Shown here: positions 1 to 64,000 of the stretch, one piece after another | Numbering within the stretch: position 1 is the first letter of the stretch | How the letters are laid out: every line of letters starts with the position of its first letter | From: an uncultured Alphaproteobacteria bacterium | GTDB taxonomy: Bacteria > Pseudomonadota > Alphaproteobacteria > Micavibrionales > CSBR16-224 | NCBI GenBank assembly: GCA_950054485.1 | Contig: CATLPD010000004.1 | Span: forward strand, 62,001-126,000 | DNA: 64,000 bases | Direction of reading: 5' to 3' | Notes under the pieces: generated by a model | Database searches by the model: none | Told to the model about the DNA's origin: nothing | Seen by the model: the letters and a program-made list of their open reading frames with translations, nothing else | Position numbers and translations under genes: made by a program

Positions 1-1398
1 TGTTGCAACCGGCAGTTTGTAGATTTTGGCTGACTGACCATTCGAGAACTGGGCAGAGACGAAACCTTCGCTGTCAATCGATACACCTGTACGCAAGCCA
101 AGCTCGGCACCGTTTTGTTCAGAGTAAATCACGTTATATTCACCCGAGAACTGTGTAAAGTTTGCGATGTTAAAGTCGATGTCCTGCAGTGACGCACCAC
201 TGGTAAAGTTGATATCGTCAATGTCGACCAGAACTTCACCTGTCAGTGGATCGTCTTCCGCATTCAGGCGACCGTTTCCGTCAAAGTTAATTGCACCTTG
301 CAACAAGACAGTCGATCCATCAGGGTGAAGGACTTCAATATCCCACCAGCCTTCAGAGTTCGGTGTTGAAACCGGTTCGGCCAGACGGTTGAATGTTGTT
401 GAGTCAACTGCCAGGGTTGTACCAACTGCACCGGCCAATCCCAAGCCATCATTTAATGGGGTGCCTGCGCCATCAGCCAGCGTGATTTCAGCATCCAGAT
501 TTCTGGATTTAATGACAAGCTGTCCGGCAGGGTTCACTTCAGCAAAGGCAACCTGATTACCGTTAACATCGGTAATTGTGTTGATGTCTTGCACCAGTTT
601 ACCCAAATCGCCATCAAGTGTGATTGTTGTTGGGCCCACGCCGCCGACAGTGATATCAAAAGTGTCTGTCGGGTCAATTGTCGGGTCGGTTGAAAGATCG
701 CCGACAATATCTGCCAGGTTCACGGTTCCTTGTACAATCGCGGTTGGTGTTTCATGCTTTCTGAAGTTCACCGTCAGATCCTGACCGTTACCCAGAGAGT
801 CATAAACCCGGATTGAGCGCGAGAAGTCCGTTGTTGATCCCGCTGTAATCGGGAAGGCGCGTTCGCCTTCTTCGGCATCAAGGTTCAAGGCCAGTTCCAT
901 CTGTGATGTCGGCTGTGTAAAGCCGCCCAAAAAGGCCACATCGACCGGCACCAGCGAGCTGACATCGTCAACGCCCGGCAGGCGGTTGCCGTTTTGATCC
1001 AGCGGCCAGCCCATCAGGGTATAACCGGCGGTGTTTTTCAAAACACCTGTTGAATCTTCCGAGAATGATCCGGCACGTGTGTAAAGTGGTTCAGCACCCA
1101 GATCCGTTCCTTGTTGTACGACAAAGAAACCGTTACCTGACATCGCAATATCTGTAGAAGACTGCGATTGCTGCAAGATGCCCTGCTGATCAATACGGTT
1201 GTTTTGAACCGAACGAACAGAGCCTGGGGAATAGGCTGTCGAACGGCTTTCTGATGTCACAAGGCTGGAAAAAGCCGCGTCACGTCTTTTGTAACCAACT
1301 GTGTTTACGTTGGCGATGTTGTTTGAAATCATACCCAAAGACTGACTTTGAGAGTTCAGTGCCGATACGGCGGTAAATAAAGATCCAAATACACTCAT
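1..1398 (-). CDS. flgE: Flagellar hook protein FlgE (3' end cut by window)
   Basis: Structural protein of the flagellar hook, polymerised outside the cell. The reading frame stays open for 466 codons from the ATG at 1398 to the window edge, so the C-terminus is missing. The N-terminus (SVFGSLFTAVSALNSQSQ, then ISNNIANVNTVGYKR) is the classic flagellar rod/hook signature, followed by GNGFFVV and a YTRAGSF segment typical of FlgE/FlgF/FlgG. The long variable middle region fits hook rather than rod proteins. An AAAGGAG Shine-Dalgarno precedes the ATG. It is the last gene visible of the fliK-flgD-flgE operon; no promoter is seen in the 100 nt gap to flgD. FlgE is preferred over FlgF/FlgG because of length and its position after flgD. 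Confidence 0.93.
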   Translation of the reverse strand, partial: MSVFGSLFTAVSALNSQSQSLGMISNNIANVNTVGYKRRDAAFSSLVTSESRSTAYSPGSVRSVQNNRIDQQGILQQSQSSTDIAMSGNGFFVVQQGTDLGAEPLYTRAGSFSEDSTGVLKNTAGYTLMGWPLDQNGNRLPGVDDVSSLVPVDVAFLGGFTQPTSQMELALNLDAEEGERAFPITAGSTTDFSRSIRVYDSLGNGQDLTVNFRKHETPTAIVQGTVNLADIVGDLSTDPTIDPTDTFDITVGGVGPTTITLDGDLGKLVQDINTITDVNGNQVAFAEVNPAGQLVIKSRNLDAEITLADGAGTPLNDGLGLAGAVGTTLAVDSTTFNRLAEPVSTPNSEGWWDIEVLHPDGSTVLLQGAINFDGNGRLNAEDDPLTGEVLVDIDDINFTSGASLQDIDFNIANFTQFSGEYNVIYSEQNGAELGLRTGVSIDSEGFVSAQFSNGQSAKIYKLPVAT

Positions 1399-1498
1399 AA
1401 TATTACTCCTTTACTGTGTTTCGATGTTGCTTTTATCGTTTTGGTTTTCGGTTGCGGTTAAAAGTCGGGGTTAAAATCATGGTCTGCTCTCCTTTTCA

Positions 1499-2191
1499 TT
1501 AATTCGCTACGGGGGTTACGGTTTTTGGCAATGTAGCGCGCGTTATATCTGCAATCGGTATACGCAGATCGCCAACCAGCAGCATGGTGTTACCGCTGCC
1601 GTCACTTTCAATACCATCCACACGGCCCGGAACGTTCGTTTGAACGATAAGGGATTTCCCTTCAGGGTTGGTGGACGATACCTGAATGGTGTAATTACCG
1701 GGGGCGACTTTAAATCCGTCGTTATTCGTGCCGTCCCATTTAAAGGTTTTAACGCCGGTCGATGTTTCGCCGTCGCTGCTGTATACAGTCTGTCCGTTTG
1801 CGTTTTTAATCGAAATATTCGTATCTGCGGCCTGCTCGGGGATGATATAGCTAAGGTCGACTTTATTCGTACCATCGAAATCAAAGCTGTTTCCGGCGAT
1901 CTCAACATCCATACCGACAAAGCCAAGGCCGATGTCTGTGATTTGTAACACGGACAATGCGCGCATATCTTCCAGAATGTCGTTGGTTGCCAATTGCTGT
2001 TCGACTTGCGAGAACTGGACAAGCTGGTTTGTGAATTCGTTTGAATCCATCGGGTCCAGCGGATCCTGGTTTTGCAGCTGTGTTGTCAAAAGCGTCAGGA
2101 AGTCGTCGAAATCCTGGTTCAGCTGCGACTTCTGTGCCTGTGTTTTGGCACTTTGTGCGCTGATTTGATCTATGCTTTGTATACCTTCCAT
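1499..2191 (-). CDS. flgD: Flagellar hook assembly scaffold FlgD
   Basis: Hook-capping protein needed for FlgE polymerisation and later discarded. The 230 residues carry the conserved N-terminal block (FLTLLTTQLQNQDPLDPMDS, then NQLVQFSQVEQQ) that marks the family. A C-terminal Ig/Tudor-like region follows, with KTFKWDGTNNDG and APGNYTIQV. Length is normal. It lies between fliK and flgE on the same strand with 22 nt to fliK, so the three are presumably co-transcribed from the sigma-54-like site upstream of fliK. Hook cap, hook-length ruler and hook subunit together form one hook module. Confidence 0.95.
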   Translation of the reverse strand: MEGIQSIDQISAQSAKTQAQKSQLNQDFDDFLTLLTTQLQNQDPLDPMDSNEFTNQLVQFSQVEQQLATNDILEDMRALSVLQITDIGLGFVGMDVEIAGNSFDFDGTNKVDLSYIIPEQAADTNISIKNANGQTVYSSDGETSTGVKTFKWDGTNNDGFKVAPGNYTIQVSSTNPEGKSLIVQTNVPGRVDGIESDGSGNTMLLVGDLRIPIADITRATLPKTVTPVAN

Positions 2192-2213
2192 AATCTGCTC
2201 TTTTCGTTATTCG

Positions 2214-3878
2214 TTACACGAATACATTGACCCCGGTGGGGTTGATATATTGCTGGTTATAAATCGCGGCGTTCATCATCGCGTCATCACCCATTTCATC
2301 CATGGCGTTTACATCTGCGACGTGGAACAGTGACTCACGACTGTCTTTGTCTTGTGCCAGTTGCTGGTCGTTCTGATCGCGAAGGTCAAAAGTGAAACCT
2401 TCGGATCCGACATCCAAGCCGGCTTCTTCAAAAGCCTTATGCAGAATGTTTGAATCTTTTTGCAAGATCTGCAGGGCTTCCGGTTTGTCTGTCAAAATAT
2501 GTGCCTTTAACTTGCCGTCATCACCCATCTTCAGGTCAACCTGAACGCGGCCCAGCTCGGCGGGCTCCATTTGCAGGCTCATGCGGTCAACGGCATTATT
2601 GATGCCGCGCTGCATGCTGAGGGTCACGGCGCGTACCGGTGTTTGCGGTGTTGCGCTGCGATACTGTGCTGCCGTAAAGGCATTTTGACTGATTGTTTTA
2701 TTTTGCGCGCTTGGCTGATCCGGGTTGAACTGTTGGGTCAATTGCGCATCAAATGTGTTTGACTGGCTGTGGTTAAAGTTATTAAACATGTCGCCTGTCA
2801 TGAAATCAGGGGTAGAGGCCGCACCGCCGTTACTCCCAACCGAATTCTGGGTCGTCGCGGAATGATGCGCCATCATCTCGGCGGCCTTATCGGCTGCCTG
2901 AGGGGGGAGGGAAGGAGAGTTTGGCGCAGAGTTTTGGGGTGCGGCCCCATTAGCTTTAACATTCTGACCGGGCGCATTTTGCAATGCCGTGTCAGAATTG
3001 CCACGCGCATTGCGTGCGGCTGTTTTCAATGCGGCTTCGGCTGTCATAAAGGATTGTGCCGTGCCGTTGTTCGATAAATTCAATGCCTGACCAATGATAA
3101 AATCGTCTCCGGTCACAGCCTGTGCCACGTCTGCGCTGTTCGGGGCAGTTTGAGGGGAAGAAGGTTCTGCCAGAACATCTGTATTCGTGGGGGAGATTTC
3201 AGGCGCAGTCTGCTGTGGAGTATCAGGCTGTGCCGGAGACGGTTTTTGAGTCGGGTCCTGCGGAGAGGTCAGGGTGTTAAGGTGAGCAGAAATATCCTGT
3301 GCAGGACCCTTTAACTCAGTGTTTTGAGGGGGAGTGGATTGCTCACCAGAAGTCAAGTTAATACCAAGATCGCTGAACGCTTGTTTCAACGCATCCATTA
3401 TTTCTTCAGCGCCAGCTTCGCCAGGTTTCAGACCCAGCTGCTGTGCCAATAATCCGTTGTTCAATATGCCGGCCTGACCGGCTGATGTGTCACCCTGTAA
3501 TGCGGCTGTGATCTGATCAATCAGTCCACCGGCCTGCTGTCCATTCACAGAAGGCGCTGTTCCATTCTGGAACAACTCAGCATATCCTGCCAATTCAGCA
3601 GGTGCTTGCGTGTGGCCAAGCTCGGCAACTATTGCCGATACCTGGGCTTTTAGGGTGTCTGCCGAAGCGGTCGGGGTACCCTCGGCAGGGGGCAGCGCGC
3701 CATTATTCTGCAGACGCGCCATAATTAAGCTGATGAAATCAAGACCCTGACCGCCGCCAATGCCATTTTTGCCGATCGCGCCGGCACTGGCATTTACACC
3801 GCCCGCAGCATTTGCACCAGCGGCTTTTTGTGCTGCTGTGGCTGCTTTGGTGTTTATCATGTCTAGGGCGTTAGTCAT
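2214..3878 (-). CDS. fliK: Flagellar hook-length control protein FliK
   Basis: Molecular ruler secreted through the flagellar export apparatus; its C-terminal domain switches FlhB export specificity. Residues 1-450 are low-complexity, rich in Gln, Pro, Ala and Asn, as in FliK rulers. The C-terminal ~100 residues hold the Flg_hook domain (RMSLQMEPAELGRVQVDLKM, then LTDKPEALQILQKD). I place the start at the ATG at 3878 (MTNALDMI), which has a GAGG Shine-Dalgarno. An in-frame ATG at 3917 would begin inside the -12 element of the sigma-54-like promoter and is unlikely. With this start the protein has 554 residues. First gene of the fliK-flgD-flgE operon. Confidence 0.9.
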   Translation of the reverse strand: MTNALDMINTKAATAAQKAAGANAAGGVNASAGAIGKNGIGGGQGLDFISLIMARLQNNGALPPAEGTPTASADTLKAQVSAIVAELGHTQAPAELAGYAELFQNGTAPSVNGQQAGGLIDQITAALQGDTSAGQAGILNNGLLAQQLGLKPGEAGAEEIMDALKQAFSDLGINLTSGEQSTPPQNTELKGPAQDISAHLNTLTSPQDPTQKPSPAQPDTPQQTAPEISPTNTDVLAEPSSPQTAPNSADVAQAVTGDDFIIGQALNLSNNGTAQSFMTAEAALKTAARNARGNSDTALQNAPGQNVKANGAAPQNSAPNSPSLPPQAADKAAEMMAHHSATTQNSVGSNGGAASTPDFMTGDMFNNFNHSQSNTFDAQLTQQFNPDQPSAQNKTISQNAFTAAQYRSATPQTPVRAVTLSMQRGINNAVDRMSLQMEPAELGRVQVDLKMGDDGKLKAHILTDKPEALQILQKDSNILHKAFEEAGLDVGSEGFTFDLRDQNDQQLAQDKDSRESLFHVADVNAMDEMGDDAMMNAAIYNQQYINPTGVNVFV

Positions 3879-3912
3879 TTTTGCCTCGTTACATTTTCTC
3901 TCCCATGAGTAA

Positions 3913-3929
3913 TGCACAAGGCGTGCCAG
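3913..3929 (-). promoter_or_regulatory. Sigma-54-type promoter for fliK-flgD-flgE
   Basis: On the minus strand the sequence CTGGCACGCCTTGTGCA has a TGGCACG -24 element and a TGCA -12 element with the GG and GC dinucleotides at the exact spacing of the RpoN consensus; one consensus T of the -12 box is replaced by G. The expected transcription start is near 3902, giving a leader of about 24 nt to the fliK ATG at 3878. Regulation of hook genes by RpoN is common in alphaproteobacteria. Assignment is by pattern only. Confidence 0.75.
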
Positions 3930-3947
3930 TTTTTTTATATTTGAAAA

Positions 3948-4331
3948 TTATCTAGGTCTCTTAAAGCCTTTAGGGCGGGGAATGGTACTGTCGTGCAGCT
4001 TGACAGCCTGTTCTTTTAAACCGGCAAAGGCCAGAATTTGAACCATCGGGTGGATCACCATATTATGCCAGGCCCATTCGTTGCGCTGCCATTTTAACCT
4101 GCGCCCTTCCAATGCGGACGGCTTGACGTGCATGATGGCATCCAGTGCCTCGATCCCTTGGGAAAAATATTCCCGATCATCAAATGTGGTGATTTTGATT
4201 TTGCCGTTTTCCAGATCGGATGTGTCGATGTGTTTTATATTATCAATATGCAGGATGTTTTTACCGATACGGATAAAGGGGGCGGGCTGTGTTGCTGTTT
4301 TCCATTTTTCAATCAGTTTAATTTTTTTCAT
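3948..4331 (-). CDS. Hypothetical protein, third gene of the HTH-CoaB-aldolase operon
   Basis: A 127-residue protein I do not recognise. It is mostly polar and basic with no signal peptide or membrane segment. Visible features are a beta-rich first half (PFIRIGKNILHIDNIKHID, then KIKITTFDDREYF), reminiscent of small DUF-type domains that begin with a short strand pair, and a Trp-rich central stretch (KWQRNEWAWHNM). Its start overlaps the end of the M23-like gene by 14 nt, so translational coupling is likely and the function is probably linked to that operon. It ends 70 nt upstream of the fliK start; no terminator is seen between. The role is unknown. Confidence 0.72.
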   Translation of the reverse strand: MKKIKLIEKWKTATQPAPFIRIGKNILHIDNIKHIDTSDLENGKIKITTFDDREYFSQGIEALDAIMHVKPSALEGRRLKWQRNEWAWHNMVIHPMVQILAFAGLKEQAVKLHDSTIPRPKGFKRPR

Positions 4332-4860
4332 TTTGAATGCTTTCCAATAAATAGGGTGTAGGGTCTTTCAGACCAGATTGTCGCGCTAATCCGACAGGCC
4401 ATTCAACAGCATCGCGCACGCCATGATCATAAAGCTCCAGATGTAGCATCGACATGGGGCGTCCCTTATCGATTTTCAAAACCTGTTTGACGGTTCCGAT
4501 CAAATCGCCGGCTGATATTTTTTGCCCTGTCTTGCAGGTGGTCAATATTTCACCGTAAACAACAACGCCCGTTTTTCCTTCAACCAGAACGGCATAGGTA
4601 TTATGCCACCAGTCCGACCCGGCATGCGCGCCAGTAAAGGGAACAATGTTCACGACCGTGCCGTCTTCAACAGCAAAAACATCCGTGCCTTCCGGGCAGT
4701 ATAAATCGACCCCTTCATGAATATGGTGTTTGCGCGTTACACCAAAAGCGCCAACATGCGGGGATAGGGGCAGGGCGGTTTGCCCTGCATCCATATCTTT
4801 ATATGACATGCTGTTATCGGATGGGATCAGTTCTAGATTGATGGGCGTGCGCCAGACCAT
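4318..4860 (-). CDS. Cytoplasmic M23-like (lysostaphin-fold) protein
   Basis: A 180-residue protein with an M23 peptidase-like core: HEGVDLYCPEGTDVFAVEDG (His48-x3-Asp52) corresponds to the first zinc-ligand motif and GQKISAGDLIGTV to the conserved later strand. The second motif, normally HxH, reads HLE (140-142). The general-base histidine is therefore kept but one zinc ligand is Glu, so activity or metal use may differ. There is no signal peptide or membrane segment, unlike cell-wall M23 enzymes, so the protein should be cytoplasmic. A GGAG site precedes the ATG. It overlaps the upstream fusion gene by 28 nt and the downstream unknown gene by 14 nt, indicating one operon. Family membership is well supported; substrate is unknown. 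Confidence 0.78.
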   Translation of the reverse strand: MVWRTPINLELIPSDNSMSYKDMDAGQTALPLSPHVGAFGVTRKHHIHEGVDLYCPEGTDVFAVEDGTVVNIVPFTGAHAGSDWWHNTYAVLVEGKTGVVVYGEILTTCKTGQKISAGDLIGTVKQVLKIDKGRPMSMLHLELYDHGVRDAVEWPVGLARQSGLKDPTPYLLESIQNEKN

Positions 4861-6326
4861 GCTGCTCCAACCTTTCCGCCTGTTTTATCATCAAGATCAA
4901 AATTGCGTTCAATCACATTAATGACACGCTGGGGGTCAACATCTTTACCATAGACGATATTCGGACCGTGATTGTCCAGCATAACGCCCCAAATGCCGTC
5001 TTCGATTTCACGCAGGCCGTCCGATGTATTCTGACCGCATTCGTGACTGCCGCATTCATAAGGGCGTTGATCACGCAGGGGAATATAATCAGGTGCGTCC
5101 GATTTCAACGGGCAATGGAAATGCACAATGTTATCCAGATTTGGATGATCTTTGAAGATGATGCGCTGGCTCATCCCGCCGACTGACGGCTTGCCGCCAT
5201 AGGCAATCACATCATCGCGCCCCTTGGGTTCAATCAAAACCATCCCGTTTTGGGCAAGATCATTAAAGTTTGACCAGCGGCGGGATGTGATGATTTTCTC
5301 CTCGGGCCCGCGGGCGGCAAAATGCCCGGCCGTCACCAGACCGCGTTTTGTATCAACGGGTTTATAGGCCCCGCGCTGAATACAATGATTGACCACAGTG
5401 CGCAGATTATCGCTGATGATATCCGACTGCCAATCCACACCTTTTGAATTTTTAATCACTTTTGAGCGTGTAAATCGGCATTGTGACCGCAGGATCGCCA
5501 TATCGACCAGACCTTCCATCGCCTCGACCCGTTCGGGGGTAACGTGGTAACGCGCTTCTTCAGGCGCGACAATCATGTTCAGGCGATTAACGACATCATT
5601 CACCAGAACAAGATTGATGTGTGACCCTTTCATCAGTTTTAACCCAGCCTCGTACATTTCATCGGCACTGGCGCCTGTCGTGGTTTTAAACGCGACCAAG
5701 AACAGGTCTTTGCGGTCGCGGCGAATACCCGAGACGATTTTATCAGATGGCATCAATCGCATTGTCTGATCGCCCGCGCGTGATTTCAAGCGCTCGGCCT
5801 TGGCGTGCGGGGTAACATCACCGATATATCCTTCAAAATCACAAATCGCAGGGTTCCAGATGACAATTTTACGGGCCGGGTTTTCAACAATCTCGTTCGC
5901 CAGACGCTGCATATCATCATTTGTTTCATATTCGGATGATGAATCGGCCATGCGCGTCAGGGTCAGGTTGGTCTGATATCCGCGGCGGCGGAAAATGCCG
6001 GCAACTTCGCGTGCTGTCGATCCGTATGCGGGGGCGGACAGGGCCAGATGGTTTCTGACATGGACGATCGTGCCGCCGCCGACAACCTCGACATGCGCAT
6101 CTTTTGAATTCAGTACAGCATCATTTGTATGCGTCTTCAAAGCCTCGAACCTTTTAGTTTCATCGGCCAGCTTTTGCGTGATCGGACGGTTACCGTTTTC
6201 CAGCTTTTTATATGTGTCGCGTTTCAGCCCCAATTTTTCGGCGGCCTCGTCACGTGACCATCCCATGCGGTTGCGCCATGCGCGCAGGCCCGAACCCGTC
6301 ATATTGCTTTTTTCTTGTATTGGCAT
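4833..6326 (-). CDS. XRE-type HTH / CoaB-like / class II aldolase-like fusion protein
   Basis: A 497-residue three-domain protein. Residues 11-62 are an XRE-type helix-turn-helix (LRAWRNRMGWSRDEAAEKLG, RDTYKKLENG). Residues 77-282 resemble the CoaB (phosphopantothenoylcysteine synthetase) fold: GGGTIVHVRN near the start, then VIWNPAICDF, KIVSGIRRDRKDLFLVAFKT and NLVLVNDV, aligning with the CoaB pattern of GPTREPLDPVR, AAVADY, VGFAAET and ANDV. Residues 295-480 resemble class II aldolases/adducins, with a metal-type HFH (402-404) and a DNHGPNI strand. The start is set at the ATG at 6326, where GGAGG lies at the right distance; an ATG four codons earlier contains that site. First gene of a three-gene overlapping operon. 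It may be a ligand-sensing autoregulator, which is inference; the chemistry is unknown. Confidence 0.82.
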   Translation of the reverse strand: MPIQEKSNMTGSGLRAWRNRMGWSRDEAAEKLGLKRDTYKKLENGNRPITQKLADETKRFEALKTHTNDAVLNSKDAHVEVVGGGTIVHVRNHLALSAPAYGSTAREVAGIFRRRGYQTNLTLTRMADSSSEYETNDDMQRLANEIVENPARKIVIWNPAICDFEGYIGDVTPHAKAERLKSRAGDQTMRLMPSDKIVSGIRRDRKDLFLVAFKTTTGASADEMYEAGLKLMKGSHINLVLVNDVVNRLNMIVAPEEARYHVTPERVEAMEGLVDMAILRSQCRFTRSKVIKNSKGVDWQSDIISDNLRTVVNHCIQRGAYKPVDTKRGLVTAGHFAARGPEEKIITSRRWSNFNDLAQNGMVLIEPKGRDDVIAYGGKPSVGGMSQRIIFKDHPNLDNIVHFHCPLKSDAPDYIPLRDQRPYECGSHECGQNTSDGLREIEDGIWGVMLDNHGPNIVYGKDVDPQRVINVIERNFDLDDKTGGKVGAAWSGARPSI

Positions 6327-6347
6327 TCTATCCTCCATTTTTTTTAT

Positions 6348-6362
6348 GGGTATTTAATACCC
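6348..6362. promoter_or_regulatory. Palindromic operator copy 1 (GGGTATTTAATACCC)
   Basis: Perfect inverted repeat with 7-bp arms around one central T, ending 10 nt upstream of the ATG at 6338. A second copy lies 28 bp away. Position directly before a gene encoding an XRE-type DNA-binding domain suggests an autoregulatory operator; this is inference. Confidence 0.6.
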
Positions 6363-6376
6363 GATAATTCGTACAA

Positions 6377-6389
6377 GGTATTTAATACC
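6377..6389. promoter_or_regulatory. Palindromic operator copy 2 (GGTATTTAATACC)
   Basis: Perfect inverted repeat with 6-bp arms around one T. Its core of 14 bases is identical to copy 1, and the centres (6355 and 6383) are 28 bp apart. Tandem identical operators separated by under three helical turns fit cooperative binding of two repressor dimers. Confidence 0.6.
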
Positions 6390-6412
6390 CGCCTAAGATG
6401 ATTCGGTCAAAT

Positions 6413-6443
6413 AAAAAAACCGCCTCTGAAAGATCAGAGGCGG
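6413..6443 (-). terminator. Terminator of the flgI-flgJ-flgN-like operon
   Basis: On the minus strand, a perfect 10-bp stem (CCGCCTCTGA pairing with TCAGAGGCGG, 4-nt loop) is followed by seven U residues. It lies 41 nt past the stop of the flgN-like gene and separates the flagellar operon from the HTH-CoaB-aldolase operon. Confidence 0.9.
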
Positions 6444-6483
6444 CTGCCACACAAAAGTGTAAATATATACTATTGATATAGAA

Positions 6484-6963
6484 TTATAATTCTTGATTAA
6501 AACCTATCGAAGATGCGCTGGTTACATTCGATGACATCATCGCGCCGGCGGCGTTATAGTTTGTTTTTTCTTCGACGTTTTCGCGCGCGGTGTTCAGAAT
6601 GCGGCTGACCAAACGGCGGCTGGCGTCTTTCGCGCTTTCCAATGTTCTGAGGTTCTTGGACAACAGTTTGATAAATTCTGTGCGTGTCACGATCAAACGT
6701 TCAGCCAGATTGCTGTCCATTGATGCAAATTCAACCTTGCGTTCGAACAGGGCGGCAACCTTTGATTTATAGGAGGCCACATATTCGTGTTTTTCTTTTT
6801 GCAGGGATTCAATTTCTGTATAGCGGGCATCGCGCAAGAATTCGTTTTCGCGTTCCAGCACCAGTGAAAAATCGTGCATTAATTTAATCATCTCGTTCAC
6901 GTCAACCTCAATCGGATTGCGGGGGGATGTCTGCGTCGGTGTGTTTGTCATTTCTGTTTGCAT
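6484..6963 (-). CDS. FlgN-like flagellar export chaperone
   Basis: A 159-residue, mainly alpha-helical protein with a long amphipathic stretch (EMIKLMHDFSLVLERENEFL through ASRRLVSRILNTARENVEEK) and no membrane segment. FlgN chaperones are small helical proteins that carry FlgK/FlgL to the export gate, and the position immediately after flgJ is a usual place for them. The central LxRENEFLRxxRYxEIxxLQxxK pattern fits the family. The ATG at 6963 has AAGGAG 8 nt upstream. Sequence conservation in FlgN is low, so the call rests partly on position; an unrelated flagellar accessory protein is possible. Confidence 0.6.
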   Translation of the reverse strand: MQTEMTNTPTQTSPRNPIEVDVNEMIKLMHDFSLVLERENEFLRDARYTEIESLQKEKHEYVASYKSKVAALFERKVEFASMDSNLAERLIVTRTEFIKLLSKNLRTLESAKDASRRLVSRILNTARENVEEKTNYNAAGAMMSSNVTSASSIGFNQEL

Positions 6964-6981
6964 TTTATGCTCTCCTTACTT

Positions 6982-7353
6982 TTATTCTGCTCTGTTGGCT
7001 TGGCTGTTCGCTTGTGCATTCATCATGGCTTGCATGTCGATCAGCTTGGCTGTTACTTGCTCTGCAATTCCTATGCCACCTGCGTTCGCCAGTTGGTTGC
7101 CGTATTCTTCAACCATCATGGATCGGAACATTTCTTCGCCTTGGCCGCCGCCGAACATGGGGTCAACATCAACGCTGTTGAACATGTGCGACATCATCTG
7201 GGTAATGAATACAGCCTCGAATTCTTTGGCGGCGTTATTGATTTTATCCATTTTGTTCGGGTTGATCGCATTCAGCTTTTGACTGGCCGCGTCGGTTTTG
7301 GCCTGTGCGTTATTTAATGTTGCTGAATTGATCAGTGCGCCTTGAATATCCAT
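6982..7353 (-). CDS. flgJ: Rod-binding protein FlgJ (N-terminal domain type, CheL-like)
   Basis: A 123-residue rod cap scaffold. The signature NNAAKEFEAVFITQMMSHMF, followed by FGGGQGEEMFRSMMVEEYG and a C-terminal helix, matches the FlgJ N-terminal domain. The muramidase domain found in enterobacterial FlgJ is absent, which is normal for alphaproteobacteria, where a separate lytic enzyme acts with it. Its start shares one base with the stop of flgI, so translation is probably coupled. It belongs to the flgI-flgJ-flgN-like operon. Confidence 0.92.
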   Translation of the reverse strand: MDIQGALINSATLNNAQAKTDAASQKLNAINPNKMDKINNAAKEFEAVFITQMMSHMFNSVDVDPMFGGGQGEEMFRSMMVEEYGNQLANAGGIGIAEQVTAKLIDMQAMMNAQANSQANRAE

Positions 7354-8477
7354 TAGATCACCTCGATGTCAGCTTGCAGGGCACCGGCAGCCTTGATTGA
7401 CTGCAATATGGTGATGATATCGCGTGGTGATACACCCAAAGAATTCAGGCTTTCTACCAGTGATTGTAATGTCACGCCTTCACTTAAGACTGTCATGCGT
7501 TGGCCATCACCGCGGTCAACATCAATGTCCGTACGGGGCACAACCGCTGTCTGGCCATTTTGGGCAAAGGCGTTAGGCTGTGACACTTGCGGTGTTTCAT
7601 TGACACTGATCGTCAGGTTACCTTGTGCAATGGCAACTGTGGAAATGCGGACCTCTTGTCCCATTACAATCACACCTGAACGCTCGTCAATCACGACACG
7701 GGCCATCTGATCAGGCTGTACATATAATTGTTCAACATCTGTGATCAGATCGACAATACCGCCTGAATAGCCGGCTGGCATTTTTAATGTTACGGATGAG
7801 TTATTATCGGCACGCGCAGCGGCTACTCCCAAATGCTCGTTAATCGCAAGGGCAATGCGGCGTGATGTCGTAAAGTCGGGGTTGCGAAGTGCCAGACGCA
7901 TTTCACCCAGATCGTTCAACGCAAATGGTAATTCGCGTTCCACAATCGCCCCTTCGGATAATGTACCGCTGGTTGGTGTATTTAATGTCACGTTACCGGC
8001 ATCACCCTGTGCAGAGAAACCAGATACGTTTACGGTTCCCTGTGCAACGGCGTAAACTTCGCCATCGGCACCCATCAATGGGGTCACGACAAGTGTACCG
8101 CCCTGAAGGCTTTCGGCATCACCAAGGGATGAAATCGAAACATCAATGCGCGATCCCTGATTTGTGAATGGGGGCAGGGTTGCTGTCACCATAACGGCGG
8201 CAATGTTTTCTGTGTTTAAATTCTGGTCACGCACCTGAACGCCCAAACGTTCCAACATCGCGATCGCGCTGCGCTCGGTAAAGGGGGAGTTATTCATTGT
8301 ATCCCCTGTACCGTTCAAACCGACGACAAGACCATACCCGACAAGCAAGTTGTCGCGCACGCCTTCGAATTCGACGATGTCTTTAATACGTGTTGTGACG
8401 GCATTGGCATGGGTCGGTAGCCCGACAGCCAGCGTCACAGCTAGTAAAATCATGAATTTCTGCATCTTTTTTAACAT
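7353..8477 (-). CDS. flgI: Flagellar P-ring protein FlgI
   Basis: Periplasmic P-ring subunit of the flagellar basal body. The start is placed at the ATG at 8477 because GAGG lies 8 nt upstream; a GTG at 8486 overlaps that site. The protein (374 residues) begins with a signal peptide (KKMQKFMILLAVTLAVGLPT, probable cleavage after HANA). The family blocks TRIKDIVEFEGVRDNLLVGY and GLVVGLNGTGD follow, then TLPPFTNQGSRIDV and a C-terminal LNSLGVSPRDIITILQSIKA. Length is usual. First gene of its operon, divergent from fliX, with a sigma-54-like promoter just upstream. Confidence 0.96.
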   Translation of the reverse strand: MLKKMQKFMILLAVTLAVGLPTHANAVTTRIKDIVEFEGVRDNLLVGYGLVVGLNGTGDTMNNSPFTERSAIAMLERLGVQVRDQNLNTENIAAVMVTATLPPFTNQGSRIDVSISSLGDAESLQGGTLVVTPLMGADGEVYAVAQGTVNVSGFSAQGDAGNVTLNTPTSGTLSEGAIVERELPFALNDLGEMRLALRNPDFTTSRRIALAINEHLGVAAARADNNSSVTLKMPAGYSGGIVDLITDVEQLYVQPDQMARVVIDERSGVIVMGQEVRISTVAIAQGNLTISVNETPQVSQPNAFAQNGQTAVVPRTDIDVDRGDGQRMTVLSEGVTLQSLVESLNSLGVSPRDIITILQSIKAAGALQADIEVI

Positions 8478-8514
8478 TTTGGTCACCTCATAACCTTTTC
8501 TCGCCCATCATATA

Positions 8515-8531
8515 TTCAAGAACCGTGCCAA
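8515..8531 (-). promoter_or_regulatory. Sigma-54-like promoter for flgI operon
   Basis: On the minus strand, TTGGCACGGTTCTTGAA matches the -24 element (YTGGCACG) perfectly and has the right spacing, but the -12 element is TTGAA instead of TTGCA. Expected start about 8503, leaving a 26-nt leader to the ATG at 8477. Its similarity to the site in front of fliK supports the call; loss of the -12 C is a weakness. Confidence 0.6.
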
Positions 8532-8559
8532 GTCTGTTTTACTGGGCAAAAATTGCCGA

Positions 8560-8589
8560 TTGGTTTTATTTTCAAAATCGCGCTATACT
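8560..8589 (+). promoter_or_regulatory. Sigma-70-like promoter for fliX
   Basis: TTGGTT (8560-8565), an 18-bp spacer and TATACT (8584-8589). Transcription would begin near 8596, about 29 nt before the GTG start of fliX. The promoter lies in the divergent region shared with flgI. Confidence 0.45.
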
Positions 8590-8624
8590 TAATATATCAA
8601 GTTTAATGCCAGTTGGAGTATCGC

Positions 8625-9065
8625 GTGGTCAGAATCACAGGCCCTAATAAAACAGGGGAAACCCAAAAGACGAAAAAAAAGGACGGCGCCCAGAAAACGG
8701 GTGATTCCAGTTTTGAATCTATGGTTTCTGATACCGGCGGCACATCGGGCAGTTCGGGCGCAGCCGGGGCTGGCGGCTTGTCGCCTGCAGCATCGCTCGA
8801 GGCACTTTTAAGCCTGCAAGAGGCGGGCGATATGACCTCCGAAGAGGCCAAGGCCCGTGCTAAAAAGCGCGCGAATGAAATGCTGGATAAAATGGAAGAA
8901 ATTCGTATGGGGCTTTTGATGGGGGGGATTCCGCAGAAATCTTTGCAAGACCTTTCCAGGGTTATTCAAAGCCGTAAAGACGAGTTCACAGACCCGCAAT
9001 TAAAAGAGATTATGGACGAAATCGATCTGCGCGCGCAGGTCGAGCTGGCAAAGTACCAGCGTTAA
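8625..9065 (+). CDS. fliX: Flagellar assembly regulator FliX
   Basis: FliX is an alphaproteobacterial trans-acting factor that couples flagellum assembly to FlbD-dependent sigma-54 transcription. Here a Gly/Ser/Ala-rich N-terminal half (residues 20-50) precedes the conserved helical region (SLEALLSLQEAGD, RANEMLDKMEEIRMGLLMGG, then LKEIMDEIDLRAQVELAKYQ). The GTG at 8625 is chosen because GGAG sits 6 nt upstream; a TTG at 8613 precedes that site. Divergence from flgI is the arrangement known in Caulobacter. Presence of FliX fits the sigma-54-like promoters of the two neighbouring flagellar operons. Confidence 0.88.
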   Translation: MVRITGPNKTGETQKTKKKDGAQKTGDSSFESMVSDTGGTSGSSGAAGAGGLSPAASLEALLSLQEAGDMTSEEAKARAKKRANEMLDKMEEIRMGLLMGGIPQKSLQDLSRVIQSRKDEFTDPQLKEIMDEIDLRAQVELAKYQR

Positions 9066-9166
9066 TAATCCTTTACATTTTCACTTTTCTTTATATATTG
9101 TCTGGCATTATAATAGATTAGCATCTAGAATTTATATATTACAGTGACATAGGGAGAGATTCTATT

Positions 9167-9607
9167 ATGGCAGTTGCAGAAACATCATCAACTATTTTAC
9201 CACCGGATTACGCGCCAAGCGAAGACGAAGACTTCATGAATCCGGTCATGACCGAATATTTTCGCCAGAAGCTTTTGAACTGGCGTCAGGAACTGATTTC
9301 TGGTTCCAGTGAAACCATTCAATCAATGCAGGAAGATAACTTGCAAAAGCCTGACCTGACAGACCGTGCGTCGGCTGAAACAGATCACGCATTGGAATTG
9401 CGTACACGCGACCGCGAACGTAAACTGATTTCAAAAATCAATGAAGCGCTGGAAAAAATTGAAACAGGTGATTACGGTTTTTGTGAAGAAACAGGCGAGC
9501 CGATTTCGATCAAGCGTCTGGAAGCGCGGCCCGTTGCGACCCTGAGCCTCGAGGCACAGGAACGCCATGAACGTAAAGAGCGCACACAGCGCGACCTTCG
9601 CGAATAA
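9167..9607 (+). CDS. dksA: DksA/TraR family RNA polymerase-binding regulator
   Basis: A 146-residue coiled-coil protein that binds the secondary channel of RNA polymerase and modulates transcription with ppGpp. The coiled-coil stretch (WRQELISGSSETIQSMQEDN) is followed by an acidic tip (LTDRASAETDHALE) and a zinc-finger region (YGFCEETGEPISIKRLEARP). Only the first finger cysteine is kept; the other positions are Thr/Ala/Pro-type residues, as in many alphaproteobacterial DksA proteins, so the finger probably does not bind zinc through four cysteines. GGGAGAG precedes the ATG. It follows fliX by about 100 nt and has a TATAAT (9109-9114) upstream. Confidence 0.93.
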   Translation: MAVAETSSTILPPDYAPSEDEDFMNPVMTEYFRQKLLNWRQELISGSSETIQSMQEDNLQKPDLTDRASAETDHALELRTRDRERKLISKINEALEKIETGDYGFCEETGEPISIKRLEARPVATLSLEAQERHERKERTQRDLRE

Positions 9608-9660
9608 GCAAAAGCTTTTAAAAACATTCTTTTTAAGGCATGATAGTCGGGGGAGACATC

Positions 9661-10665
9661 ATGCCTTTTTCTTTTGCGCCATATCTTGATTTTGAAAGCA
9701 GCTTTTTCAAGCTGTCGTTATTGGCCCTAATTCTAGTTTTACAAATTATTCTGGGTATTATTTTGCCGGGGCAAAGCCATAAACCGCCGCACATGCATTG
9801 GTTTGCACAAAGACTGCTGGCGGCCTTGTCACAAAAGCTGAACCGCCCAAACCGCAGTAAAGGGTCGCTTAAAATTCGCGGCTTGCTGAGTTTCCTTTTT
9901 ATGGCTTTGGTTGCATGGAGCATTGCACGTATGGCCGAAGTTCTGGCCTATTCAGTTGAATATGGCTGGGCTTTGATCGTCTTTTTGGTTTGGGGGACTG
10001 TCAACATCATGGTGCCCTGGCGGGCTATGCGCGGGCTGATTGCGCAGAAAACACCGTATGAAATCTTGCGGAAAGCTGATGCATTGTCTGACCTGACGGG
10101 CTTTTCCTTTAAAGAGCAGGATGGTCACACGGTTGCGCGTGCAGGTGTTTTTTATGCAGGTTACAGCATGCTTAGGTATCTGGTGGCGCCCGTATTATTC
10201 TATTATTTTCTGGGCCTCATGGGGATGATGTTTTATCTGTTCCTGAGCGCTTCGGAAAAACCTCTCGACGTTTATCTTGTAACGCCATTCACACGATTCT
10301 TTGCGCTGTTTGAAAATATTCTCGATTTTATTCCGGCCCGTTTATCATGTTTTGTTCTTTATATTGCCGCCTTTATTACACCGACCGCGCATCCTCAGCA
10401 AATGTTGAAGATGATTTTCGACGGTGGCCAGAAATTCCCCGGCTTATCCCTGTCAGTTATATTTAAAGGGTTTACCGGTGCCGTTCATACGTCGCTGGGT
10501 GGTGCGGTTGTTTATCAAAGCGGCCAGAAGATTTTATTACCCTGGATTGGTCCCAAAGCGGCCAGCGCGCAGGCGGGCGTTGCGGAAATAAAACGCGCTT
10601 TTCTTCTTCATATCTACTGCACCGTTCTGGTTTTACTGCTGATACTCGCGATGTTGGCCGTGTAA
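9661..10665 (+). CDS. Degenerate CobD/CbiB-like integral membrane protein
   Basis: A 334-residue membrane protein with about five hydrophobic segments. It aligns by eye with adenosylcobinamide-phosphate synthase (CobD/CbiB) and AmpE: the RGLLSFLFMALVA block, LVAPVLFYYFLGLMGMMFYL, and above all NILDFIPARLS, matching the CbiB NWIPARLT motif. The residues usually preceding the VAP block in CbiB (an ENxxDG-type motif) are replaced by YSMLRY, so the cobalamin activity is doubtful. Start taken at ATG 9661 with GGGGGAG 5 nt upstream; an ATG at 9640 lacks such a site. It precedes VWA and AAA+ genes that resemble CobT and CobS, without any other cobalamin gene in view. Confidence 0.7.
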   Translation: MPFSFAPYLDFESSFFKLSLLALILVLQIILGIILPGQSHKPPHMHWFAQRLLAALSQKLNRPNRSKGSLKIRGLLSFLFMALVAWSIARMAEVLAYSVEYGWALIVFLVWGTVNIMVPWRAMRGLIAQKTPYEILRKADALSDLTGFSFKEQDGHTVARAGVFYAGYSMLRYLVAPVLFYYFLGLMGMMFYLFLSASEKPLDVYLVTPFTRFFALFENILDFIPARLSCFVLYIAAFITPTAHPQQMLKMIFDGGQKFPGLSLSVIFKGFTGAVHTSLGGAVVYQSGQKILLPWIGPKAASAQAGVAEIKRAFLLHIYCTVLVLLLILAMLAV

Positions 10666-10742
10666 TAATATTTCAAAAACATCACCGATTTATGTTTTTT
10701 TCGGATAAAAAGCCGGAATAAATACTTTACATCATTCAGTTG

Positions 10743-10829
10743 GTCCTGTAAGGTCTGTATTGATTAATGAAAAGTTAATTTCTTACAGGGCGCGGGATAG
10801 ATTATACCGTGTTTTAAGATGGGTTGGCA
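10743..10829 (+). promoter_or_regulatory. Leader and possible promoter region of the VWA gene
   Basis: A TTTACA (10725-10730) and TAAGGT (10748-10753) with 17-bp spacing could form a sigma-70 promoter starting near 10760. If so, a TTG at 10760 would lie at the start of the transcript, which favours the ATG at 10829 as translation start. Confidence 0.3.
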
Positions 10830-13800
10830 TGTCTGATAAAGATAAAAAACAAACACAAAAAGACTTCAACGCTCACCGCAAGGCGCGGGAAACCATCCTG
10901 CGCGAACCGCTGACCAAGCACCGTCTGACACTTAAACAAAAAATTGCTGACGCCAGAAACCCTGAAAATCCAAAGCCTTTTACTTTTGAAGATTTGAGCG
11001 ATTTCATAAACAATCTGCCAAACCAGAGCGATGTTTATTATAAAGAGGTTGCCAAATGTCAGCACCTTATCAAAACGGGTGAGGTTCCAAAGTCACCGAA
11101 TCTGAAAACGCCGGAAACGCAATTGGTATGGGCTGCAACATTGGCCCACGTGGTTTATAATCCGCAGATTATGCAGGGCTGGACAACGCCAGTTGATCCA
11201 GACAAATTCTACGAAAGCGATGCCTGGAAAAAAACAGTCAATTCCCTAGACTCTTTGAAAGAATTACGCCAGGTTGGCGGTTTCGTTATCGAATCTTTAC
11301 GCGACCAGGATACAAAATACGCCTATGGACGTCCGACGGAACCGACACATTACAATCCACGCAACAACAGATTGGCTGTTAACTTTATCGACAGCCTGAC
11401 CAGCGGTTTCGAACACACACGTGCTCTTGCGATGCGTGAAATCGGCAAGGCGCTTTATTCGCGCAAAGTCACACCGAAGATGCAGGCCTTGCAAAAAGAC
11501 CTATTCCCGCTGATGCGCAAACGTAATGCGGCTAAAGCGAAAAAAGGACCCGGGCTGACCGAGGAAGAATACAAAACCTACATGGTTAAAACTGTAGAGT
11601 ATAATTTACGGGAAATGCTGTATGAAGCCTGTGAAAAGAATATGCGTAATCATTTCGCATCCAGCCGTGGTGATGTAAAGCAGCAGGATTTCAGTGTGTC
11701 GCTGAACCATTCGGCGGTGACATCCGAGTTTTTGGGCTTGGTACGCGCACCGCAGGGTGATGATATTCCGGTATCGCTGACGTACTTCATGAATTTGGTC
11801 AATATGGTCAATCTGAATTACTATCAAAAGAACAAGTTTTTTGCCGATACGAATGAAGGCTGGCGCCGTGCGGGGGTTGACCCGAACCACATTCGCAAGG
11901 TCAGCGCGGACAAGCCAATTATGCAGGACAAGAACGGTATCGCTCATCCTGATTTTAAATATCTGCAAGAGTTGCTGGGCGGCAAAGACGGACTTGAAAC
12001 ACGATATCCGCCTTTGCAGCAACGTCTTCTGGGTAACTTTGAAAAGAAAATTATGGCCTCTGCCGATGCCAGAAATGAAATTATAGAGCATATATCTGAA
12101 GAATATGCGGAGCTTTTGATACAAGAATATTTGAAAAAATATCAGGACAAGCTTGAACAGGATATCGAAAACAAAAAGAACCAGAATAATCAGGATCAGG
12201 ACCAGTCCAACGATCAAAATCAGGATCCTAATCAGTCACAAGATGGCCAGCCGCAGGATGGGCAAGACCCACAAGACGGTCAGCCGCAGGATGGGCAAGA
12301 CCCACAAGACGGTCAGCCACAGGATGGACAAGATCCACAAGATGGTCAGCCGCAGGATGGACAAGACCCACAAGACGGCCAGCCGCAGGATGGACAAAAA
12401 CCGCAAGACGGTCAGCCGCAGGATGGACAAAAACCACAAGACGGCCAGCCACAGGATGGACAAAAACCGCAAGACGGTCAGCCACAGGATGGACAAGACC
12501 CACAAGACGGCCAGCCACAGGATGGACAAAAACCGCAAGATGGTCAGCCGCAGGATGGACAAGACTCTCAAGATGGTCAGCCGCAGGATGGACAAGGCTC
12601 TCAAGATGGTCAGCCGCAAGACGGTGATTCCCAAGATAGCAGTCTTGATGCTGAAGGCGACGATCAGGACCTGCCGGATTTTGCCAAGGAAAATAAACAA
12701 GACGACAAGGGGCAGGATGGCCAAGATGGTCAAGACGGGGAACCTCAAGAAGGTGATGGCCAAGATGGTCAAGGACAAGATGGGCAATCACAAGACGGTC
12801 AGCCGCAAGATGGTCAACAGCAAAGTGGCTCTGACGGCGATGACACCGTGCCTGTTGAAGATGTAGGTGATATGCCGGATGCAGGTGATTCAGATTCTCT
12901 TGAAGATGCCGAAAAACAAGATGCAGACGGGCAGGACGCCGATGGTCAAGATGGCCAAGACTCTGATGGCCAAGACGGCCAGGACGCTGATGGACAAGAC
13001 GGACAAGATGGTCAGGATGCCTCGGGCGAGGGATCTGACGGCGAGGGCATGACCAACGAAGAGCTGGATGATATGATCAACCAGAAACAAAAAGAGGAAG
13101 ATGCCCAGAACGGACAGGATGGTCAAGGTCAAGACGGACAAGCTAAAGATGGCAAGCCCAGCGATCAGGCCGGTAAGGGCGATGGGCAGGACCTGAAGGA
13201 GCTTTCGGAGCGTGATTGGAATGACTATCAACAGCGTATCAGCGAGCTTAGCGGTCCGATTATACGCGTTCGCCGTATGCTGAAAAAGATTCAGGAACGC
13301 CAGCTTCAGGAAGCGATCAAGCGCGACAATAAAATGGATATCATCCCTGAAGACAGTGATGTAATGGATCGCTTTAACATGGATGCCCATAAAAATCTGA
13401 TCATTAAAAAAGCAATGGGCGACGTTAAAGAAGAAGACCTAAAGCGTTTCCGCAAGGACCGTGTCGAACAGGTGCCGACCAGCATCGATATTGTCATTAT
13501 GATTGACGGTTCCGGTTCTATGAACGGTGTACCGTTGAATTCAGCCATCCAGACAGCCGCAATTTTGAACGAGGCTGCACGTGGCAAAGACATGAATATT
13601 AATGTTTATGTCGGTTTGTGGGGGAACAATACACCGCCGATCCGTATTACGCCGGAAACCAAAAAACAGGATATTGGAGCTATACTTGAGCATTCAAGAC
13701 AGGGCCTCAAATCCGGAACCAGCATGGCCCCAATGTTTGAAGTGATTGCGGATACGGTATCCAAGCAGCGTGCAAAACAGCAGGTTCTGGGTGGCTTTAC

Positions 13801-14155
13801 GCATATTATGGCTGTGTCAGATGGTGAAATTTCAGATGCTGCGGAGTCTAAAAAGAAAATCGAGGAATTATTCCAGGCCAATAAAATGGTCACTTTTGAT
13901 GTCGCGATTTTGCAAAAATACAATCAAAGCGACAAATCAATGGAAAAGGCCGTAAAAGATTTGAAGGGCAGCAAGCCTTGGCAAAAAGTCACAGTGACAA
14001 AACGCACGGAAAAAGAAGCGAACGATATTCCGTTTGCCATGACGAGCGCCTTGTTTGACAAAATCAGAAAATGCCGCAGCTTTACGGCTGTGCCGATTTC
14101 CAAAAAGAAATCAGATATGCGCAAGGCTGCCAACAGGTTGAAAAACAAAAAGTAA
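10829..14155 (+). CDS. Giant VWA-domain protein with Gln-Asp-Gly repeat linker (CobT-like architecture)
   Basis: About 1108 residues from the first ATG. The alternative TTG at 10760 would add 23 basic residues; it has AAGG 7 nt upstream, so the start is uncertain. Residues 1-450 are a helical, Lys-rich globular part I do not recognise. Residues ~455-780 are low complexity, rich in Gln, Asp, Gly and Pro, including eleven 11-residue repeats. The C-terminal part is a VWA domain with a MIDAS motif DGSGS starting near residue 893, a TSMAPM segment and VSDGE, so metal-dependent protein binding is likely. There is no signal peptide. VWA proteins with acidic linkers (CobT) pair with MoxR/CobS AAA+ ATPases, and one follows 62 nt downstream. 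Function inferred: substrate-recruiting partner of that ATPase. Confidence 0.85.
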   Translation: MSDKDKKQTQKDFNAHRKARETILREPLTKHRLTLKQKIADARNPENPKPFTFEDLSDFINNLPNQSDVYYKEVAKCQHLIKTGEVPKSPNLKTPETQLVWAATLAHVVYNPQIMQGWTTPVDPDKFYESDAWKKTVNSLDSLKELRQVGGFVIESLRDQDTKYAYGRPTEPTHYNPRNNRLAVNFIDSLTSGFEHTRALAMREIGKALYSRKVTPKMQALQKDLFPLMRKRNAAKAKKGPGLTEEEYKTYMVKTVEYNLREMLYEACEKNMRNHFASSRGDVKQQDFSVSLNHSAVTSEFLGLVRAPQGDDIPVSLTYFMNLVNMVNLNYYQKNKFFADTNEGWRRAGVDPNHIRKVSADKPIMQDKNGIAHPDFKYLQELLGGKDGLETRYPPLQQRLLGNFEKKIMASADARNEIIEHISEEYAELLIQEYLKKYQDKLEQDIENKKNQNNQDQDQSNDQNQDPNQSQDGQPQDGQDPQDGQPQDGQDPQDGQPQDGQDPQDGQPQDGQDPQDGQPQDGQKPQDGQPQDGQKPQDGQPQDGQKPQDGQPQDGQDPQDGQPQDGQKPQDGQPQDGQDSQDGQPQDGQGSQDGQPQDGDSQDSSLDAEGDDQDLPDFAKENKQDDKGQDGQDGQDGEPQEGDGQDGQGQDGQSQDGQPQDGQQQSGSDGDDTVPVEDVGDMPDAGDSDSLEDAEKQDADGQDADGQDGQDSDGQDGQDADGQDGQDGQDASGEGSDGEGMTNEELDDMINQKQKEEDAQNGQDGQGQDGQAKDGKPSDQAGKGDGQDLKELSERDWNDYQQRISELSGPIIRVRRMLKKIQERQLQEAIKRDNKMDIIPEDSDVMDRFNMDAHKNLIIKKAMGDVKEEDLKRFRKDRVEQVPTSIDIVIMIDGSGSMNGVPLNSAIQTAAILNEAARGKDMNINVYVGLWGNNTPPIRITPETKKQDIGAILEHSRQGLKSGTSMAPMFEVIADTVSKQRAKQQVLGGFTHIMAVSDGEISDAAESKKKIEELFQANKMVTFDVAILQKYNQSDKSMEKAVKDLKGSKPWQKVTVTKRTEKEANDIPFAMTSALFDKIRKCRSFTAVPISKKKSDMRKAANRLKNKK
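12248..12625 (+). repeat. In-frame 33-bp tandem repeat (11 units plus partial)
   Basis: Eleven successive 33-bp units encode variants of QPQDGQ(D/K/G)(P/S)QDG, followed by a twelfth partial QPQDG. Units differ by a few synonymous and conservative changes, for example DP, KP, DS and GS at positions 7-8. Shorter QDG-type repeats continue to about 13025. The repeat is coding, lies in the linker of the VWA protein, and is a likely site of length variation. Confidence 0.95.
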
Positions 14156-14217
14156 AACATTGACATAAAGATTCAAAACGATAAGATGAAAATAACCTCA
14201 AAAATAAAGGAAAAATC

Positions 14218-17200
14218 ATGACTCCACGTGACCCTCAGCACGAATCCGGAAAAGCGGCGAAATCTGCAAAACAGGATAAAAAAGAAAGCCTTTTGAAAAA
14301 GAAGGTTGCAGAACTGACACGCGAAGATCTGCTGGAACTGATGAAACCTTTGGGCACGACAGGCCTACCGTTTCCGATGTGGGGAACACAAAAAATCAAG
14401 CACGAGGGCGGCGCTGAACTGGGCCAGGCCCTGACATTTATCGAGGAAGACCCACAGGATGGGGAACCGCTGATTGTTCTGTCTGAAAAATCATTTGACG
14501 AGGCATGGGGTATTATCGCCCGCGAATTGCCAACACCTTCGATGTTGCCGATTTTCCGCGAAATGCTGGAACGCATGGCGCCTGACAGCAAGAACCGTCA
14601 GTTCTTTGTCATGGGTGATCCGGGGATGGGTAAATCATTTATGGGCGGTATGATCGGTCGTGTAATGTCGCGCCAGTCACCACGTGTTTATGACTGTGGT
14701 GGTAAGCAGATGAACTCCATGCTGTTCGAAATGGTTCTGGATTTCGGTGCCGGTGACGGCCCTGCGGCTTTGATCGACCAGGCGATGATGGATGGCAAAT
14801 TAAAGCCTGCATCTGTAAGCGTTCTACGCACCCTGGCGGATGAAATTAACACCACGGACAAGAAATATATTGCAGAGCTTGCAGACGGTGTATTCGAAAT
14901 TGATTGGGAAGCAATCGGCCGCGAAAGCGAGATCGGTTTATCCAAAATTAAAATCGTCGAAGATATGATCAACACAATCATCAAGCTGGAAGGTTTTGAT
15001 AAGGGCGGCACAAACATGCTGGGTATGAACTCGCAGTTTGGTCCGATGATTACAGACTTTGTCGAAGGTAACTTTGCAACTTATGATGAATATAACAAAT
15101 CAAAGCAGGGCGGTGATGATGCGCTGCAGACTGTATTGCAGTTCATCAACGGTGAAATTGACGAATGTACAGTTGAAAATCCGCTGAAGGGTAAAGACGG
15201 TACATCCGGCCCGACAGAGTTTACGTTCCGCCGCGAGGATGTGAAAGCCGGCTGGGGTATTCTGTTTACAGGTAACAAATCAAAAGATGGTGCGACAACA
15301 CGTGCTTTGAACAAATCTGTTTATTCACGTTTGGGTCCACGCGATCTGCCCGAAGTATCACAAGAAGATTGGCAGCACCGTATCTGTCAGCTGATGACAG
15401 GCGTTCCGATTTCAACATGGTATCACATCATGAAAGAAGATGCGGATGCGAACCCGGATGATTTTGCTGATTTCCTATGGCACATCAGAACATCGGGCCT
15501 GACAGAAGATCAGGTTAATGCGATCCCGCAAAGCCAGAAGGTCTGGTTGCAGAACTGGCAGCGTGTAAATGACGCCGCTGAAAAGCTGGGTAACTTCTTC
15601 TTTAAATGGCGCGATATGCTGGATGTTGAACGTGCCGCATATGTTTATCACCTTGGGGATGAAATCGATGATGACTTCTCGGCTGAACAGTCGCTTGATT
15701 TCCGCCGTGTGATCAAGATTTTGCAAAAGGCATCAAAGCCGCGTGCGAAATTGAAAGCGGCCAATTCAAAAACGAAGATTCCGACAAAGACAACTTTGAA
15801 GAAAGCGCCTGTGCGCGATCACTTCAATGTGAAACGTGAAGATCAGGAAATGGATTACGGCACACGTTTGACCGAAATTCTGATCAACGATATTTTCGAA
15901 AGCTCGGGTGCGATGGGTAAAGAGGCCCTTTACGCCAAGCTGTTGGAAGAGGCTGAAAATTGCGCGATTATTCAGCAGGAGTTCAACGGTGATGCTGAAC
16001 GCAGTCAAGTGAAGACCATTGAGCAATTGTTGAATATTACAGAATTCGATAATGCGGATATACGTATTCAGGCGAAAATTGCGCAGGAAATTTTCTGCAA
16101 AATGCTGCGTGAACGTCACCCTGAAATCGAAGCAGCTAACAATGAAATCGTTACGATCGATCGTATGGTTGAAATTATTCAGGATATGCGTTCAACAGCT
16201 GAAGCTGCGCGTGAAGAACAAAAGATTGCAATCCAGAACACTGATATCAATACGGTTATGGACAAGCCTTTGGCCGAAGCCAAAATGCTGGATTATGCTG
16301 ATATTTCCGACTTCGAGGACGAGCCATCTTTTTATGATGTTCTGACGCTGGACGAATTTTTATCTGCTTTTGTTATTCCGGGTGTGACCGATAAAAACTT
16401 TAATGGTATCTGGGATAACAACCTGACAATTTTGACGAAGATCAAAAAATACAGTGAAAATAAAACCCGTGTCGAGGAAGATAAAGCCTCGCAGGAAACC
16501 AAGCTGAAAGATCTTGAAAGTAAGTTGTCCGACAAACAGGATGAATTGAATGACGCTAAGACCATATCTTCGGCTGGCCCAGATGATATCAAAGCCTTGG
16601 AAGAGGAAGTCGACGCCCTGAAAAAAGAGGTTAAAGATTCTCAGAATATGATCTCGAACCTGTTAAAGGATGTTGACCGCAATCAGGCTGCGATTGAGCG
16701 CATTGAAAAAGACGGTATGAAGGCTGTTGATGAGCTTGAAAAACAGGAAAAAGATACGGACAGCATGATGACAGATAGTCACGCTGAATCAATATCTATG
16801 GCTGAAAACCGTTCTAAATCGGGTATTGGTTTGACAACAATTTTCTGTCGTGTGGACGATGCCGGTCAATCTGACAAAAATGCACCACCGGAATATACAC
16901 CGGTTCATGTATTGCGTCACGCAAAGACAGACCGCACGGTTATTATCGGTGATGCGATCAGCGAGACGTTGAAAGATGCCTTCAAGAAAGCGAAAATCAA
17001 TTATGTTGATTTCTCACAAGATGGGGCGGAAACAAAAATCAACAATGCGATCGATGAAATGATCCGCGGCATGGATGCGGAGACCTTGCAAAACCTGAAT
17101 TTTGCATTCAGCTACAGAAACACGGTTGATAAGGACAAGCTGGAAGGCCGTGACCTGGGGAACAAAATCGTTTCTAGCCGCAAGGTTGTTCACGATGATA

Positions 17201-17265
17201 ATGATGACAGTGAGGTCGGTGCGAAACTGAAAATGTTCTACAAAACCAAGCCAAAGGCAGCCTGA
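14218..17265 (+). CDS. Large MoxR/CobS-like AAA+ ATPase
   Basis: A 1015-residue cytoplasmic ATPase. Walker A is GDPGMGKS (133-140). The likely Walker B is ATYDEYNKSKQG with Asp290-Glu291, resembling the DEINKA motif of MoxR proteins, and sensor 1 is WGILFTGNKS. A Lys-rich segment (~500-525) follows, then a long C-terminal part with a coiled coil from about residue 755 to 850 (EDKASQETKLKDLESKLSDK and onward) and a closing alpha/beta region with RHAKTDRTVIIGDAI. MoxR-type ATPases act as chaperones or metal-insertion motors with VWA partners; the upstream gene supplies one. The size is far above the usual 300-400 residues, so the C-terminal 600 residues are a system-specific addition. An AAAGGAAAA site precedes the ATG. 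Confidence 0.85.
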   Translation: MTPRDPQHESGKAAKSAKQDKKESLLKKKVAELTREDLLELMKPLGTTGLPFPMWGTQKIKHEGGAELGQALTFIEEDPQDGEPLIVLSEKSFDEAWGIIARELPTPSMLPIFREMLERMAPDSKNRQFFVMGDPGMGKSFMGGMIGRVMSRQSPRVYDCGGKQMNSMLFEMVLDFGAGDGPAALIDQAMMDGKLKPASVSVLRTLADEINTTDKKYIAELADGVFEIDWEAIGRESEIGLSKIKIVEDMINTIIKLEGFDKGGTNMLGMNSQFGPMITDFVEGNFATYDEYNKSKQGGDDALQTVLQFINGEIDECTVENPLKGKDGTSGPTEFTFRREDVKAGWGILFTGNKSKDGATTRALNKSVYSRLGPRDLPEVSQEDWQHRICQLMTGVPISTWYHIMKEDADANPDDFADFLWHIRTSGLTEDQVNAIPQSQKVWLQNWQRVNDAAEKLGNFFFKWRDMLDVERAAYVYHLGDEIDDDFSAEQSLDFRRVIKILQKASKPRAKLKAANSKTKIPTKTTLKKAPVRDHFNVKREDQEMDYGTRLTEILINDIFESSGAMGKEALYAKLLEEAENCAIIQQEFNGDAERSQVKTIEQLLNITEFDNADIRIQAKIAQEIFCKMLRERHPEIEAANNEIVTIDRMVEIIQDMRSTAEAAREEQKIAIQNTDINTVMDKPLAEAKMLDYADISDFEDEPSFYDVLTLDEFLSAFVIPGVTDKNFNGIWDNNLTILTKIKKYSENKTRVEEDKASQETKLKDLESKLSDKQDELNDAKTISSAGPDDIKALEEEVDALKKEVKDSQNMISNLLKDVDRNQAAIERIEKDGMKAVDELEKQEKDTDSMMTDSHAESISMAENRSKSGIGLTTIFCRVDDAGQSDKNAPPEYTPVHVLRHAKTDRTVIIGDAISETLKDAFKKAKINYVDFSQDGAETKINNAIDEMIRGMDAETLQNLNFAFSYRNTVDKDKLEGRDLGNKIVSSRKVVHDDNDDSEVGAKLKMFYKTKPKAA

Positions 17266-17281
17266 ACAGGCCGGTTTCTAG

Positions 17282-17632
17282 ATGAATAGTAATATAAAAT
17301 CAACGGAGCCTTCCCCTAAAGAAGGCTCCGATGCATTTGAAAAACTCGCCAGAGAAATCGCCCGGCGTGATGCGCTTGAGCATTTTGAATTTTTACCACA
17401 TAATTCAAAGCTTTATAGAGTTGAAAAAAGTTGGAAAACCTCTATTATTAAAGATGATCCAAAAGTCAGGGAAGTGGGGAGCCTTTTGGAATTTGAGCGA
17501 GCTGTATGCGATTCAAATATCAATATTATCTTTATCCCGTCCACCGCCTTGATTTCAGATGATGGAATAATCCGCGTCTGTCAGCGTAATGCGGTCGGAA
17601 AAACGATATTAAAAGAGGAAAATGATGATTAA
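17282..17632 (+). CDS. Small hypothetical protein between AAA+ ATPase and modular partner
   Basis: A 116-residue protein of unknown function, with no membrane segment. A disordered N-terminus (TEPSPKEGSDAFEK) is followed by helical and beta segments. It starts 16 nt after the ATPase gene, and its stop overlaps the next gene by 11 nt, so it belongs to the same transcription unit and is probably made in step with its neighbours. The reading frame has a plausible composition and runs in the same strand and order as its flanks. I recognise no family. Confidence 0.7.
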   Translation: MNSNIKSTEPSPKEGSDAFEKLAREIARRDALEHFEFLPHNSKLYRVEKSWKTSIIKDDPKVREVGSLLEFERAVCDSNINIIFIPSTALISDDGIIRVCQRNAVGKTILKEENDD

Positions 17633-19115
17633 TAAAGACCTGATAAAAAAAGCATTTATTGCAGATCTTTGTCATCACCCGCTGGCGCCCAGTGTGCGCT
17701 ACCAGCTATCCTCTGTGGCACCGAATCAGGATGTTGATACCCTGTTTAAATCAATTGAGTCCGAAATCACGGTTTCCGATATCTTGAATGCTCAGGAAGA
17801 CGGCGTTGCCTTTATCGACCATGCAGAAGGCTGGAAAAACTTTCCGAAATTGGCCGAGCTTGTGGCGAAAAACGGCACACCGATAACGGCAGCAGATTTG
17901 CTGGGGCGTATCCCGGGTAAACAGAATAAAACTTTTCTACAAAGCGCAACCGATAATAACGGCGGCGAATATTTGTTCACACCGTCTGTATGGAAAGGCC
18001 GCTTTGTCGAGGCTGAAACGCTGTTTTATAAAATTCCGTATACGAAAAGAAATGAAATTGAAAACCGCATACCGTTTCAGGAATTCAAGCGCGGTGTCTA
18101 CGCGCTGGATGGTCTGAGAACACGTGAAGATACGCTGGCAGATTTGAATATCGATTGGCGCGATTTCCCAACCATGTTTGAACATGGCGGGATTGTGCGT
18201 CTGCGCTCGATCGTGGCGAAACTGGAAAGCCATGGGTTGCACCTGACCAAGGAAGATGTGATGTTCCCCGATCGCGAGGGCGATACTATGTTCTTTAGAA
18301 AAGGCGTCTGGGCACATTTTGATGAAATTGTGAGTGTTTTAGCCAAAAACGGTGAGAAATTTGAAGTCGATGATTTCTTTAAGCAATATGGTGTACGCTC
18401 GCATATTTTGAAAGAAGCACAGACCAAGGGTGAAATGGAAAAAATATTCACGCCTGTTCTTTGGGATGGTCGTATCAATGAAATGCTTGAATTGTGGGGC
18501 CGTTTGGCGCCGCTTGAAAAGCAGGATATGGGTCTTGATAAATTTGCCGATGTTGTAGCGAACGCTGAAGACAGAATGTATGGCGGCCTGATTACGGTTG
18601 ATAAAAATCTGAAATTGCAGGATTTACGTCAACCTATCGCGATTGAGGGCAAGGTCCATGTCTATCCGCTGGGATTAAAATCCGTATGGTCTGACTGGGA
18701 TAAGATTCAGAATGTCCTGAATGAAAATGGTGAGCATATGAAAGTCTCAATGTTACGCCGAAAAAGCGGGTACCGTGAACGCAGTATTCTGGAGATGGCC
18801 GTTAAAAACGGACACCTTGAAAAGGTTGTTAACATGTTGGTTGAAACAAAACAGGGCCTTCAGATTGAAGACCTGATGCAACGTGATCATAATAATATCA
18901 ATCTTTTGATGACTATTGCGCGCCGCAAGGAGCTGAAAACCTTGTTCACCCCTGATCTATGGGTTGGCCGCATGAATGACATGAAAACATTATGGGGGCA
19001 AATACCTGTAGAATATAAAGCACAGGTGAACTGGTCACAGGTTTTGAATCAGGTCAATGTTTCGACTTTGAATTCTTCACCGAAACAACGCCCGGCTTTA
19101 AAGCGTAAACGTTAA
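17622..19115 (+). CDS. Modular repeat protein of the VWA/AAA+ locus
   Basis: A 497-residue soluble protein. A module of about 160 residues occurs three times, each marked by hFTPxxWxGRxxExxxLWxxhP: LFTPSVWKGRFVEAETLFYK at 118, IFTPVLWDGRINEMLELWGR at 275 and LFTPDLWVGRMNDMKTLWGQ at 441. Between them are ankyrin-like helical pairs such as SILEMAVKNGHLEKVVNMLV and DIAEL-type segments with NG turns. This suggests a solenoid protein-binding scaffold. The gene overlaps the preceding small gene by 11 nt and closes the plus-strand block begun by the CobD-like gene. ATG 17622 or the adjacent ATG 17625 can serve as start after a GAGG site. The likely role is partner or substrate adaptor of the ATPase, which is inference. 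Confidence 0.78.
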   Translation: MMINKDLIKKAFIADLCHHPLAPSVRYQLSSVAPNQDVDTLFKSIESEITVSDILNAQEDGVAFIDHAEGWKNFPKLAELVAKNGTPITAADLLGRIPGKQNKTFLQSATDNNGGEYLFTPSVWKGRFVEAETLFYKIPYTKRNEIENRIPFQEFKRGVYALDGLRTREDTLADLNIDWRDFPTMFEHGGIVRLRSIVAKLESHGLHLTKEDVMFPDREGDTMFFRKGVWAHFDEIVSVLAKNGEKFEVDDFFKQYGVRSHILKEAQTKGEMEKIFTPVLWDGRINEMLELWGRLAPLEKQDMGLDKFADVVANAEDRMYGGLITVDKNLKLQDLRQPIAIEGKVHVYPLGLKSVWSDWDKIQNVLNENGEHMKVSMLRRKSGYRERSILEMAVKNGHLEKVVNMLVETKQGLQIEDLMQRDHNNINLLMTIARRKELKTLFTPDLWVGRMNDMKTLWGQIPVEYKAQVNWSQVLNQVNVSTLNSSPKQRPALKRKR

Positions 19116-19133
19116 AATCCTTAATCTCTTTCA

Positions 19134-19162
19134 TTGACGTAAGGCCATAAGTTTTTTATTCT
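19134..19162 (+). promoter_or_regulatory. Possible promoter for the zapB-like/zapA pair
   Basis: TTGACG (19134-19139), 17 bp, TATTCT (19157-19162), expected start about 19169, 34 nt before the next ATG. Moderate match only. Confidence 0.35.
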
Positions 19163-19202
19163 AAATATAATTTTCGATTCATAGTATAAGCGAGGTTTAT
19201 AA

Positions 19203-19412
19203 ATGCCGTTATCTCTGGATGCAGTTTTGCAGGATCTTGAGCAATCTATTTCAAAACTTGAAAAAAAGATTGAAACAAAAGCCGTGCGTGCCGAACGTAA
19301 TCAGGCCGAATTGTTCGGTATTTCCGAAGAAGAAAAAACACTGAATAAAACCATCGCTAGCAAGCTCGATTCAACGATTGCACGGCTTGAAACCATTTTG
19401 CAGGAGGGCTGA
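19203..19412 (+). CDS. Short coiled-coil protein upstream of zapA (DUF4164/ZapB-like)
   Basis: A 69-residue protein that is one continuous predicted coiled coil (LEQSISKLEKKIETKAVRAE to ASKLDSTIARLETILQ). Alphaproteobacteria commonly have such a small coiled-coil gene directly in front of zapA. It ends 2 nt before the zapA start, so co-expression is near certain. A role beside ZapA at the division septum is plausible but not shown by sequence. Confidence 0.75.
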   Translation: MPLSLDAVLQDLEQSISKLEKKIETKAVRAERNQAELFGISEEEKTLNKTIASKLDSTIARLETILQEG

Positions 19413-19414
19413 TC

Positions 19415-19882
19415 ATGTCAGAAGTTACAATTACAATAAATGGTCGTCATTATGATATTGCCTGTGATGCGGGACAAGAAGGCCGAATCATCGATCTTGC
19501 CGGATATGTGAACGAGCAAATCGGACGTATTTCAGGTACAGGCGGGGCGTATAATGACTCGCATCTGCAAATTCTGACCCTATTGGTTTTGGCAGACGAA
19601 CTGTTCGAGGCCCGCGAAAAAGGATCATCAAAGACATCAGGCGAAACAAGTGTTTCCGATGCCCAGATGAAAAAAATTGAAACCATGGTTCGTCAGGAAA
19701 TTCAGGCGGAATATGCAGAGCGTTTGAACAATCTGCAGACCCAACTGGCCAATTCGAACCAGCAAGTCAAAGATGCGCAGAAAACTTCTGACAAGTCGGA
19801 CGACGATGAAGATGTTCTGAAAATCGTTCAGCATCTCACAGAACGTGTCGATGGTCTTTTGGCAAAGGTTGATACCCTTTAA
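19415..19882 (+). CDS. zapA: Cell division protein ZapA
   Basis: FtsZ-ring stabilising protein. The N-terminal domain reads EVTITINGRHYDIACDAGQE, then LAGYVNEQIGRIS and HLQILTLLVLADELFEARE, as expected for ZapA. The 155-residue length exceeds the ~110 of enterobacterial ZapA because of a C-terminal helical extension (ETMVRQEIQAEYAERLNNLQ and a Ser/Asp-rich linker), common in alphaproteobacteria. CAGGAGGG precedes the ATG. The order coiled-coil gene, zapA, 6S RNA, cyclo-ligase is a conserved alphaproteobacterial arrangement and strengthens the calls for all four. Confidence 0.93.
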   Translation: MSEVTITINGRHYDIACDAGQEGRIIDLAGYVNEQIGRISGTGGAYNDSHLQILTLLVLADELFEAREKGSSKTSGETSVSDAQMKKIETMVRQEIQAEYAERLNNLQTQLANSNQQVKDAQKTSDKSDDDEDVLKIVQHLTERVDGLLAKVDTL

Positions 19883-19909
19883 TTCACTTGCCCTTGGCGT
19901 GACATCGCA

Positions 19910-20095
19910 CTACATTGTTTCAGGAAGTATGCGGCAGGTCCCGCCAGATACCCTTATCGCAGAGGCCGATGCTATTTTCGCTAGGGAGCTGGCTCTGTCC
20001 GGACCGTGGTTCGGTTATCTCCGGCACCCACCTGTACAACAGGGCCCCAGCGGATACTGAAGTATCAGCGATCTTGCGGCAGCTTCCACCCTAAG
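19910..20095 (+). ncRNA. ssrS: 6S RNA (SsrS)
   Basis: Regulatory RNA that binds sigma-70 RNA polymerase in stationary phase. It is placed between zapA and the 5-formyltetrahydrofolate cyclo-ligase gene, the standard location of ssrS. The 5' arm (CAGGAAGTATGCGGCAGG, then GCAGAGGCCGAT) and the 3' arm (GATCTTGCGGCAGCTTCC) resemble the closing stem of known 6S RNAs, with GGAAG pairing CTTCC at the ends and a GTCCGGACCG element in the middle. The ends are approximate by about 15 nt. Confidence 0.85.
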
Positions 20096-20216
20096 AGCTT
20101 TCATGATCTCATTTTATTCGCGTCAGATTTCGGCTCATGTATTAGATATACATTTCGCCTTATCTTCCTAATTAAAATAATATCCTGTTCGCTCTGCTCA
20201 TATTAAAGGAGATAGA

Positions 20217-20801
20217 ATGCAGTCAGATAAAGCAAAGATTAGAACCGAGGCTTTGGCAGCGCGCCTGCGCATCACGGATGATGAACGTAAGGCCGCGGAG
20301 CGGCATATGCTGATTCACGTCTGTGAGGTACTCGGCAAGCTGAGCGTTCCCAAGATTGTTGCCGGTTATGCGCCATTTCGCGGTGAAGTCAATTGCCTTC
20401 ATATTTTGACCGCGCTCTACCAGCAGGGGTATGAAACCGGCTTGCCCGTTGTGCGCCGTGATTGCGAGGAGGAAGATCTGGAATTTCGGGCCTATCACCC
20501 TGATCAAAAGCTGTTGGAAGGGTATAGCGGCATTATGGAGCCCGATCAGGACCAGCATATTATCAAACCATATATCGTCTTGGTACCTTTGCTGGCGTTC
20601 AATAAAAACCTGCACCGGATCGGCTATGGTGCGGGCCATTATGACCGCACACTCCAGACCCTAAGGCACAGTGGACGCAAAGCTTTTACAATCGGCCTTG
20701 CCTTTGAAAGCCAAAAATACGACAATTTCAAGGCAGAGGCGCACGATCAGCCTTTGGACCGGATCGTGACAGAAGAAAAAATCTACAGCCTGACAGGTTA
20801 A
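20217..20801 (+). CDS. fau: 5-formyltetrahydrofolate cyclo-ligase
   Basis: Converts 5-formyl-THF to 5,10-methenyl-THF with ATP. The 194-residue protein has the C-terminal signature IGYGAGHYDRTL (the glycine-rich family motif) preceded by VPLLAFNKNLHR, and an N-terminal Lys/Arg-rich helix (KAKIRTEALAARL). An AAAGGAGAT site precedes the ATG. The gene follows 6S RNA, as in E. coli ygfA, and may be co-transcribed with it. The next gene starts 2 nt after the stop. Confidence 0.94.
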   Translation: MQSDKAKIRTEALAARLRITDDERKAAERHMLIHVCEVLGKLSVPKIVAGYAPFRGEVNCLHILTALYQQGYETGLPVVRRDCEEEDLEFRAYHPDQKLLEGYSGIMEPDQDQHIIKPYIVLVPLLAFNKNLHRIGYGAGHYDRTLQTLRHSGRKAFTIGLAFESQKYDNFKAEAHDQPLDRIVTEEKIYSLTG

Positions 20802-20803
20802 GT

Positions 20804-21622
20804 ATGAAAATTATATTTTTAGGAGATGTATTTGGCGAGCCCGGACGCGAAGCTGTGGCAAAATACGTGCCGCGCCTTAAGAAGTCACTGGAGCCCGACT
20901 TTATTGTGATTAACGGCGAGAATGCAGCCCATGGCTTTGGAATTAATGCCGAAATATGCCATCAGTTTTTTGATTTGGGCGCTGATGTGATTACGACAGG
21001 CAATCATGTTTGGGATCAGCGCGAAATCATATCTTTTATTGAAAAGGAAAAACGCCTTTTACGCCCGGCGAATTTTTCAAAAGGTACGGTTGGACAAGGT
21101 TACACAATCGTCGAGAATGACAAAGGCCAGCGCCTTGGTGTAATCAATGTAATGAGTCAGCTGTTTATGAAACCGATCGATAGCCCGTTTCCTGTTTTGG
21201 AAGAACTGCTGGGTGAAATTCGCCTGAAAGATAATGTTGATGCGATCTTGGTCGATGTCCACGGCGAGACAACCAGCGAGAAAAAAGCGATCGGCTTTTT
21301 TTGTGACGGGTATGTATCCTGTATTGTCGGAACGCATACTCATGTCCCCACGGCTGACACATGTATTCTGCCACAGGGCAGCGCCTATCAGACCGACGCC
21401 GGCATGTGCGGGTGCTATGACAGCATTATCGGCGTTGACAAAGATATAGCATTACAGCGTTTTACTTCAGATATGCCCAGCGAACGTATGCGCCCTGCAG
21501 AAGGGGAAGGGGCCGTCTGCGGCATCTTTGTGACAACCGACGATGAAACGGGTCTCGCGACAGATATTCAGCCGCTGCGTATAGGGGCAGGTATAATGGA
21601 AAGCCTGCCGGTCGCGGTATGA
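20804..21622 (+). CDS. ymdB: YmdB-family metallophosphoesterase
   Basis: A 272-residue phosphoesterase with 2',3'-cNMP/phosphodiesterase activity known for Bacillus YmdB. Metal-binding motifs are GDVFGEPGR (Asp8), NGENAAHG, TTGNHVWDQ and, in the second half, VGTHTHVPTAD. Length is exactly that of the family. It starts 2 nt after fau and its stop overlaps the next gene by 4 nt (ATGA), giving a fau-ymdB-DUF192 operon. The cellular role in alphaproteobacteria is not established. Confidence 0.93.
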   Translation: MKIIFLGDVFGEPGREAVAKYVPRLKKSLEPDFIVINGENAAHGFGINAEICHQFFDLGADVITTGNHVWDQREIISFIEKEKRLLRPANFSKGTVGQGYTIVENDKGQRLGVINVMSQLFMKPIDSPFPVLEELLGEIRLKDNVDAILVDVHGETTSEKKAIGFFCDGYVSCIVGTHTHVPTADTCILPQGSAYQTDAGMCGCYDSIIGVDKDIALQRFTSDMPSERMRPAEGEGAVCGIFVTTDDETGLATDIQPLRIGAGIMESLPVAV

Positions 21623-22095
21623 AGGGGCTTGTACTTTCCATCCTTTTTATCTTGATGACTATGGCGCAGGGCCATGCCGCCAGCCCGCAATACGATGCGG
21701 ATACGATATGTATACCTGTTTATTTACACACGCAAAATGGAAAACAGCTGGATTTAAGTCTGGAGCTGGCCGTTTCACCGGGTGCGACGCGTCAGGGTTT
21801 GATGTACCGTGAATTTCTGCCCCCACTGGGTGGGATGTTATTTGTGTTCAATCCGCCGCAGGGTGTGTCGATGTGGATGAAGAACACGCTGATTCCCCTC
21901 GATATGTTATTTATCTCGAGCGATAACAAAATTTTAAATATACATCATAATGCAATCCCGCATGATCTGACGCCTTTGCCATCAATGGGGCTAGCGCAAT
22001 ATGTGATCGAATTACGGGGCGGGGCGGCAAAAGCATATGGAATTAATGCAGGTGATCGTATTTCCTTGCCGCAGGGGATTTTTAATTTCCAATAA
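21619..22095 (+). CDS. Secreted DUF192 protein
   Basis: A 158-residue protein with an N-terminal signal peptide (KGLVLSILFILMTMAQGHAA). The mature part holds the DUF192 block: RQGLMYREFLPPLGGMLFVF, then MWMKNTLIPLDMLFI and an ELRGGAAKAYGINAGDRI ending. The domain is small and beta-rich; biochemical function is not known. The start overlaps the ymdB stop by 4 nt, indicating translational coupling. Confidence 0.93.
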   Translation: MKGLVLSILFILMTMAQGHAASPQYDADTICIPVYLHTQNGKQLDLSLELAVSPGATRQGLMYREFLPPLGGMLFVFNPPQGVSMWMKNTLIPLDMLFISSDNKILNIHHNAIPHDLTPLPSMGLAQYVIELRGGAAKAYGINAGDRISLPQGIFNFQ

Positions 22096-22163
22096 AGATT
22101 ACTTGCAAAGTGTTTCAAAAACCGATACAACTGCATCTATTCCTGCCCATCCTATTTCAGTGT

Positions 22164-22240
22164 CGGGGCGTGGCGCAGCCTGGTAGCGCGCCTGTTTTGG
22201 GTACAGGAGGTCGTGAGTTCGAATCTCGCCGCCCCGACCA
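22164..22240 (+). tRNA. tRNA-Pro (anticodon TGG)
   Basis: A 77-nt cloverleaf: acceptor CGGGGCG pairs with CGCCCCG, the anticodon stem CCTGT/ACAGG encloses TTTGGGT with anticodon TGG, the T loop is GTTCGAATC, and the 3' CCA is encoded. A terminator follows within 5 nt. Confidence 0.97.
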
Positions 22241-22244
22241 TTTT

Positions 22245-22270
22245 AAAACCGCCCGAAGGCGGTTTTTTTT
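22245..22270 (+). terminator. Terminator after tRNA-Pro (bidirectional)
   Basis: AACCGCC pairs with GGCGGTT around a CGAA tetraloop and is followed by eight T. The A-run on the left side lets it serve the minus-strand gene ending at 22269 as well. Confidence 0.88.
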
Positions 22271-22754
22271 AATTGGCTTTTGGCTGTTTTCTATGGATGT
22301 TGCGGTCAATCTTCAGTTGCGGTAGCTCTTCCAGCGGGGTGCTTCCGCGGGGCATTTTGAATTTTAAAATATCCTTTTGCTGATCAACCATCTTTTGAAT
22401 CTTTTTATTCAGTCTTGTGCGCTCTTTGGCATTGGCGCTGCTATTGAATTTATTTGTCAGTCGATCAACTTTTCCCTCGATTAATCTCAGCGTGTTCCAT
22501 TCACTGTAATTAACAGGGTATTCTTCGCCGTTAAAGTTATAATAGGATTCAGAGTCGGAAGGTAAATACATCGCTCCCCCGTGGCGAACACCGCTGAATA
22601 CTGATGTGGCGCCTAAGGCCATAGTTGCCCCCATATCAACGGGAAGTGTGAAACACCCTACAATTACGGCAGGAATACCGCCGCCTATACCTACAAGAGA
22701 TAAAGGCGCTCTGTTTTTTGCTTTGAAACGGTTAAATTTACCTTTTAAATCCAT
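22269..22754 (-). CDS. Small membrane protein, tandem paralogue A
   Basis: A 161-residue protein of unknown function. An N-terminal basic segment ([12 protein letters not shown]) precedes a Gly/Pro-rich hydrophobic stretch of two short membrane segments (residues ~18-55), then a Tyr-rich region and a C-terminal helix-loop with [18 protein letters not shown]. The neighbour upstream on the same strand (starting at 23269) has the same architecture and a nearly identical LNKKIQKLVDVQKDIL segment, so the pair arose by tandem duplication. The two genes are 14 nt apart and presumably co-transcribed. I recognise no named family. Confidence 0.75.
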
Positions 22755-22768
22755 AGTCTTCTCGCTTT

Positions 22769-23269
22769 TTAATTCGGGGAGGGTGTTTTCTTTTTTGTCA
22801 TGGACCGGTCAACTGTCAGTTCAACAGTTTCCGGCGCGGTTGTTGAAATATTTTTAGAACGCAGAATATCTTTTTGAACATCAACCAGCTTTTGTATTTT
22901 TTTATTCAGTTTTTTACGAGATTCGGCTGAAGGAGTTTGATTAAATTCAGTCTCCATAACACCAATTCTATAATCCAGTGTTCTTAATGCAGCATATTGA
23001 TTTTTGCCAAGATAATATGTTTTGCCGTCAAACGCATATGTTCCGTTATAGTCTCGGGCATAATAACTATGTGTCCATGGGTTGATTTTAGTATCACGAT
23101 AGCTTTCTGCGAGTATTGCGGCGCCAAAAGCGCAGGTCGCCCCAAAATCAAAAGGTATCATTATCATGCCCCCGAGTAGAGCGACTGTACCACCCAAAAG
23201 CTTTGAATTGAAAGCAATATCGTCGTTTACTTTTGCGCGTGCGCGATTAAATCCAGCTTTTATACCCAT
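22769..23269 (-). CDS. Small membrane protein, tandem paralogue B
   Basis: A 166-residue paralogue of the next gene on this strand. The order is a basic N-terminus (GIKAGFNRARAKVNDD), a hydrophobic Gly-rich region with two membrane segments (LLGGTVALLGGMIMIPFDFG and a GATCAFGAAIL stretch), a Tyr/Asn-rich middle, then LNKKIQKLVDVQKDIL and a Lys/Pro tail. AAGGAG stands before the ATG. The predicted topology is two short hydrophobic helices with cytoplasmic basic ends. Function unknown. Confidence 0.75.
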   Translation of the reverse strand: MGIKAGFNRARAKVNDDIAFNSKLLGGTVALLGGMIMIPFDFGATCAFGAAILAESYRDTKINPWTHSYYARDYNGTYAFDGKTYYLGKNQYAALRTLDYRIGVMETEFNQTPSAESRKKLNKKIQKLVDVQKDILRSKNISTTAPETVELTVDRSMTKKKTPSPN

Positions 23270-23326
23270 GACATACTCCTTGAATTGTTGGAATAAATTA
23301 ACAAAAGGCGAGCATTATGTCAATAT

Positions 23327-23710
23327 CTATTTGTAATAATCCGGAATGTTTTCAAAGATACGGCAGATTCCGCCACGGGGGTCTGTGACGTCGCCCTTAT
23401 AGCGGGGAATCAAATGTAAATGCACATGCGCAACCGATTGACCTGCAGTATCGCCGTCGTTCCACCCCCAAGTAAAGCCATCAGTGTTATATTCTGATTT
23501 TAAACGCTTTTTCTCAGATTTCATCAGGGCGAATACAGCCAGCATTTCATCATCTGTCATCTCATCAGGGGCGATGACGACGCGTTTCGGGATAATCAGG
23601 GTGTGCCCTTTGGATACGGGGTACAGATTGCGCAGGGCAAAGGCAAGTTCATTTTCTGCTGTCCAGCGGTCTGTGGCATCTAAAAACGGTGTTTTGATCA
23701 TATTCGTCAT
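23327..23710 (-). CDS. HIT-family hydrolase
   Basis: A 127-residue histidine-triad protein acting on nucleotide phosphoramidates or dinucleoside polyphosphates. The triad is HVHLHLIPR (near residues 97-105), preceded by VSKGHTLIIPKR and DGFTWGWNDG. Length is typical of single-domain HIT proteins. It is transcribed divergently from the NDUFS4-like gene with a 64-nt gap containing several TATA-like hexamers. Exact substrate cannot be told from sequence. Confidence 0.92.
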   Translation of the reverse strand: MTNMIKTPFLDATDRWTAENELAFALRNLYPVSKGHTLIIPKRVVIAPDEMTDDEMLAVFALMKSEKKRLKSEYNTDGFTWGWNDGDTAGQSVAHVHLHLIPRYKGDVTDPRGGICRIFENIPDYYK

Positions 23711-23774
23711 ATTGGGGCTTTATCTGTTTTTTTATCCTGTGATATAACTATATTAGATTTTAAGGAGTAAAAAA

Positions 23775-24212
23775 ATGAAAACACTCGTCCGTATTTATAA
23801 ACCTGCCAAAAGCGCGATGCAATCGGGCCGCGGGGGGCGTCATGATAAATGGCATCTTGAGGGCGCAGCCCTGTCAGCGCGCGTGCCAGATCATTTGATG
23901 GGCTGGACCACGGCCGAAGATACGAATGACCAGATATCCATGAGTTTTGATACCAAAACAGCCGCGATTGAATTTGCGGAAAGCAAGGGTTGGGGGTATG
24001 AGGTGCACGATCCTGAAGAGCGTCAGGTGAAACCGCAAAACTATCTTGATAATTTTCAATATCATCCCGTCGTTTATCATCCTGTAAAAGTCGAAAAAAA
24101 GACGGAACAAAAGAAAGCAGCCAAGCCGCAGCGCAGCCGCAAAAGCGGTACACGCGTGAAAAAGAAAGATGAAGTCGGTATGGAAAAGGCAAAAAAAGCC
24201 AAAAAGACCTGA
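23775..24212 (+). CDS. NDUFS4-like complex I accessory subunit
   Basis: A 145-residue protein of the ETC complex I subunit family, an accessory subunit of NADH dehydrogenase in alphaproteobacteria and mitochondria (NDUFS4). Motifs are RIYKPAKSAMQSGRGG, DHLMGWTTAEDT and ESKGWGYEVHDPEERQ, followed by PQNYLDNFQ. The family core ends near residue 95. A Lys-rich tail of about 50 residues (KVEKKTEQKKAAKP and KAKKAKKT) is extra and could be a charged membrane or nucleic-acid contact. The AAGGAG site is clear. The gene stands 58 nt upstream of tRNA-Arg, a common alphaproteobacterial arrangement. Confidence 0.9.
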   Translation: MKTLVRIYKPAKSAMQSGRGGRHDKWHLEGAALSARVPDHLMGWTTAEDTNDQISMSFDTKTAAIEFAESKGWGYEVHDPEERQVKPQNYLDNFQYHPVVYHPVKVEKKTEQKKAAKPQRSRKSGTRVKKKDEVGMEKAKKAKKT

Positions 24213-24270
24213 TCTTGCCCCATGCGGCGCTTGCTGATTTACAATTTTACGCTTAATATAAAGCCGTTGC

Positions 24271-24347
24271 GGTCCCATAGCTCAACCGGATAGAGCAATT
24301 GCCTTCTAAGCAATAGGTTGTAGGTTCGAGTCCTACTGGGATCGCCA
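24271..24347 (+). tRNA. tRNA-Arg (anticodon TCT)
   Basis: A 77-nt cloverleaf: acceptor GGTCCCA pairs with TGGGATC (one G-U), the anticodon stem ATTGC/GCAAT carries the loop CTTCTAA with anticodon TCT, the T loop is GTTCGAGTC, and a discriminator G and encoded CCA follow. Confidence 0.95.
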
Positions 24348-24358
24348 CATAAAATACA

Positions 24359-24380
24359 AGCCCCGTAAGGGGTTTTTGTT
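24359..24380 (+). terminator. Terminator after tRNA-Arg
   Basis: CCCC and GGGG pair around GTAA and are followed by TTTTTGTTTT. Confidence 0.8.
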
Positions 24381-24391
24381 TTATGGTATCC

Positions 24392-24438
24392 TTGACTGTT
24401 AACTGTTTTTAAACTATATTGTATTACGATTGTAATAC
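24392..24438 (+). promoter_or_regulatory. Promoter-operator of the toxin-antitoxin pair
   Basis: A near-consensus sigma-70 promoter: TTGACT (24392-24397), 17 bp, TATATT (24415-24420). The start near 24427 falls inside a perfect palindrome, GTATTAC-gatt-GTAATAC (24421-24438). A ribbon-helix-helix antitoxin binding there would block transcription, the usual autoregulation of such modules. Confidence 0.8.
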
Positions 24439-24466
24439 GAACATGTTTTTTATTACGGAGAATATT

Positions 24467-24742
24467 ATGGGTGTAGAGAAGAAAGACAAAATGATGCAAT
24501 TCAGATTATCAGAGCAAGGACAGGCTATAGTTCTGGAGGCTGCTGCACATAAGCACCTTAAACAGTCTGATTACATGCGTGAAAGTGTTTTAAAACAGGC
24601 TGAAATTGATTTGGCGAATAAACGATCGTATATTTTCCCAGAAGATAAAATGAAAGATTTTATGGAGGCGCTTGATAAACCTGCCGAAGTTAAGCCAAGA
24701 CTTAAAAAGCTATTATCCAAGAAAACCATTTTAGAGAGGTGA
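24467..24742 (+). CDS. DUF1778 ribbon-helix-helix antitoxin (TacA-like)
   Basis: A 91-residue antitoxin. The N-terminal ribbon-helix-helix (MMQFRLSEQGQAIVLEAAAH, then LKQSDYMRESVLKQAE) binds DNA. The C-terminal Lys-rich tail (EDKMKDFMEALDKPAEVKPR to the end) probably wraps the toxin. The ATG at 24467 is chosen because GGAG lies 6 nt upstream; an in-frame start at 24419 lies inside the promoter. The stop overlaps the acetyltransferase start (GTGA), typical for this type II family in which the antitoxin comes first. Confidence 0.88.
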   Translation: MGVEKKDKMMQFRLSEQGQAIVLEAAAHKHLKQSDYMRESVLKQAEIDLANKRSYIFPEDKMKDFMEALDKPAEVKPRLKKLLSKKTILER

Positions 24743-25281
24743 CTGTGGAGCACCCCGAGAGAAAAGAAGACTTAGAATTAAAAACAGAGGTTTTGACCAA
24801 GCGGGCAGACCTCTCTTCTTTTGATTGTGGGCGGCCTGCACTTAACGAATGGTTGGAAAAATACGGCTGGTCAAGTCAGCAGAGTGGAACGGCAAAAACC
24901 TATATAATATGGGATGGCGATCAAATTGCCGGGTTTTACTCTATTTGTCCTGCTGAAATAACGTATGAGCAAGTGGTTGTTAGGATGAAAAAAGGGCAGC
25001 CCAAAGGAAGGTCTATTCCTGTAATTAAAATCGCATGCCTTGCGGTTTCAAAAGATTATCAAGGTATAGGTTTGGGAAGCGCAATGCTAAAGGAGGCTTT
25101 GCTAAAATGCTTGTCTGCGGCAGACATTATAAGTGGGCGTGCAGTCATTGTTGATGCGATTGATGACGGTGCTGTAAGCTTTTATGAGCAATTTGATTTT
25201 GTGTCCAGTCCTGCAAATAAAAGATTAATGATGTTAATGATCAAAGACCTGAAAAAAACCTATGAAGAGGTGTTCTCTTAA
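24739..25281 (+). CDS. GNAT acetyltransferase toxin (TacT/AtaT-like)
   Basis: A 180-residue GNAT acetyltransferase. TacT/AtaT toxins acetylate charged tRNA and stop translation. It carries the family's N-terminal block (SSFDCGRPALNEWLEKYG, WSSQQSGTAKTYI), the Q/G acetyl-CoA loop QGIGLGSAMLKEAL (the GNAT motif A) and the C-terminal YEQFDFV. GTG start overlapping the antitoxin stop. The pairing with a DUF1778 protein is diagnostic for this toxin class. Base composition is similar to the neighbours. Downstream the strand changes. Confidence 0.88.
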   Translation: MTVEHPERKEDLELKTEVLTKRADLSSFDCGRPALNEWLEKYGWSSQQSGTAKTYIIWDGDQIAGFYSICPAEITYEQVVVRMKKGQPKGRSIPVIKIACLAVSKDYQGIGLGSAMLKEALLKCLSAADIISGRAVIVDAIDDGAVSFYEQFDFVSSPANKRLMMLMIKDLKKTYEEVFS

Positions 25282-25294
25282 CGGGGCTTTACGA

Positions 25295-26698
25295 TTATAC
25301 AGCGCGCTTATTCTGTTTCTTCTGAATCAAGGTTCGCGCATTTTTCTCGATATATTCAATGATAAATGCGGCAACATCTTTGCCGGTAACGGCTTCGATG
25401 CCTTCCAATCCCGGTGATGAATTGACCTCCAGAATTTTGGGGCCATCCTTGCCGCGCAGAATATCAACACCCGCGACTTTCAGGCCTAGCGCTTGTGCAG
25501 CGCGCACGGCCACGCGGCGTTCTTCGGGGCTGATTTTAATTTTACTGCCAGCGCCGCCTTTGTGAATATTGCTGCGGAATTCGCCCTCTTTGGCGGTGCG
25601 TTTCATACTGGCGACGACCTTTTTACCAACGACAAAACAGCGGATATCGGTGCCATTGGCTTCTTTAATGAATTCCTGCACCAGAATATTGGCATCCATC
25701 CCCTGAAACGCGCCAATAACGGATTCGGCTGCTTGCTGGGTTTCGGCCAGAACAACGCCGTTGCCCTGTGTGCTTTCCAGCAATTTGATGACCAGCGGCG
25801 CGCCGCCAACCATCTTGATAATATCCTTGGTAAAGGCAGATGATTTTGTAAATGCTGTTTTCGGCATCGGCAATTTATTTTGTGCCATAACCTGATGGGC
25901 ATAAAGCTTGTCACGCGATGCGGTGATTGCCTGCGCGGGATTTACACAGTATGTGCCTGTTGTTTCAAATTGGCGCACAACGGCAGTCCCAAAAAATGTC
26001 AGGCGTGATCCGATGCGCGGAATAATCGCATCATATTTTTCAAAGGCTTTTTTATCGTAATGGACGCGGCCCGTTTCAAAGCCGATATCCATATAGCATT
26101 CGGAGGTGCGTACCAATTCAGCCTCGTGACCGCGCGCGCGGGCCGTATCAATCAGGCGTTTGGTAGAATAAATTTGTTCGCTTTCACTGAGAACGCCGAT
26201 TTTTAGTGGGCGGAATTCCAGATCAGCCTTTGTGATTTCATCATAGGATAAAAGATTTCCTGACCCGTGCAGGAATGATTCTGTCGGATTAACTGTGGAA
26301 TTTGGTGGCAGGGCCGAGCGACCCAGCAACATGCGGTATTGCATATTTTCGCGGTTTGATAGTGTGATTTCAATCGGCCATTTCTGATTGCCGACCTGAA
26401 CCGTTGTTTCGATCACATAGCGCAGTTCGATTTCACCGTTCGAGCTTGTCACCTCGCGCTCGTCAACGACCTTGGCCGAACAGGATAAAATCAGGTTCGG
26501 TTTATCCGGCAAAGGCTTAACCGCAAAGCGTACACGTTTGCCTGATTTTGATTTATAGGGCTCGACATACATCGCATGCAGCGATGAAGTGGTTGCGCCG
26601 GTATCAATTTTCGCCTTGATTGCGGGGACTTTCAGTCCGGGTAGAGCGAGCCATTCTTCCCAACCAAGGGCGACAGGTTTTATTATTTTTTTTCCCAC
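25295..26698 (-). CDS. RimB-like (retropepsin-fold)/RimK ATP-grasp fusion
   Basis: A 467-residue two-domain protein. Residues ~6-140 are the RimB-type domain of the putative ATP-dependent zinc protease family (PF05618), with IDTGATTSSLHA at 31 and MQYRMLLGRSAL. Residues ~165-455 are a RimK-type ATP-grasp ligase: CVNPAQAITASRDKLYAHQ, then KLLESTQGNGVVLAET, NILVQEFIKEANGTDIR and ILEVNSSPGLEGIEAVTGKD. RimK adds glutamates to ribosomal protein S6 and RimB trims them, so the fusion would combine writer and eraser. The start is GTG with only a weak ribosome site. Downstream, on the same strand, it is preceded by the ZntB-like gene with a gap of 21 nt. Confidence 0.9.
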   Translation of the reverse strand: MGKKIIKPVALGWEEWLALPGLKVPAIKAKIDTGATTSSLHAMYVEPYKSKSGKRVRFAVKPLPDKPNLILSCSAKVVDEREVTSSNGEIELRYVIETTVQVGNQKWPIEITLSNRENMQYRMLLGRSALPPNSTVNPTESFLHGSGNLLSYDEITKADLEFRPLKIGVLSESEQIYSTKRLIDTARARGHEAELVRTSECYMDIGFETGRVHYDKKAFEKYDAIIPRIGSRLTFFGTAVVRQFETTGTYCVNPAQAITASRDKLYAHQVMAQNKLPMPKTAFTKSSAFTKDIIKMVGGAPLVIKLLESTQGNGVVLAETQQAAESVIGAFQGMDANILVQEFIKEANGTDIRCFVVGKKVVASMKRTAKEGEFRSNIHKGGAGSKIKISPEERRVAVRAAQALGLKVAGVDILRGKDGPKILEVNSSPGLEGIEAVTGKDVAAFIIEYIEKNARTLIQKKQNKRAV

Positions 26699-26719
26699 TT
26701 TAATTATCCGTTTATAAGG

Positions 26720-27697
26720 TTAGAACCATTTTGCTTTTTTAAACCATAGAACTTGCAAAAGAATTAAAATCGCAAGACCACCGCAGAAATACCAGAAAGC
26801 CTGACCATTGTCTGCGCCCGGAATACCACCGACGTTTATACCCAGCAGCCCCGTTAAAAATCCGAGCGGCAAGAAAATTGCGGCAATCACCGATAATAAA
26901 TACATATTACGGTTCAGCGCATCGGCAAGGGCGGTTGTCAGTTCATCCTGTACGATCTGGGTTCTTTCGCGCAACATATCGAGATCCTCCACAAGGCGCA
27001 GCAGGAAGTTTGCCTGCTCCTGAAATTCACGTCTATTTGGTGTTGTGAAACCTTTGAACTCATCCGCGCGCAACTGTGTCAGTACGTCGCGCTGGGGCGA
27101 TAAATAACGGCGCATGGTGATGGCTTGTTTTCTAAGTTTTGTGATTTCCTTACGCAGGGATTTATCAGGTTCATCAATAACGGCTTCCTCCAGCTCGTCG
27201 CAACGGTCCTGAATCTTTTCGATGACAGGTGATGTGTAGGATAGCAGGCGGTCAATGACGGCATTTAAAATGTCGCCTGGCGATTTAATCTGATGTCCTG
27301 TTTTCAGCTTTTCAGCCATATCCTGAATGGAACGTAAAAACCTGCGGCGCATCGTTATGATACGGCCGTCATCAACCCATATACGAAGCGAAATCATGTC
27401 GTCAGGGCGGTCTTTGTTCATGGTGTTAACGCCGCGCAATATGATCAGACGGCCATGGTCAAATTCTTCCAGACGGGGACGGGTGTCTTCTTCCAGCAAG
27501 GCCTCTACTATGATTTCGGGCAGTCCGATATTTTCGCGCAAAAAGCTTTCCGTTTCGGGATTTAAGGCATCAAGATGCCACCAGGTCAGTTCGCTGTCGT
27601 CAGATGATCCGCTTTCTTTGGCGTCTTTGGCTTGGCCCTGATCGTTAAAATCAAAACAGTAGATACAAAAATCGTGCTTTTCGGGTATATCGACCAT
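26720..27697 (-). CDS. zntB: CorA-family divalent cation transporter (ZntB-like)
   Basis: A 325-residue CorA-superfamily channel. A long soluble N-terminal part ends in a stalk helix (RREFQEQANFLLRLVEDLDM). Two C-terminal membrane helices follow, LSVIAAIFLPLGFLTGLLGI and WYFCGGLAILILLQVLWF. The loop between them reads GIN, the version of the GMN signature found in ZntB zinc transporters, rather than the YGMN of CorA. A Lys-rich end (KKAKWF) is also family-like. It lies upstream of the RimB-RimK gene. The ion may be zinc, but this cannot be decided without a test. Confidence 0.88.
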   Translation of the reverse strand: MVDIPEKHDFCIYCFDFNDQGQAKDAKESGSSDDSELTWWHLDALNPETESFLRENIGLPEIIVEALLEEDTRPRLEEFDHGRLIILRGVNTMNKDRPDDMISLRIWVDDGRIITMRRRFLRSIQDMAEKLKTGHQIKSPGDILNAVIDRLLSYTSPVIEKIQDRCDELEEAVIDEPDKSLRKEITKLRKQAITMRRYLSPQRDVLTQLRADEFKGFTTPNRREFQEQANFLLRLVEDLDMLRERTQIVQDELTTALADALNRNMYLLSVIAAIFLPLGFLTGLLGINVGGIPGADNGQAFWYFCGGLAILILLQVLWFKKAKWF

Positions 27698-27731
27698 GAA
27701 TTGCTCCCATGAATTTCTTATTGTAAAAAAT

Positions 27732-27752
27732 CTGTTTCAATTGTAGAAACAG
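27732..27752. promoter_or_regulatory. Inverted repeat in the zntB/Cys-rich gene intergenic region
   Basis: CTGTTTC-aattgta-GAAACAG, 7-bp perfect arms, in the gap between two divergent genes. It may be an operator; no regulator is identified. Confidence 0.35.
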
Positions 27753-27779
27753 TCTAAACAAAAACCAAGGAGAAACACG

Positions 27780-28001
27780 ATGGAAATCAAAGATATTACG
27801 CCTGAAGCCTACCAAATGTGCGGCGGATGCGGCTGTGGTTGCCCTGCCGTTTTGGAAACGGAAACATCATATATCATTATAGGTAAAAAACTGGATTCGG
27901 TTAAGCTTGGCGAAATTGAAAGCCGGATTGCAGATGACGAGTATGCCGTAGAGGTCGAAAAAGGCATGATAGATCAATTGGATATCAAGCGCGCCGCATA
28001 A
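27780..28001 (+). CDS. Tiny Cys-rich protein with CGGCGCGCP motif
   Basis: A 73-residue protein of unknown function. Near the N-terminus it carries MCGGCGCGCPAVL (four Cys in CxxCxCxC spacing), a plausible metal-binding loop. A compact acidic C-terminal half follows (KLDSVKLGEIESRIADDEYA). An AAGGAG site lies in front of the ATG. It has no signal peptide and would be cytoplasmic. It is divergent from the ZntB-like gene, so a link to zinc or redox handling is possible but only inferred. Confidence 0.65.
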   Translation: MEIKDITPEAYQMCGGCGCGCPAVLETETSYIIIGKKLDSVKLGEIESRIADDEYAVEVEKGMIDQLDIKRAA

Positions 28002-28048
28002 AGTGCATTTAAATAAAATTTTACATAATATATTAACTTTTGTCTGGG

Positions 28049-28054
28049 TATAAT
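28049..28054 (+). promoter_or_regulatory. TATAAT -10 element of the candidate small RNA
   Basis: A consensus TATAAT with transcription expected near 28061. The -35 region (28026-28031) is a poor match, so an activator or an unusual -35 may be needed. Confidence 0.4.
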
Positions 28055-28060
28055 AGAATT

Positions 28061-28153
28061 ATACGGGGGGTCGAACGGTTCGGCGCTTCGTAGGCTAACA
28101 TACTCCCATTAACGATGAGGGCCCGGCGGGGGAGTCGGGCCCTCTGTTTTTTT
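28061..28153 (+). ncRNA. Candidate small RNA or transcribed leader upstream of the secretion operon
   Basis: About 93 nt. The 5' end GGGGGT (28066-28071) can pair with ACTCCC (28102-28107), enclosing a small CGAA/TTCG hairpin. The 3' end is a strong terminator. ACTCCC is also the exact complement of GGGAGT (28130-28135) in the terminator loop, so two pairings compete. The region has no reading frame and stands alone between two genes. It resembles no RNA family I know; it lacks the SRP and tmRNA signatures. Confidence 0.5.
28117..28153 (+). terminator. Strong terminator at the end of the candidate small RNA
   Basis: GAGGGCCCG pairs perfectly with CGGGCCCTC around a 10-nt G-rich loop and is followed by TGTTTTTTT. 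Confidence 0.88.
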
Positions 28154-28232
28154 GCCTTTTGGCTTGTGAAAATCCGAAACATTGTGCAAAATATAAGAAC
28201 AGCGTTCGCTGAATAATGGGGGTATACTAAAA

Positions 28233-29546
28233 GTGATAAAATTCAAAGGCATAACAATCGCTTGTGCATGTGCAATGATATGTTTCAGCGCGAATGCCCA
28301 TGCTGTTTCCCTGCAACAGTCTGTGCGGGATGCGATGGGGTTTCACCCGCAACTGCAGATTGACCGATTGGGGCAGGCAGTCAGTAATGAAGATATCCGC
28401 GAAAACCGTTCGGCGTTTTTTCCAACGATCAGCGCTACGGCCGAGGCCGGGCGCGTTAGCCAGAATAACGATACAACACGCGCTTTAACAGCGGATTCAG
28501 ATGATGCCCAGTCAGACATCGGCGAGGGATATATTGCCCTGAACCAGCTGATCTGGGATGGGAATAGCACGTATAACCGTTATAAAGCTGCAAAATCACG
28601 CAAGACAGCCAGTGAATACACATACAACGCCAGTGTCATTGACATCATGCGTCAGGTCGTGGCGGCGCATGTCGAGGTTATGCGTCATCGCGCGCTGGTC
28701 GCTGAAACTCAAGGGTTTTTAGGCGCTGTTGCAAAATATCGTGACAGCATGTCGCTGATGGTTAACGAAGGCGCATTGGGGCGCAGTGAACTTTTACAAG
28801 CCGACGAGCTGATTATGCTGACGCAAAATGCCTTATTGACATATCAGGAACAATTGGTGCTGGCTGAAACCTTTTACGAGGAAACTGTCGGCCATATGCC
28901 GGACCCCGAATTGACGGTCGAAGTTGATGCCGCGGACGCCATCTTGCCTGAAGATCTGGGGCAGGCTCTGACCTATGGACGCCAAAAGCATCCGCGTTTG
29001 CATTCACTTGATTTTACGGCCAAAGCGCTGGAGCGCGAAGCGAGTGCCGAGAAGAATACAATTATTCCGCGTTTTGATGCCGAAGTATCCTATCGTGACC
29101 GCAGTCAGGATTTTGAAATCGGCGGCGATACTGAAAACGCGCAGGCGCTGGTCAAAATGTCCTGGGACATGTCATTGGGCGGTGCATATGATGCACGTAT
29201 TGAACGAAACCTGCATTTGCAAAAACAGGCCCTGGCTGAACAGGATCAGGTCAGAAATTTTATAGAGCGTGACATCAAGCAGCGCTATGCCGAGCTAATT
29301 ATGTCGGGTAAGCAGCTTAGCGTGCTTAGCAGCCGCGAAGATGCGAACCGCGATATTTTTGCGTCGTACAATAAGGAATACGAGGCTGGTGCGCGTTCGA
29401 TCCTCGAGATCGTCAATGCTCAGAACCGCATGTTTGATTCAACTGTTTCGCGCATTAACGGGCAGTATAAGAATATAGGCGCCAAATATGACCTTTTGGG
29501 GGCGATGGGCCGTATATACGAGGCCTTTGGTTACAAAAGCCCATAA
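28233..29546 (+). CDS. TolC-family outer membrane channel of a type I secretion system
   Basis: A 437-residue outer membrane efflux protein. A signal peptide (KGITIACACAMICFSANAHA) is followed by two internally similar halves with coiled-coil helices: LQQSVRDAMGFHPQLQIDRL at the start and the ALVKMSWDMSLGGAYD strand pair in the second half, ending with KYDLLGAMGRIYEAFG. The GTG start has GGGGGT about 9 nt upstream. Three nucleotides separate it from the ABC exporter, and HlyD follows; together they form the three-part channel. A TISS-type TolC is indicated by this context. Confidence 0.9.
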   Translation: MIKFKGITIACACAMICFSANAHAVSLQQSVRDAMGFHPQLQIDRLGQAVSNEDIRENRSAFFPTISATAEAGRVSQNNDTTRALTADSDDAQSDIGEGYIALNQLIWDGNSTYNRYKAAKSRKTASEYTYNASVIDIMRQVVAAHVEVMRHRALVAETQGFLGAVAKYRDSMSLMVNEGALGRSELLQADELIMLTQNALLTYQEQLVLAETFYEETVGHMPDPELTVEVDAADAILPEDLGQALTYGRQKHPRLHSLDFTAKALEREASAEKNTIIPRFDAEVSYRDRSQDFEIGGDTENAQALVKMSWDMSLGGAYDARIERNLHLQKQALAEQDQVRNFIERDIKQRYAELIMSGKQLSVLSSREDANRDIFASYNKEYEAGARSILEIVNAQNRMFDSTVSRINGQYKNIGAKYDLLGAMGRIYEAFGYKSP

Positions 29547-29549
29547 GCT

Positions 29550-31679
29550 ATGACTGAAGAAACACAAGATAAAGAAAAACAGCAGCGCGATCCGCTTTTG
29601 GACGCGCTGGTTGCTGTTACCAAAGAAAACGGGGACGAGCGCAGCGCTGAATCGCTGACCTATGGCCTTGCAATCGATGGTAAAATGACGCCCGAACTCT
29701 TTATCGAGGCAGCGAAGCGCGCGGGTTATCGCGCAAAAATCATTAAAACGGAATTAAAGGATATTGATGCGGCGGTTCTACCCATTGTAATCATTTTGAA
29801 TGATGATAATGCTGCGGTGGCGTCCAATGCGGCTGATCTGGAAAAGCATAAAAATGACTATTCGGGCTATTGTCTATATATCCGCAAAAAAGAAGCGGTG
29901 ACCAAAGACACAACGGGGCACAGTCATATAGACCTTAAAAAAGAGCACTGGTTCTGGTCCGTTATACGCGGGAATTATAAATCCTACGGCCTTGCGATGT
30001 TTGCTGCTGTGTTCGTCAATCTCTTTGCTTTGGCGGGGCCGCTATACATTATGAACGTTTATGATCGTGTTCTACCGAACAGTGCCTTTGAAACAGGCTG
30101 GGTTCTGGGGATTGCGGTTTTGATCGTATATGTTTTTGACCTTGTTATCAGAACGCTTAGAACATATTTCATAGATCTTGCCAGTCGCCGCGCCGACGTT
30201 ATTTTGGCGCGCAAGCTGATGGATCATATTCTGGATATGAAGCTGCTGACACATGATACCTCCATTAATGCAACAGCAAACGCCCTTCGCGAATTTGACA
30301 TGCTGCGCGAATTTATGACGTCAGCCACGATGATCGCGCTGGTGGATGTGCCGTTTTCACTGTTGTTCATTTTTGTGATCTGGATTATCGGCGGGCCGAT
30401 TGCTTTGATGCTGGTCGGGATATTCCTGTTTGTAGTTATTGGCAGTATCCTGATACAGGTTCCGGTTAAAGCTTTGATCTACAAATCGATGAAGGGCAAT
30501 GAGATCAAGCATAATTTACTGCTGGAAACGCTGTATAACCTGGAGACCGTTAAAGGTGTTGGCGGGGCAGGCCGTCTGCGTAAAAAATATACGGATGTCG
30601 TGGGTGAAGCGGCTTTGTACAGCCAGCAGTCAAAACTGTGGTCTGGATTTGCACTGAACTTTACAGCTTTTGCCCAGCAGGCAACCAGTGTTTTCATTGT
30701 TTTAATTGGTATGTATCTGGTGGCAGATGGCGCACTTTCTGTAGGTGGTCTGATCGCCTGCGTTATTCTTTCAACCCGCGCTTTGGCGCCGATTGCCCAG
30801 ATTACGGGGCTGATCAGCAAATACTTTCATGCCTCTATGGCGTTGAACAGTCTGAACAAGGTTATGAGCGCCCCTGTAGAACGTGAGGCAGGGCGCAGGT
30901 ATCTGAGCCGCCCGACCCTGAAGGGGGATTTTGAATTGCGGGGCGTCAGTTATGCTTATCCGAATACAAACGAGCCAGTTGTTCAGAATATAAATCTGAA
31001 CGTTAAGGCGGGGGACAAGATCGGGATTGTCGGCAAAATCGGCTCGGGTAAATCGACATTAATTAAGCTGATGATGCATTTTTATGATGCAAATGCGGGG
31101 ACCATAAAGCTGGATGAAACAGACATTCGCCAGATTGATCCGGCCGATCTGCGTAAGAATATCGCCTATGTTAGTCAGGACCCGGGCCTGTTCCGTGGGA
31201 CAGTGCGTGAAAACATTGCACTTGCAAATCCAAAGGCGGGGGATGGTGCAATCTTGCGCGCCAGCAAATTGGCGGGGGTTCATAGCTTTATCGGCGCAAC
31301 CCGCCAAGGGTACGATTCCCTGATCGGCGATAACGGCGAGGGGTTTTCAGGTGGTCAAAAACAGGCCATAGCAATGGCGCGGGCCTTTCTGGTCGATGCA
31401 GACATTATGATCTGTGACGAGCCCACAAATGCGATGGATATGCAAAGCGAGCAAGAGCTGATCGCTGCGCTGAAGCAACATACAAAAGATAAAACGCTGA
31501 TATTGGTGACGCATCGCCAACAGATGCTGGAACTGGTTGATCGTATTATGGTCATGCAGGGGGGGCAGATCGTTGCCGAAGGACCGCGTGATAAAATGCT
31601 GGCGTTTCTTGCAAAGGGCGCAACGCCCGCAGCTGCCGCCGAAATTAACAAAAGCGGAGGAAAAGATGGCAAAAAATGA
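29550..31679 (+). CDS. Type I secretion ABC permease/ATPase (LapB/HlyB-like)
   Basis: A 709-residue inner membrane exporter. Residues 1-130 are a degenerate C39-like domain (DPLLDALVAVTKENGDERSA to VLPIVIIL) without a clear catalytic Cys, a feature of LapB-type transporters of adhesins. Then come six membrane helices (~150-430) and an ABC ATPase domain: Walker A GKIGSGKST near residue 494, signature FSGGQKQ, Walker B MICDEPTNAMD. It is coupled to the TolC gene and overlaps the adaptor gene by 14 nt. The RTX/FecR-containing protein encoded opposite is the likely substrate. Confidence 0.94.
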   Translation: MTEETQDKEKQQRDPLLDALVAVTKENGDERSAESLTYGLAIDGKMTPELFIEAAKRAGYRAKIIKTELKDIDAAVLPIVIILNDDNAAVASNAADLEKHKNDYSGYCLYIRKKEAVTKDTTGHSHIDLKKEHWFWSVIRGNYKSYGLAMFAAVFVNLFALAGPLYIMNVYDRVLPNSAFETGWVLGIAVLIVYVFDLVIRTLRTYFIDLASRRADVILARKLMDHILDMKLLTHDTSINATANALREFDMLREFMTSATMIALVDVPFSLLFIFVIWIIGGPIALMLVGIFLFVVIGSILIQVPVKALIYKSMKGNEIKHNLLLETLYNLETVKGVGGAGRLRKKYTDVVGEAALYSQQSKLWSGFALNFTAFAQQATSVFIVLIGMYLVADGALSVGGLIACVILSTRALAPIAQITGLISKYFHASMALNSLNKVMSAPVEREAGRRYLSRPTLKGDFELRGVSYAYPNTNEPVVQNINLNVKAGDKIGIVGKIGSGKSTLIKLMMHFYDANAGTIKLDETDIRQIDPADLRKNIAYVSQDPGLFRGTVRENIALANPKAGDGAILRASKLAGVHSFIGATRQGYDSLIGDNGEGFSGGQKQAIAMARAFLVDADIMICDEPTNAMDMQSEQELIAALKQHTKDKTLILVTHRQQMLELVDRIMVMQGGQIVAEGPRDKMLAFLAKGATPAAAAEINKSGGKDGKK

Positions 31680-32979
31680 CGATCTTTTCTTGCCCGAGTT
31701 AGAGGCCGCGCGCCGCCTAAAGCCTGCGAGTGGGGCGATTGTCCTGCTGCTGGCAATCGGACTTTTATTTGCATTTCTGATTGTTTATTCTGCATTCGCC
31801 AAAATAGATGAGCGCACGCGCGGTCAAGGCCAAGTTATGCCGTCCAGTGACGTTCAGGTTGTCCAAAGTCTTGAAGGTGGCATTGTCACGGATATTCTGG
31901 CACGTGAAGGTGATGTGGTAAAAAAGGATCAAATCCTGATGCGGATTGATGACGTGATGTTTGCGGCAGAGGAGGGCGGTCTGGAAGCCCGCTTGCAAGG
32001 CCTGCAAATCAAACGCGAACGCCTTTTGGCGGAAACGCGCGAACAGGAACCGCAATTCTCCGACGAATTGGCAGAGGTTGCATCAAAACGCGTTGATAAT
32101 GAAATGGCGCTTTATCAATCACGCCAACAAGAATTACAGACCGCGCTGGAGCGTATTGAGGATGAGAAAAACGAGATCCTGAGCAATATTGCCGAAGTCG
32201 ATGCCAGCATCAGTAAATATTCGCAGACCCGTGGTCTTGTTGCGAAAGAACTGGAGATTGCCAAAAAGCTGGTCGCGCAAAAAGCGATGCCGCAAATCGA
32301 GGAAATTAGGCTGGAGCGCCAATATGCGGAAGCATCAGGGGATCTAGCCACTGCCCAGAAAGCAAAAGCATCCCTTCAGGCAAGATTATCCGGAGTGGAG
32401 AAAAAGCGTCAGGAAAGAAAATCAGCTTTTAAATCGGATGCTCTGGCGCAATTGAGCGATGTGGAAACACAGTTACGCACCTATGAGGAAAGTATGAAAT
32501 CGGCCGAGGACCGTGTTGCACGGACAGAATTACGCGCACCTGTTGACGGTATCGTACAAAGCCTGGCGGTCAAAACTGTCGGCGGTGTTGTTCAGCCGGC
32601 CCAAAAGCTGATTGATATTGTTCCGCTGGAAGATGATTTATTGATCCGCGCACGTATAGCCCCTTCAGACGTCGCATTTTTGAAGTACGGCCAGCCGGTT
32701 AAGGTTGGCATTACGGCGTATGATTCAATGATATATGGCCAGCTGGATGGGACATTGGAACGTATTAGCGCGGATACGGTTGAAGATAAAGATGGCGGGC
32801 GTTTCTTTGAAATTGATGTGCGTACAGATAAAAACTATTTGGGGGATTCTGATAATCCGCTTCGGATTACAACAGGTATGGAGGCGAATGTTCAGATTAT
32901 AACAGGAAAACGTACCATTCTGACCTATATCATGAAACCGATTTTGCGTGCGCGTCAAAATGCGCTGATTGAGCGATGA
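31666..32979 (+). CDS. HlyD-family periplasmic adaptor of the type I secretion system
   Basis: A 437-residue membrane fusion protein. One N-terminal membrane helix (IVLLLAIGLLFAFLIVYSAF) precedes the lipoyl-like half (GQGQVMPSSDVQVVQSLEGG). A long alpha-hairpin follows (~100-280), then the returning domain RTELRAPVDGIVQSLAVKTV. The start is set at ATG 31666 because GGAGG stands 6 nt upstream and earlier in-frame codons lie in the exporter gene. It overlaps the exporter by 14 nt and the cyclase by 4 nt. The protein links the inner membrane exporter to the TolC channel. Confidence 0.94.
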   Translation: MAKNDDLFLPELEAARRLKPASGAIVLLLAIGLLFAFLIVYSAFAKIDERTRGQGQVMPSSDVQVVQSLEGGIVTDILAREGDVVKKDQILMRIDDVMFAAEEGGLEARLQGLQIKRERLLAETREQEPQFSDELAEVASKRVDNEMALYQSRQQELQTALERIEDEKNEILSNIAEVDASISKYSQTRGLVAKELEIAKKLVAQKAMPQIEEIRLERQYAEASGDLATAQKAKASLQARLSGVEKKRQERKSAFKSDALAQLSDVETQLRTYEESMKSAEDRVARTELRAPVDGIVQSLAVKTVGGVVQPAQKLIDIVPLEDDLLIRARIAPSDVAFLKYGQPVKVGITAYDSMIYGQLDGTLERISADTVEDKDGGRFFEIDVRTDKNYLGDSDNPLRITTGMEANVQIITGKRTILTYIMKPILRARQNALIER

Positions 32980-35180
32980 AAAGTTTTTTTACCAGCCGAT
33001 GGATACATGTATTTTTATTGATTGCACTTTTGACTGGTGCGCTGGCACTGCGATATGCCGATCCAAAACCTGTTGAACGTTTACGTCATATAGCCTTTGA
33101 TGCCTATAACAAGCTGATGCCACGTCAGGCTGGCGATCAGGTAGTAATCATTGATATTGATGAAGAATCTTTGCGCGAATACGGGCAATGGCCCTGGCCG
33201 CGCACCGATCTTGCCGACATGACAAAACGTGTTGTGGATATGGGTGCAAAAGCGATCGCCTTTGATATCGTATTTGCGGAGCCTGATCGCACTTCGCCAC
33301 GCTTTATGGCCGAACGATACCAAGATGTGGATGTGTTTAAAAGTCTGCCTGACAATGACGAGGTCTTTGCACAAACGATCGCCGAGACAGGAAAAACAGT
33401 TACGGCTTTTGTCTGGACACAGCAACCAACCAAACGCGACCCGATTGAAAAAGCCAAAATTTTTAATACGGGGTATAAACCTGATCCTGCGGCTTTTGTA
33501 ACATCTGTGCCGTATTTTGCAACAAACCTGCCTATTTTATCCCAGGCCGCAGCCGGTAACGGCAGTTTCAGTATGTTCCCCGAACAAGATGGATTAATCA
33601 GACGTGTCCCGTTACTGGTGGGGCTTAACAAGGATGAAAACATTACCGTTTATCCGGCCTTATCGCTGGAGGCGTTGCGGGTTGCACTGAACAAAAAAAT
33701 TATCAAAGTCAAAAGCTTTGGTGAGCAAACAGATGAAGGATATGGCGTTCATTCTATTCAGGTGGGCGATTATACCATTCCGACAGATAGTGAAGGAGCT
33801 TTCTGGGTATATTATTCAGGCCATAAACCGGATCGTTATGTCTCAGCAGGAGATATCCTGTCAGGGAATGTTGACGCAGAGAAAATCAAAGACAAGATTG
33901 TTCTGGTGGGCACGTCGGCTATCGGCTTGCTCGATTTGCGTTCAACCCCATTAAACGCGGTCGTACCTGGGGTCGAAGTACATGCCGAGATTCTGGAGCA
34001 AATTGTAAACGGGCAATTTCTGGTCAGGCCCGATTTCTTTGACGGGGCTGAAATTCTGGTCACAGCCCTGATCAGCGCGCTTATCATTCTGATGGCACCC
34101 TTTATCGGTACGACTGTTTTGGCAGCGCTTGTTATCAGTTTGATTATAAGCGGTTTTTCCTATGCGATATATGCCTATGAACATCTGGGATATCTGGTCG
34201 ATGCTATATATCCCGCGCTGACAGTCACGATTATTTTCATTCTGGCATCAATCCTGACAAACCTTAGGACCGATGCAGAAAAACGGATGATTAAAACCGC
34301 TTTCGGGCAATATATTTCAAAAGATCTGATGAACGAATTAACACAGGATCCGGATAAATTGCGTCTGGGTGGAGAGGTGCGCGATTTATCTGTCATGTTT
34401 ACAGATGTGCGTAACTTTACAACCATATCTGAAAGCCTGACACCTGAAGAACTTATTCAGCTGATGAATGATTTTCTGACCCCCATGACTTCGATCGTAA
34501 TGGATGAACGAGGCACCGTTGATAAATATATGGGCGATGCGATGATGGCCTTTTGGAATGCACCGTTGGATGTAGAACAGCATGCCAAACATGGCTGCAT
34601 AGCGGCCCTGCGAATGGCTGAAGCGCTGGAGCCTGTAAATGAAAAGCTGAAAGCCACTGCAGAGGAAAAAGGCAACGTTTATCACGAAGTGCGCACAGGC
34701 ATAGGCCTCGCCACAGGGCCGTGCTCTGTCGGTAATATGGGTGCCAGACAGCGTTTTGCCTATTCAGCCTTGGGCGACACTGTAAACCTTGCATCACGTC
34801 TGGAGGGGCAAACCAAAGCCTATGGCGTGCCGATTATGGCGTGCGAGAGAACCGCGACCGAGGCTGGTGACATGGCCTTCATCGAGCTTGATCTTTTGCA
34901 GGTGAAAGGAAAAACCAAACCCGAGAGAGTTTTCACAATTATCTCGGATCAGCGATCTTCCGACTTCAATCAATTTAAAAAACAGCATGATCAGATGTTA
35001 TCTGCTTATCGTTCAAGGAAATGGGACGAGGCAATTGATTTGTGCCAAACGCTTAAAGCAGATGAAATGGCCAAAGATATAACGGGTTTTTATACATTGA
35101 TCGCCAAACGTGCAAAAGCCTATAAAAAGACGCCGCCCGCAGATGGCTGGGACGGCGTTTTCGTGGCAACCGCTAAATAG
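32976..35180 (+). CDS. Class III adenylate/guanylate cyclase with CHASE2 sensor
   Basis: A 734-residue sensor cyclase. After an N-terminal membrane anchor (FLLIALLTGALAL), a CHASE2 periplasmic domain spans ~30-330 (VVIIDIDEESLREYGQWPWP, GAKAIAFDIVFAEPD). Three membrane helices follow (~345-435), then the catalytic domain (~470-650): FTDVRNFT with metal Asp, DKYMGDAMMAFWN (the Lys selects adenine) and LGDTVNLASRLEG. The Lys plus Thr pair fits an adenylate cyclase. The ATG overlaps the adaptor stop by 4 nt. The C-terminal tail (~660-734) is a short helical region. Product cAMP could act on the nearby cyclic-nucleotide-binding EAL protein. Confidence 0.93.
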   Translation: MKSFFTSRWIHVFLLIALLTGALALRYADPKPVERLRHIAFDAYNKLMPRQAGDQVVIIDIDEESLREYGQWPWPRTDLADMTKRVVDMGAKAIAFDIVFAEPDRTSPRFMAERYQDVDVFKSLPDNDEVFAQTIAETGKTVTAFVWTQQPTKRDPIEKAKIFNTGYKPDPAAFVTSVPYFATNLPILSQAAAGNGSFSMFPEQDGLIRRVPLLVGLNKDENITVYPALSLEALRVALNKKIIKVKSFGEQTDEGYGVHSIQVGDYTIPTDSEGAFWVYYSGHKPDRYVSAGDILSGNVDAEKIKDKIVLVGTSAIGLLDLRSTPLNAVVPGVEVHAEILEQIVNGQFLVRPDFFDGAEILVTALISALIILMAPFIGTTVLAALVISLIISGFSYAIYAYEHLGYLVDAIYPALTVTIIFILASILTNLRTDAEKRMIKTAFGQYISKDLMNELTQDPDKLRLGGEVRDLSVMFTDVRNFTTISESLTPEELIQLMNDFLTPMTSIVMDERGTVDKYMGDAMMAFWNAPLDVEQHAKHGCIAALRMAEALEPVNEKLKATAEEKGNVYHEVRTGIGLATGPCSVGNMGARQRFAYSALGDTVNLASRLEGQTKAYGVPIMACERTATEAGDMAFIELDLLQVKGKTKPERVFTIISDQRSSDFNQFKKQHDQMLSAYRSRKWDEAIDLCQTLKADEMAKDITGFYTLIAKRAKAYKKTPPADGWDGVFVATAK
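35124..35158 (-). terminator. Terminator of the FecR/RTX gene, embedded in the cyclase 3' end
   Basis: On the minus strand, ACGCCG pairs with CGGCGT, extended by GU and GC pairs to about nine bases, and is followed by CTTTTTATA. It lies inside the end of the convergent cyclase gene, 25 nt after the stop at 35183. Confidence 0.65.
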
Positions 35181-35182
35181 CT

Positions 35183-37549
35183 TTACAAGAAATTGCTCAG
35201 TTCAGGAATATAGGCATTTGTATCACCTGGTGTCAAACCGTTACCATCAAGCGCTTGGAAATTCCCGGGTGTATTCGTATGTTCCTCAAGAAATTGGACC
35301 TGCGTTATATCCTCAGTTGCAACGATTTCATTTGTTCCTATGCGCTGAAAAGCAGCAGAGTTCGTCTGTCCGCCAAATAATTGCCCATCATATTGGTTCA
35401 GTTGTATCCAGTTACCCTTCAGTTTAACAAAGTTTGACCCGGTAACCCGCTCTCCATTAATTACAAGTGTACCTTGGAAATTCGAGAAGTGATCAGCTGT
35501 TGCGCCATCTACTAGGATTTCGATTTTATCGGAAGATGTATTGTTATCGAGATATATCTCTTCTATCGATGTAAATTTTTGTGCATTCATTCCCGTAAAA
35601 TCGATAATAAGGTCGCTGCCCCCGGATGAATTATTCAGTATCAGGGTATCTTTACCCAACCCACCGTCATAGCTGTCTTCCGGTCCATTCGAGAAAATTT
35701 CGATTCTGTCATTACCGGCATCGCCGAAAACGACGTGTCGCCCAGTGTTATCAAGAATTTTGATATGGTCATCTCCCAAATCGCCATGAATAACAGAATC
35801 ACCAGCATGGTTTAATTCGATTGCGTCATTCCCACTGCCGCCGAATATGCGTTTTGTCGCCGTCGCAGTGTTGTTTGTTACTTGCAGCGTGTCATCACCG
35901 GCGCCACCAACCATAACATTCGCATAAATATCATCGTCGTTAATGGTATCGTTGCCGTTGCCGCCAAACAAAATTTTCTCATTCGGTCCCCAAGTGCTTG
36001 CTGTAATCGTATCAACGTTATCATCCCCAACGATGCGTGGTTTACTTAGATCGGATAGCAATGCATCGATTGTCACATTAAAGTTCTGTGATATAGATGT
36101 ACCATCTACATTTGTTGCGGTAACCCTTATCGGGATAAAGGCTCCATAATCTGATGCATCCAAAGCATATGGATCTGCAACACGTATTACGCCGGTTGTC
36201 GAATCAATGACAAAAGGATTGGATATTGTCGGTGGAACCGACATGGAATACGCAACTCCTGTTGCAAGGTTTCCAAAAGTTTCCATCTTGCCCACAACAT
36301 GATTCAGATCGTCAAATTCACGAACACGGAATGTTGCTGTATTGATCGGACGAAATGCAAAGACATCAGGCGGCGGCGATGCGGGATCTTGAATATCTGC
36401 AGGCGGTGGCTTTAATAAACTGGAAGAATCAGGCAAACCTTCTGAAAAAGGCTTTGCTTCAAGCGCTTTTGGCGGCAAAGGCATTTTTCGGCCGACAACT
36501 ACGTCCCCTGGGCCCTTTGCAGCCTTGTTAATAGCATCTGGGTTTTGCATCATCATTTCACCCTGCTGTGGGGGCTGTTCACCAGCCGGCAGGTCTGGCG
36601 TGCCCTGTACAGGCTGTTCGCCTTCACCATCACCTTCATTGTTATTTTGGCCGCGTGACTGGCCAAAAGCGCGCCCAAAGGTGCCTCTTGCGACACCATC
36701 CAGGGATTTAAATTGCGATTGTACGTAGTCAGCCGTCATTTGGCCAAGGTTCTGAGGCGGCTGGTCATATCCGCCCAGACGGACTGTTTCAAACATATCA
36801 TCCAGTTCCACGCTACCGGCCGCGTTTGTAATAACAACCGCACCATCCAGAATTGTAATTTCCGAATTCTGGCCCGTCGGGTCGATTTTCCCCATAACGA
36901 CCGTGCCGCGAATACCGATCGACCCTGTCGGTGTTTCAATATTGACGTTGCCCGGGTCGTCCTTGCCAATCATACCACTGGTATAGACGAATGCGCCTTT
37001 CAGCATTGAAAAGAATGAACTGCCTTCCTGCGCCTCGCTGTCGTATTTGAATTCATCCACGGACAGGCGCGCATCTTCGCTGACAGCAAATGACGTATTG
37101 TCTGCAAACATAATATTTGCAGCGCCGTCGGCGCTGGTTTCAATGATATCACCTTGTTGAATAACCGTTCCGACTTCGGCAATGACCTCTGTACCATCAG
37201 CGCGTGTAATAACCACATCCCCGACAATTTCAGTAATTTGTCCGACCGGGCTGGCATCATTCATCGTCATATTGCCGCCTTGGGCATATTCACCGGCATG
37301 GGACGACTTGGCAAACGAATCGATCATTTCGGGTGTCAGGCGCAGGCCGCTGTCATGCATCAGGTCAGGAGATTCAAGCCCGCTGAAATAGCCTTCAACA
37401 GTGACCGTCTGGCCATTGCTTTCAATGACAAGATCGCCGCCATCCTTGGTGAAATCAGCATCTATAAGCATGTCAGCTGATGGCATTTTAACAGGTTCAC
37501 CCTGGATCACTTTGATCGAGAAATCAGCATTTGGTAGATCTTTTGGCAT
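35183..37549 (-). CDS. FecR/cadherin-like/RTX-like secreted protein (type I secretion substrate)
   Basis: A 788-residue protein with no signal peptide. Residues 1-100 resemble the N-terminal module of FecR-bearing type I substrates (DADFTKDGGDLVI and VEGYFSGLESPDLM). Residues 105-250 are a FecR domain (GDVVITRADGTEVIAEVGT through ITILDGAVVITNAAG). A Pro/Gln/Gly-rich linker (~300-400) and a cadherin-like repeat (NPFVIDSTTGVIRVADP) follow, then RTX-like nonapeptide repeats (FGGNGNDTIND, VGGAGDDTLQV, FGGSGNDAIEL, FGDAGNDRIEI). RTX motifs and no leader mark type I secretion through a C-terminal signal. The ATG at 37549 has AAGGGG upstream; earlier in-frame codons lack a site. It is convergent with the secretion operon, so they are separately transcribed. 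Confidence 0.87.
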   Translation of the reverse strand: MPKDLPNADFSIKVIQGEPVKMPSADMLIDADFTKDGGDLVIESNGQTVTVEGYFSGLESPDLMHDSGLRLTPEMIDSFAKSSHAGEYAQGGNMTMNDASPVGQITEIVGDVVITRADGTEVIAEVGTVIQQGDIIETSADGAANIMFADNTSFAVSEDARLSVDEFKYDSEAQEGSSFFSMLKGAFVYTSGMIGKDDPGNVNIETPTGSIGIRGTVVMGKIDPTGQNSEITILDGAVVITNAAGSVELDDMFETVRLGGYDQPPQNLGQMTADYVQSQFKSLDGVARGTFGRAFGQSRGQNNNEGDGEGEQPVQGTPDLPAGEQPPQQGEMMMQNPDAINKAAKGPGDVVVGRKMPLPPKALEAKPFSEGLPDSSSLLKPPPADIQDPASPPPDVFAFRPINTATFRVREFDDLNHVVGKMETFGNLATGVAYSMSVPPTISNPFVIDSTTGVIRVADPYALDASDYGAFIPIRVTATNVDGTSISQNFNVTIDALLSDLSKPRIVGDDNVDTITASTWGPNEKILFGGNGNDTINDDDIYANVMVGGAGDDTLQVTNNTATATKRIFGGSGNDAIELNHAGDSVIHGDLGDDHIKILDNTGRHVVFGDAGNDRIEIFSNGPEDSYDGGLGKDTLILNNSSGGSDLIIDFTGMNAQKFTSIEEIYLDNNTSSDKIEILVDGATADHFSNFQGTLVINGERVTGSNFVKLKGNWIQLNQYDGQLFGGQTNSAAFQRIGTNEIVATEDITQVQFLEEHTNTPGNFQALDGNGLTPGDTNAYIPELSNFL

Positions 37550-37632
37550 TGAACACCCCTTTTCAATATAAAACTCTATCCCTTTCATCATATCGGATAA
37601 GTTTTAAATGCCTGTAAATAATATATAAAATT

Positions 37633-38853
37633 TTAGTAATCTGGAACGGTCCAGTTTTTCAGGAATTCGATAGCCTCGTTTTCAGGCATCGGTTTCGCAA
37701 ACCAGTATCCCTGACACTTCTGACAGTTCATATCATTAAGAATAGAGGCTTCTTCTTGATCTTCAATCCCCTCCGCAATCACAGTCATATTCAGGTTTTC
37801 TGCAAGTCCGACAATTGATTTGACCAGCGACAGGTTGCCTGGCTTGTCACGCATTGAACGGATAAAGCTTTGGTCAATCTTTAAAGTATTAATGGGAAAG
37901 CTATGAAGGTAGCTGAGAGACGAATAGCCCGTTCCAAAGTCATCAATAGAGATAGAAAGACCATTGTCATGACATTGTGCCAAAGCCTCGCGGGCCACAT
38001 CCGGCTGTTCAACCAGCAGGCTTTCGGTGATTTCAAGGTGTATATTATCGACAGGCGTGCTGGTCTTGTCCAAAATAGCTTTGACATTGTCAAAGAAACC
38101 GAGAGAGGAAAAGTCCCGCACCGAGAAATTGACACTGATATAAAGAGGGTGGGCGCCTTTTAAATTCGGTGCGATGACATCATTGAATTTATGCGATGTT
38201 TTTGCCGCTTCTTCCAGTGCCCAATTTGACATTTCAACAATCAGGCCGCTTTGCTCGGCGACGGGAATAAAAACACCTGGTGAAACCATGCCCTTTTCAG
38301 GGTGTATCCAGCGCATCAGGGCCTCAAATCCCGCAACCTTGCGGTTTTTAATGTCGATAATAGGCTGATAGAATAGAACAAGGTCCTTGCCAAGAGCAGC
38401 TTTCAGCTCTTCCTTCATTTTAATCGTTTTCATGGCCGATTCATGAAGCTCGTTTTCTTTTTCCACGTTTTCAGCTGCGCTTTTGGAGTTGCTGGAAAAG
38501 AAGCTGCGGGACAGCATATCGCGATAGCGCGTTAAGATCACATGCATGATCATTTTGAAAATAGGGTCGGCGCCGTTGATCCAGCCTTCAAAATCATCGC
38601 GGGTGATTTCAATGACTTCACAGTCTTCTTTTGCGCGTACGGTCGCTGTGCGGGGGCGATCATCCAGCATCGCCATTTCGCCAACCAAAGCACCCGGACC
38701 GCGTGTTCCGATGCGTAATTTATTGTTGCCGCGATTGACCAGAATTTCGACTTCGCCGCTTTCAATGATATAGGCCGATTGACCATGATCGCCTTCTGCC
38801 ATCAAAACATCGCCAGCAGAAAATTTCTTGTTCGTTTTTATGATATTGACCAT
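37633..38853 (-). CDS. Cyclic-nucleotide-binding / EAL-domain phosphodiesterase
   Basis: A 406-residue cytoplasmic protein. Residues ~5-115 are a CAP-type cyclic nucleotide-binding domain (IIESGEVEILVN, GPGALVGEMAMLDDRPRTAT with the phosphate-binding loop). Residues ~165-400 are an EAL domain that hydrolyses c-di-GMP: FEALMRW, NLEIT-type LEITESLLVE, SISIDDFGTGYSSLSYLHSF and TLKIDQSFI, with all catalytic acidic residues I can check kept. No GGDEF domain is present. It stands upstream of the RTX protein gene on the same strand with an 83-nt gap. The cNMP domain suggests cAMP-controlled c-di-GMP hydrolysis, which is inference. Confidence 0.93.
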   Translation of the reverse strand: MVNIIKTNKKFSAGDVLMAEGDHGQSAYIIESGEVEILVNRGNNKLRIGTRGPGALVGEMAMLDDRPRTATVRAKEDCEVIEITRDDFEGWINGADPIFKMIMHVILTRYRDMLSRSFFSSNSKSAAENVEKENELHESAMKTIKMKEELKAALGKDLVLFYQPIIDIKNRKVAGFEALMRWIHPEKGMVSPGVFIPVAEQSGLIVEMSNWALEEAAKTSHKFNDVIAPNLKGAHPLYISVNFSVRDFSSLGFFDNVKAILDKTSTPVDNIHLEITESLLVEQPDVAREALAQCHDNGLSISIDDFGTGYSSLSYLHSFPINTLKIDQSFIRSMRDKPGNLSLVKSIVGLAENLNMTVIAEGIEDQEEASILNDMNCQKCQGYWFAKPMPENEAIEFLKNWTVPDY

Positions 38854-38974
38854 CTGTGTACCCCCACTTCAAGCATACGAATAAACAATGCTTTGCACAA
38901 ATATTTTGTTATTCATTGTTATTTTAAAATCTTTGTGATTTAGTTAATGGAGGTCATTTTTCCTTGGGGTAGGT

Positions 38975-39376
38975 ATGGGACTATTAGAATTACTATTATT
39001 ATATTTAAGTTTTCAGTTAAAACACCTGTTATGTGACTATTTACAGCCGCACTGGGTCGCAATCAGTAAAGGTAAAGCGATACGGGGCGTCGGAGGTAAG
39101 GCGTTGCTACACCATGCCGGTATTCATGCTATGGGTACATTTATCGTGGCGATGATATTTGCGCCTATGTTTTGGTGGCTTTCACTGGTTGATTTTTTCG
39201 TTCATGGCACAATTGACCGTGTGAAAAGTATTTTGGTCGATAAAAATAAATGGTCTATGGACAGCAAGCGTTTTTGGTTTGTTTTTGGACTGGATCAGGA
39301 GGCGCATAACCTGACGCATCTGGCCTATATCCTGACCATCTTCTTTCACGCAAATCCAAGTCTGACCTTACTGTAA
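38975..39376 (+). CDS. DUF3307 membrane protein
   Basis: A 133-residue membrane protein with the DUF3307 pattern: FQLKHLLCDYLQPHWVAISK (Lys, Asp, Gln), HHAGIHAMGTFIVAMIFAPM, HGTIDRVKSIL and FGLDQEAHNLTHLAYI. Three hydrophobic segments are seen. The conserved His/Asp residues on the membrane face hint at metal binding or a catalytic role, but function is not known. GGGGTAGG lies before the ATG. It is divergent from the EAL gene. Its end overlaps the end of the convergent exporter by 9 nt. Confidence 0.85.
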   Translation: MGLLELLLLYLSFQLKHLLCDYLQPHWVAISKGKAIRGVGGKALLHHAGIHAMGTFIVAMIFAPMFWWLSLVDFFVHGTIDRVKSILVDKNKWSMDSKRFWFVFGLDQEAHNLTHLAYILTIFFHANPSLTLL

Positions 39377-40123
39377 AAGGTTAATTCCCTTCCAGACGTA
39401 AACAATTCCGATCAATGTGATTAGAATGCGTGTGCCGTGATAAAAATGGTGATCCTTTATCTTCGCCAGTGTTTTCTTGGAAAGGGTGGTTCCGACAACC
39501 GTCATAATGATCAGCCCCGCAATCAAAAGCGGTGGGATAGTTGACACATCGAAATCACCGGTGTTTTTCAATGCAAATCCGAAATAATAGAGCTTTGTCA
39601 TGTGCCCAAGGGCCTGTGTGACGGCCTTGGTCGCAACGACCTGATGGCGGGTCAGCTCTTTATTTAAAAAGAAAACATCGAGCGCGCCGCCTGAAACGCC
39701 TGCTGTTAATTGAAGGCAGGTGACAATCATTCCGCAAACATAGGCATGTGATTTTTTTAAAATATCGACATGAAAGATGCTTTTGGGCAGATAGGTCAGC
39801 ACAGGTAATAAGCCCAATACAATGAACGTCGTTGACCGTTCGACCGTAAATTGAAAAAGCTGGAAAATAAACAGGGATGTCAACAATCCAAAGATATACA
39901 GTCCCAGAGTGCCGCGCATGATGTGTTTGCGGTGTATAAAGGCGCGCCAGCCATTTGAAACCAATTGGGTCGAGCCATGCAAAATCATTGCGGCTTGCAG
40001 GGGCAGTATCCAGGCCATGACCCCCATCAGGATCATCCCACCGGCCATTCCGGCAACGCCCGATAGAAAGGCCGTGAAAAATGAGATGGCAATCAGGCTG
40101 TATATAATCGCACTCGTAAACAT
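39368..40123 (-). CDS. TSUP (TauE/SafE) family membrane transporter
   Basis: A 251-residue protein with about eight hydrophobic segments and the family block FFTAFLSGVAGMAGGMILMG near the N-terminus plus HGSTQLVSNGWRAFIHRKHI in the loop. TSUP proteins export sulfite, organosulfonates or similar anions. The second half repeats the motif (TAGVSGGALDVFFLN). No neighbours identify the substrate. Convergent with the DUF3307 gene and following the unknown membrane gene on the same strand. Confidence 0.9.
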   Translation of the reverse strand: MFTSAIIYSLIAISFFTAFLSGVAGMAGGMILMGVMAWILPLQAAMILHGSTQLVSNGWRAFIHRKHIMRGTLGLYIFGLLTSLFIFQLFQFTVERSTTFIVLGLLPVLTYLPKSIFHVDILKKSHAYVCGMIVTCLQLTAGVSGGALDVFFLNKELTRHQVVATKAVTQALGHMTKLYYFGFALKNTGDFDVSTIPPLLIAGLIIMTVVGTTLSKKTLAKIKDHHFYHGTRILITLIGIVYVWKGINLLQ

Positions 40124-40139
40124 ACAGACATTTTAATAT

Positions 40140-40170
40140 AAAAAAAGCGGGGATGATATCCCGGCTTTCG
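40140..40170 (-). terminator. Terminator after the Ala/Gly-rich membrane gene
   Basis: On the minus strand, GCCGGGAT pairs with ATCCCCGC with one mismatch and a three-base loop, followed by TTTTTTTAT. Confidence 0.7.
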
Positions 40171-40189
40171 GCTATGAAGCTATATTTTT

Positions 40190-40774
40190 TTAACCGGCTT
40201 TAGGCGCGGTCTTTTTAGTTTTTCTTGCAGGTATTTTATTGCCCTCATCTGATTTAAAGGCTGTCTTGATACCCATACGCCCCAGTTTGAAGGTATTTTT
40301 TACGGTGCCCACCCCGCCAAAAGTAGCGGCCGTTGCGGCGCAGACCGTAACGGCGAGCGCGCTGCCTGACATCGTAAGAAGCGCAATACCGGTCGCGGCA
40401 ATCGCAGCGTTTTTGCCTAGGTTCAAGGCGCTGTTTATCGCCGGAAATTTCTGAGGCTTTCCGGGTTTGATTTTGCTGACATCACCTTTTGTCAATTTGT
40501 GAATGTCACCCATTCTGCTTATATCGCGATATCCTGTCTGCAGTAAATTGATGCCGGAGACTGTTGCAGCGACGGCCCCCAGGGTCATCAGAGCGGGCAT
40601 TGCAGGTGTCATGGCTAGAATAACCCCAGCGGCAACAAAGCTGCCACGCAGGACAAGATTGAAAGTAGATGTTAGGCCGACAAAAGTATAGCCACCGACG
40701 CGGATCGCTGTCTTTAGATCCTGACGCGTCTCATGAACAGAATCGGATGCCTGAATAAGTGTAGATTTCGCCAT
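40190..40774 (-). CDS. Ala/Gly-rich small membrane protein with basic C-terminus
   Basis: A 194-residue protein of unknown function. Residues ~30-75 and ~115-155 are Gly/Ala-rich hydrophobic stretches (GGYTFVGLTSTFNLVLRGSF and AAIAATGIALLTMSGSALAV), each able to form one or two short helices with GxxxG-like spacing. The tail is basic (ARKTKKTAPKAG). The start is set at ATG 40774 with GGGAG 8 nt upstream. An in-frame start at 40978 would encode a peptide unlike protein and run through two hairpins. Architecture resembles the pairs at 22269-23269 and 52558-53635. Confidence 0.72.
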   Translation of the reverse strand: MAKSTLIQASDSVHETRQDLKTAIRVGGYTFVGLTSTFNLVLRGSFVAAGVILAMTPAMPALMTLGAVAATVSGINLLQTGYRDISRMGDIHKLTKGDVSKIKPGKPQKFPAINSALNLGKNAAIAATGIALLTMSGSALAVTVCAATAATFGGVGTVKNTFKLGRMGIKTAFKSDEGNKIPARKTKKTAPKAG

Positions 40775-41090
40775 AAGGCTTCTCCCTGAATATATTAACG
40801 TAATAGAGAAATTGATAGTTTGAAACCAGCCTATTGTCAAGGAAAAGCGTTTTCCAGAAAATGAATGTCCGGAGTTCAAAACACAAGTGTATTGAGGTCT
40901 CCGGACAAACGGCGGTAATAGAGGGTGTGTGATTCTGTTATACGCAGAATCGGAATCTAAAGCAAGTAAAAAAAACAAAATACGTTAAATAATTTAAAAT
41001 TATGACGCTTTTTTAAACTATACGTATATAAGTGAACAATATTGTATAATTTAATAACAAAATGCGGTAATTTTCCTTTTTAAACATGTT
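40775..41090. other. A/T-rich non-coding region with two strong hairpins
   Basis: No gene is seen. It contains TGTCCGGAG ... CTCCGGACA (40866-40874 and 40899-40907, perfect 9-bp arms) and GATTCTG ... CAGAATC (40931-40937 and 40945-40951, perfect 7-bp arms). Neither is followed by a T-run, so they are not ordinary terminators. They may be structured RNA or operator sites. The promoter for the next gene follows at 41091. Confidence 0.5.
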
Positions 41091-41119
41091 TTGACAAATG
41101 TGATCTAACAACATAATAT
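41091..41119 (+). promoter_or_regulatory. Sigma-70 promoter of the acetoacetyl-CoA synthetase gene
   Basis: TTGACA (41091-41096), 17 bp, TAATAT (41114-41119); start expected near 41126, 25 nt before the ATG. Confidence 0.75.
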
Positions 41120-41150
41120 CTTGCCGGATTACACAATTTGCGGAGTATTT

Positions 41151-43112
41151 ATGTCTGAAGGAATAAATGCGATGAAATGGCAGCCGACACAGGACCAAAA
41201 GTCCGGGACGGCCTTGTACGAATTCATGTCTCATATGAACGAAGACGCAGGTACGGATCTTTCATCCTATAAAGATATTTGGTCTTATTCCGTTAAAAAC
41301 CCTGAAATTTTCTGGTCGCAGGTTTGGGATTTCACAGGTGTTATTGCGTCTGAAAAAGGTGATCGTGTCATCGTAAAGGCGCCGCACATGAAAGATTGCC
41401 GTTTCTTCCCGGACGCGCGTTTGAATTTTGCCGAAAATCTATTACGTCGCCGCGATGATGAAATCGCAATCGTTTTTCGTGGTGAAGACCACATTGAGAA
41501 AAAACTGACATATAAAAAGCTCTATGAAAAGGTCAGCCTTTTGGCACAGGCTTTGCGCAATGCGGGCGTTCGTCAGGGTGATCGTGTTGCTGGCTATCTT
41601 CCGAATATGCCACAGGCTGTGATTGCCATGCTGGCAACGTCTTCCATCGGTGCGATCTGGTCTTCGGCGTCCCCTGATTTTGGGGTGCAGGGGGTTCTTG
41701 ACCGTTTTGGCCAGGTTGAACCCAAAGTTCTATTCTGCGTGGATCAGTATTTTTATAATGACAAAGCCATCGATTGCATGGAGAAAAACCGCGCAGTCTT
41801 TAAAAGCCTGCCAAGCGTTGAGAAGCTGGTGATTGTAAAATATCTGGAAGAGGCCGAAGTCGATCTGCCGACGGGCGCTGAATTGTTTTACGATTTTATT
41901 CAAGGGTATTTGCCGACGGATATCGAATTCGAACAGTTGCCGTTTGATCATCCGCTTTACATCATGTTTTCCAGCGGCACAACCGGCACACCCAAATGTA
42001 TTGTTCACGGACAGGGCGGCACGCTGTTACAGCACCTGAAAGAACATAAGCTGCAATGTGATATACGTCCCGATGATCGTGTATTCTATTTTACGACAAC
42101 AGGTTGGATGATGTGGCAGTGGCTGGTTTCCGCCTTGGCATCCGAGGCCAGGATACTGCTGTTTGACGGCGCGCCGTTTTATCCGGATGGATACAGCCTA
42201 TGGGATTTTGCAAACGAGCAAAAATGCACCCATTTTGGGACATCTGCCAAATTTATTGATGCATTGAAAAAGCATGAACTGTCCCCTGGTAAAAAATATG
42301 ATCTATCCGATTTGCGTTGGATCGGATCAACAGGGTCACCTTTGGTGCACGAAGCCTTTGATTATGTCTATGACGAGATCAAAAGCGATGTGCATCTGGC
42401 TTCTATCTCGGGTGGTACCGACATCATATCCTGTTTTGTTTTGGGTAATCCCTTATCACCCGTTTACAAGGGTGAAATACAGGGGCCGGGCCTGGGCATG
42501 GATGTCGATGTCTTTGACACGATGGGCCGGTCGGTATCTGATGGCAAGGGTGAGCTGGTCTGCAAAACGCCGTTTCCTTGTATGCCGACAGGTTTCTGGA
42601 ATGACCCTGAGGGTAAACGCTATATGGATGCCTATTTTGATAAATTCGACAACATCTGGTGTCATGGGGATTGGTGTGAATGGACTGAATATGGTGGTGT
42701 CATTATACATGGCCGATCTGACGCAACATTGAACCCCGGTGGGGTGCGGATCGGCACGGCTGAAATTTACCGTCAGGTTGAAAAGCTTCCCGAAGTCAAG
42801 GAAAGTATCGCGGTCGGCCAGGAATGGGACGGCGATGTCCGTGTCGTTTTGTTTGTTGTGATGCGCGATGGCAAAAAACTGTCAGATAAAATTGTGGACG
42901 AGATTAAATCGGTGATCCGAAGTGGCGCATCACCGCGCCATGTGCCTGCAAAAGTCATTGCAGTCAGCGACATTCCACGCACCAAAAGCGGCAAAATTAC
43001 CGAATTGGCCGTGCGGGATATTATTCATGGCCGCGATATCGAAAATAAGGAGGCGCTGGCAAATCCGGAAGCCTTGGAAGAATATAAGAATATAGAGGAG
43101 TTGGCAGCCTGA
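41151..43112 (+). CDS. Acetoacetyl-CoA synthetase
   Basis: A 653-residue ATP-dependent acyl-CoA synthetase that activates acetoacetate to acetoacetyl-CoA, allowing use of ketone bodies or polyhydroxybutyrate products. It has the AMP-binding motif MFSSGTTGTPKCIVHGQGGT and the family-specific HKLQCDIRPDDRVFYFTTTG, WMMWQWLVSALASEARILLFDGAP and the C-terminal acyl-transfer RHVPAKVIAVSDIPRTKSGK with its catalytic Lys. Start at ATG 41151 (GGAG 6 nt upstream) preferred to an earlier TTG. The last base of its stop codon overlaps the ATG of the next gene. Ordinary length for the family. Confidence 0.93.
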   Translation: MSEGINAMKWQPTQDQKSGTALYEFMSHMNEDAGTDLSSYKDIWSYSVKNPEIFWSQVWDFTGVIASEKGDRVIVKAPHMKDCRFFPDARLNFAENLLRRRDDEIAIVFRGEDHIEKKLTYKKLYEKVSLLAQALRNAGVRQGDRVAGYLPNMPQAVIAMLATSSIGAIWSSASPDFGVQGVLDRFGQVEPKVLFCVDQYFYNDKAIDCMEKNRAVFKSLPSVEKLVIVKYLEEAEVDLPTGAELFYDFIQGYLPTDIEFEQLPFDHPLYIMFSSGTTGTPKCIVHGQGGTLLQHLKEHKLQCDIRPDDRVFYFTTTGWMMWQWLVSALASEARILLFDGAPFYPDGYSLWDFANEQKCTHFGTSAKFIDALKKHELSPGKKYDLSDLRWIGSTGSPLVHEAFDYVYDEIKSDVHLASISGGTDIISCFVLGNPLSPVYKGEIQGPGLGMDVDVFDTMGRSVSDGKGELVCKTPFPCMPTGFWNDPEGKRYMDAYFDKFDNIWCHGDWCEWTEYGGVIIHGRSDATLNPGGVRIGTAEIYRQVEKLPEVKESIAVGQEWDGDVRVVLFVVMRDGKKLSDKIVDEIKSVIRSGASPRHVPAKVIAVSDIPRTKSGKITELAVRDIIHGRDIENKEALANPEALEEYKNIEELAA

Positions 43113-43654
43113 TGAGTATCAAACGCGGATATTTTGCGATGGGCGTTGAAGGAATTTCAAAGCCCGGTAATGTTGGAAACCTTGTGCGATCAGCCCACAG
43201 TTTCGGGGCCAGTTTCTTTTTTACGATTGATCCGGTAGTTGACGTTAAAAAGGTTGCCAAAACGGATACATCTGATGCCTTCACGCATTTGCCGCTTTAT
43301 AACTTCGGCAGCGTTGATGAAATGAGTTTGCCGCAAAAATGTCAATTGGTGGGTATTGAGCTGATGGAAGATTCGATCGAGCTTCCCAGTTTTCGTCATC
43401 CGACGCGCGCAGCCTATGTTCTGGGACGCGAACGCGGCAGCCTGAGCCCCGAGCTGGTTGAAAAATGCGATCACATCATCAAAATTCCCATGCAATTCTG
43501 CGTTAATGTCGGGGTGGCTGGCGCAATCGTCATGTATGACCGTCTGATTTCCATGGGGCGTTATGCCCCGCGCCCTGTGCAGGCGGGCGGCCCGACCGAG
43601 TTTTTACCGGAACATGTCCATGGCGGTCAAATTATCCGCTGTGGTAAAAAATAA
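43112..43654 (+). CDS. SpoU/TrmH-family RNA 2'-O-methyltransferase
   Basis: A 180-residue SPOUT methyltransferase. Motif 1 is NVGNLVRSAHSFGA, motif 2 VLGRERGSLSPELV and motif 3 IPMQFCVNVGVAGAIVMYDR; these make the knotted AdoMet pocket. Target RNA cannot be told; the short form without N-terminal RNA-binding extension resembles TrmL/TrmH-like tRNA enzymes. Its ATG shares a base with the stop of the preceding synthetase, so the two are co-translated by chance or operon formation. Confidence 0.9.
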   Translation: MSIKRGYFAMGVEGISKPGNVGNLVRSAHSFGASFFFTIDPVVDVKKVAKTDTSDAFTHLPLYNFGSVDEMSLPQKCQLVGIELMEDSIELPSFRHPTRAAYVLGRERGSLSPELVEKCDHIIKIPMQFCVNVGVAGAIVMYDRLISMGRYAPRPVQAGGPTEFLPEHVHGGQIIRCGKK

Positions 43655-43868
43655 TTTCACATCAAAAAACACGATTCTTTTACGGCTTGGAAAAGTATAA
43701 AATTTCCATTTAACTTTAAAAATAAAAACATAATTTCGCCGTTAAATCAAAAAGCGTAATTTTCAATTTATTTTCATTGTTGGATATAAAATTTGTAGGT
43801 TTGTTAAATCTGAAAATGGTAGAATGAAACTCTATCAATTATGTAATCAATAATGAAGCAGGTGAAGA

Positions 43869-44951
43869 ATGAATGTTTTTGATCACGTTGAATTCGACCA
43901 TCACGAAAGAATTGGTTTCTTCAATGATACCAAGACAGGCCTGAAGGCTATAATTGCAATTCATAATACAAATCGCGGCCCGGCCTTGGGTGGATGTAGA
44001 ATGTGGAACTACGCAAGCGAGGATGAGGCGCTGACCGACGTGTTGCGCCTTTCGCGCGGTATGACATACAAGGCGGCGATTACCGATTTACCACTGGGTG
44101 GTGGCAAGTCTGTGATTATTGCGGATGCTAAAACCGAAAAAACGCCTGAAATGATGCGTGCCATGGGGCGCGCTGTTCAGCAAATGGGCGGCGATTACAT
44201 TACCGCCGAAGATGTGAATACATCCGTCGACGATATGTTACAAATTTCAAAAGAAACAACACATGTCGTGGGCTTGCCTGCAACGGACGGGCAGGGCGGT
44301 GGTGATCCGTCCCCGCTGACAGCCTATGGTGTTTTTGTCGGTTTGAAATCAGCTGTTGAATATCGCTTGAAATCTGACCTGAATGGCAAGGTTGTTGCCG
44401 TTCAGGGGCTGGGGCATGTCGGATATAACCTTTGCCGTCATCTGCATGAATCAGGTGCGAAACTGGTTGTTACAGATATCAATGCCGATGTGCTGGATCA
44501 GGCGAAATCTGATTTTGGTGCCGAAGTTGTCGGCCTGAATGATATCTATGATGTGGATGCCGATGTTTATGCACCATGTGCATTGGGCGCGACACTGAAT
44601 GACGACACGCTGCCAAGGTTAAAGGTTTCTGTTATCGCGGGTGCCGCAAACAACCAGCTGGCAACGGCCAAGCACGCCAATATCTTGCAAGATCGCGGCA
44701 TTTTATATGCGCCGGACTATGTGATTAATGCGGGCGGATTGATCAATGTGCATTACGAACATGTCGCCCGTAAATCAGGCGGCGGATATGACCGCGATGC
44801 AGTTTGTGCGCATATCGACAAGATCGGTGATACGATGGAAACATTGTTCAAAATGTCAGAGCGTGAAAACATTTCGACAGCGACAGCTGCGGACCGTTTG
44901 GCGGAACAGCGCTTTAATGCGCCAAAAGCAACTACGGCCGAAGCTGCATAG
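43869..44951 (+). CDS. ldh: Leucine dehydrogenase (Glu/Leu/Phe/Val dehydrogenase family)
   Basis: A 360-residue amino acid dehydrogenase that oxidatively deaminates leucine and similar amino acids with NAD+. Family markers are GPALGGCRMW, LSRGMTYKAAITDLPLGGGK (catalytic Lys), TAEDVNTS, and the NAD-binding VVAVQGLGHVGYNLCRHLH. C-terminal YAPDYVINAGGLINVHYE is also typical. GAAGG-like Shine-Dalgarno (AGGTGAAG) precedes the ATG. Closest to the leucine/phenylalanine subgroup; exact substrate preference is uncertain. A G/C-rich hairpin, CCCCG/CGGGG, follows at 44975. Confidence 0.9.
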   Translation: MNVFDHVEFDHHERIGFFNDTKTGLKAIIAIHNTNRGPALGGCRMWNYASEDEALTDVLRLSRGMTYKAAITDLPLGGGKSVIIADAKTEKTPEMMRAMGRAVQQMGGDYITAEDVNTSVDDMLQISKETTHVVGLPATDGQGGGDPSPLTAYGVFVGLKSAVEYRLKSDLNGKVVAVQGLGHVGYNLCRHLHESGAKLVVTDINADVLDQAKSDFGAEVVGLNDIYDVDADVYAPCALGATLNDDTLPRLKVSVIAGAANNQLATAKHANILQDRGILYAPDYVINAGGLINVHYEHVARKSGGGYDRDAVCAHIDKIGDTMETLFKMSERENISTATAADRLAEQRFNAPKATTAEAA

Positions 44952-44993
44952 TTTAATAAATCCTCCAAATCAAAAGCCCCGTATTTTTGCGGG

Positions 44994-45359
44994 GGGTAAC
45001 TGCCGATCTTTTGGAAAAAGCGGTATTCCACTCTAGTCTGTGGATAATGGGTAAACCCGCATTTTATAAGCAAAGTACCTCGATCAATGTTCAGTTTAAT
45101 GCCATGACCATTCAAAATAAGAGGTTTGTTTATTCTACGGCGTTTTTGGGCTTTATATTGAGGAATTGGATTTATTCTTTTTAATCAATAATCCCCACGG
45201 GCAGCCCAATTATCATTAGCTTTGGAAATAATTTTTGCTGTTTTTTGAAGTGCTTGTTTCATATAGGTTTTTAGCATATTTAAGCCGCTAAAACCACACT
45301 TAAAGCATTGTATTATATAATTATTATTTAAAGTTCATTCCTTTTACAGTTTTCTTAAG
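44994..45359. other. A/T-rich region without clear genes
   Basis: No convincing gene is found. A possible minus-strand 25-codon frame (45185-45262, MKQALQKTAKI...NWAARGDY) is noted but not accepted. A hairpin CCCCGTATTTTTGCGGGG stands just upstream, at 44975-44992. Sequence is low in G+C compared with the rest of the window. Confidence 0.5.
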
Positions 45360-45365
45360 TATAAT
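45360..45365 (+). promoter_or_regulatory. TATAAT -10 element directly before the pilin-like gene
   Basis: The distance from this perfect -10 element to the ATG at 45373 is 7 nt, so transcription should start at or very near the ATG. This would give a leaderless mRNA; no Shine-Dalgarno is visible. Confidence 0.4.
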
Positions 45366-45372
45366 GTAAAAT

Positions 45373-46059
45373 ATGAAATATCAGTCTGGAAATGCTTTAT
45401 TCTTAATCCTTATTGCAGTCGCTCTGTTTGCTGCGTTGTCCTATGCAATCACATCTTCTTCAAGAGGTGGCGGTGGAATTAATAAAGAACAAGCCGAACT
45501 AGATGCCGCGGTAATAAATTCTTATGCGTCTGCAATACAGGCAGCGTATAATAGATACAAACTTGCAGGAGGCTATGAGCAAATTCAGCTAGGTGTCGAC
45601 ACTGGCACAGTTAGCGGCACGTGTTATAATGGCATGAACACGTATTCTTGCAGTACGATAGGTTTGTTTAATCCAAATGACGGACTTCCCTTACCTGACA
45701 TTGATGAGTTTAGGATTTCGCCCCCCCCTACTACTCAACCTATAACATGGTACAGTACGCGCATGCAACTCACTTCAGGAGATATGGGTACAAGCGAACC
45801 GGATATATTAGTTTCTTTTAACCACCTCGATGAAAATGTTTGCTTAGCCATAAACAGGAGCTTTCATGGTTCGCCTATAATACCTACTGCAACTGCAGGG
45901 ACAGACCCTGCGGGTAAAACTTATATCACGGCAAATAATGATGGTACATTTAATGCCCCTATCTCTACTACTGGAAATTTTAATAGCCCCCACGACAAGG
46001 GTGGGTGTTGGGACTTTGGTGGCTATTATTATTATTTTTTATTGCTACAAGCCAATTAG
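45373..46059 (+). CDS. Pilin-like or pseudopilin-like protein
   Basis: A 228-residue protein with a short basic N-terminus (MKYQSGNA) and one hydrophobic helix (LFLILIAVALFAALSYAITS) in positions 9-28, as in type IV pilin-like proteins, but without the canonical Gly-Phe-Thr-Leu-x-Glu peptidase site. The exported part has two likely disulfide pairs (GTCYNGMNTYSC, and CLAIN/GGCWDF) and a C-terminal Tyr-rich strand. Codon and base composition are A+T-rich compared with most neighbours, hinting at a different origin. There is no Shine-Dalgarno; a TATAAT stands just before the ATG. Function unknown. Confidence 0.72.
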   Translation: MKYQSGNALFLILIAVALFAALSYAITSSSRGGGGINKEQAELDAAVINSYASAIQAAYNRYKLAGGYEQIQLGVDTGTVSGTCYNGMNTYSCSTIGLFNPNDGLPLPDIDEFRISPPPTTQPITWYSTRMQLTSGDMGTSEPDILVSFNHLDENVCLAINRSFHGSPIIPTATAGTDPAGKTYITANNDGTFNAPISTTGNFNSPHDKGGCWDFGGYYYYFLLLQAN

Positions 46060-46216
46060 TCTTAACTTTAGCCACAATCATTTGAATGACTATGTAAGCG
46101 TATTTTTTTCATGGCTGTTTTACGATGTAAAAACAGCCGCCACCAATTAAGGGAGCGACTGTCTTTGTTTTAGCTGTAAGTGTGGTCAAAAATCGGAAAT
46201 CTATGACCTATCACTA

Positions 46217-46246
46217 TACCCCCTGTATTTTTGCGGGGCTTTTTTT
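46217..46246 (+). terminator. Rho-independent-type terminator downstream of the pilin-like gene
   Basis: CCCC and GGGG pair across tgtatttttgc and are followed by CTTTTTTTATT. The core resembles the hairpin at 44975-44992. It also faces the end of the minus-strand methyltransferase gene at 46245. Confidence 0.7.
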
Positions 46247-46988
46247 ATTGGGTGCGGGAATTGGTTTTAACGGCTGATGGCAGAATGCTTTTCGGGTTCA
46301 GCCCGGATCGTTCGGATTTTGCGGCGATAGGCGAAAACAGCTGTTTAGAAACTTCCACCATCAAAAGCCCGCCAAAGGCCGGAAAGAATTTGCGGCCAAT
46401 CTTTTCAATCAGGGGTGCCAGTGATATTAGAATTCGCGAGCGGCCACTTGGCACATAAAGTGTGCGGATATAGCGCTCTACGGTAAAGCCTGCATCCGTT
46501 AGGGCCTGTCGCAGCTGGGTCAGGGAATAGGGGTGGCCTTGGCCGAACGGTGTATTTTCAGCGCGGCTCCACATGCCTGATCTGTTTGGCACCATGATAA
46601 TCATGCGGCCATTGCCATCCAGAATACGCCATAGTTCTTTTAATAGCTCATCGGGTGTCTCTGACGTTTCCAGAGAATGGGCGACCAGAATGCGGTCCAT
46701 GCGCTGCGTTTCAACAGGCAGATGCATATCGTCGCAAACGGCAAGGGCGTTATGGTCGTTATCCGGCCAGCCTTTGGGGTGATATCTTTTGTTCATCAGC
46801 ATTGAAATTGATAGGGGCTCGTCCCCCTTGAAAAACCCCATAAAGGGGTGGGTATATCCGACTCCCAAAACGTGCAGGCCCGACATATCCGACCACCAGT
46901 CTTTTAATAAAACACGCATTAGGCGGCGCACCATACGCCCGCGACTATGGCTGTAAAAATCTTCAATTTCCAGGAAAGAAAGTTTCAT
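46245..46988 (-). CDS. Class I SAM-dependent methyltransferase
   Basis: A 247-residue methyltransferase-domain protein. VLGVGYTHPFMGFF is the AdoMet-binding motif I. RMDRILVAHSLETSETPDEL corresponds to the next acidic motif, and LWRILDGNGRMIIMVPNRSG to the motif IV strand. The C-terminus is long and basic. Similar genes sit next to MutT or GloB genes in alphaproteobacteria. Substrate unknown. It follows mutT by 12 nt on the same strand. Confidence 0.85.
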   Translation of the reverse strand: MKLSFLEIEDFYSHSRGRMVRRLMRVLLKDWWSDMSGLHVLGVGYTHPFMGFFKGDEPLSISMLMNKRYHPKGWPDNDHNALAVCDDMHLPVETQRMDRILVAHSLETSETPDELLKELWRILDGNGRMIIMVPNRSGMWSRAENTPFGQGHPYSLTQLRQALTDAGFTVERYIRTLYVPSGRSRILISLAPLIEKIGRKFFPAFGGLLMVEVSKQLFSPIAAKSERSGLNPKSILPSAVKTNSRTQ

Positions 46989-47000
46989 TTTTTCAGTGCC

Positions 47001-47444
47001 TTAAACCCATTCTTTTATAAATGGTATAAGCGGTATATCTGCTGGCGGCATATCATATTCCTCGATATTTTCTGATCGCACCCACGCCAGTTTTTGGTCT
47101 TCCAATGGTTTCGGGGTGCCTTCCCATACACGGCAGATATAGACCGGCATTAATAAATGAAAACTGTCATAGCTGTGTGATGCGAATGTTAAAGGTGCCA
47201 GACATGAAGGGGCCGTTTTTATACCCAGTTCTTCTTGCAGTTCCCGGCACAGGGCAACCTCGGGCGTTTCATTCTCTTCAACCTTGCCGCCCGGAAATTC
47301 CCACAGGCCCGCCAAGGCTTTGCCTTCTGGGCGTTGCGCCAGCAAAATACGTCTGTCATGATCGACCAGAATGACGGCGGCTACCAGAACCGATTTCAGG
47401 TTTTTGGCTGGGGTTTCAGATTTTAAAGCCTCATGACATCCCAT
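47001..47444 (-). CDS. mutT: Nudix pyrophosphohydrolase MutT
   Basis: A 147-residue 8-oxo-dGTP diphosphatase that removes oxidised nucleotides. The Nudix box is GGKVEENETPEVALCRELQE followed by ELGI. Residues LVAAVILVDHDRRILLAQRP lead into it. Length is normal. It begins the mutT-methyltransferase pair on the minus strand and is divergent from crcB with a 51-nt gap. In the C-terminal part, EIAWV-type WVRSENIEEYDMPPADIPLI is typical for MutT1 proteins. Confidence 0.92.
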   Translation of the reverse strand: MGCHEALKSETPAKNLKSVLVAAVILVDHDRRILLAQRPEGKALAGLWEFPGGKVEENETPEVALCRELQEELGIKTAPSCLAPLTFASHSYDSFHLLMPVYICRVWEGTPKPLEDQKLAWVRSENIEEYDMPPADIPLIPFIKEWV

Positions 47445-47495
47445 TTTTCATCCTTTTTGCTTGCATTTTGTCCGCTATCTTAACACTATGAGGCT

Positions 47496-47879
47496 ATGAA
47501 GACACTGTTTTTTATAGCCTTGGGCGGAATGGTCGGGGCCAGCGGACGTCACGGCGTCAGCGTTTTATGTGCGCGCCTTTTCGGGCATGGCTTTCCGGTT
47601 GCAACAATGGCTGTGAATATATTCGGATCATTCCTGATGGGGCTGTTGGTCGGTTATGGCCTTTATCACAATGACCTGTCACAAGAGGCCAAAATGTTCC
47701 TGATGGTCGGATGTTTGGGATCATTTACAACTTTTTCAACTTTTTCGTTGGATGTGGTGACATTATTTCAACGCGGCGATGTTATGCAGGCGGGCCTTTA
47801 TTTACTGGGATCAGTTGTTTTATCCATAGCGGGACTACTGCTGGGCTTTTATTTTTCAAAAATTGTGGGGGCGGCATGA
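47496..47879 (+). CDS. crcB: Fluoride channel CrcB/Fluc
   Basis: A 127-residue membrane channel exporting fluoride. Four hydrophobic segments are present, with the family blocks ALGGMVGASGRHG, VNIFGSFLMGLLVGY and GCLGSFTTFSTFSLD (the TTFSTF track). Only one copy is visible, and the dimeric Fluc type is expected. The ATGA overlap links it with the rluC-like gene. No fluoride riboswitch is seen in the 51-nt gap upstream. The gene heads a crcB, rluC, AsmA-like, atp12 operon. Confidence 0.93.
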   Translation: MKTLFFIALGGMVGASGRHGVSVLCARLFGHGFPVATMAVNIFGSFLMGLLVGYGLYHNDLSQEAKMFLMVGCLGSFTTFSTFSLDVVTLFQRGDVMQAGLYLLGSVVLSIAGLLLGFYFSKIVGAA

Positions 47880-48886
47880 GCAGCGGCACAGGTGTACAAA
47901 TATTGATCGTGGCTGAAGATGATCACGATACACGTATTGACAAATGGTTCTTTCGTCATTTTCCCGGACTGGGAAAGGGCATGCTCTACAAGCTGATACG
48001 TAAAGGGCAGGTGCGCCTTGACGGTGGACGGGTTAAACCCGATACGCGGGTGATGGCGGGTAATGAAATACGTATTCCCCCAATGCCGGAGGAGGCCTAT
48101 CAACCGCCGAAAGCGACCGTTAAAAAAATAACGCCAGAGGAGCGCGCAGAAAGCCGCGCATTTTTGAAATCTGTGACCTTGTTTGAAGATCAGGATGTTC
48201 TGGTTATAAACAAGCCCTACAATTTGGCAACCCAAGGCGGATCAAAAATATCGAAACATATTGATGGTATTCTAAATGCTGTGAACGAAGAATATAAGCT
48301 GGTCCACAGATTAGATAAGGAAACATCAGGTGTGCTGCTGATCGCCAAGAATACAAAGACCGCACGCGATTTGGGCCGTATATTCAAGGGCCGTGAAATT
48401 CATAAATATTACTGGGCGATTTTATCACCCGCCCCGCAGATGAATGATGGGGTGATCGAGGCGCGCATTGCGAAAGGCCCGGCGCGCGGCGGCGAATATA
48501 TGATGATCAACGATGAAGACGGAAAATATTCGCGCACGGAATATCAGGTTGTCGAGCGTGCCTACACCAAAGCTGCGTGGGTTTTGTTTAAGCCCGAGAC
48601 GGGTCGCACGCATCAGCTGCGTCTTCATGCGCAATTGATCAATGCGCCGATTATTGGCGATGATAAATATAAAATCGAGATGCAGGACCCGATTGATTTG
48701 GAAGATTTAAAGCATGCCGATAAATTGCACTTGCATGCACGGCGTCTGGTTTTGCCGCACCCGTCCGGAAAAGGTAATATTGAAATAGAAGCGCCGCTGC
48801 CGCTGCATATGGTGGAGACCTTCGAATATTTCGGCTTTGATGAAAATGTAGCAGCGGAAATGGAACTGGCCCATGACAATCTTTGA
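47876..48886 (+). CDS. rluC: RluC/RluD-family pseudouridine synthase
   Basis: A 336-residue enzyme that converts uridine to pseudouridine in 23S rRNA. The N-terminal S4 domain (RIDKWFFRHFPGLGKGMLYK, LIRKGQVRLDGGRV) is followed by the catalytic domain with HRLDKETSGVLLIAKN, where Asp is the nucleophile, and ETGRTHQLRLHA. The start is at ATG 47876, overlapping the crcB stop. A longer in-frame stretch lies inside crcB and is not used. The gene ends 14 nt into the next gene. Confidence 0.93.
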   Translation: MSSGTGVQILIVAEDDHDTRIDKWFFRHFPGLGKGMLYKLIRKGQVRLDGGRVKPDTRVMAGNEIRIPPMPEEAYQPPKATVKKITPEERAESRAFLKSVTLFEDQDVLVINKPYNLATQGGSKISKHIDGILNAVNEEYKLVHRLDKETSGVLLIAKNTKTARDLGRIFKGREIHKYYWAILSPAPQMNDGVIEARIAKGPARGGEYMMINDEDGKYSRTEYQVVERAYTKAAWVLFKPETGRTHQLRLHAQLINAPIIGDDKYKIEMQDPIDLEDLKHADKLHLHARRLVLPHPSGKGNIEIEAPLPLHMVETFEYFGFDENVAAEMELAHDNL

Positions 48887-49721
48887 TCTGTTGTTTGCAT
48901 GGAAACTCAAGATGCTGAAATGGGCGCTCTACGCCTTTATTTTTACAATGATTGTGGTGATCATTATTTTGAAAACGCTGAATTTTTCAATTACACATTC
49001 TTTTATTGAAGATGGGATATATAGCTATAGCGGCTGGGAAGTTGATCTTGGCGATGAAAGCCATATAGGGTGGCTGAACGGCCCCAGTTTTGATGCGGAT
49101 AATGTGACTTTTACAAAGCCAGTTGCTGCGAAAGTCAGTGGGCTGGAAATCCCGATTTATAAAATCATATCCATATGGGGTGGCTTTGAAAGAGATGCCG
49201 ATTTTGAAATTACAGGCAAGCAACTCGAAATCGATAATTTCCTTTTTAAAGATGTCAGGCTGATCAGTCGCGTTCAGGATTATGAAACGATTAATCTGTA
49301 TGTCAGTGCTGACAGTGGTCAGCTGAATACCGGCATGGGTGATCCTGATATCAGTCAACTGCTGAATAATGTTTTACCGGCAGGAAATAACAGCGATGAA
49401 TTGGAATGTTTGTCAGCGCCGCTTGTTATCGAGGGCAATATCTTGAAATCAGATCAAACGGTTATGGAGACTGGATCAGCTTATCTGTTATGGCAGGGGC
49501 AGGTCGATTTCGGCACAGAAATACTGGATATCAAAATCACACCGACGGCGAAAAAGAAGATGTCAGGCGTGACAGCCGCCCCCGTTTATGTGACAGGCAG
49601 TTTTTCCGAACCTGTCTTTACCGTCAGGCCCGATGACATTTTGAAACGCATGCGCATGCTGATGAACGGGAAAGCCGAGGATCAAAAACCGAAGATAGAA
49701 TGTAATGAAGAAATTTTATAA
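48873..49721 (+). CDS. AsmA-like membrane-anchored protein
   Basis: A 282-residue protein with one N-terminal membrane helix (LKWALYAFIFTMIVVIIILK), followed by a beta-rich periplasmic domain. The C-terminal part (VDFGTEILDIKITPTAKKKM, then PVYVTGSFSEPVFTVRPD) resembles the C-terminal segment of AsmA proteins, which bridge inner and outer membranes or move lipids. It is much shorter than AsmA (about 600 residues), so only one end of the fold is present. It overlaps rluC by 14 nt and atp12 by 17 nt. Confidence 0.75.
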   Translation: MTIFDLLFAWKLKMLKWALYAFIFTMIVVIIILKTLNFSITHSFIEDGIYSYSGWEVDLGDESHIGWLNGPSFDADNVTFTKPVAAKVSGLEIPIYKIISIWGGFERDADFEITGKQLEIDNFLFKDVRLISRVQDYETINLYVSADSGQLNTGMGDPDISQLLNNVLPAGNNSDELECLSAPLVIEGNILKSDQTVMETGSAYLLWQGQVDFGTEILDIKITPTAKKKMSGVTAAPVYVTGSFSEPVFTVRPDDILKRMRMLMNGKAEDQKPKIECNEEIL

Positions 49722-50409
49722 AAAAGCGACGGCAAAATTCGACAACGGGCGTTTTGTGATTTGTCTGGATGATAAGCCGATTAAAACCCCGGCAGGGCAT
49801 TTGATGGCCATTCGTCAGACTGGTCTAGCCGATGTTGTGATACGGGAATGGGACGATCAGGAAGATGTCATTAACCCCAAGACAATGCCGATCACACAAT
49901 TGCTGAACGTTAAAATTGATAAGGCGCAAGATATGGTTGTGCGCAAACCATTGGAGGATGCGTTGCTGGAATATATCAACAGCGATCTGATTTGTTATTT
50001 TGCCGAGGGGCCTGACAGTCTGGTTGCCGCACAAAGACAGCATTGGTCGCCGTTACAGCAGATATTTAAGGAAGAAAGCGGTATCACCTTAAGAACAACC
50101 AGCGGCATTAACTTCGTAGAACAAGATCCCGAGCTTGAAAAACAGGGACGCGCCTTTGTTGAAAGCCTTGATGCTGCGCACTTCGCCGCCTTTCAATCTG
50201 TTGTCGGCCCGCTGGGCTCGTTCTTTATCGCCAAAGCTTTTGTCGAAAAACATATCACAGCCGATGAGGCTTATAATGCAGCATTGGTAGATGAAGTTTT
50301 TCAGATGGATATTTGGGGCGCTGACCCTGAAGCAGAAAAAAAACACGCGGCGCTACGCAAGGAATTATCTGACGTTGAGCGTTTCCTGCAACTGATTTCA
50401 GAAAACTGA
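49705..50409 (+). CDS. ATP12-family F1-ATPase assembly chaperone
   Basis: A 234-residue chaperone found in alphaproteobacteria and mitochondria, where it binds the F1 alpha subunit. Family marks are RFVICLDDKPIKTPAGH, VIREWDDQEDVINPKTMPIT, NSDLICYFAEGPDSLVAAQR and HWSPLQQIFKEESG. Its start overlaps the AsmA-like gene by 17 nt. Presence with crcB and rluC in one row is a known alphaproteobacterial gene order. About 270 nt of non-coding sequence follow. Confidence 0.92.
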   Translation: MKKFYKKATAKFDNGRFVICLDDKPIKTPAGHLMAIRQTGLADVVIREWDDQEDVINPKTMPITQLLNVKIDKAQDMVVRKPLEDALLEYINSDLICYFAEGPDSLVAAQRQHWSPLQQIFKEESGITLRTTSGINFVEQDPELEKQGRAFVESLDAAHFAAFQSVVGPLGSFFIAKAFVEKHITADEAYNAALVDEVFQMDIWGADPEAEKKHAALRKELSDVERFLQLISEN

Positions 50410-50473
50410 CTTGCCAAAAATTTAAAACGCAGTCATAATCCTTAGATCGAAAACAAGAGAAAGGAGCACTTCG

Positions 50474-50518
50474 ATGATTATTACATATCTTAAAAATGCT
50501 CCGGGCGCAGTTCTTTGA
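50474..50518 (+). CDS. Possible 14-residue leader peptide upstream of the ABC exporter
   Basis: MIITYLKNAPGAVL with AAAGGAG 8 nt upstream of the ATG. The coding end and the following GGGCGCAG ... AGCCCGGG can form a stem-loop (around 50502-50531). It could be a translated leader controlling the exporter gene at 50681. Short frames occur by chance; support here is the strong ribosome-binding site and structure. Confidence 0.3.
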   Translation: MIITYLKNAPGAVL

Positions 50519-50680
50519 TGATAAAGCCCGGGTTTAAAAACGCAAACATCCGGGCGTCAAATTTATTTTTTCAGCAAAATAAAATACCTCGGGTGGTTGC
50601 CGACTGAAAGGTCAGCAAAAGTCGCAGACAAATCTATGACTCCATGCTGATGTGGAAAACACATATCGATGGTGAATTAA

Positions 50681-52474
50681 ATGGAAGACATACAAAATAA
50701 AGTAAGCCGCATGAACTTTAAAAGTTTGATGCGTTTCAGTTTCAAATACTGGAAAAGAAAAAAATATATGCTTGTGACAGCCAGCTTTTTTATGCTTTTG
50801 GCGGTTGCGGCGGATATTATCTATCCGATCTATTCGGGGCGTTTGATTGACGCCTTGGCCTTGGGGCTAGATGATCCTCAAACTTATGCCGAGCCTGCAC
50901 TCTATGCCTTTCTGGGTATGGCGGCAATGGGGCTGTTGCAGCGCCTGTCCAAGATTACAGGTGTTTGGTTTTGGGCGCGACAGCTGGCAAGCATATTGCC
51001 TGAAATCGTAAAAGATGCCCATTACAAGGTGCAGCGGTTCACAACACGCTGGCATACGAACAGTTTTGCCGGTGCCACAACGCGTAAAATCACACGCGGC
51101 ATGTGGGGGTTCGATCAGTTTGGCGATCTTTTGTACATGAATATGATCCCGACGGCGCTGGTGCTGAGTGGTATTACGATCAGTCAGTTGATCCACGATT
51201 TTACAGTTGGGATGAGCTTTGTAATTGGTCTGGTGGTCTATATCACGATCAGCGCATTGCTGTCATTGAAATATCTGTCGCCTGCAAACCGGATTTGGGT
51301 TGCGGAAGATTCAAAGCTCAGCGGTACGATCGCGGATAATATTACATGTAACTCGGTTGTTAAAAACTTTGGCTCTGAAGCACGTGAAGACATGCGCCTG
51401 TCAGATAAGCTGGGTATTTGGTACAAAAAGCTTTACACGAACTGGATGCGTTATGTGACAGGTGACTTTATCCAGACGATGGTCTTGTACGTAATGCTGC
51501 AAACCTTGATCGGTCTTGCGGTCTGGAAATGGTATATCGGTGAATTCACCCCCGGTGAAGTTAGCTATACGATGACCAGTGCCTTTATCGTTATGGGCTA
51601 CGTCCGTGATATCGGCTCGCACATCCGCCAGATGCAGCGCGCATTGAATGACATGGAAGATGTTATTCATTTTAACGAGGCTGAACTGGATATCTCGGAT
51701 AAAGCCGATGCAAAACCTTTGCAGGTTACAGAAGGAAAGGTCGAATATAAAAATGTGACTTTCCGCTATGATAATCAAAAGGATCCGACCTATGAAGATT
51801 TTAACGTTGCAATTAAATCGGGCGAAAAAGTCGGCCTGGTCGGTGAATCGGGTAGTGGTAAATCGACGTTCGTGAAACTGTTACAGCGTCTATATGATCT
51901 GGATAAAGGGCAAATCATCATCGATGGACAGGACATTTCCAATGTCACGCTGGAGAGCTTGCGCCAGTCTATTTCGATGGTTCCGCAGGAGCCGATTTTG
52001 TTCCATAGATCCTTGCGCGAGAATATTGCCTACGGAAATCCGGATGTAACCGATGATGAATTGATCCATGCCGCCATAAAAGCACATGCCCATGAATTCA
52101 TCAGTAAACTGCCGGAAGGTTATGACACGATGGTCGGTGAGCGCGGCATCAAGCTGTCTGGCGGGGAACGCCAGCGCGTTGCGATTGCCCGTGCAATATT
52201 GGCGGACAAGCCGATCCTGATCATGGACGAGGCAACATCTTCTTTGGATTCCTTGTCCGAAAACCTGATTCAGGAGGCCATGGAAAACCTGACCGAAGGG
52301 CGCACAACAATCATGATTGCCCACCGCCTTTCAACAATCAAATCCGTTGACCGGATTTTGGTTTTTGATAACGGGCGCATTGTTGAACAGGGAACGCACA
52401 ACGAGCTGGTCGTAAAAGACGGCGGACAGTATCGGGCCTTGTTTGAAATGCAAAGCTTCGGTATGGAAAAGTAG
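50681..52474 (+). CDS. ABC exporter (half transporter with fused ATPase)
   Basis: A 597-residue ABC exporter: six membrane helices (~30-320), then the ATPase domain with VGLVGESGSGKSTFVKLLQR (Walker A), KLSGGERQRVAIARA (signature) and ILIMDEATSSLDS (Walker B). VAHRLST-type IAHRLSTIKSVDRI is typical for the MsbA/multidrug-like group. It works as a homodimer, exporting lipid, peptide or drug. Neighbouring genes do not tell the substrate. A 270-nt leader precedes it, and a 36-bp palindrome follows. Confidence 0.9.
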   Translation: MEDIQNKVSRMNFKSLMRFSFKYWKRKKYMLVTASFFMLLAVAADIIYPIYSGRLIDALALGLDDPQTYAEPALYAFLGMAAMGLLQRLSKITGVWFWARQLASILPEIVKDAHYKVQRFTTRWHTNSFAGATTRKITRGMWGFDQFGDLLYMNMIPTALVLSGITISQLIHDFTVGMSFVIGLVVYITISALLSLKYLSPANRIWVAEDSKLSGTIADNITCNSVVKNFGSEAREDMRLSDKLGIWYKKLYTNWMRYVTGDFIQTMVLYVMLQTLIGLAVWKWYIGEFTPGEVSYTMTSAFIVMGYVRDIGSHIRQMQRALNDMEDVIHFNEAELDISDKADAKPLQVTEGKVEYKNVTFRYDNQKDPTYEDFNVAIKSGEKVGLVGESGSGKSTFVKLLQRLYDLDKGQIIIDGQDISNVTLESLRQSISMVPQEPILFHRSLRENIAYGNPDVTDDELIHAAIKAHAHEFISKLPEGYDTMVGERGIKLSGGERQRVAIARAILADKPILIMDEATSSLDSLSENLIQEAMENLTEGRTTIMIAHRLSTIKSVDRILVFDNGRIVEQGTHNELVVKDGGQYRALFEMQSFGMEK

Positions 52475-52494
52475 TATTAGGTAAATTAATATTA

Positions 52495-52532
52495 TTGACA
52501 CCCTTTATGTAATGTCTTACATATAGGGTGTC
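52495..52532 (+). promoter_or_regulatory. 36-bp near-perfect palindrome overlapping a sigma-70 promoter
   Basis: GACACCCT ... AGGGTGTC with inner ATGTAA/TTACAT (52497-52532): 15 of 16 arm bases are complementary, loop 4 nt. TTGACA (52495-52500), 17 bp and TACATA (52518-52523) fit a promoter for the gene at 52558. The same sequence could be a terminator for the exporter, followed by TTTCT. Dual use is possible. Confidence 0.5.
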
Positions 52533-52557
52533 TTTCTATAGTGTAAAAGGAATAAAT

Positions 52558-53115
52558 ATGAAACTCCGCAAAGCTCTGGGTAATGGCACAATCAGTGGTC
52601 TGGATGCAGGCGTAAAAATAGCATATGGCGCAGCAGCTGTATGTGCGCTGGGTTTACCGATAACAGGCGCCTATCTGGGTGCAACATTGCTTGGTGCGCA
52701 GCTTGTCTCGCTGTTCGGTGCGGGCCTTGCCGGGACAATGGGTGGAAGCTTCATATCGGTTGCAGGCGCAGTTGCGGGCGGTTTTGCAGGTTTACTTGGC
52801 GGGATTATGGCGGCCATTCCAGCAGTGCCAGCAGCTTTCTATACATTCTTAGGCGCAAGCACCTTAACAGGAACCATATTGGGTGGCACAGTTGGCGCAA
52901 CAGGCAAGGCCGTTGGCGCGGTATCGTCCGCTAGACCTAAAATTGGAAAATCTAAAAAGAAAACAGCCGAAGGTCCTGCAAAAGGAAATGAAAAATCACC
53001 TGTAGGTGATAAGGCTGTAAAAGAAACGTTTAAAGATGCCAAGAAGGCCGGACCTGTGGCAAAACAAAAGAAGAAACCGACACCCAAGAAGTCAGAAATA
53101 ACAGCAAAGAGGTAA
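52558..53115 (+). CDS. Gly/Ala-rich membrane protein with basic C-terminal tail (first of pair)
   Basis: A 185-residue protein. Residues ~15-125 are rich in Gly and Ala (AAAVCALGLPITGAYLGATL, GLAGTMGGSFISVAGAVAGG) with three or four helices containing GxxxG motifs. Residues ~125-185 form a Lys-rich tail (KSKKKTAEGPAKGNEK, KQKKKPTPKKSEITAKR) that may bind nucleic acid or the cytoplasmic membrane face. AAAGGA precedes the ATG. It stands 4 nt before the next gene, so the two form a unit. Similar architecture is found at 22269-23269 and 40190-40774. Function unknown. Confidence 0.78.
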   Translation: MKLRKALGNGTISGLDAGVKIAYGAAAVCALGLPITGAYLGATLLGAQLVSLFGAGLAGTMGGSFISVAGAVAGGFAGLLGGIMAAIPAVPAAFYTFLGASTLTGTILGGTVGATGKAVGAVSSARPKIGKSKKKTAEGPAKGNEKSPVGDKAVKETFKDAKKAGPVAKQKKKPTPKKSEITAKR

Positions 53116-53119
53116 GAAA

Positions 53120-53635
53120 ATGGGCGCTTTTCCTTTAACGAAATCAAAATCAATGGGTGATGTTGTTGCCAAGACCGTTTGGTTTACCATGGGATCAGCA
53201 CTTGTTCTCGGGACCAGCATTGCTGCAACAGCTGTTGCAGGCACAGTCATGGCGGCCGGTGCTGTTTCAGGTACATTTGCATCAATTGCTGCCGGTGCAG
53301 GCGGCATGGCGGCAGGGGCAGTTCTTGGGGCTCCTCTGGGATTGGCGGTTGTTGCGGGCGGTATGCTTTCTTATGGCGCTTTAAAGATGGGTTTAAAAAC
53401 TACGGGTGCCATGATCGATGGTACAGCACGAAAAATCACAAATTGGAAACAGCGCAGAGCCGAGGCGAAAAACAAAACAGTTGAGGTGCCAGCCACTGTT
53501 CCTGAAAAAACAGTTGAAGCTAAGAAGGCTCCGAAAAAGGCAACAGCCGAATTTAAAAAGATGAAGGCGCCTAAAGCCAAGATGCCAGTAAATAAAAAGA
53601 CCAAAAAGACAGCTTCGCCAAAGGTGGCAGCTTAA
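53120..53635 (+). CDS. Gly/Ala-rich membrane protein with basic C-terminal tail (second of pair)
   Basis: A 171-residue protein. The hydrophobic part (VWFTMGSALVLGTSIAATAV, GTVMAAGAVSGTFASIAAGA, APLGLAVVAGGMLSYGALKM) is followed by a Lys/Ala/Pro-rich tail (APKKATAEFKKMKAPKAK). The tail resembles eukaryotic-histone-H1-like or other bacterial basic tails, joined here to membrane helices. AGAGG lies before the ATG. A strong bidirectional terminator at 53656-53685 separates it from icd. No family is recognised. Confidence 0.78.
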   Translation: MGAFPLTKSKSMGDVVAKTVWFTMGSALVLGTSIAATAVAGTVMAAGAVSGTFASIAAGAGGMAAGAVLGAPLGLAVVAGGMLSYGALKMGLKTTGAMIDGTARKITNWKQRRAEAKNKTVEVPATVPEKTVEAKKAPKKATAEFKKMKAPKAKMPVNKKTKKTASPKVAA

Positions 53636-53655
53636 AGTCTTGCACTTTCAGATAA

Positions 53656-53685
53656 TAAAAAAGCGGCCATCTGGCCGCTTTTTTG
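53656..53685. terminator. Bidirectional terminator between the Gly-rich gene pair and icd
   Basis: GCGGCC and GGCCGC pair around ATCT, with A-run on the left and T-run on the right. It serves both convergent genes. Confidence 0.9.
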
Positions 53686-53686
53686 C

Positions 53687-55135
53687 TTATTGTCCCTGCG
53701 CCAGAGAGTAACCGCGCTGATCCCCGAAATGATAGAGGTTTTCGGTTTTAACAAAATCAAAGCCTGCACCCTGAACGGCTTGAATTTGCTGAATAATATG
53801 ATCGTGCGTGATATTATCACCTGTGGCTGTAAAACGGCAGCACCAGTGATCCGATTCGCAGACAGGGTTTACCGAACCCGGCCACATCATAAGGCCTTTT
53901 GTTGAAATCACTTCCAGCTTCAGGCCTTCAACAGCTGTTTTCGACAGGGCGTCGCCCAGCTTGTTTGCATCTGCGCTTTCATTCCAATTTACAAAAATAT
54001 CGACGCCGACTAGTTTTCTGTCAGCGGCCTTCGGCAGGCTTATTTTGGGAAGTTCGATTTTTTTGGAGGCTTTGCCGTATGAAACAGGTTTGAATTTTTC
54101 AGGCTTTTCACCTAAACGCTCCATCAGGGCTTTGGCAAAGTCCTGCGTGCCAACTTTGTGTTTACTGGTTTCTTCTTTATAGATGTCACCGGTATGTACG
54201 CCATCTTCGATTGTTTTCAGCCATGCGTTGTGAATTTTTTCGGCAACCTGACCCTGACCGATATGTTGCAGCATCAAAATTGCCCCATGAATTAGACCGG
54301 ATGGATTGGCGATACCTTGGCCTGCAATGTCAGGGGCTGACCCGTGAATAGCTTCGAACATGGCCCCATGTTCACCGATATTGGATGAACCGCCAAGGCC
54401 GACTGACCCGGAAACCTCGGCCGCGATATCCGAAATAATATCGCCATACAGATTTTCGGTCACTACAACGTCAAAGACTTCAGGGCGTGATGCAATACGC
54501 GCTGCGCCGATATCGACAATCCAGTGATCTGTTTCCAGATCGGGATAATCTTTTGCAACACGGTCAAATGTGCGGTGGAAAAGGCCATCAGCCATTTTCA
54601 TGATATTGTCTTTTGATATGCAACTGACCTTTTTACGGCCTGCGCTGCGTGCATATTCGAATGCGTAGCGAATAATTTTTTCAGACCCTGTTTCGCTGAT
54701 CAGCTTTAAACATTGATATACGTTGGCTGTTTGACGGTGTTCGATACCTGCATAAAGGTCTTCTTCATTCTCACGAAAGATCACCATATCCATATTGGGC
54801 TGAGTCGTTTTTACAAACGGGTGATAGGATACGCAGGGGCGAACGTTTGCAAACATGCGCATTGTCTTACGCACGGTCACGTTCAGGCTTTTGAATCCAC
54901 CGCCTTGCGGGGTTGTGATGGGCGCCTTTAGGAAGGCATCTGTGCGAAACAAGGAATCCCAAGCGCTATCATCAATGCCGTTCATCACGCCTTTTTTGAA
55001 CATTTCTTCGCCAATGGTAATGGTCTCAATATCGAATTCAGCGCCAGCGGCATCCAGAATTTCAAGTGTTGGCGTCATGATTTCAGGGCCGATACCATCA
55101 CCGTATGCAACTGTAATTGGCATTTTTTTGCTCAT
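53687..55135 (-). CDS. icd: NADP-dependent isocitrate dehydrogenase (long form)
   Basis: A 482-residue TCA-cycle enzyme. Substrate and metal residues lie in VIFRENEEDLYAGIEHRQTA and in DIIADIA-type DIISDIAAEVSGSVG. The NADP region is EAIHGSAPDIAGQGIANPSG. The C-terminal 150 residues (from about 330) form an extra domain found in the ~490-residue subgroup of bacterial enzymes rather than E. coli Icd (416). The start codon has GAGGATA-like Shine-Dalgarno. 14 nt separate it from nhaA, which lies upstream on the same strand. Confidence 0.92.
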   Translation of the reverse strand: MSKKMPITVAYGDGIGPEIMTPTLEILDAAGAEFDIETITIGEEMFKKGVMNGIDDSAWDSLFRTDAFLKAPITTPQGGGFKSLNVTVRKTMRMFANVRPCVSYHPFVKTTQPNMDMVIFRENEEDLYAGIEHRQTANVYQCLKLISETGSEKIIRYAFEYARSAGRKKVSCISKDNIMKMADGLFHRTFDRVAKDYPDLETDHWIVDIGAARIASRPEVFDVVVTENLYGDIISDIAAEVSGSVGLGGSSNIGEHGAMFEAIHGSAPDIAGQGIANPSGLIHGAILMLQHIGQGQVAEKIHNAWLKTIEDGVHTGDIYKEETSKHKVGTQDFAKALMERLGEKPEKFKPVSYGKASKKIELPKISLPKAADRKLVGVDIFVNWNESADANKLGDALSKTAVEGLKLEVISTKGLMMWPGSVNPVCESDHWCCRFTATGDNITHDHIIQQIQAVQGAGFDFVKTENLYHFGDQRGYSLAQGQ

Positions 55136-55149
55136 TTTATCCTCTTGTT

Positions 55150-56445
55150 TCAGGTTACTCTGTTTTCATGATAGACGGGGGTGCCGTCGGTCTTTGTCGC
55201 GCGATTAGCTAATAGTAATAAGATCGTACCCAGAATCGCCGACAGGGTCGATCCGACCAGAACGCCCAGGCGGACTTCGCGCTCTAGCTCGGCACTGGTA
55301 AAGGCAAGGGTTCCGATAAATAAACTCATGGTAAAGCCGATACCGCATAATGCAGCCAACCCGTATATATGCTGCCACGTTACGGAATCCGGTTTGCGGG
55401 CAATACCTGTTTTATTAGAAAGCCAGATCGTGCCGAAAATGCCAAGCTGCTTACCGACGAATAGACCCAGAATAATTCCAAGAGTTACGGGTTCAAGCAG
55501 GATATCAAATGACATGCCGCGAAATGACACACCCGCGTTGGCAAAAGCAAATATAGGCAGAATTAAAAAGACAACCCATGGGTGGAGGGCGTGCTCCAGA
55601 CTTTCACCCATTGAATAACCTTCGGGTGATGTCCTCTTAAGCGGTATAAAAAATGCTGTGACTACACCTGCAAGGGTGGCGTGAATTCCTGACTTTAATA
55701 CAGCCAGCCACAATATGATGCCGACAATGATAAACAGTGTGGGTTTGTGTGTACCGCTTCGGTTTAGAACGAGAAGCACGACTATGCATATTGCGGCAAT
55801 AATCAGTGCAATAAGCGTGAGGTCACTGGTGTAAAATAGCGCGATAATTACCACAGCGCCGATATCATCCATGACCGCAATGGCTGTCAGCAGAATCTTA
55901 AGCGCGACAGGCGCGCGCGAGCCCAGCAGCGCCAGAATACCAAGCGCAAATGCAATATCAGTTGCTGAGGGGATTGCCCAACCGTGGACAAAGGTCTCGT
56001 TTTCATGCGTGACAGCATAATATATCAAGGCCGGCACTGCCATACCACCGACCGCAGCAATCGCTGGCAGCAGGGCTGTTTCTTTGGTTGAAAGCTCGCC
56101 GCGGATAAATTCGCGTTTGACTTCCAGCCCGACAAGGAAAAAGAACAGTGCCATCAGGCCATCGTTGATCCAATAGAGTAGGGGCTTTGAGAGCCCGACA
56201 TCCCCGTACAAAACTGAGAATTTCGTGTAAAGAATTTTATTATAGAGATCATCAAGCCCGGAGTTTGCAAAAACCAGTGCCAGAATCGTGAAAATGACCA
56301 GCAGGATCCCGCCTGCGGCTTCCAATTGGAAGAAACGCTTAAGGGCATAACTGACATATTGCGGGCTGAGTTTTTTCACTGTTAAACTTTCTTGTTCCTT
56401 TGTAGACTTATAAGCCTTAGATAATAAAATATCGAAGATCGACAT
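55150..56445 (-). CDS. nhaA: Na+/H+ antiporter NhaA
   Basis: A 431-residue antiporter with eleven or twelve hydrophobic segments. Motifs are GLEVKREFIRGEL, IPSATDIAFALGILALLGSR with the double Asp region, AIAVMDDIGAVVIIALFYT with its ion-binding Asp pair, and the C-terminal GFTMSLFIGTLAF. The N-terminal 25 residues before FFQLEAAGG are longer than in E. coli NhaA, so the start may be downstream, at a GTG in front of KKLSPQ. Gene order nhaA-icd; divergent from deoA with only 25 nt, so promoters must overlap or lie inside coding sequence. Confidence 0.93.
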   Translation of the reverse strand: MSIFDILLSKAYKSTKEQESLTVKKLSPQYVSYALKRFFQLEAAGGILLVIFTILALVFANSGLDDLYNKILYTKFSVLYGDVGLSKPLLYWINDGLMALFFFLVGLEVKREFIRGELSTKETALLPAIAAVGGMAVPALIYYAVTHENETFVHGWAIPSATDIAFALGILALLGSRAPVALKILLTAIAVMDDIGAVVIIALFYTSDLTLIALIIAAICIVVLLVLNRSGTHKPTLFIIVGIILWLAVLKSGIHATLAGVVTAFFIPLKRTSPEGYSMGESLEHALHPWVVFLILPIFAFANAGVSFRGMSFDILLEPVTLGIILGLFVGKQLGIFGTIWLSNKTGIARKPDSVTWQHIYGLAALCGIGFTMSLFIGTLAFTSAELEREVRLGVLVGSTLSAILGTILLLLANRATKTDGTPVYHENRVT

Positions 56446-56470
56446 CTTTGCAAACGAAAAGAGGATAAAA

Positions 56471-57793
56471 ATGCTCCCTCAGGAAATCATAAGAAAAAAA
56501 AGGGACGGAAAAAAGCTTTCGGATCAGGAAATTAAACAGTTTATTGGCGGTGTGCCTGATCAAAGCGTCAGCGAGGGGCAGGTCGCATCTTTTTGTATGG
56601 CAACATTATTGAATGGCATGGAAATGGACGAGCGTGTTGCGCTGACATCGGCCATGGCATCTTCGGGAACAGTTTTGGAATGGGAATCATTGGATTTGCC
56701 AGGGCCTGTTCTGGATAAACATTCAACAGGCGGTATTGGCGACAAGGTCAGTTTAATGCTGGCGCCCATTATTGCGGCTTGCGGCGGGTTTAACCCGATG
56801 CTGTCGGGCCGTGGTTTGGGCCATACGGGCGGTACGCTCGATAAAATGGATTCAATCCCGGGTTATGTTTCGCAGCCTGATCTGGAATTATTTCGCAAAA
56901 CAGTGAAAGAGGCTGGTTGTGCCGTTATCGGCGCAACAAAAGATTTGGCACCTGCGGATCGTATTATCTATTCTATTCGTGATGTGACAGCAACGGTTGA
57001 ATCGATCGATCTGATTACGGCCTCGATTTTGTCGAAGAAATTGGCGGCGGGCCTTGATGCCTTGGTTATGGATGTTAAGTTTGGCACGGGCGCATTTATG
57101 CAGGATTATCAGGATGCTAAGGCCTTGGCCGAAAGCATTGTTTCTGTTGCAAATGGTGCGGGTATGCCGATCGTCGGGTTGATGACAGATATGAATCAGG
57201 TACTGGGCACGACGGCAGGGAATGCTGTTGAGGTTCAGGAGGCTGTTGAATTCCTGCGCGGTGATAATATTGATCCGCGCCTGTATGAAGTGACGGTGTC
57301 ATTGTGCGAGGAGCTGCTGGTCATGGGCAAGCTTGCCGACAGCAATGATCAAGCGCGCCAGAAAATCGAAACATGCCTGCAAAACGGGCAGGCTGCAGAA
57401 CAGTTTCAAAAGATGGTTACTATTTTGGGCGGACCTAAGGATTTTGTTGATAAGTCAAATACATACCTGCAAGGTGCTAATGTGAAACATGAGGTGTTTG
57501 CAAGTCATGAAGGTTATATTTCTGCTATGGATGCGCGCGCAATCGGTATCGGTATTGTCGAGATGGGCGGCGGTCGCAAAAAGCCAAGCGATACAATTGA
57601 CCATTCAGTCGGTCTGACGCATTGTGCGCAAATTGGCGACAAAGTTGGCCCTAAAGAAAAGCCGCTCGCGGTCATACATGCCAAAACAAAAGAGGATGCC
57701 ATGAAAATGGGGCAGACATTAAATGATATCGTTGAGGTCAGCGGCCAAAAACCTGAACTATCGGATGCCGTCACAGAAAGGGTCGCCGTATGA
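56471..57793 (+). CDS. deoA: Thymidine phosphorylase
   Basis: A 440-residue phosphorylase cleaving thymidine or uridine to base and sugar phosphate. Signature motifs are KHSTGGIGDKVSLMLAPIIA, SGRGLGHTGGTLDKMDSIPG and KKLAAGLDALVMDVKFGTGA. Family length. A GAGGATAAAA site precedes the ATG. The gene overlaps cdd by 4 nt (ATGA) and precedes two transporter genes; with cytidine deaminase it makes a nucleoside salvage set. Confidence 0.94.
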   Translation: MLPQEIIRKKRDGKKLSDQEIKQFIGGVPDQSVSEGQVASFCMATLLNGMEMDERVALTSAMASSGTVLEWESLDLPGPVLDKHSTGGIGDKVSLMLAPIIAACGGFNPMLSGRGLGHTGGTLDKMDSIPGYVSQPDLELFRKTVKEAGCAVIGATKDLAPADRIIYSIRDVTATVESIDLITASILSKKLAAGLDALVMDVKFGTGAFMQDYQDAKALAESIVSVANGAGMPIVGLMTDMNQVLGTTAGNAVEVQEAVEFLRGDNIDPRLYEVTVSLCEELLVMGKLADSNDQARQKIETCLQNGQAAEQFQKMVTILGGPKDFVDKSNTYLQGANVKHEVFASHEGYISAMDARAIGIGIVEMGGGRKKPSDTIDHSVGLTHCAQIGDKVGPKEKPLAVIHAKTKEDAMKMGQTLNDIVEVSGQKPELSDAVTERVAV

Positions 57794-58218
57794 GCACATA
57801 TTCGGATCATGAACTGAAAGCATTTTATGAAGACTGTTTGACGGCGCGGAAAAAATCTTATTCCCCTTATTCGAAATATCCGGTCGGTTGTGTGCTGTTG
57901 GATGACAAGGGTCAAAAACATCTGGGCTGCAATATTGAAACAGCCCATTACAAAAGCAATTGCGCCGAAGCGACGGCCATAGGGCACATGATAATGGCAG
58001 GGGGTAGCAAGATAAAAGACATCTTTGTTATCGGATCGTCTGGCGAGGAATTATGCTCGCCCTGTGGAGATTGCCGACAGCGCATTCGTGAATTCGCAAA
58101 TGATGGTATCGGCATATATTGTTTTTCCGAAAGTGGTACGCTTTTAAGACGTTATAGCATGGAAGAGCTTTTACCCGGATCATTTGGCCCTGAAAACCTT
58201 TCTGAAAAAAGATCATGA
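57790..58218 (+). CDS. cdd: Cytidine deaminase
   Basis: A 142-residue zinc enzyme converting cytidine to uridine. The zinc ligands lie in NCAEATAIGHMI (with catalytic Glu) and CSPCGDCRQRI. The N-terminal YSPYSKYPVGCVLLDDKG is the family pattern. Start overlaps deoA by 4 nt and its stop overlaps the next transporter gene by 4 nt, so the four genes of the block are likely co-transcribed. Confidence 0.94.
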   Translation: MSTYSDHELKAFYEDCLTARKKSYSPYSKYPVGCVLLDDKGQKHLGCNIETAHYKSNCAEATAIGHMIMAGGSKIKDIFVIGSSGEELCSPCGDCRQRIREFANDGIGIYCFSESGTLLRRYSMEELLPGSFGPENLSEKRS

Positions 58219-59123
58219 GTCCATTATATCCCGGCAATATTCGTCATAACGATCTTATGGCGATTGGCACAATTCTTCTATGCTACTTTATCTTTTCTGT
58301 TGCAGATGCTTCGATCAAATATGTGTCGCCACATTTTGAGACTGTCGTCATTCTGTTTTGGGATGCGTTTTTTAGCGTTGTATGTATGGGGATATATGTT
58401 TCTTTTAAGGGGGGGGTGAAAACTTTAAAAACGAACAAATTGAAGTATCATGTCTTTAAATCCATTGTTGGGATCGCAATTGGCCTTGTCGTTATTTATG
58501 CCTTGCGTAATACGACCTTGTCTGAATATTACCTGATGGTGTTCACCACGCCAATTTGGGTCGTCTTATTTGCCAGACTTATGATGAAAGAAAAGCTGAC
58601 CCCCTTTAGAACAGCGGTTATATTGTCCGGGTTTGGCGTTATTCTTTATGTGTTTATGCCGCAAGGTCGCCTCGTGATTGATATGGGGATGCTGGCGGCT
58701 TTGTTAGTTGCTTTGCTTGCGGGCTTTATAATGATCTTTGTTCGTCAATATCTTAAAGGCGAACCACCTGCCTTGCTGGGTGGTTTCAATGCGCTCGCCA
58801 TCGTCTTAATACTAGCGGTTGTTGCAATCCCAAAAACGACAAGCGAGATTTTATGGGCGATGCCTTATCTCGCATTGGTTGGTATATGCATTTTCTCATC
58901 CAATATTTTGCTCGCCAAAGCTTTTCATATGGTCAGTCTGTCGGCTATTTTGGCACCTTTCCATTACTCGCAGATGATCTACGGTGTTCTAATGGGATAT
59001 TTCCTGTTTGCAGAAATACCTACATCGCGTACAATTATCGGGTCGCTAGCGCTGGTGTTCATCGGCCTTGCCTTGTTCTGGTATGATTATAACAATAATA
59101 AAAATTTAAAGAGATATGCCTGA
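58215..59123 (+). CDS. EamA-family DMT transporter, tandem copy 1
   Basis: A 302-residue drug/metabolite-type transporter of ten hydrophobic segments in two EamA repeats (ADASIKYVSPHFETVVILFW, TLSEYYLMVFTTPIWVVLFA, HMVSLSAILAPFHYSQMIYG). The gene starts in the cdd stop. The second copy overlaps by 8 nt and shares FxYSQMI-type C-terminal and the APFHY motif, so they result from duplication. Neighbouring nucleoside genes suggest nucleosides or bases as substrate, but this family has many. Confidence 0.88.
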   Translation: MSPLYPGNIRHNDLMAIGTILLCYFIFSVADASIKYVSPHFETVVILFWDAFFSVVCMGIYVSFKGGVKTLKTNKLKYHVFKSIVGIAIGLVVIYALRNTTLSEYYLMVFTTPIWVVLFARLMMKEKLTPFRTAVILSGFGVILYVFMPQGRLVIDMGMLAALLVALLAGFIMIFVRQYLKGEPPALLGGFNALAIVLILAVVAIPKTTSEILWAMPYLALVGICIFSSNILLAKAFHMVSLSAILAPFHYSQMIYGVLMGYFLFAEIPTSRTIIGSLALVFIGLALFWYDYNNNKNLKRYA

Positions 59124-60036
59124 AAAAATTCAGAATTTACGTGCCGCCCTTTTTGCCCTGATTGGCTTTGCCCTTTTCTCGGTCAACGATGCAATTATAA
59201 AGCTTTTGGCGCAAAACTATAGCATTTCACAGACATTATTCTGGACATCCTTTTTCGTGTGCATCGTTTTGGTTGTTTACGCCTTTGTTTCAGGTAAAAA
59301 AGATGATTTGAAAACAACCCAAAAAGGGTGGCATCTTCTGCGCGGGCTTTTGATGGCGTTGATGATATTCTGTAATATATACGCCTTGATCCGTCTGCAG
59401 ATTACCGACTTTTATGCAATTGTTTTCACATCCCCGATGGTTGTTAGTTTGCTGGCTTGGCTATTTTTGAAAGACAAATTAAAAAAGCGCCAGATTTCGA
59501 CAATCCTCGCAGGCTTTCTTGCCATTCTTTATATCTGTCGCCCAAGCGGCGGGCTGTTTAACGATGGGGCATTGGTTGCGCTGGTTGGTGTTTTCTTTTT
59601 TGCCTTTGCCACGCTTTTGGTCAGAAGCAAACTTCGTTCTGAAGCGCCCTTGATGGTGAGCATGAACGGACCTGCCGTAACGGCGATAATTGCACTGCCA
59701 TTGATGGCGGCCTTCGGTTATGGCTGGCCTGTAGATTTATTTGATTGGGCCCTTTTTGCAGGCGCAGGTATTGCGGCTGCTTTCGGCGGAATTTTCTTTT
59801 CGTTAGGCTTTCAGTATGCCAGCTCGGCAGCTGTTGTCGCACCTTTCCACTATACGCAGATGATCTGGGGCGCTGTTTTGGGATATATGGTCTTTGGCGA
59901 GGTTCCGTCCCAAGACGTTGTGCTAGGGTCTATTGTGTTGGCTGCGTTGGGTGTGTACCTGATCTATATCGAGGCGCGTCTGCGCAAGCACACACAAATC
60001 GAAAACGAAAATATGATGCAGCACGGAACAGTTTAA
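59116..60036 (+). CDS. EamA-family DMT transporter, tandem copy 2
   Basis: A 306-residue paralogue of the preceding transporter, with the same plan: NDAIIKLLAQNYSISQTLFW, LQITDFYAIVFTSPMVVSLL and SSAAVVAPFHYTQMIWGAVL. A single gene product of each sort may assemble as a homodimer, or the two may form a heterodimer. Overlap at the start is 8 nt. The end overlaps the convergent DUF3137 gene by 4 nt. Substrate unknown. Confidence 0.88.
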   Translation: MPEKIQNLRAALFALIGFALFSVNDAIIKLLAQNYSISQTLFWTSFFVCIVLVVYAFVSGKKDDLKTTQKGWHLLRGLLMALMIFCNIYALIRLQITDFYAIVFTSPMVVSLLAWLFLKDKLKKRQISTILAGFLAILYICRPSGGLFNDGALVALVGVFFFAFATLLVRSKLRSEAPLMVSMNGPAVTAIIALPLMAAFGYGWPVDLFDWALFAGAGIAAAFGGIFFSLGFQYASSAAVVAPFHYTQMIWGAVLGYMVFGEVPSQDVVLGSIVLAALGVYLIYIEARLRKHTQIENENMMQHGTV

Positions 60037-61058
60037 TCCTGCGGCTGACCCTCTATTTCACGCCACTTGGGATCATATAATTCCAGTTGATCCCCAATTG
60101 ATAAAATATCCTCGATCTCTTTTTTCAGGGCGTAAAGGCTTTCTTTTGATGTTGCCGGCACGGTGATGTCTGCGGGTTCAAAATGGTTTTCGTTACTGCT
60201 GATCATGATTAAAAATTTATCCTGATAGAATGCAGCCGTCAGCTTTTGCCCGGCATAATGGATGGCCAGATCGTTAAGCTTTTCAACTGTCGCAGGGTGA
60301 ACAAGATATCGGGCTTCTACCTGATCGTTGGTATAGACGTCGTATTTGCCCTCGAAGACAGGGTCAACCAGATTAGCACGTTTTAATTTAAACGATTTTT
60401 CTTTAAACCATTCCATCATTGATGACGTGTTCTGATCGATAACAGTATGACCGTAGAATTTGCGCCCGGGGTTTTCAAACAGAATAGCAAGCCCTTTAAA
60501 AACAGAATGGTAATATGTTCTGTTTTTATTACGCCTTTTAACGGCCAGATCAATTTCTGAAAACATTATTTTCGTATTTTTATAGAGGCCTTCAAAATAA
60601 TCCTCCGAAGTATAGCGGTCATATTCAGGCAGGATTTTTGATAATAATAGCAGTCTTTCAGGGATTTTGCCTTTGATGTCATATTTGAAATTACCAAAGC
60701 TTTTGACGATCTTCGGCATAAAGGTTTTTTTATAAATCTTTCGATACTGGTGCTTTGGCATATTCACCCAGGCCCACAGTATACCTAGGAACACTACAGT
60801 TAACCCGAAACCGCCGTCCTCGCCCGATCGTTGCATATTCAGCAAAAGCCAGTCGAACCATCCTAGAAACGGGGTAACAATAGGTATAATGACAGCCGCG
60901 CATTTCTTGCGAAAGTTATAGCTTTTCAGCTTTTCTTCACGCACGCTTTCAACAAAAACAAATTCTTGTTCAGCAATTGTAATTGTATTGTCATCATTTT
61001 CCTGACGTAGATCATGGATTACGCCGGGTTCTTTTATGTCGGGGGTTAAATCAGACAT
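60033..61058 (-). CDS. DUF3137-like membrane protein
   Basis: A 341-residue protein. Residues ~55-110 hold two membrane helices with a short loop (AAVIIPIVTPFLGWFDWLLL and GFGLTVVFLGILWAWVNM). The C-terminal domain has DUF3137-type blocks: GLAILFENPGRKFYGHTVID, then NLVDPVFEGKYDVYTNDQVE and ARYLVHPATVEKLNDLA. It resembles cytoplasmic accessory domains of unknown role. Its start overlaps pgsA by 8 nt, so it is expressed with phospholipid synthesis. Confidence 0.82.
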   Translation of the reverse strand: MSDLTPDIKEPGVIHDLRQENDDNTITIAEQEFVFVESVREEKLKSYNFRKKCAAVIIPIVTPFLGWFDWLLLNMQRSGEDGGFGLTVVFLGILWAWVNMPKHQYRKIYKKTFMPKIVKSFGNFKYDIKGKIPERLLLLSKILPEYDRYTSEDYFEGLYKNTKIMFSEIDLAVKRRNKNRTYYHSVFKGLAILFENPGRKFYGHTVIDQNTSSMMEWFKEKSFKLKRANLVDPVFEGKYDVYTNDQVEARYLVHPATVEKLNDLAIHYAGQKLTAAFYQDKFLIMISSNENHFEPADITVPATSKESLYALKKEIEDILSIGDQLELYDPKWREIEGQPQD

Positions 61059-61620
61059 TGTCCATATTTTGGATGGCCTGCAGGCCGGTTTTCAGGTAAT
61101 TCCAACCGGTCATGACGGTCAAAACCATAGCGACCAATAAGCCGAAATGTCCGATTTCATTTGCAAAAGGGATCACTTCATTTCCATACTCGCCGGCAAT
61201 CAGGAATGAAATAACGACCAACTGTACGGTTGTTTTCCATTTGGCGAGCTTGCTGACAGGTACCTTTATGTTGTAAGGCCCCAAAAATTCGCGCAGTCCC
61301 GCAATCAGAATTTCACGCACCAGTATGATCAGGGCCGGAATAATCCACAGGCCTTCGAGACGGTCAAAGGCCACCAGTAAAAACAATGTAACAGTCACAA
61401 TCAGTTTGTCGGCAATCGGATCCAGAAACTTACCAAATGCGGAGACCTGATTCAGCGAGCGGGCGAAGTACCCGTCAAAGAAGTCCGTAATGGCCGCCAG
61501 CACGAACAAACCGACTGCAGTCCAGGCCGCCCATGCACCCGGGAAATAAAACAGCGCAACAATAAACGGAATGATGATGATGCGGAATAAGGTCAGAAGA
61601 TTGGCTGTATTCGTAATCAT
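61051..61620 (-). CDS. pgsA: CDP-diacylglycerol--glycerol-3-phosphate 3-phosphatidyltransferase
   Basis: A 189-residue inner membrane enzyme making phosphatidylglycerol phosphate. The CDP-alcohol phosphotransferase motif is DGYFARSLNQVSAFGKFLDP followed by IADK, giving Dx2-AR-x8-G-x3-D-x3-D. Five or six hydrophobic segments fit. It lies 40 nt downstream of uvrC on the same strand and overlaps the DUF3137 gene; uvrC-pgsA neighbourhood is common in bacteria. Confidence 0.94.
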   Translation of the reverse strand: MITNTANLLTLFRIIIIPFIVALFYFPGAWAAWTAVGLFVLAAITDFFDGYFARSLNQVSAFGKFLDPIADKLIVTVTLFLLVAFDRLEGLWIIPALIILVREILIAGLREFLGPYNIKVPVSKLAKWKTTVQLVVISFLIAGEYGNEVIPFANEIGHFGLLVAMVLTVMTGWNYLKTGLQAIQNMDNV

Positions 61621-61660
61621 GATATGCTCTTAAAAAAACTGTCGTGATGACAGCTTAGCA

Positions 61661-63508
61661 TTACTCGTGAAAGCTGTCATAGATTATTTTTGCTGTTTTT
61701 TCAGATATGCCTTCCACCTGCATTAAATCAGCGATGCCGGCGCTTTTGATGCTGCGCACAGACCCGAAATGCGCCAACAGGGCTTTTTTTCGCGTGGGGC
61801 CGACGCCTGATACCTCGTCCAATTCGGATTTGATGGTTTCCTTTTTGCGGCGGATACGGTGCGATCCGATGGCAAAACGGTGGGCCTCGTCACGTAGGCG
61901 CTGCATGAAATACATGACAGGGTCATTCATCGGCAAGGTAAACATCTTGCGCCCATGCATAAAAAACTTTTCACGGCCGGCATTGCGATCGGGCCCTTTG
62001 GCAATCGCCAGCAATGGGACGTCAGGCAGCCCCAGTTCTGCCATCACTTGGCGCGCAGCATTCAATTGCCCCAATCCACCGTCAATAATGACCAGATCGG
62101 GCCAAGTGCCTTTTTCACGTGTCGGGTCTTCTTTCAGGGCACGGCCGAACCGCCGTGTAAAGACTTCGCGCATCATGCCGTAATCATCGCCCATAACCTT
62201 TTCGTCTTTGATATTGAATTTCCTGTAATGGTTTTTGGCGAAGCCTTCTGTCGTGGCAACCACCATCGCGCCAACAGCATGTGCCCCCTGAATGTGCGAG
62301 TTATCGTAAATTTCAATACGCTCGGGCGTATCTTCAAGGTCAAAGGTTTCGGCGGCCTGTTCGAATATCTTCGTTTGGGCCATCGTTGTACCCATTTTAC
62401 GCTTTAGGGCTTGGCGTGCATTTTCCTCGACATAAGACATAAGCGCCTTTTTAGCCCCTCTGACAGGGATGTGGATTTTTACCTCATGCTCCATTTTACG
62501 GCCAAGCGCATCTTCGATCAGGCTTTTATCTGGGATTTTTAAATTCAGATATATATGTTTCGGGGCCGGTTTATTGGTGTAAAATTGCGCCACAAATGAA
62601 GACAGCACTTTGTCGATATCTTCTCCCTTTTCGTGTCTGGGGTAATAGGCACGGTTCCCAAAGCTTTGGCCCGCACGGTAGAAAAAGACCTGAACACAGC
62701 TGTTTCCGCCTTCTGAATGGATCGCAATGGCATCTGCATTTCCGACGGCCCCCATGGGGGTATTTTGTTCGCTTTGTACGCTGCTGAGGGCGCGGATGCG
62801 GTCACGGTAGACGGCAGCCGTTTCATAATCCATTTTTTTGCTGGCAGCCTCCATTTTCTTGGCAAAATCTTTTTGAATTTCGTGGCTTTTGCCGGACAGG
62901 AACCGTAACGCCTGATCGACTTGTTCGCTATATTCATCTTTGCTGACATAGCCGACACAGGGTGCCGTACAGCGTTTTATCTGATATTGCAGGCAGGGGC
63001 GGGTACGTGATGCAAAAATATGATCTGAACAATTGCGCAGCATAAAGGCCTTTTGCAAGATGGCAAGTGTGCGGTTAACCGCACCGACTGACGCAAAGGG
63101 CCCAAAAAACTTTATCCCCTTTTTTTGTTTACCGCGATGCTTTTCGATCTGCGGATAATCATGATCTGTCGTAACCATGATATAGGGAAAGCTTTTATCA
63201 TCACGCAGCAGGATATTGTAACGCGGTTTCAGTTTTTTAATTAATTCGGCTTCCAATAAAAGCGCTTCAGCCTCGGTATGGGTATAGATAAAGGCCATAT
63301 TGACGGTTTGAAAGATCATGCGCTGGATGCGAACCGAATGTTTTTCAGGCTTGGTATAGGCCACAACACGTTTTTTCAGGTTTTTGGCTTTCCCAACGTA
63401 CAAAACATCCCCGTTTTTATCCAGCATGCGATAAACACCTGCCGTGTTCGGCAGGGTTTTGACAAAGCCTGAAATGACATCGGCGCCGCTTTTTTGATCT
63501 GTGCTCAT
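61661..63508 (-). CDS. uvrC: Excinuclease ABC subunit C
   Basis: A 615-residue nucleotide excision repair endonuclease. The N-terminal GIY-YIG domain has AGVYRMLDKNGDVLYVGKAK and NLKKRV. The UvrB-binding helix pair is KKMDYETAAVYRDRIRALSS. The central RNase H-like nuclease domain contains RIEIYDNSHIQGAHAVGAMV, with its catalytic Asp, and VIIDGGLGQLNAA. The C-terminus holds two helix-hairpin-helix motifs (LDEVSGVGPTRKKALLAHFG, LMQVEGISEKTAKIIY). Length typical. It starts with AUG, and the nearest gene upstream is tRNA-Leu. Confidence 0.96.
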   Translation of the reverse strand: MSTDQKSGADVISGFVKTLPNTAGVYRMLDKNGDVLYVGKAKNLKKRVVAYTKPEKHSVRIQRMIFQTVNMAFIYTHTEAEALLLEAELIKKLKPRYNILLRDDKSFPYIMVTTDHDYPQIEKHRGKQKKGIKFFGPFASVGAVNRTLAILQKAFMLRNCSDHIFASRTRPCLQYQIKRCTAPCVGYVSKDEYSEQVDQALRFLSGKSHEIQKDFAKKMEAASKKMDYETAAVYRDRIRALSSVQSEQNTPMGAVGNADAIAIHSEGGNSCVQVFFYRAGQSFGNRAYYPRHEKGEDIDKVLSSFVAQFYTNKPAPKHIYLNLKIPDKSLIEDALGRKMEHEVKIHIPVRGAKKALMSYVEENARQALKRKMGTTMAQTKIFEQAAETFDLEDTPERIEIYDNSHIQGAHAVGAMVVATTEGFAKNHYRKFNIKDEKVMGDDYGMMREVFTRRFGRALKEDPTREKGTWPDLVIIDGGLGQLNAARQVMAELGLPDVPLLAIAKGPDRNAGREKFFMHGRKMFTLPMNDPVMYFMQRLRDEAHRFAIGSHRIRRKKETIKSELDEVSGVGPTRKKALLAHFGSVRSIKSAGIADLMQVEGISEKTAKIIYDSFHE

Positions 63509-63620
63509 TATTTTAATATGGCGTGTTTTACAGTGTTTTTAAAGGTTATTGATAAAGGGCCAGTTTTTTATTGTGCTTTTGCTTGTCACGTATTAAAACA
63601 TTATGGTCTTGATGACCGAT

Positions 63621-63706
63621 GGCCCCTTGGCGGAATTGGTAGACGCACACGACTTAAAATCGTGAGTCCTTGAGACGTCCCGGTTCAAGTCCGGGAGGGG
63701 CCACCA
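63621..63706 (+). tRNA. tRNA-Leu (anticodon TAA)
   Basis: An 86-nt cloverleaf with a long variable arm. Acceptor GGCCCCT pairs with AGGGGCC, anticodon stem CACGA/TCGTG holds CTTAAAA with anticodon TAA, and the T arm is CCCGGTTCAAGTCCGGG. Discriminator A and CCA are encoded. Confidence 0.96.
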
Positions 63707-63786
63707 CCTTTCTTTATCTTCTATTTATTCGGAACTTCCGCAATCTATGCATGTTTGTATACTGTATGGAATTATAGGAGTTTAAA

Positions 63787-64000
63787 ATGGATATCTACGA
63801 ACGCATTAAAATTGATCATGATCTTCAGCGCGAGATGATGGATAAAATCATGGAAACACATGGCGATAGCGATGAACGTCGCCGCCTGTTTTCAGAATTT
63901 AAGCTGGAAGCTGACAGTCACGCGAACGCTGAGGAGCAGACCTTTTATGCTGATTTGATCGACCACCATGACAGTCAGGAGCAAACCCGCCACAGTGTTG
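63787..64000 (+). CDS. Hemerythrin-like (HHE) domain protein, cut by window edge
   Basis: The first 71 residues of an open frame. IKIDHDLQREMMDKIMETHG and SHANAEEQTFYADLIDHHDS carry the His and Glu residues that form a di-iron or cation-binding four-helix bundle in HHE proteins (His at 10, HANAEE near 50). AGGAG stands before the ATG. The rest lies beyond the edge. Such proteins bind oxygen or iron or assist repair of iron-sulfur clusters; which one applies here cannot be told. Confidence 0.8.
   Translation, partial: MDIYERIKIDHDLQREMMDKIMETHGDSDERRRLFSEFKLEADSHANAEEQTFYADLIDHHDSQEQTRHSV

Follow-up and report, generated by a model that had tools for sequence, protein, structure and literature searches.

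The gene at 4833-6326 of the window (the whole stretch of 64,000 nucleotides that was analysed) raises the question what is achieved by a protein that seems to join a DNA-binding domain and two enzyme folds in one chain. An earlier note, made from the letters of the DNA, had read an XRE-type HTH, a CoaB-like fold and an aldolase/adducin fold from it, had called this plan undescribed and had supposed that a metabolite of the enzyme part controls the gene itself. The gene and its domains are placed as follows:

4833 to 6326, reverse strand: HTH-CoaB-aldolase fusion gene, its reading frame open from an ATG at 6338
6168 to 6287, reverse strand: XRE/HTH_3 DNA-binding domain, residues 18-57 (Pfam; helices in the model)
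5484 to 6101, reverse strand: CoaB-like domain, residues about 80-285 (profiles, Foldseek)
4869 to 5480, reverse strand: class II aldolase-fold domain, residues about 287-490 (Pfam, alignments, Foldseek)

The open reading frame 4833-6338 (reverse strand) has 501 codons. Judged by the GGAGG at 6332-6336, translation likely starts at the second ATG (6326), which gives a product of 497 amino acids. All residue numbers used here count from the ATG at 6338 and equal those of the earlier note plus 4. In Pfam searches HTH_3 matched residues 18-57 (E 3.8e-8, 33.7 bits against a cut-off of 23) and Aldolase_II (PF00596) residues 335-410 (24.4 bits against 22.2). The CoaB model TIGR00521 of NCBIfam matched weakly, at E 3.3e-7 and far under its equivalog cut-off, and a strong match was obtained for residues 83-264 with PHROG_35624, a phage family without assigned function (E 2.4e-34). 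A profile built from 69 homologues matched the CoaB-like structure 2gk4 at 7e-12, and in Pfam searches of these 69 members Aldolase_II was recognised in 64 and DFP/CoaB in 39.

The AlphaFold model of the fusion reached a pLDDT of 91.9 and retrieved CoaB chains in Foldseek with E values from 3e-9 to 1e-7. When the aldolase domain was modelled separately (pLDDT 92.1), Foldseek matched it at E about 1e-5 to structures of AraD, FucA, the MtnB type and YgbL, and the Fe enzymes POD, TqaM and NovR were also among its matches. The BFVD fold search gave HTH-type matches only, the huge-phage homologues being absent. Because profiles, predicted structure and Foldseek agree, the presence of an XRE HTH, a CoaB-like and a class II aldolase-like domain in a single protein is confirmed at the level of prediction. 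Thus the profile and structure searches bear out all three folds of the earlier note, and its HFH metal motif (402-404 there, 406-408 here) belongs to an HxH kept in 69/69 members. A limited literature search found no described HTH-CoaB-aldolase protein either, in line with what the note had said of the plan.

Besides the window genome, the order has the three-domain fusion in eight genomes or MAGs (70-76% identity). Seven were found in the first collection, with 71-76% identity (G008, G020, G035, G040, G047, G049 and G052, the G047 copy being broken by a gap), and a second genome collection adds one MAG (L021, 72% identity). The three-domain reading frame is intact in independent genomes and a misassembly is therefore excluded. 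Among the 385 genomes of the class and 398 of the phylum that were sampled, no other bacterium carries the fusion or the two-domain form, and the class survey gave one weak match, confined to the CoaB-like part (G303); rare carriers may exist beyond these genomes. Without the HTH, the two-domain form was found in LR756511 (595 kb) and on at least 120 viral contigs, with lengths of 270-580 kb in several cases. The pairing of a CoaB-like with an aldolase-like domain is thus otherwise mainly a property of giant bacteriophages. Neither this phage family nor the conserved cassette of two or three genes described below had been recognised in the earlier note.

The CoaB-like part also stands by itself in phages of Caulobacter and Pseudomonas. 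A CoaB-like gene with a neighbouring gene for an ArgC-like semialdehyde dehydrogenase is found in G001, G011 and Variovorax plasmids; on three unrelated replicons (L064 7698-9423, L065 2004-3757, L078 5995-7567) the ArgC-like gene follows the CoaB-like gene directly, which represents a second, separate pairing of the CoaB-like family. One phage locus, L111, had appeared to carry an HTH from its tblastn span and was rejected, its reading frame beginning after the HTH stretch. In the CoaB tree the bacterial clade is separate with a support of 100 and lies beside the phage clade, not inside it; the HTH-bearing bacterial forms cluster together (SH-aLRT 86). No phage-to-bacterium direction was read from this tree, as its root is uncertain and long branches meet.

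The residues expected at the two active sites were compared over the 69 members. In the CoaB-like half the cation-binding Asp (D281 in Msm CoaB) is represented by D167 in 69/69, and the GFAxET and AND motifs are retained in the forms AFKTT and VND. The substrate loop DPVR..N.SSG (R207 and N211 in Msm) is not kept and reads hVRNHLAL.APAYG instead. The K-x-K-K loop is not kept either, being R-x-K or variable, with R183 invariant and K185 present in 38/69. In Msm CoaB this loop contacts CTP, and D281 coordinates the cation (PMC7794376).

In the aldolase-like half the metal-binding histidines H406, H408 and H457 are present in 69/69 and align with the HTH and HGP motifs of AraD. The position of the catalytic Glu73 of FucA or Asp76 of AraD is taken by G387, a glycine in 69/69, so that an aldolase function of the C-terminal part, as its name in the earlier note might imply, is unsupported. 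An extra CGSxxCG motif is invariant in the family and E428 is conserved in 67/69. A comparable case is pyruvic oxime dioxygenase (POD), which has lost Glu73, keeps the metal site and has another Glu there (PMC11841055). Judged by this conservation, both halves look selected for chemistry, though for another one than CoaB and standard aldolases perform. We think it probable that the fusion is catalytically active.

Two further genes follow the fusion gene in the window, first one for an M23-like protein and then orf3:

4318 to 4860, reverse strand: M23-fold protein of 180 amino acids, with YGE for YGH, LHLEL for HLHFE and no evident signal peptide
3948 to 4331, reverse strand: orf3, 127 amino acids, of a family also found downstream of CoaB-aldolase genes in phages

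This order is kept in the relatives. In G040 and L021 only the M23-like gene is missing from the cassette, and in G049 the contig ends within it. In G042 a CoaB-like gene is directly followed by the M23-like gene, with neither HTH nor aldolase part. An M23-like gene whose product is 46% identical to that of the window overlaps the CoaB-like gene of Pseudomonas phage Astolliot. M23 peptidases carry the motif HLHFE. Since Glu replaces the His of YGH and LHLEL replaces HLHFE, the M23-like protein is probably not a peptidase. This M23-fold family (window 4318-4860; L077 5579-6256), which has an altered catalytic His and lacks an evident signal peptide, adjoins CoaB-like genes at every locus examined here. 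Clustering places an orf3 homologue near the phage CoaB-aldolase gene in 14/72 non-redundant phage loci, and tblastn does so in about 19/72; all lie downstream, and several begin at the stop codon of the CoaB-aldolase gene. Other neighbours in the phages (loci L068-L166) encode ADP-ribosylglycohydrolase (14/72), CYTH (12/72), RNA ligase (8/72), Thg1 (5/72) and PTH2 (5/72); these raw counts may hint at a pathway.

The flanks of the cassette vary by genus. In the window they are flagellar genes; in g6 and G040 genes resembling those for alpha2-macroglobulin and a penicillin-binding protein lie to the left and an upp-like gene to the right, and in G020 and G052 a NadE-like gene flanks the cassette (all names by eye). 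The latter gene encodes a large NAD-synthetase-like protein (GVSGTDS, by eye) and is convergent to the cassette (L058 10779-12797 and L060 7842-9893). In G003, which belongs to the same family as the window genome, flgI-flgJ-flgN and fliK-flgD stand in the same order and an unrelated reverse-strand gene replaces the cassette. As the gene order is kept while the flanks differ, and as G003 is without the cassette at the same position, we conclude that the cassette was moved or inserted as one unit. Elsewhere in the window (10760-14155, forward strand) a 1131-aa ORF carries a long series of repeats of the DGQPQ/DGQDPQ type; its C-terminal part is VWA-like and, by eye, CobT-like.

Upstream of the fusion gene the following elements were found:

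6348 to 6362, strand not assigned: predicted operator A, GGGTATTTAATACCC, an exact palindrome (footprint over 8 genomes)
6376 to 6390, strand not assigned: predicted operator B, AGGTATTTAATACCC, with one mismatch (footprint over 8 genomes)
6382 to 6410, reverse strand: candidate promoter TTGACC-17-TATTAA, read by eye, its -10 within operator B
6418 to 6445, reverse strand: terminator-like hairpin between the cassette and the flgN-like gene

The 15-bp palindrome GGGTATTWAATACCC, that is GGGTA-N5-TACCC, occurs as a pair upstream of all eight orthologs aligned, despite their differing flanks, and beyond this pair and the ribosome-binding site the eight regions show no upstream conservation. The distance between the paired sites varies (15, 20, 21 or 28 bp). 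In 55 genomes of the order there are eight exact matches to GGGTATTWAATACCC, seven of them at fusion promoters. The eighth, in G024 (L085), looks like chance, as no fusion, CoaB-like or HTH gene adjoins it. With up to one mismatch, the window genome contains only the two sites at the fusion promoter, and hence no further members of a regulon; a reversed-pattern control gave scattered matches, as expected by chance. Because paired palindromes precede every ortholog examined and occur nowhere else in the window genome, the fusion protein very probably regulates its own gene. We infer repression rather than activation, since the candidate -10 overlaps operator B; this promoter was not among the output of the promoter scan. 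The hairpin resembles a terminator and may insulate the cassette from the flgN-like gene. Of the earlier proposal that a metabolite controls its own gene, the control of the own gene is strongly supported.

A CoA-related effector, to which the ligands named in the earlier note for a binding test point, is not supported. The window genome (G000), which is 99.99% complete, has CoaE, and single-family profile searches gave no CoaC match and no CoaB above the cut-off in it. From this, and from the CoaB fold, one could suppose that the fusion provides the CoaB activity for CoA synthesis in a genome without CoaBC. However, full CoaBC is present in 7/7 fusion-bearing relatives searched, G003, G004 and G006 have matches to neither protein, the window genome offers no CoaC partner, and the N-SSG loop and K-x-K-K are changed. 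We regard this supply of CoaB activity as highly improbable and dropped it as main reading; more generally a role in CoA synthesis is unlikely because the fusion-bearing relatives have their own CoaBC, even if some genes may be hidden by incomplete assemblies. CoaBC matches are missing not only from these three genomes of the order but also from G013, G014, G032, G037, G044, G046, G053 and G054, which may mean that CoA synthesis was lost repeatedly or that the proteins diverged strongly. A second CoaE-family match in the window genome (G000:C4:31659-32204) lies within a 651-aa open frame, thus within a larger protein, and G001 has a similar match within a 402-aa frame.

The explanation we favour, with somewhat better than even confidence, is that the fusion is a self-repressing enzyme-regulator derived from the huge-phage CoaB-aldolase family and working by a logic like that of NadR. 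The gene would encode a regulator of the trigger-enzyme type. Its N-terminal HTH, probably as a dimer, would bind both 15-bp palindromes, which overlap or follow the promoter, and so repress the cassette of fusion, M23-like gene and orf3. The C-terminal half would be a two-domain enzyme of the huge-phage family, in which the CoaB-like domain binds nucleotide and metal and probably activates a carboxylate, while the metal site of the class II aldolase fold, with altered chemistry, handles the same or a connected small molecule. Binding or turnover of this molecule would alter operator binding, and the cassette would be switched on when the substrate is present. Several observations argue for this explanation: the palindrome pair at 8/8 orthologs and 7/8 of the exact matches at fusion promoters, the retained Asp of the nucleotide site with the AND and GFAxET equivalents, the three invariant metal histidines, and a cassette order kept amid different flanks together with a common group of the HTH forms. 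Against it stand the differences of both active sites from known enzymes, the inconstant operator spacing and a promoter read by eye.

The same active-site differences could mean that the enzyme halves are a pseudo-enzyme that senses a ligand, serving only for ligand binding and oligomerisation in a repressor of the M23-like and orf3 genes. Glycine in place of the catalytic Glu/Asp in every member, the loss of K-x-K-K and the adjoining M23-like protein, which also lacks its catalytic His, agree with this. However, phage members without HTH keep the same residues, including the three metal histidines and CGSxxCG, which suggests that chemistry is under selection, and we consider a pseudo-enzyme quite unlikely. 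About as doubtful is that the aldolase-fold domain acts as a mononuclear Fe(II) oxygenase of the POD/TqaM/NovR type and not as a lyase, on a substrate activated by the CoaB-like domain, a variant of the favoured explanation. The presence of these three enzymes beside AraD and FucA in the Foldseek output, the loss of Glu73 in POD with another Glu placed at its metal site, and E428 of the fusion family point in this direction, but the Zn aldolases rank equal or higher in Foldseek.

The cassette could also be a mobile, phage-derived or phage-related accessory element for phage-host conflict (anti-phage or superinfection), silenced by its own repressor. This would suit a family otherwise found mostly in phages, the patchy presence and differing insertion sites, with another gene in the flagellar order of G003, and phage neighbours including RNA ligase, Thg1, PTH2 and ADP-ribosylglycohydrolase. 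On the other hand, neither an integrase nor a repeat was noticed adjoining the cassette, and the bacterial clade lies beside the phage clade and not within it. A known defence system was rejected, PADLOC having matched the HTH alone and no defence effector model. A conflict cassette is unlikely in our estimate, if a little less so than a pseudo-enzyme or an Fe(II) oxygenase.

Taken further, the self-repressing enzyme-regulator would belong to a new family of metabolic enzymes in huge phages, shared by one alphaproteobacterial order, in which it gained an HTH and became a self-repressing metabolite sensor; its chemistry would combine nucleotide-dependent activation of a carboxylate with an unconventional metal reaction on the class II aldolase fold. 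We offer this wider reading tentatively, at less than even confidence. If it is true, the substrate would lead to a phage pathway not yet described, for which the phage neighbours could hint at a link to RNA repair or ADP-ribose metabolism. Huge phages widely carry CoaB-aldolase proteins, for which a limited literature search found no function; the bacterial HTH with its conserved operator could serve as a reporter for ligand screening and thus as a handle on the function of the phage family. The fusion would add another enzyme that switches its own transcription, and comparison of the genomes defines its operator sharply.

With CoaB (2gk4, 1u7z, Msm CoaB) the fusion shares the fold, the cation-binding Asp and the AND and GFAxET-like motifs, but it is without CoaC, the N-SSG loop and K-x-K-K and has an aldolase partner instead. 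With the class II aldolases and their relatives (FucA, AraD, MtnB, YgbL; POD, TqaM, NovR) it has the fold and three metal histidines in common, whereas an invariant Gly stands for Glu73 of FucA or Asp76 of AraD and CGSxxCG is added; in the lack of Glu73 it resembles POD. The huge-phage CoaB-aldolase proteins and PHROG_35624 are of the same protein family, the two-domain form being 45-53% identical to the fusion over the common part, but the phage loci are without the HTH and these operators, and in the phages of Caulobacter and Pseudomonas the family is represented by the CoaB-like part only. By prediction the fusion shows the architecture of trigger enzymes of the NadR/PutA/BirA type, DNA-binding and enzyme-fold domains in one chain. 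NadR of enterobacteria consists of an XRE-type HTH, an NMN adenylyltransferase and a ribosylnicotinamide kinase and controls NAD genes. The particular combination of the fusion remains without a counterpart in the limited literature search, while an HTH followed by two enzyme domains is precedented. The enzyme domains of NadR are unrelated to those of the fusion, and NadR acts on NAD genes, whereas the fusion operator in the window genome was found only at its own promoter. Both have an N-terminal HTH and two enzyme domains, and the metabolite-responsive control that NadR exerts on its own pathway is the logic that we propose for the fusion.
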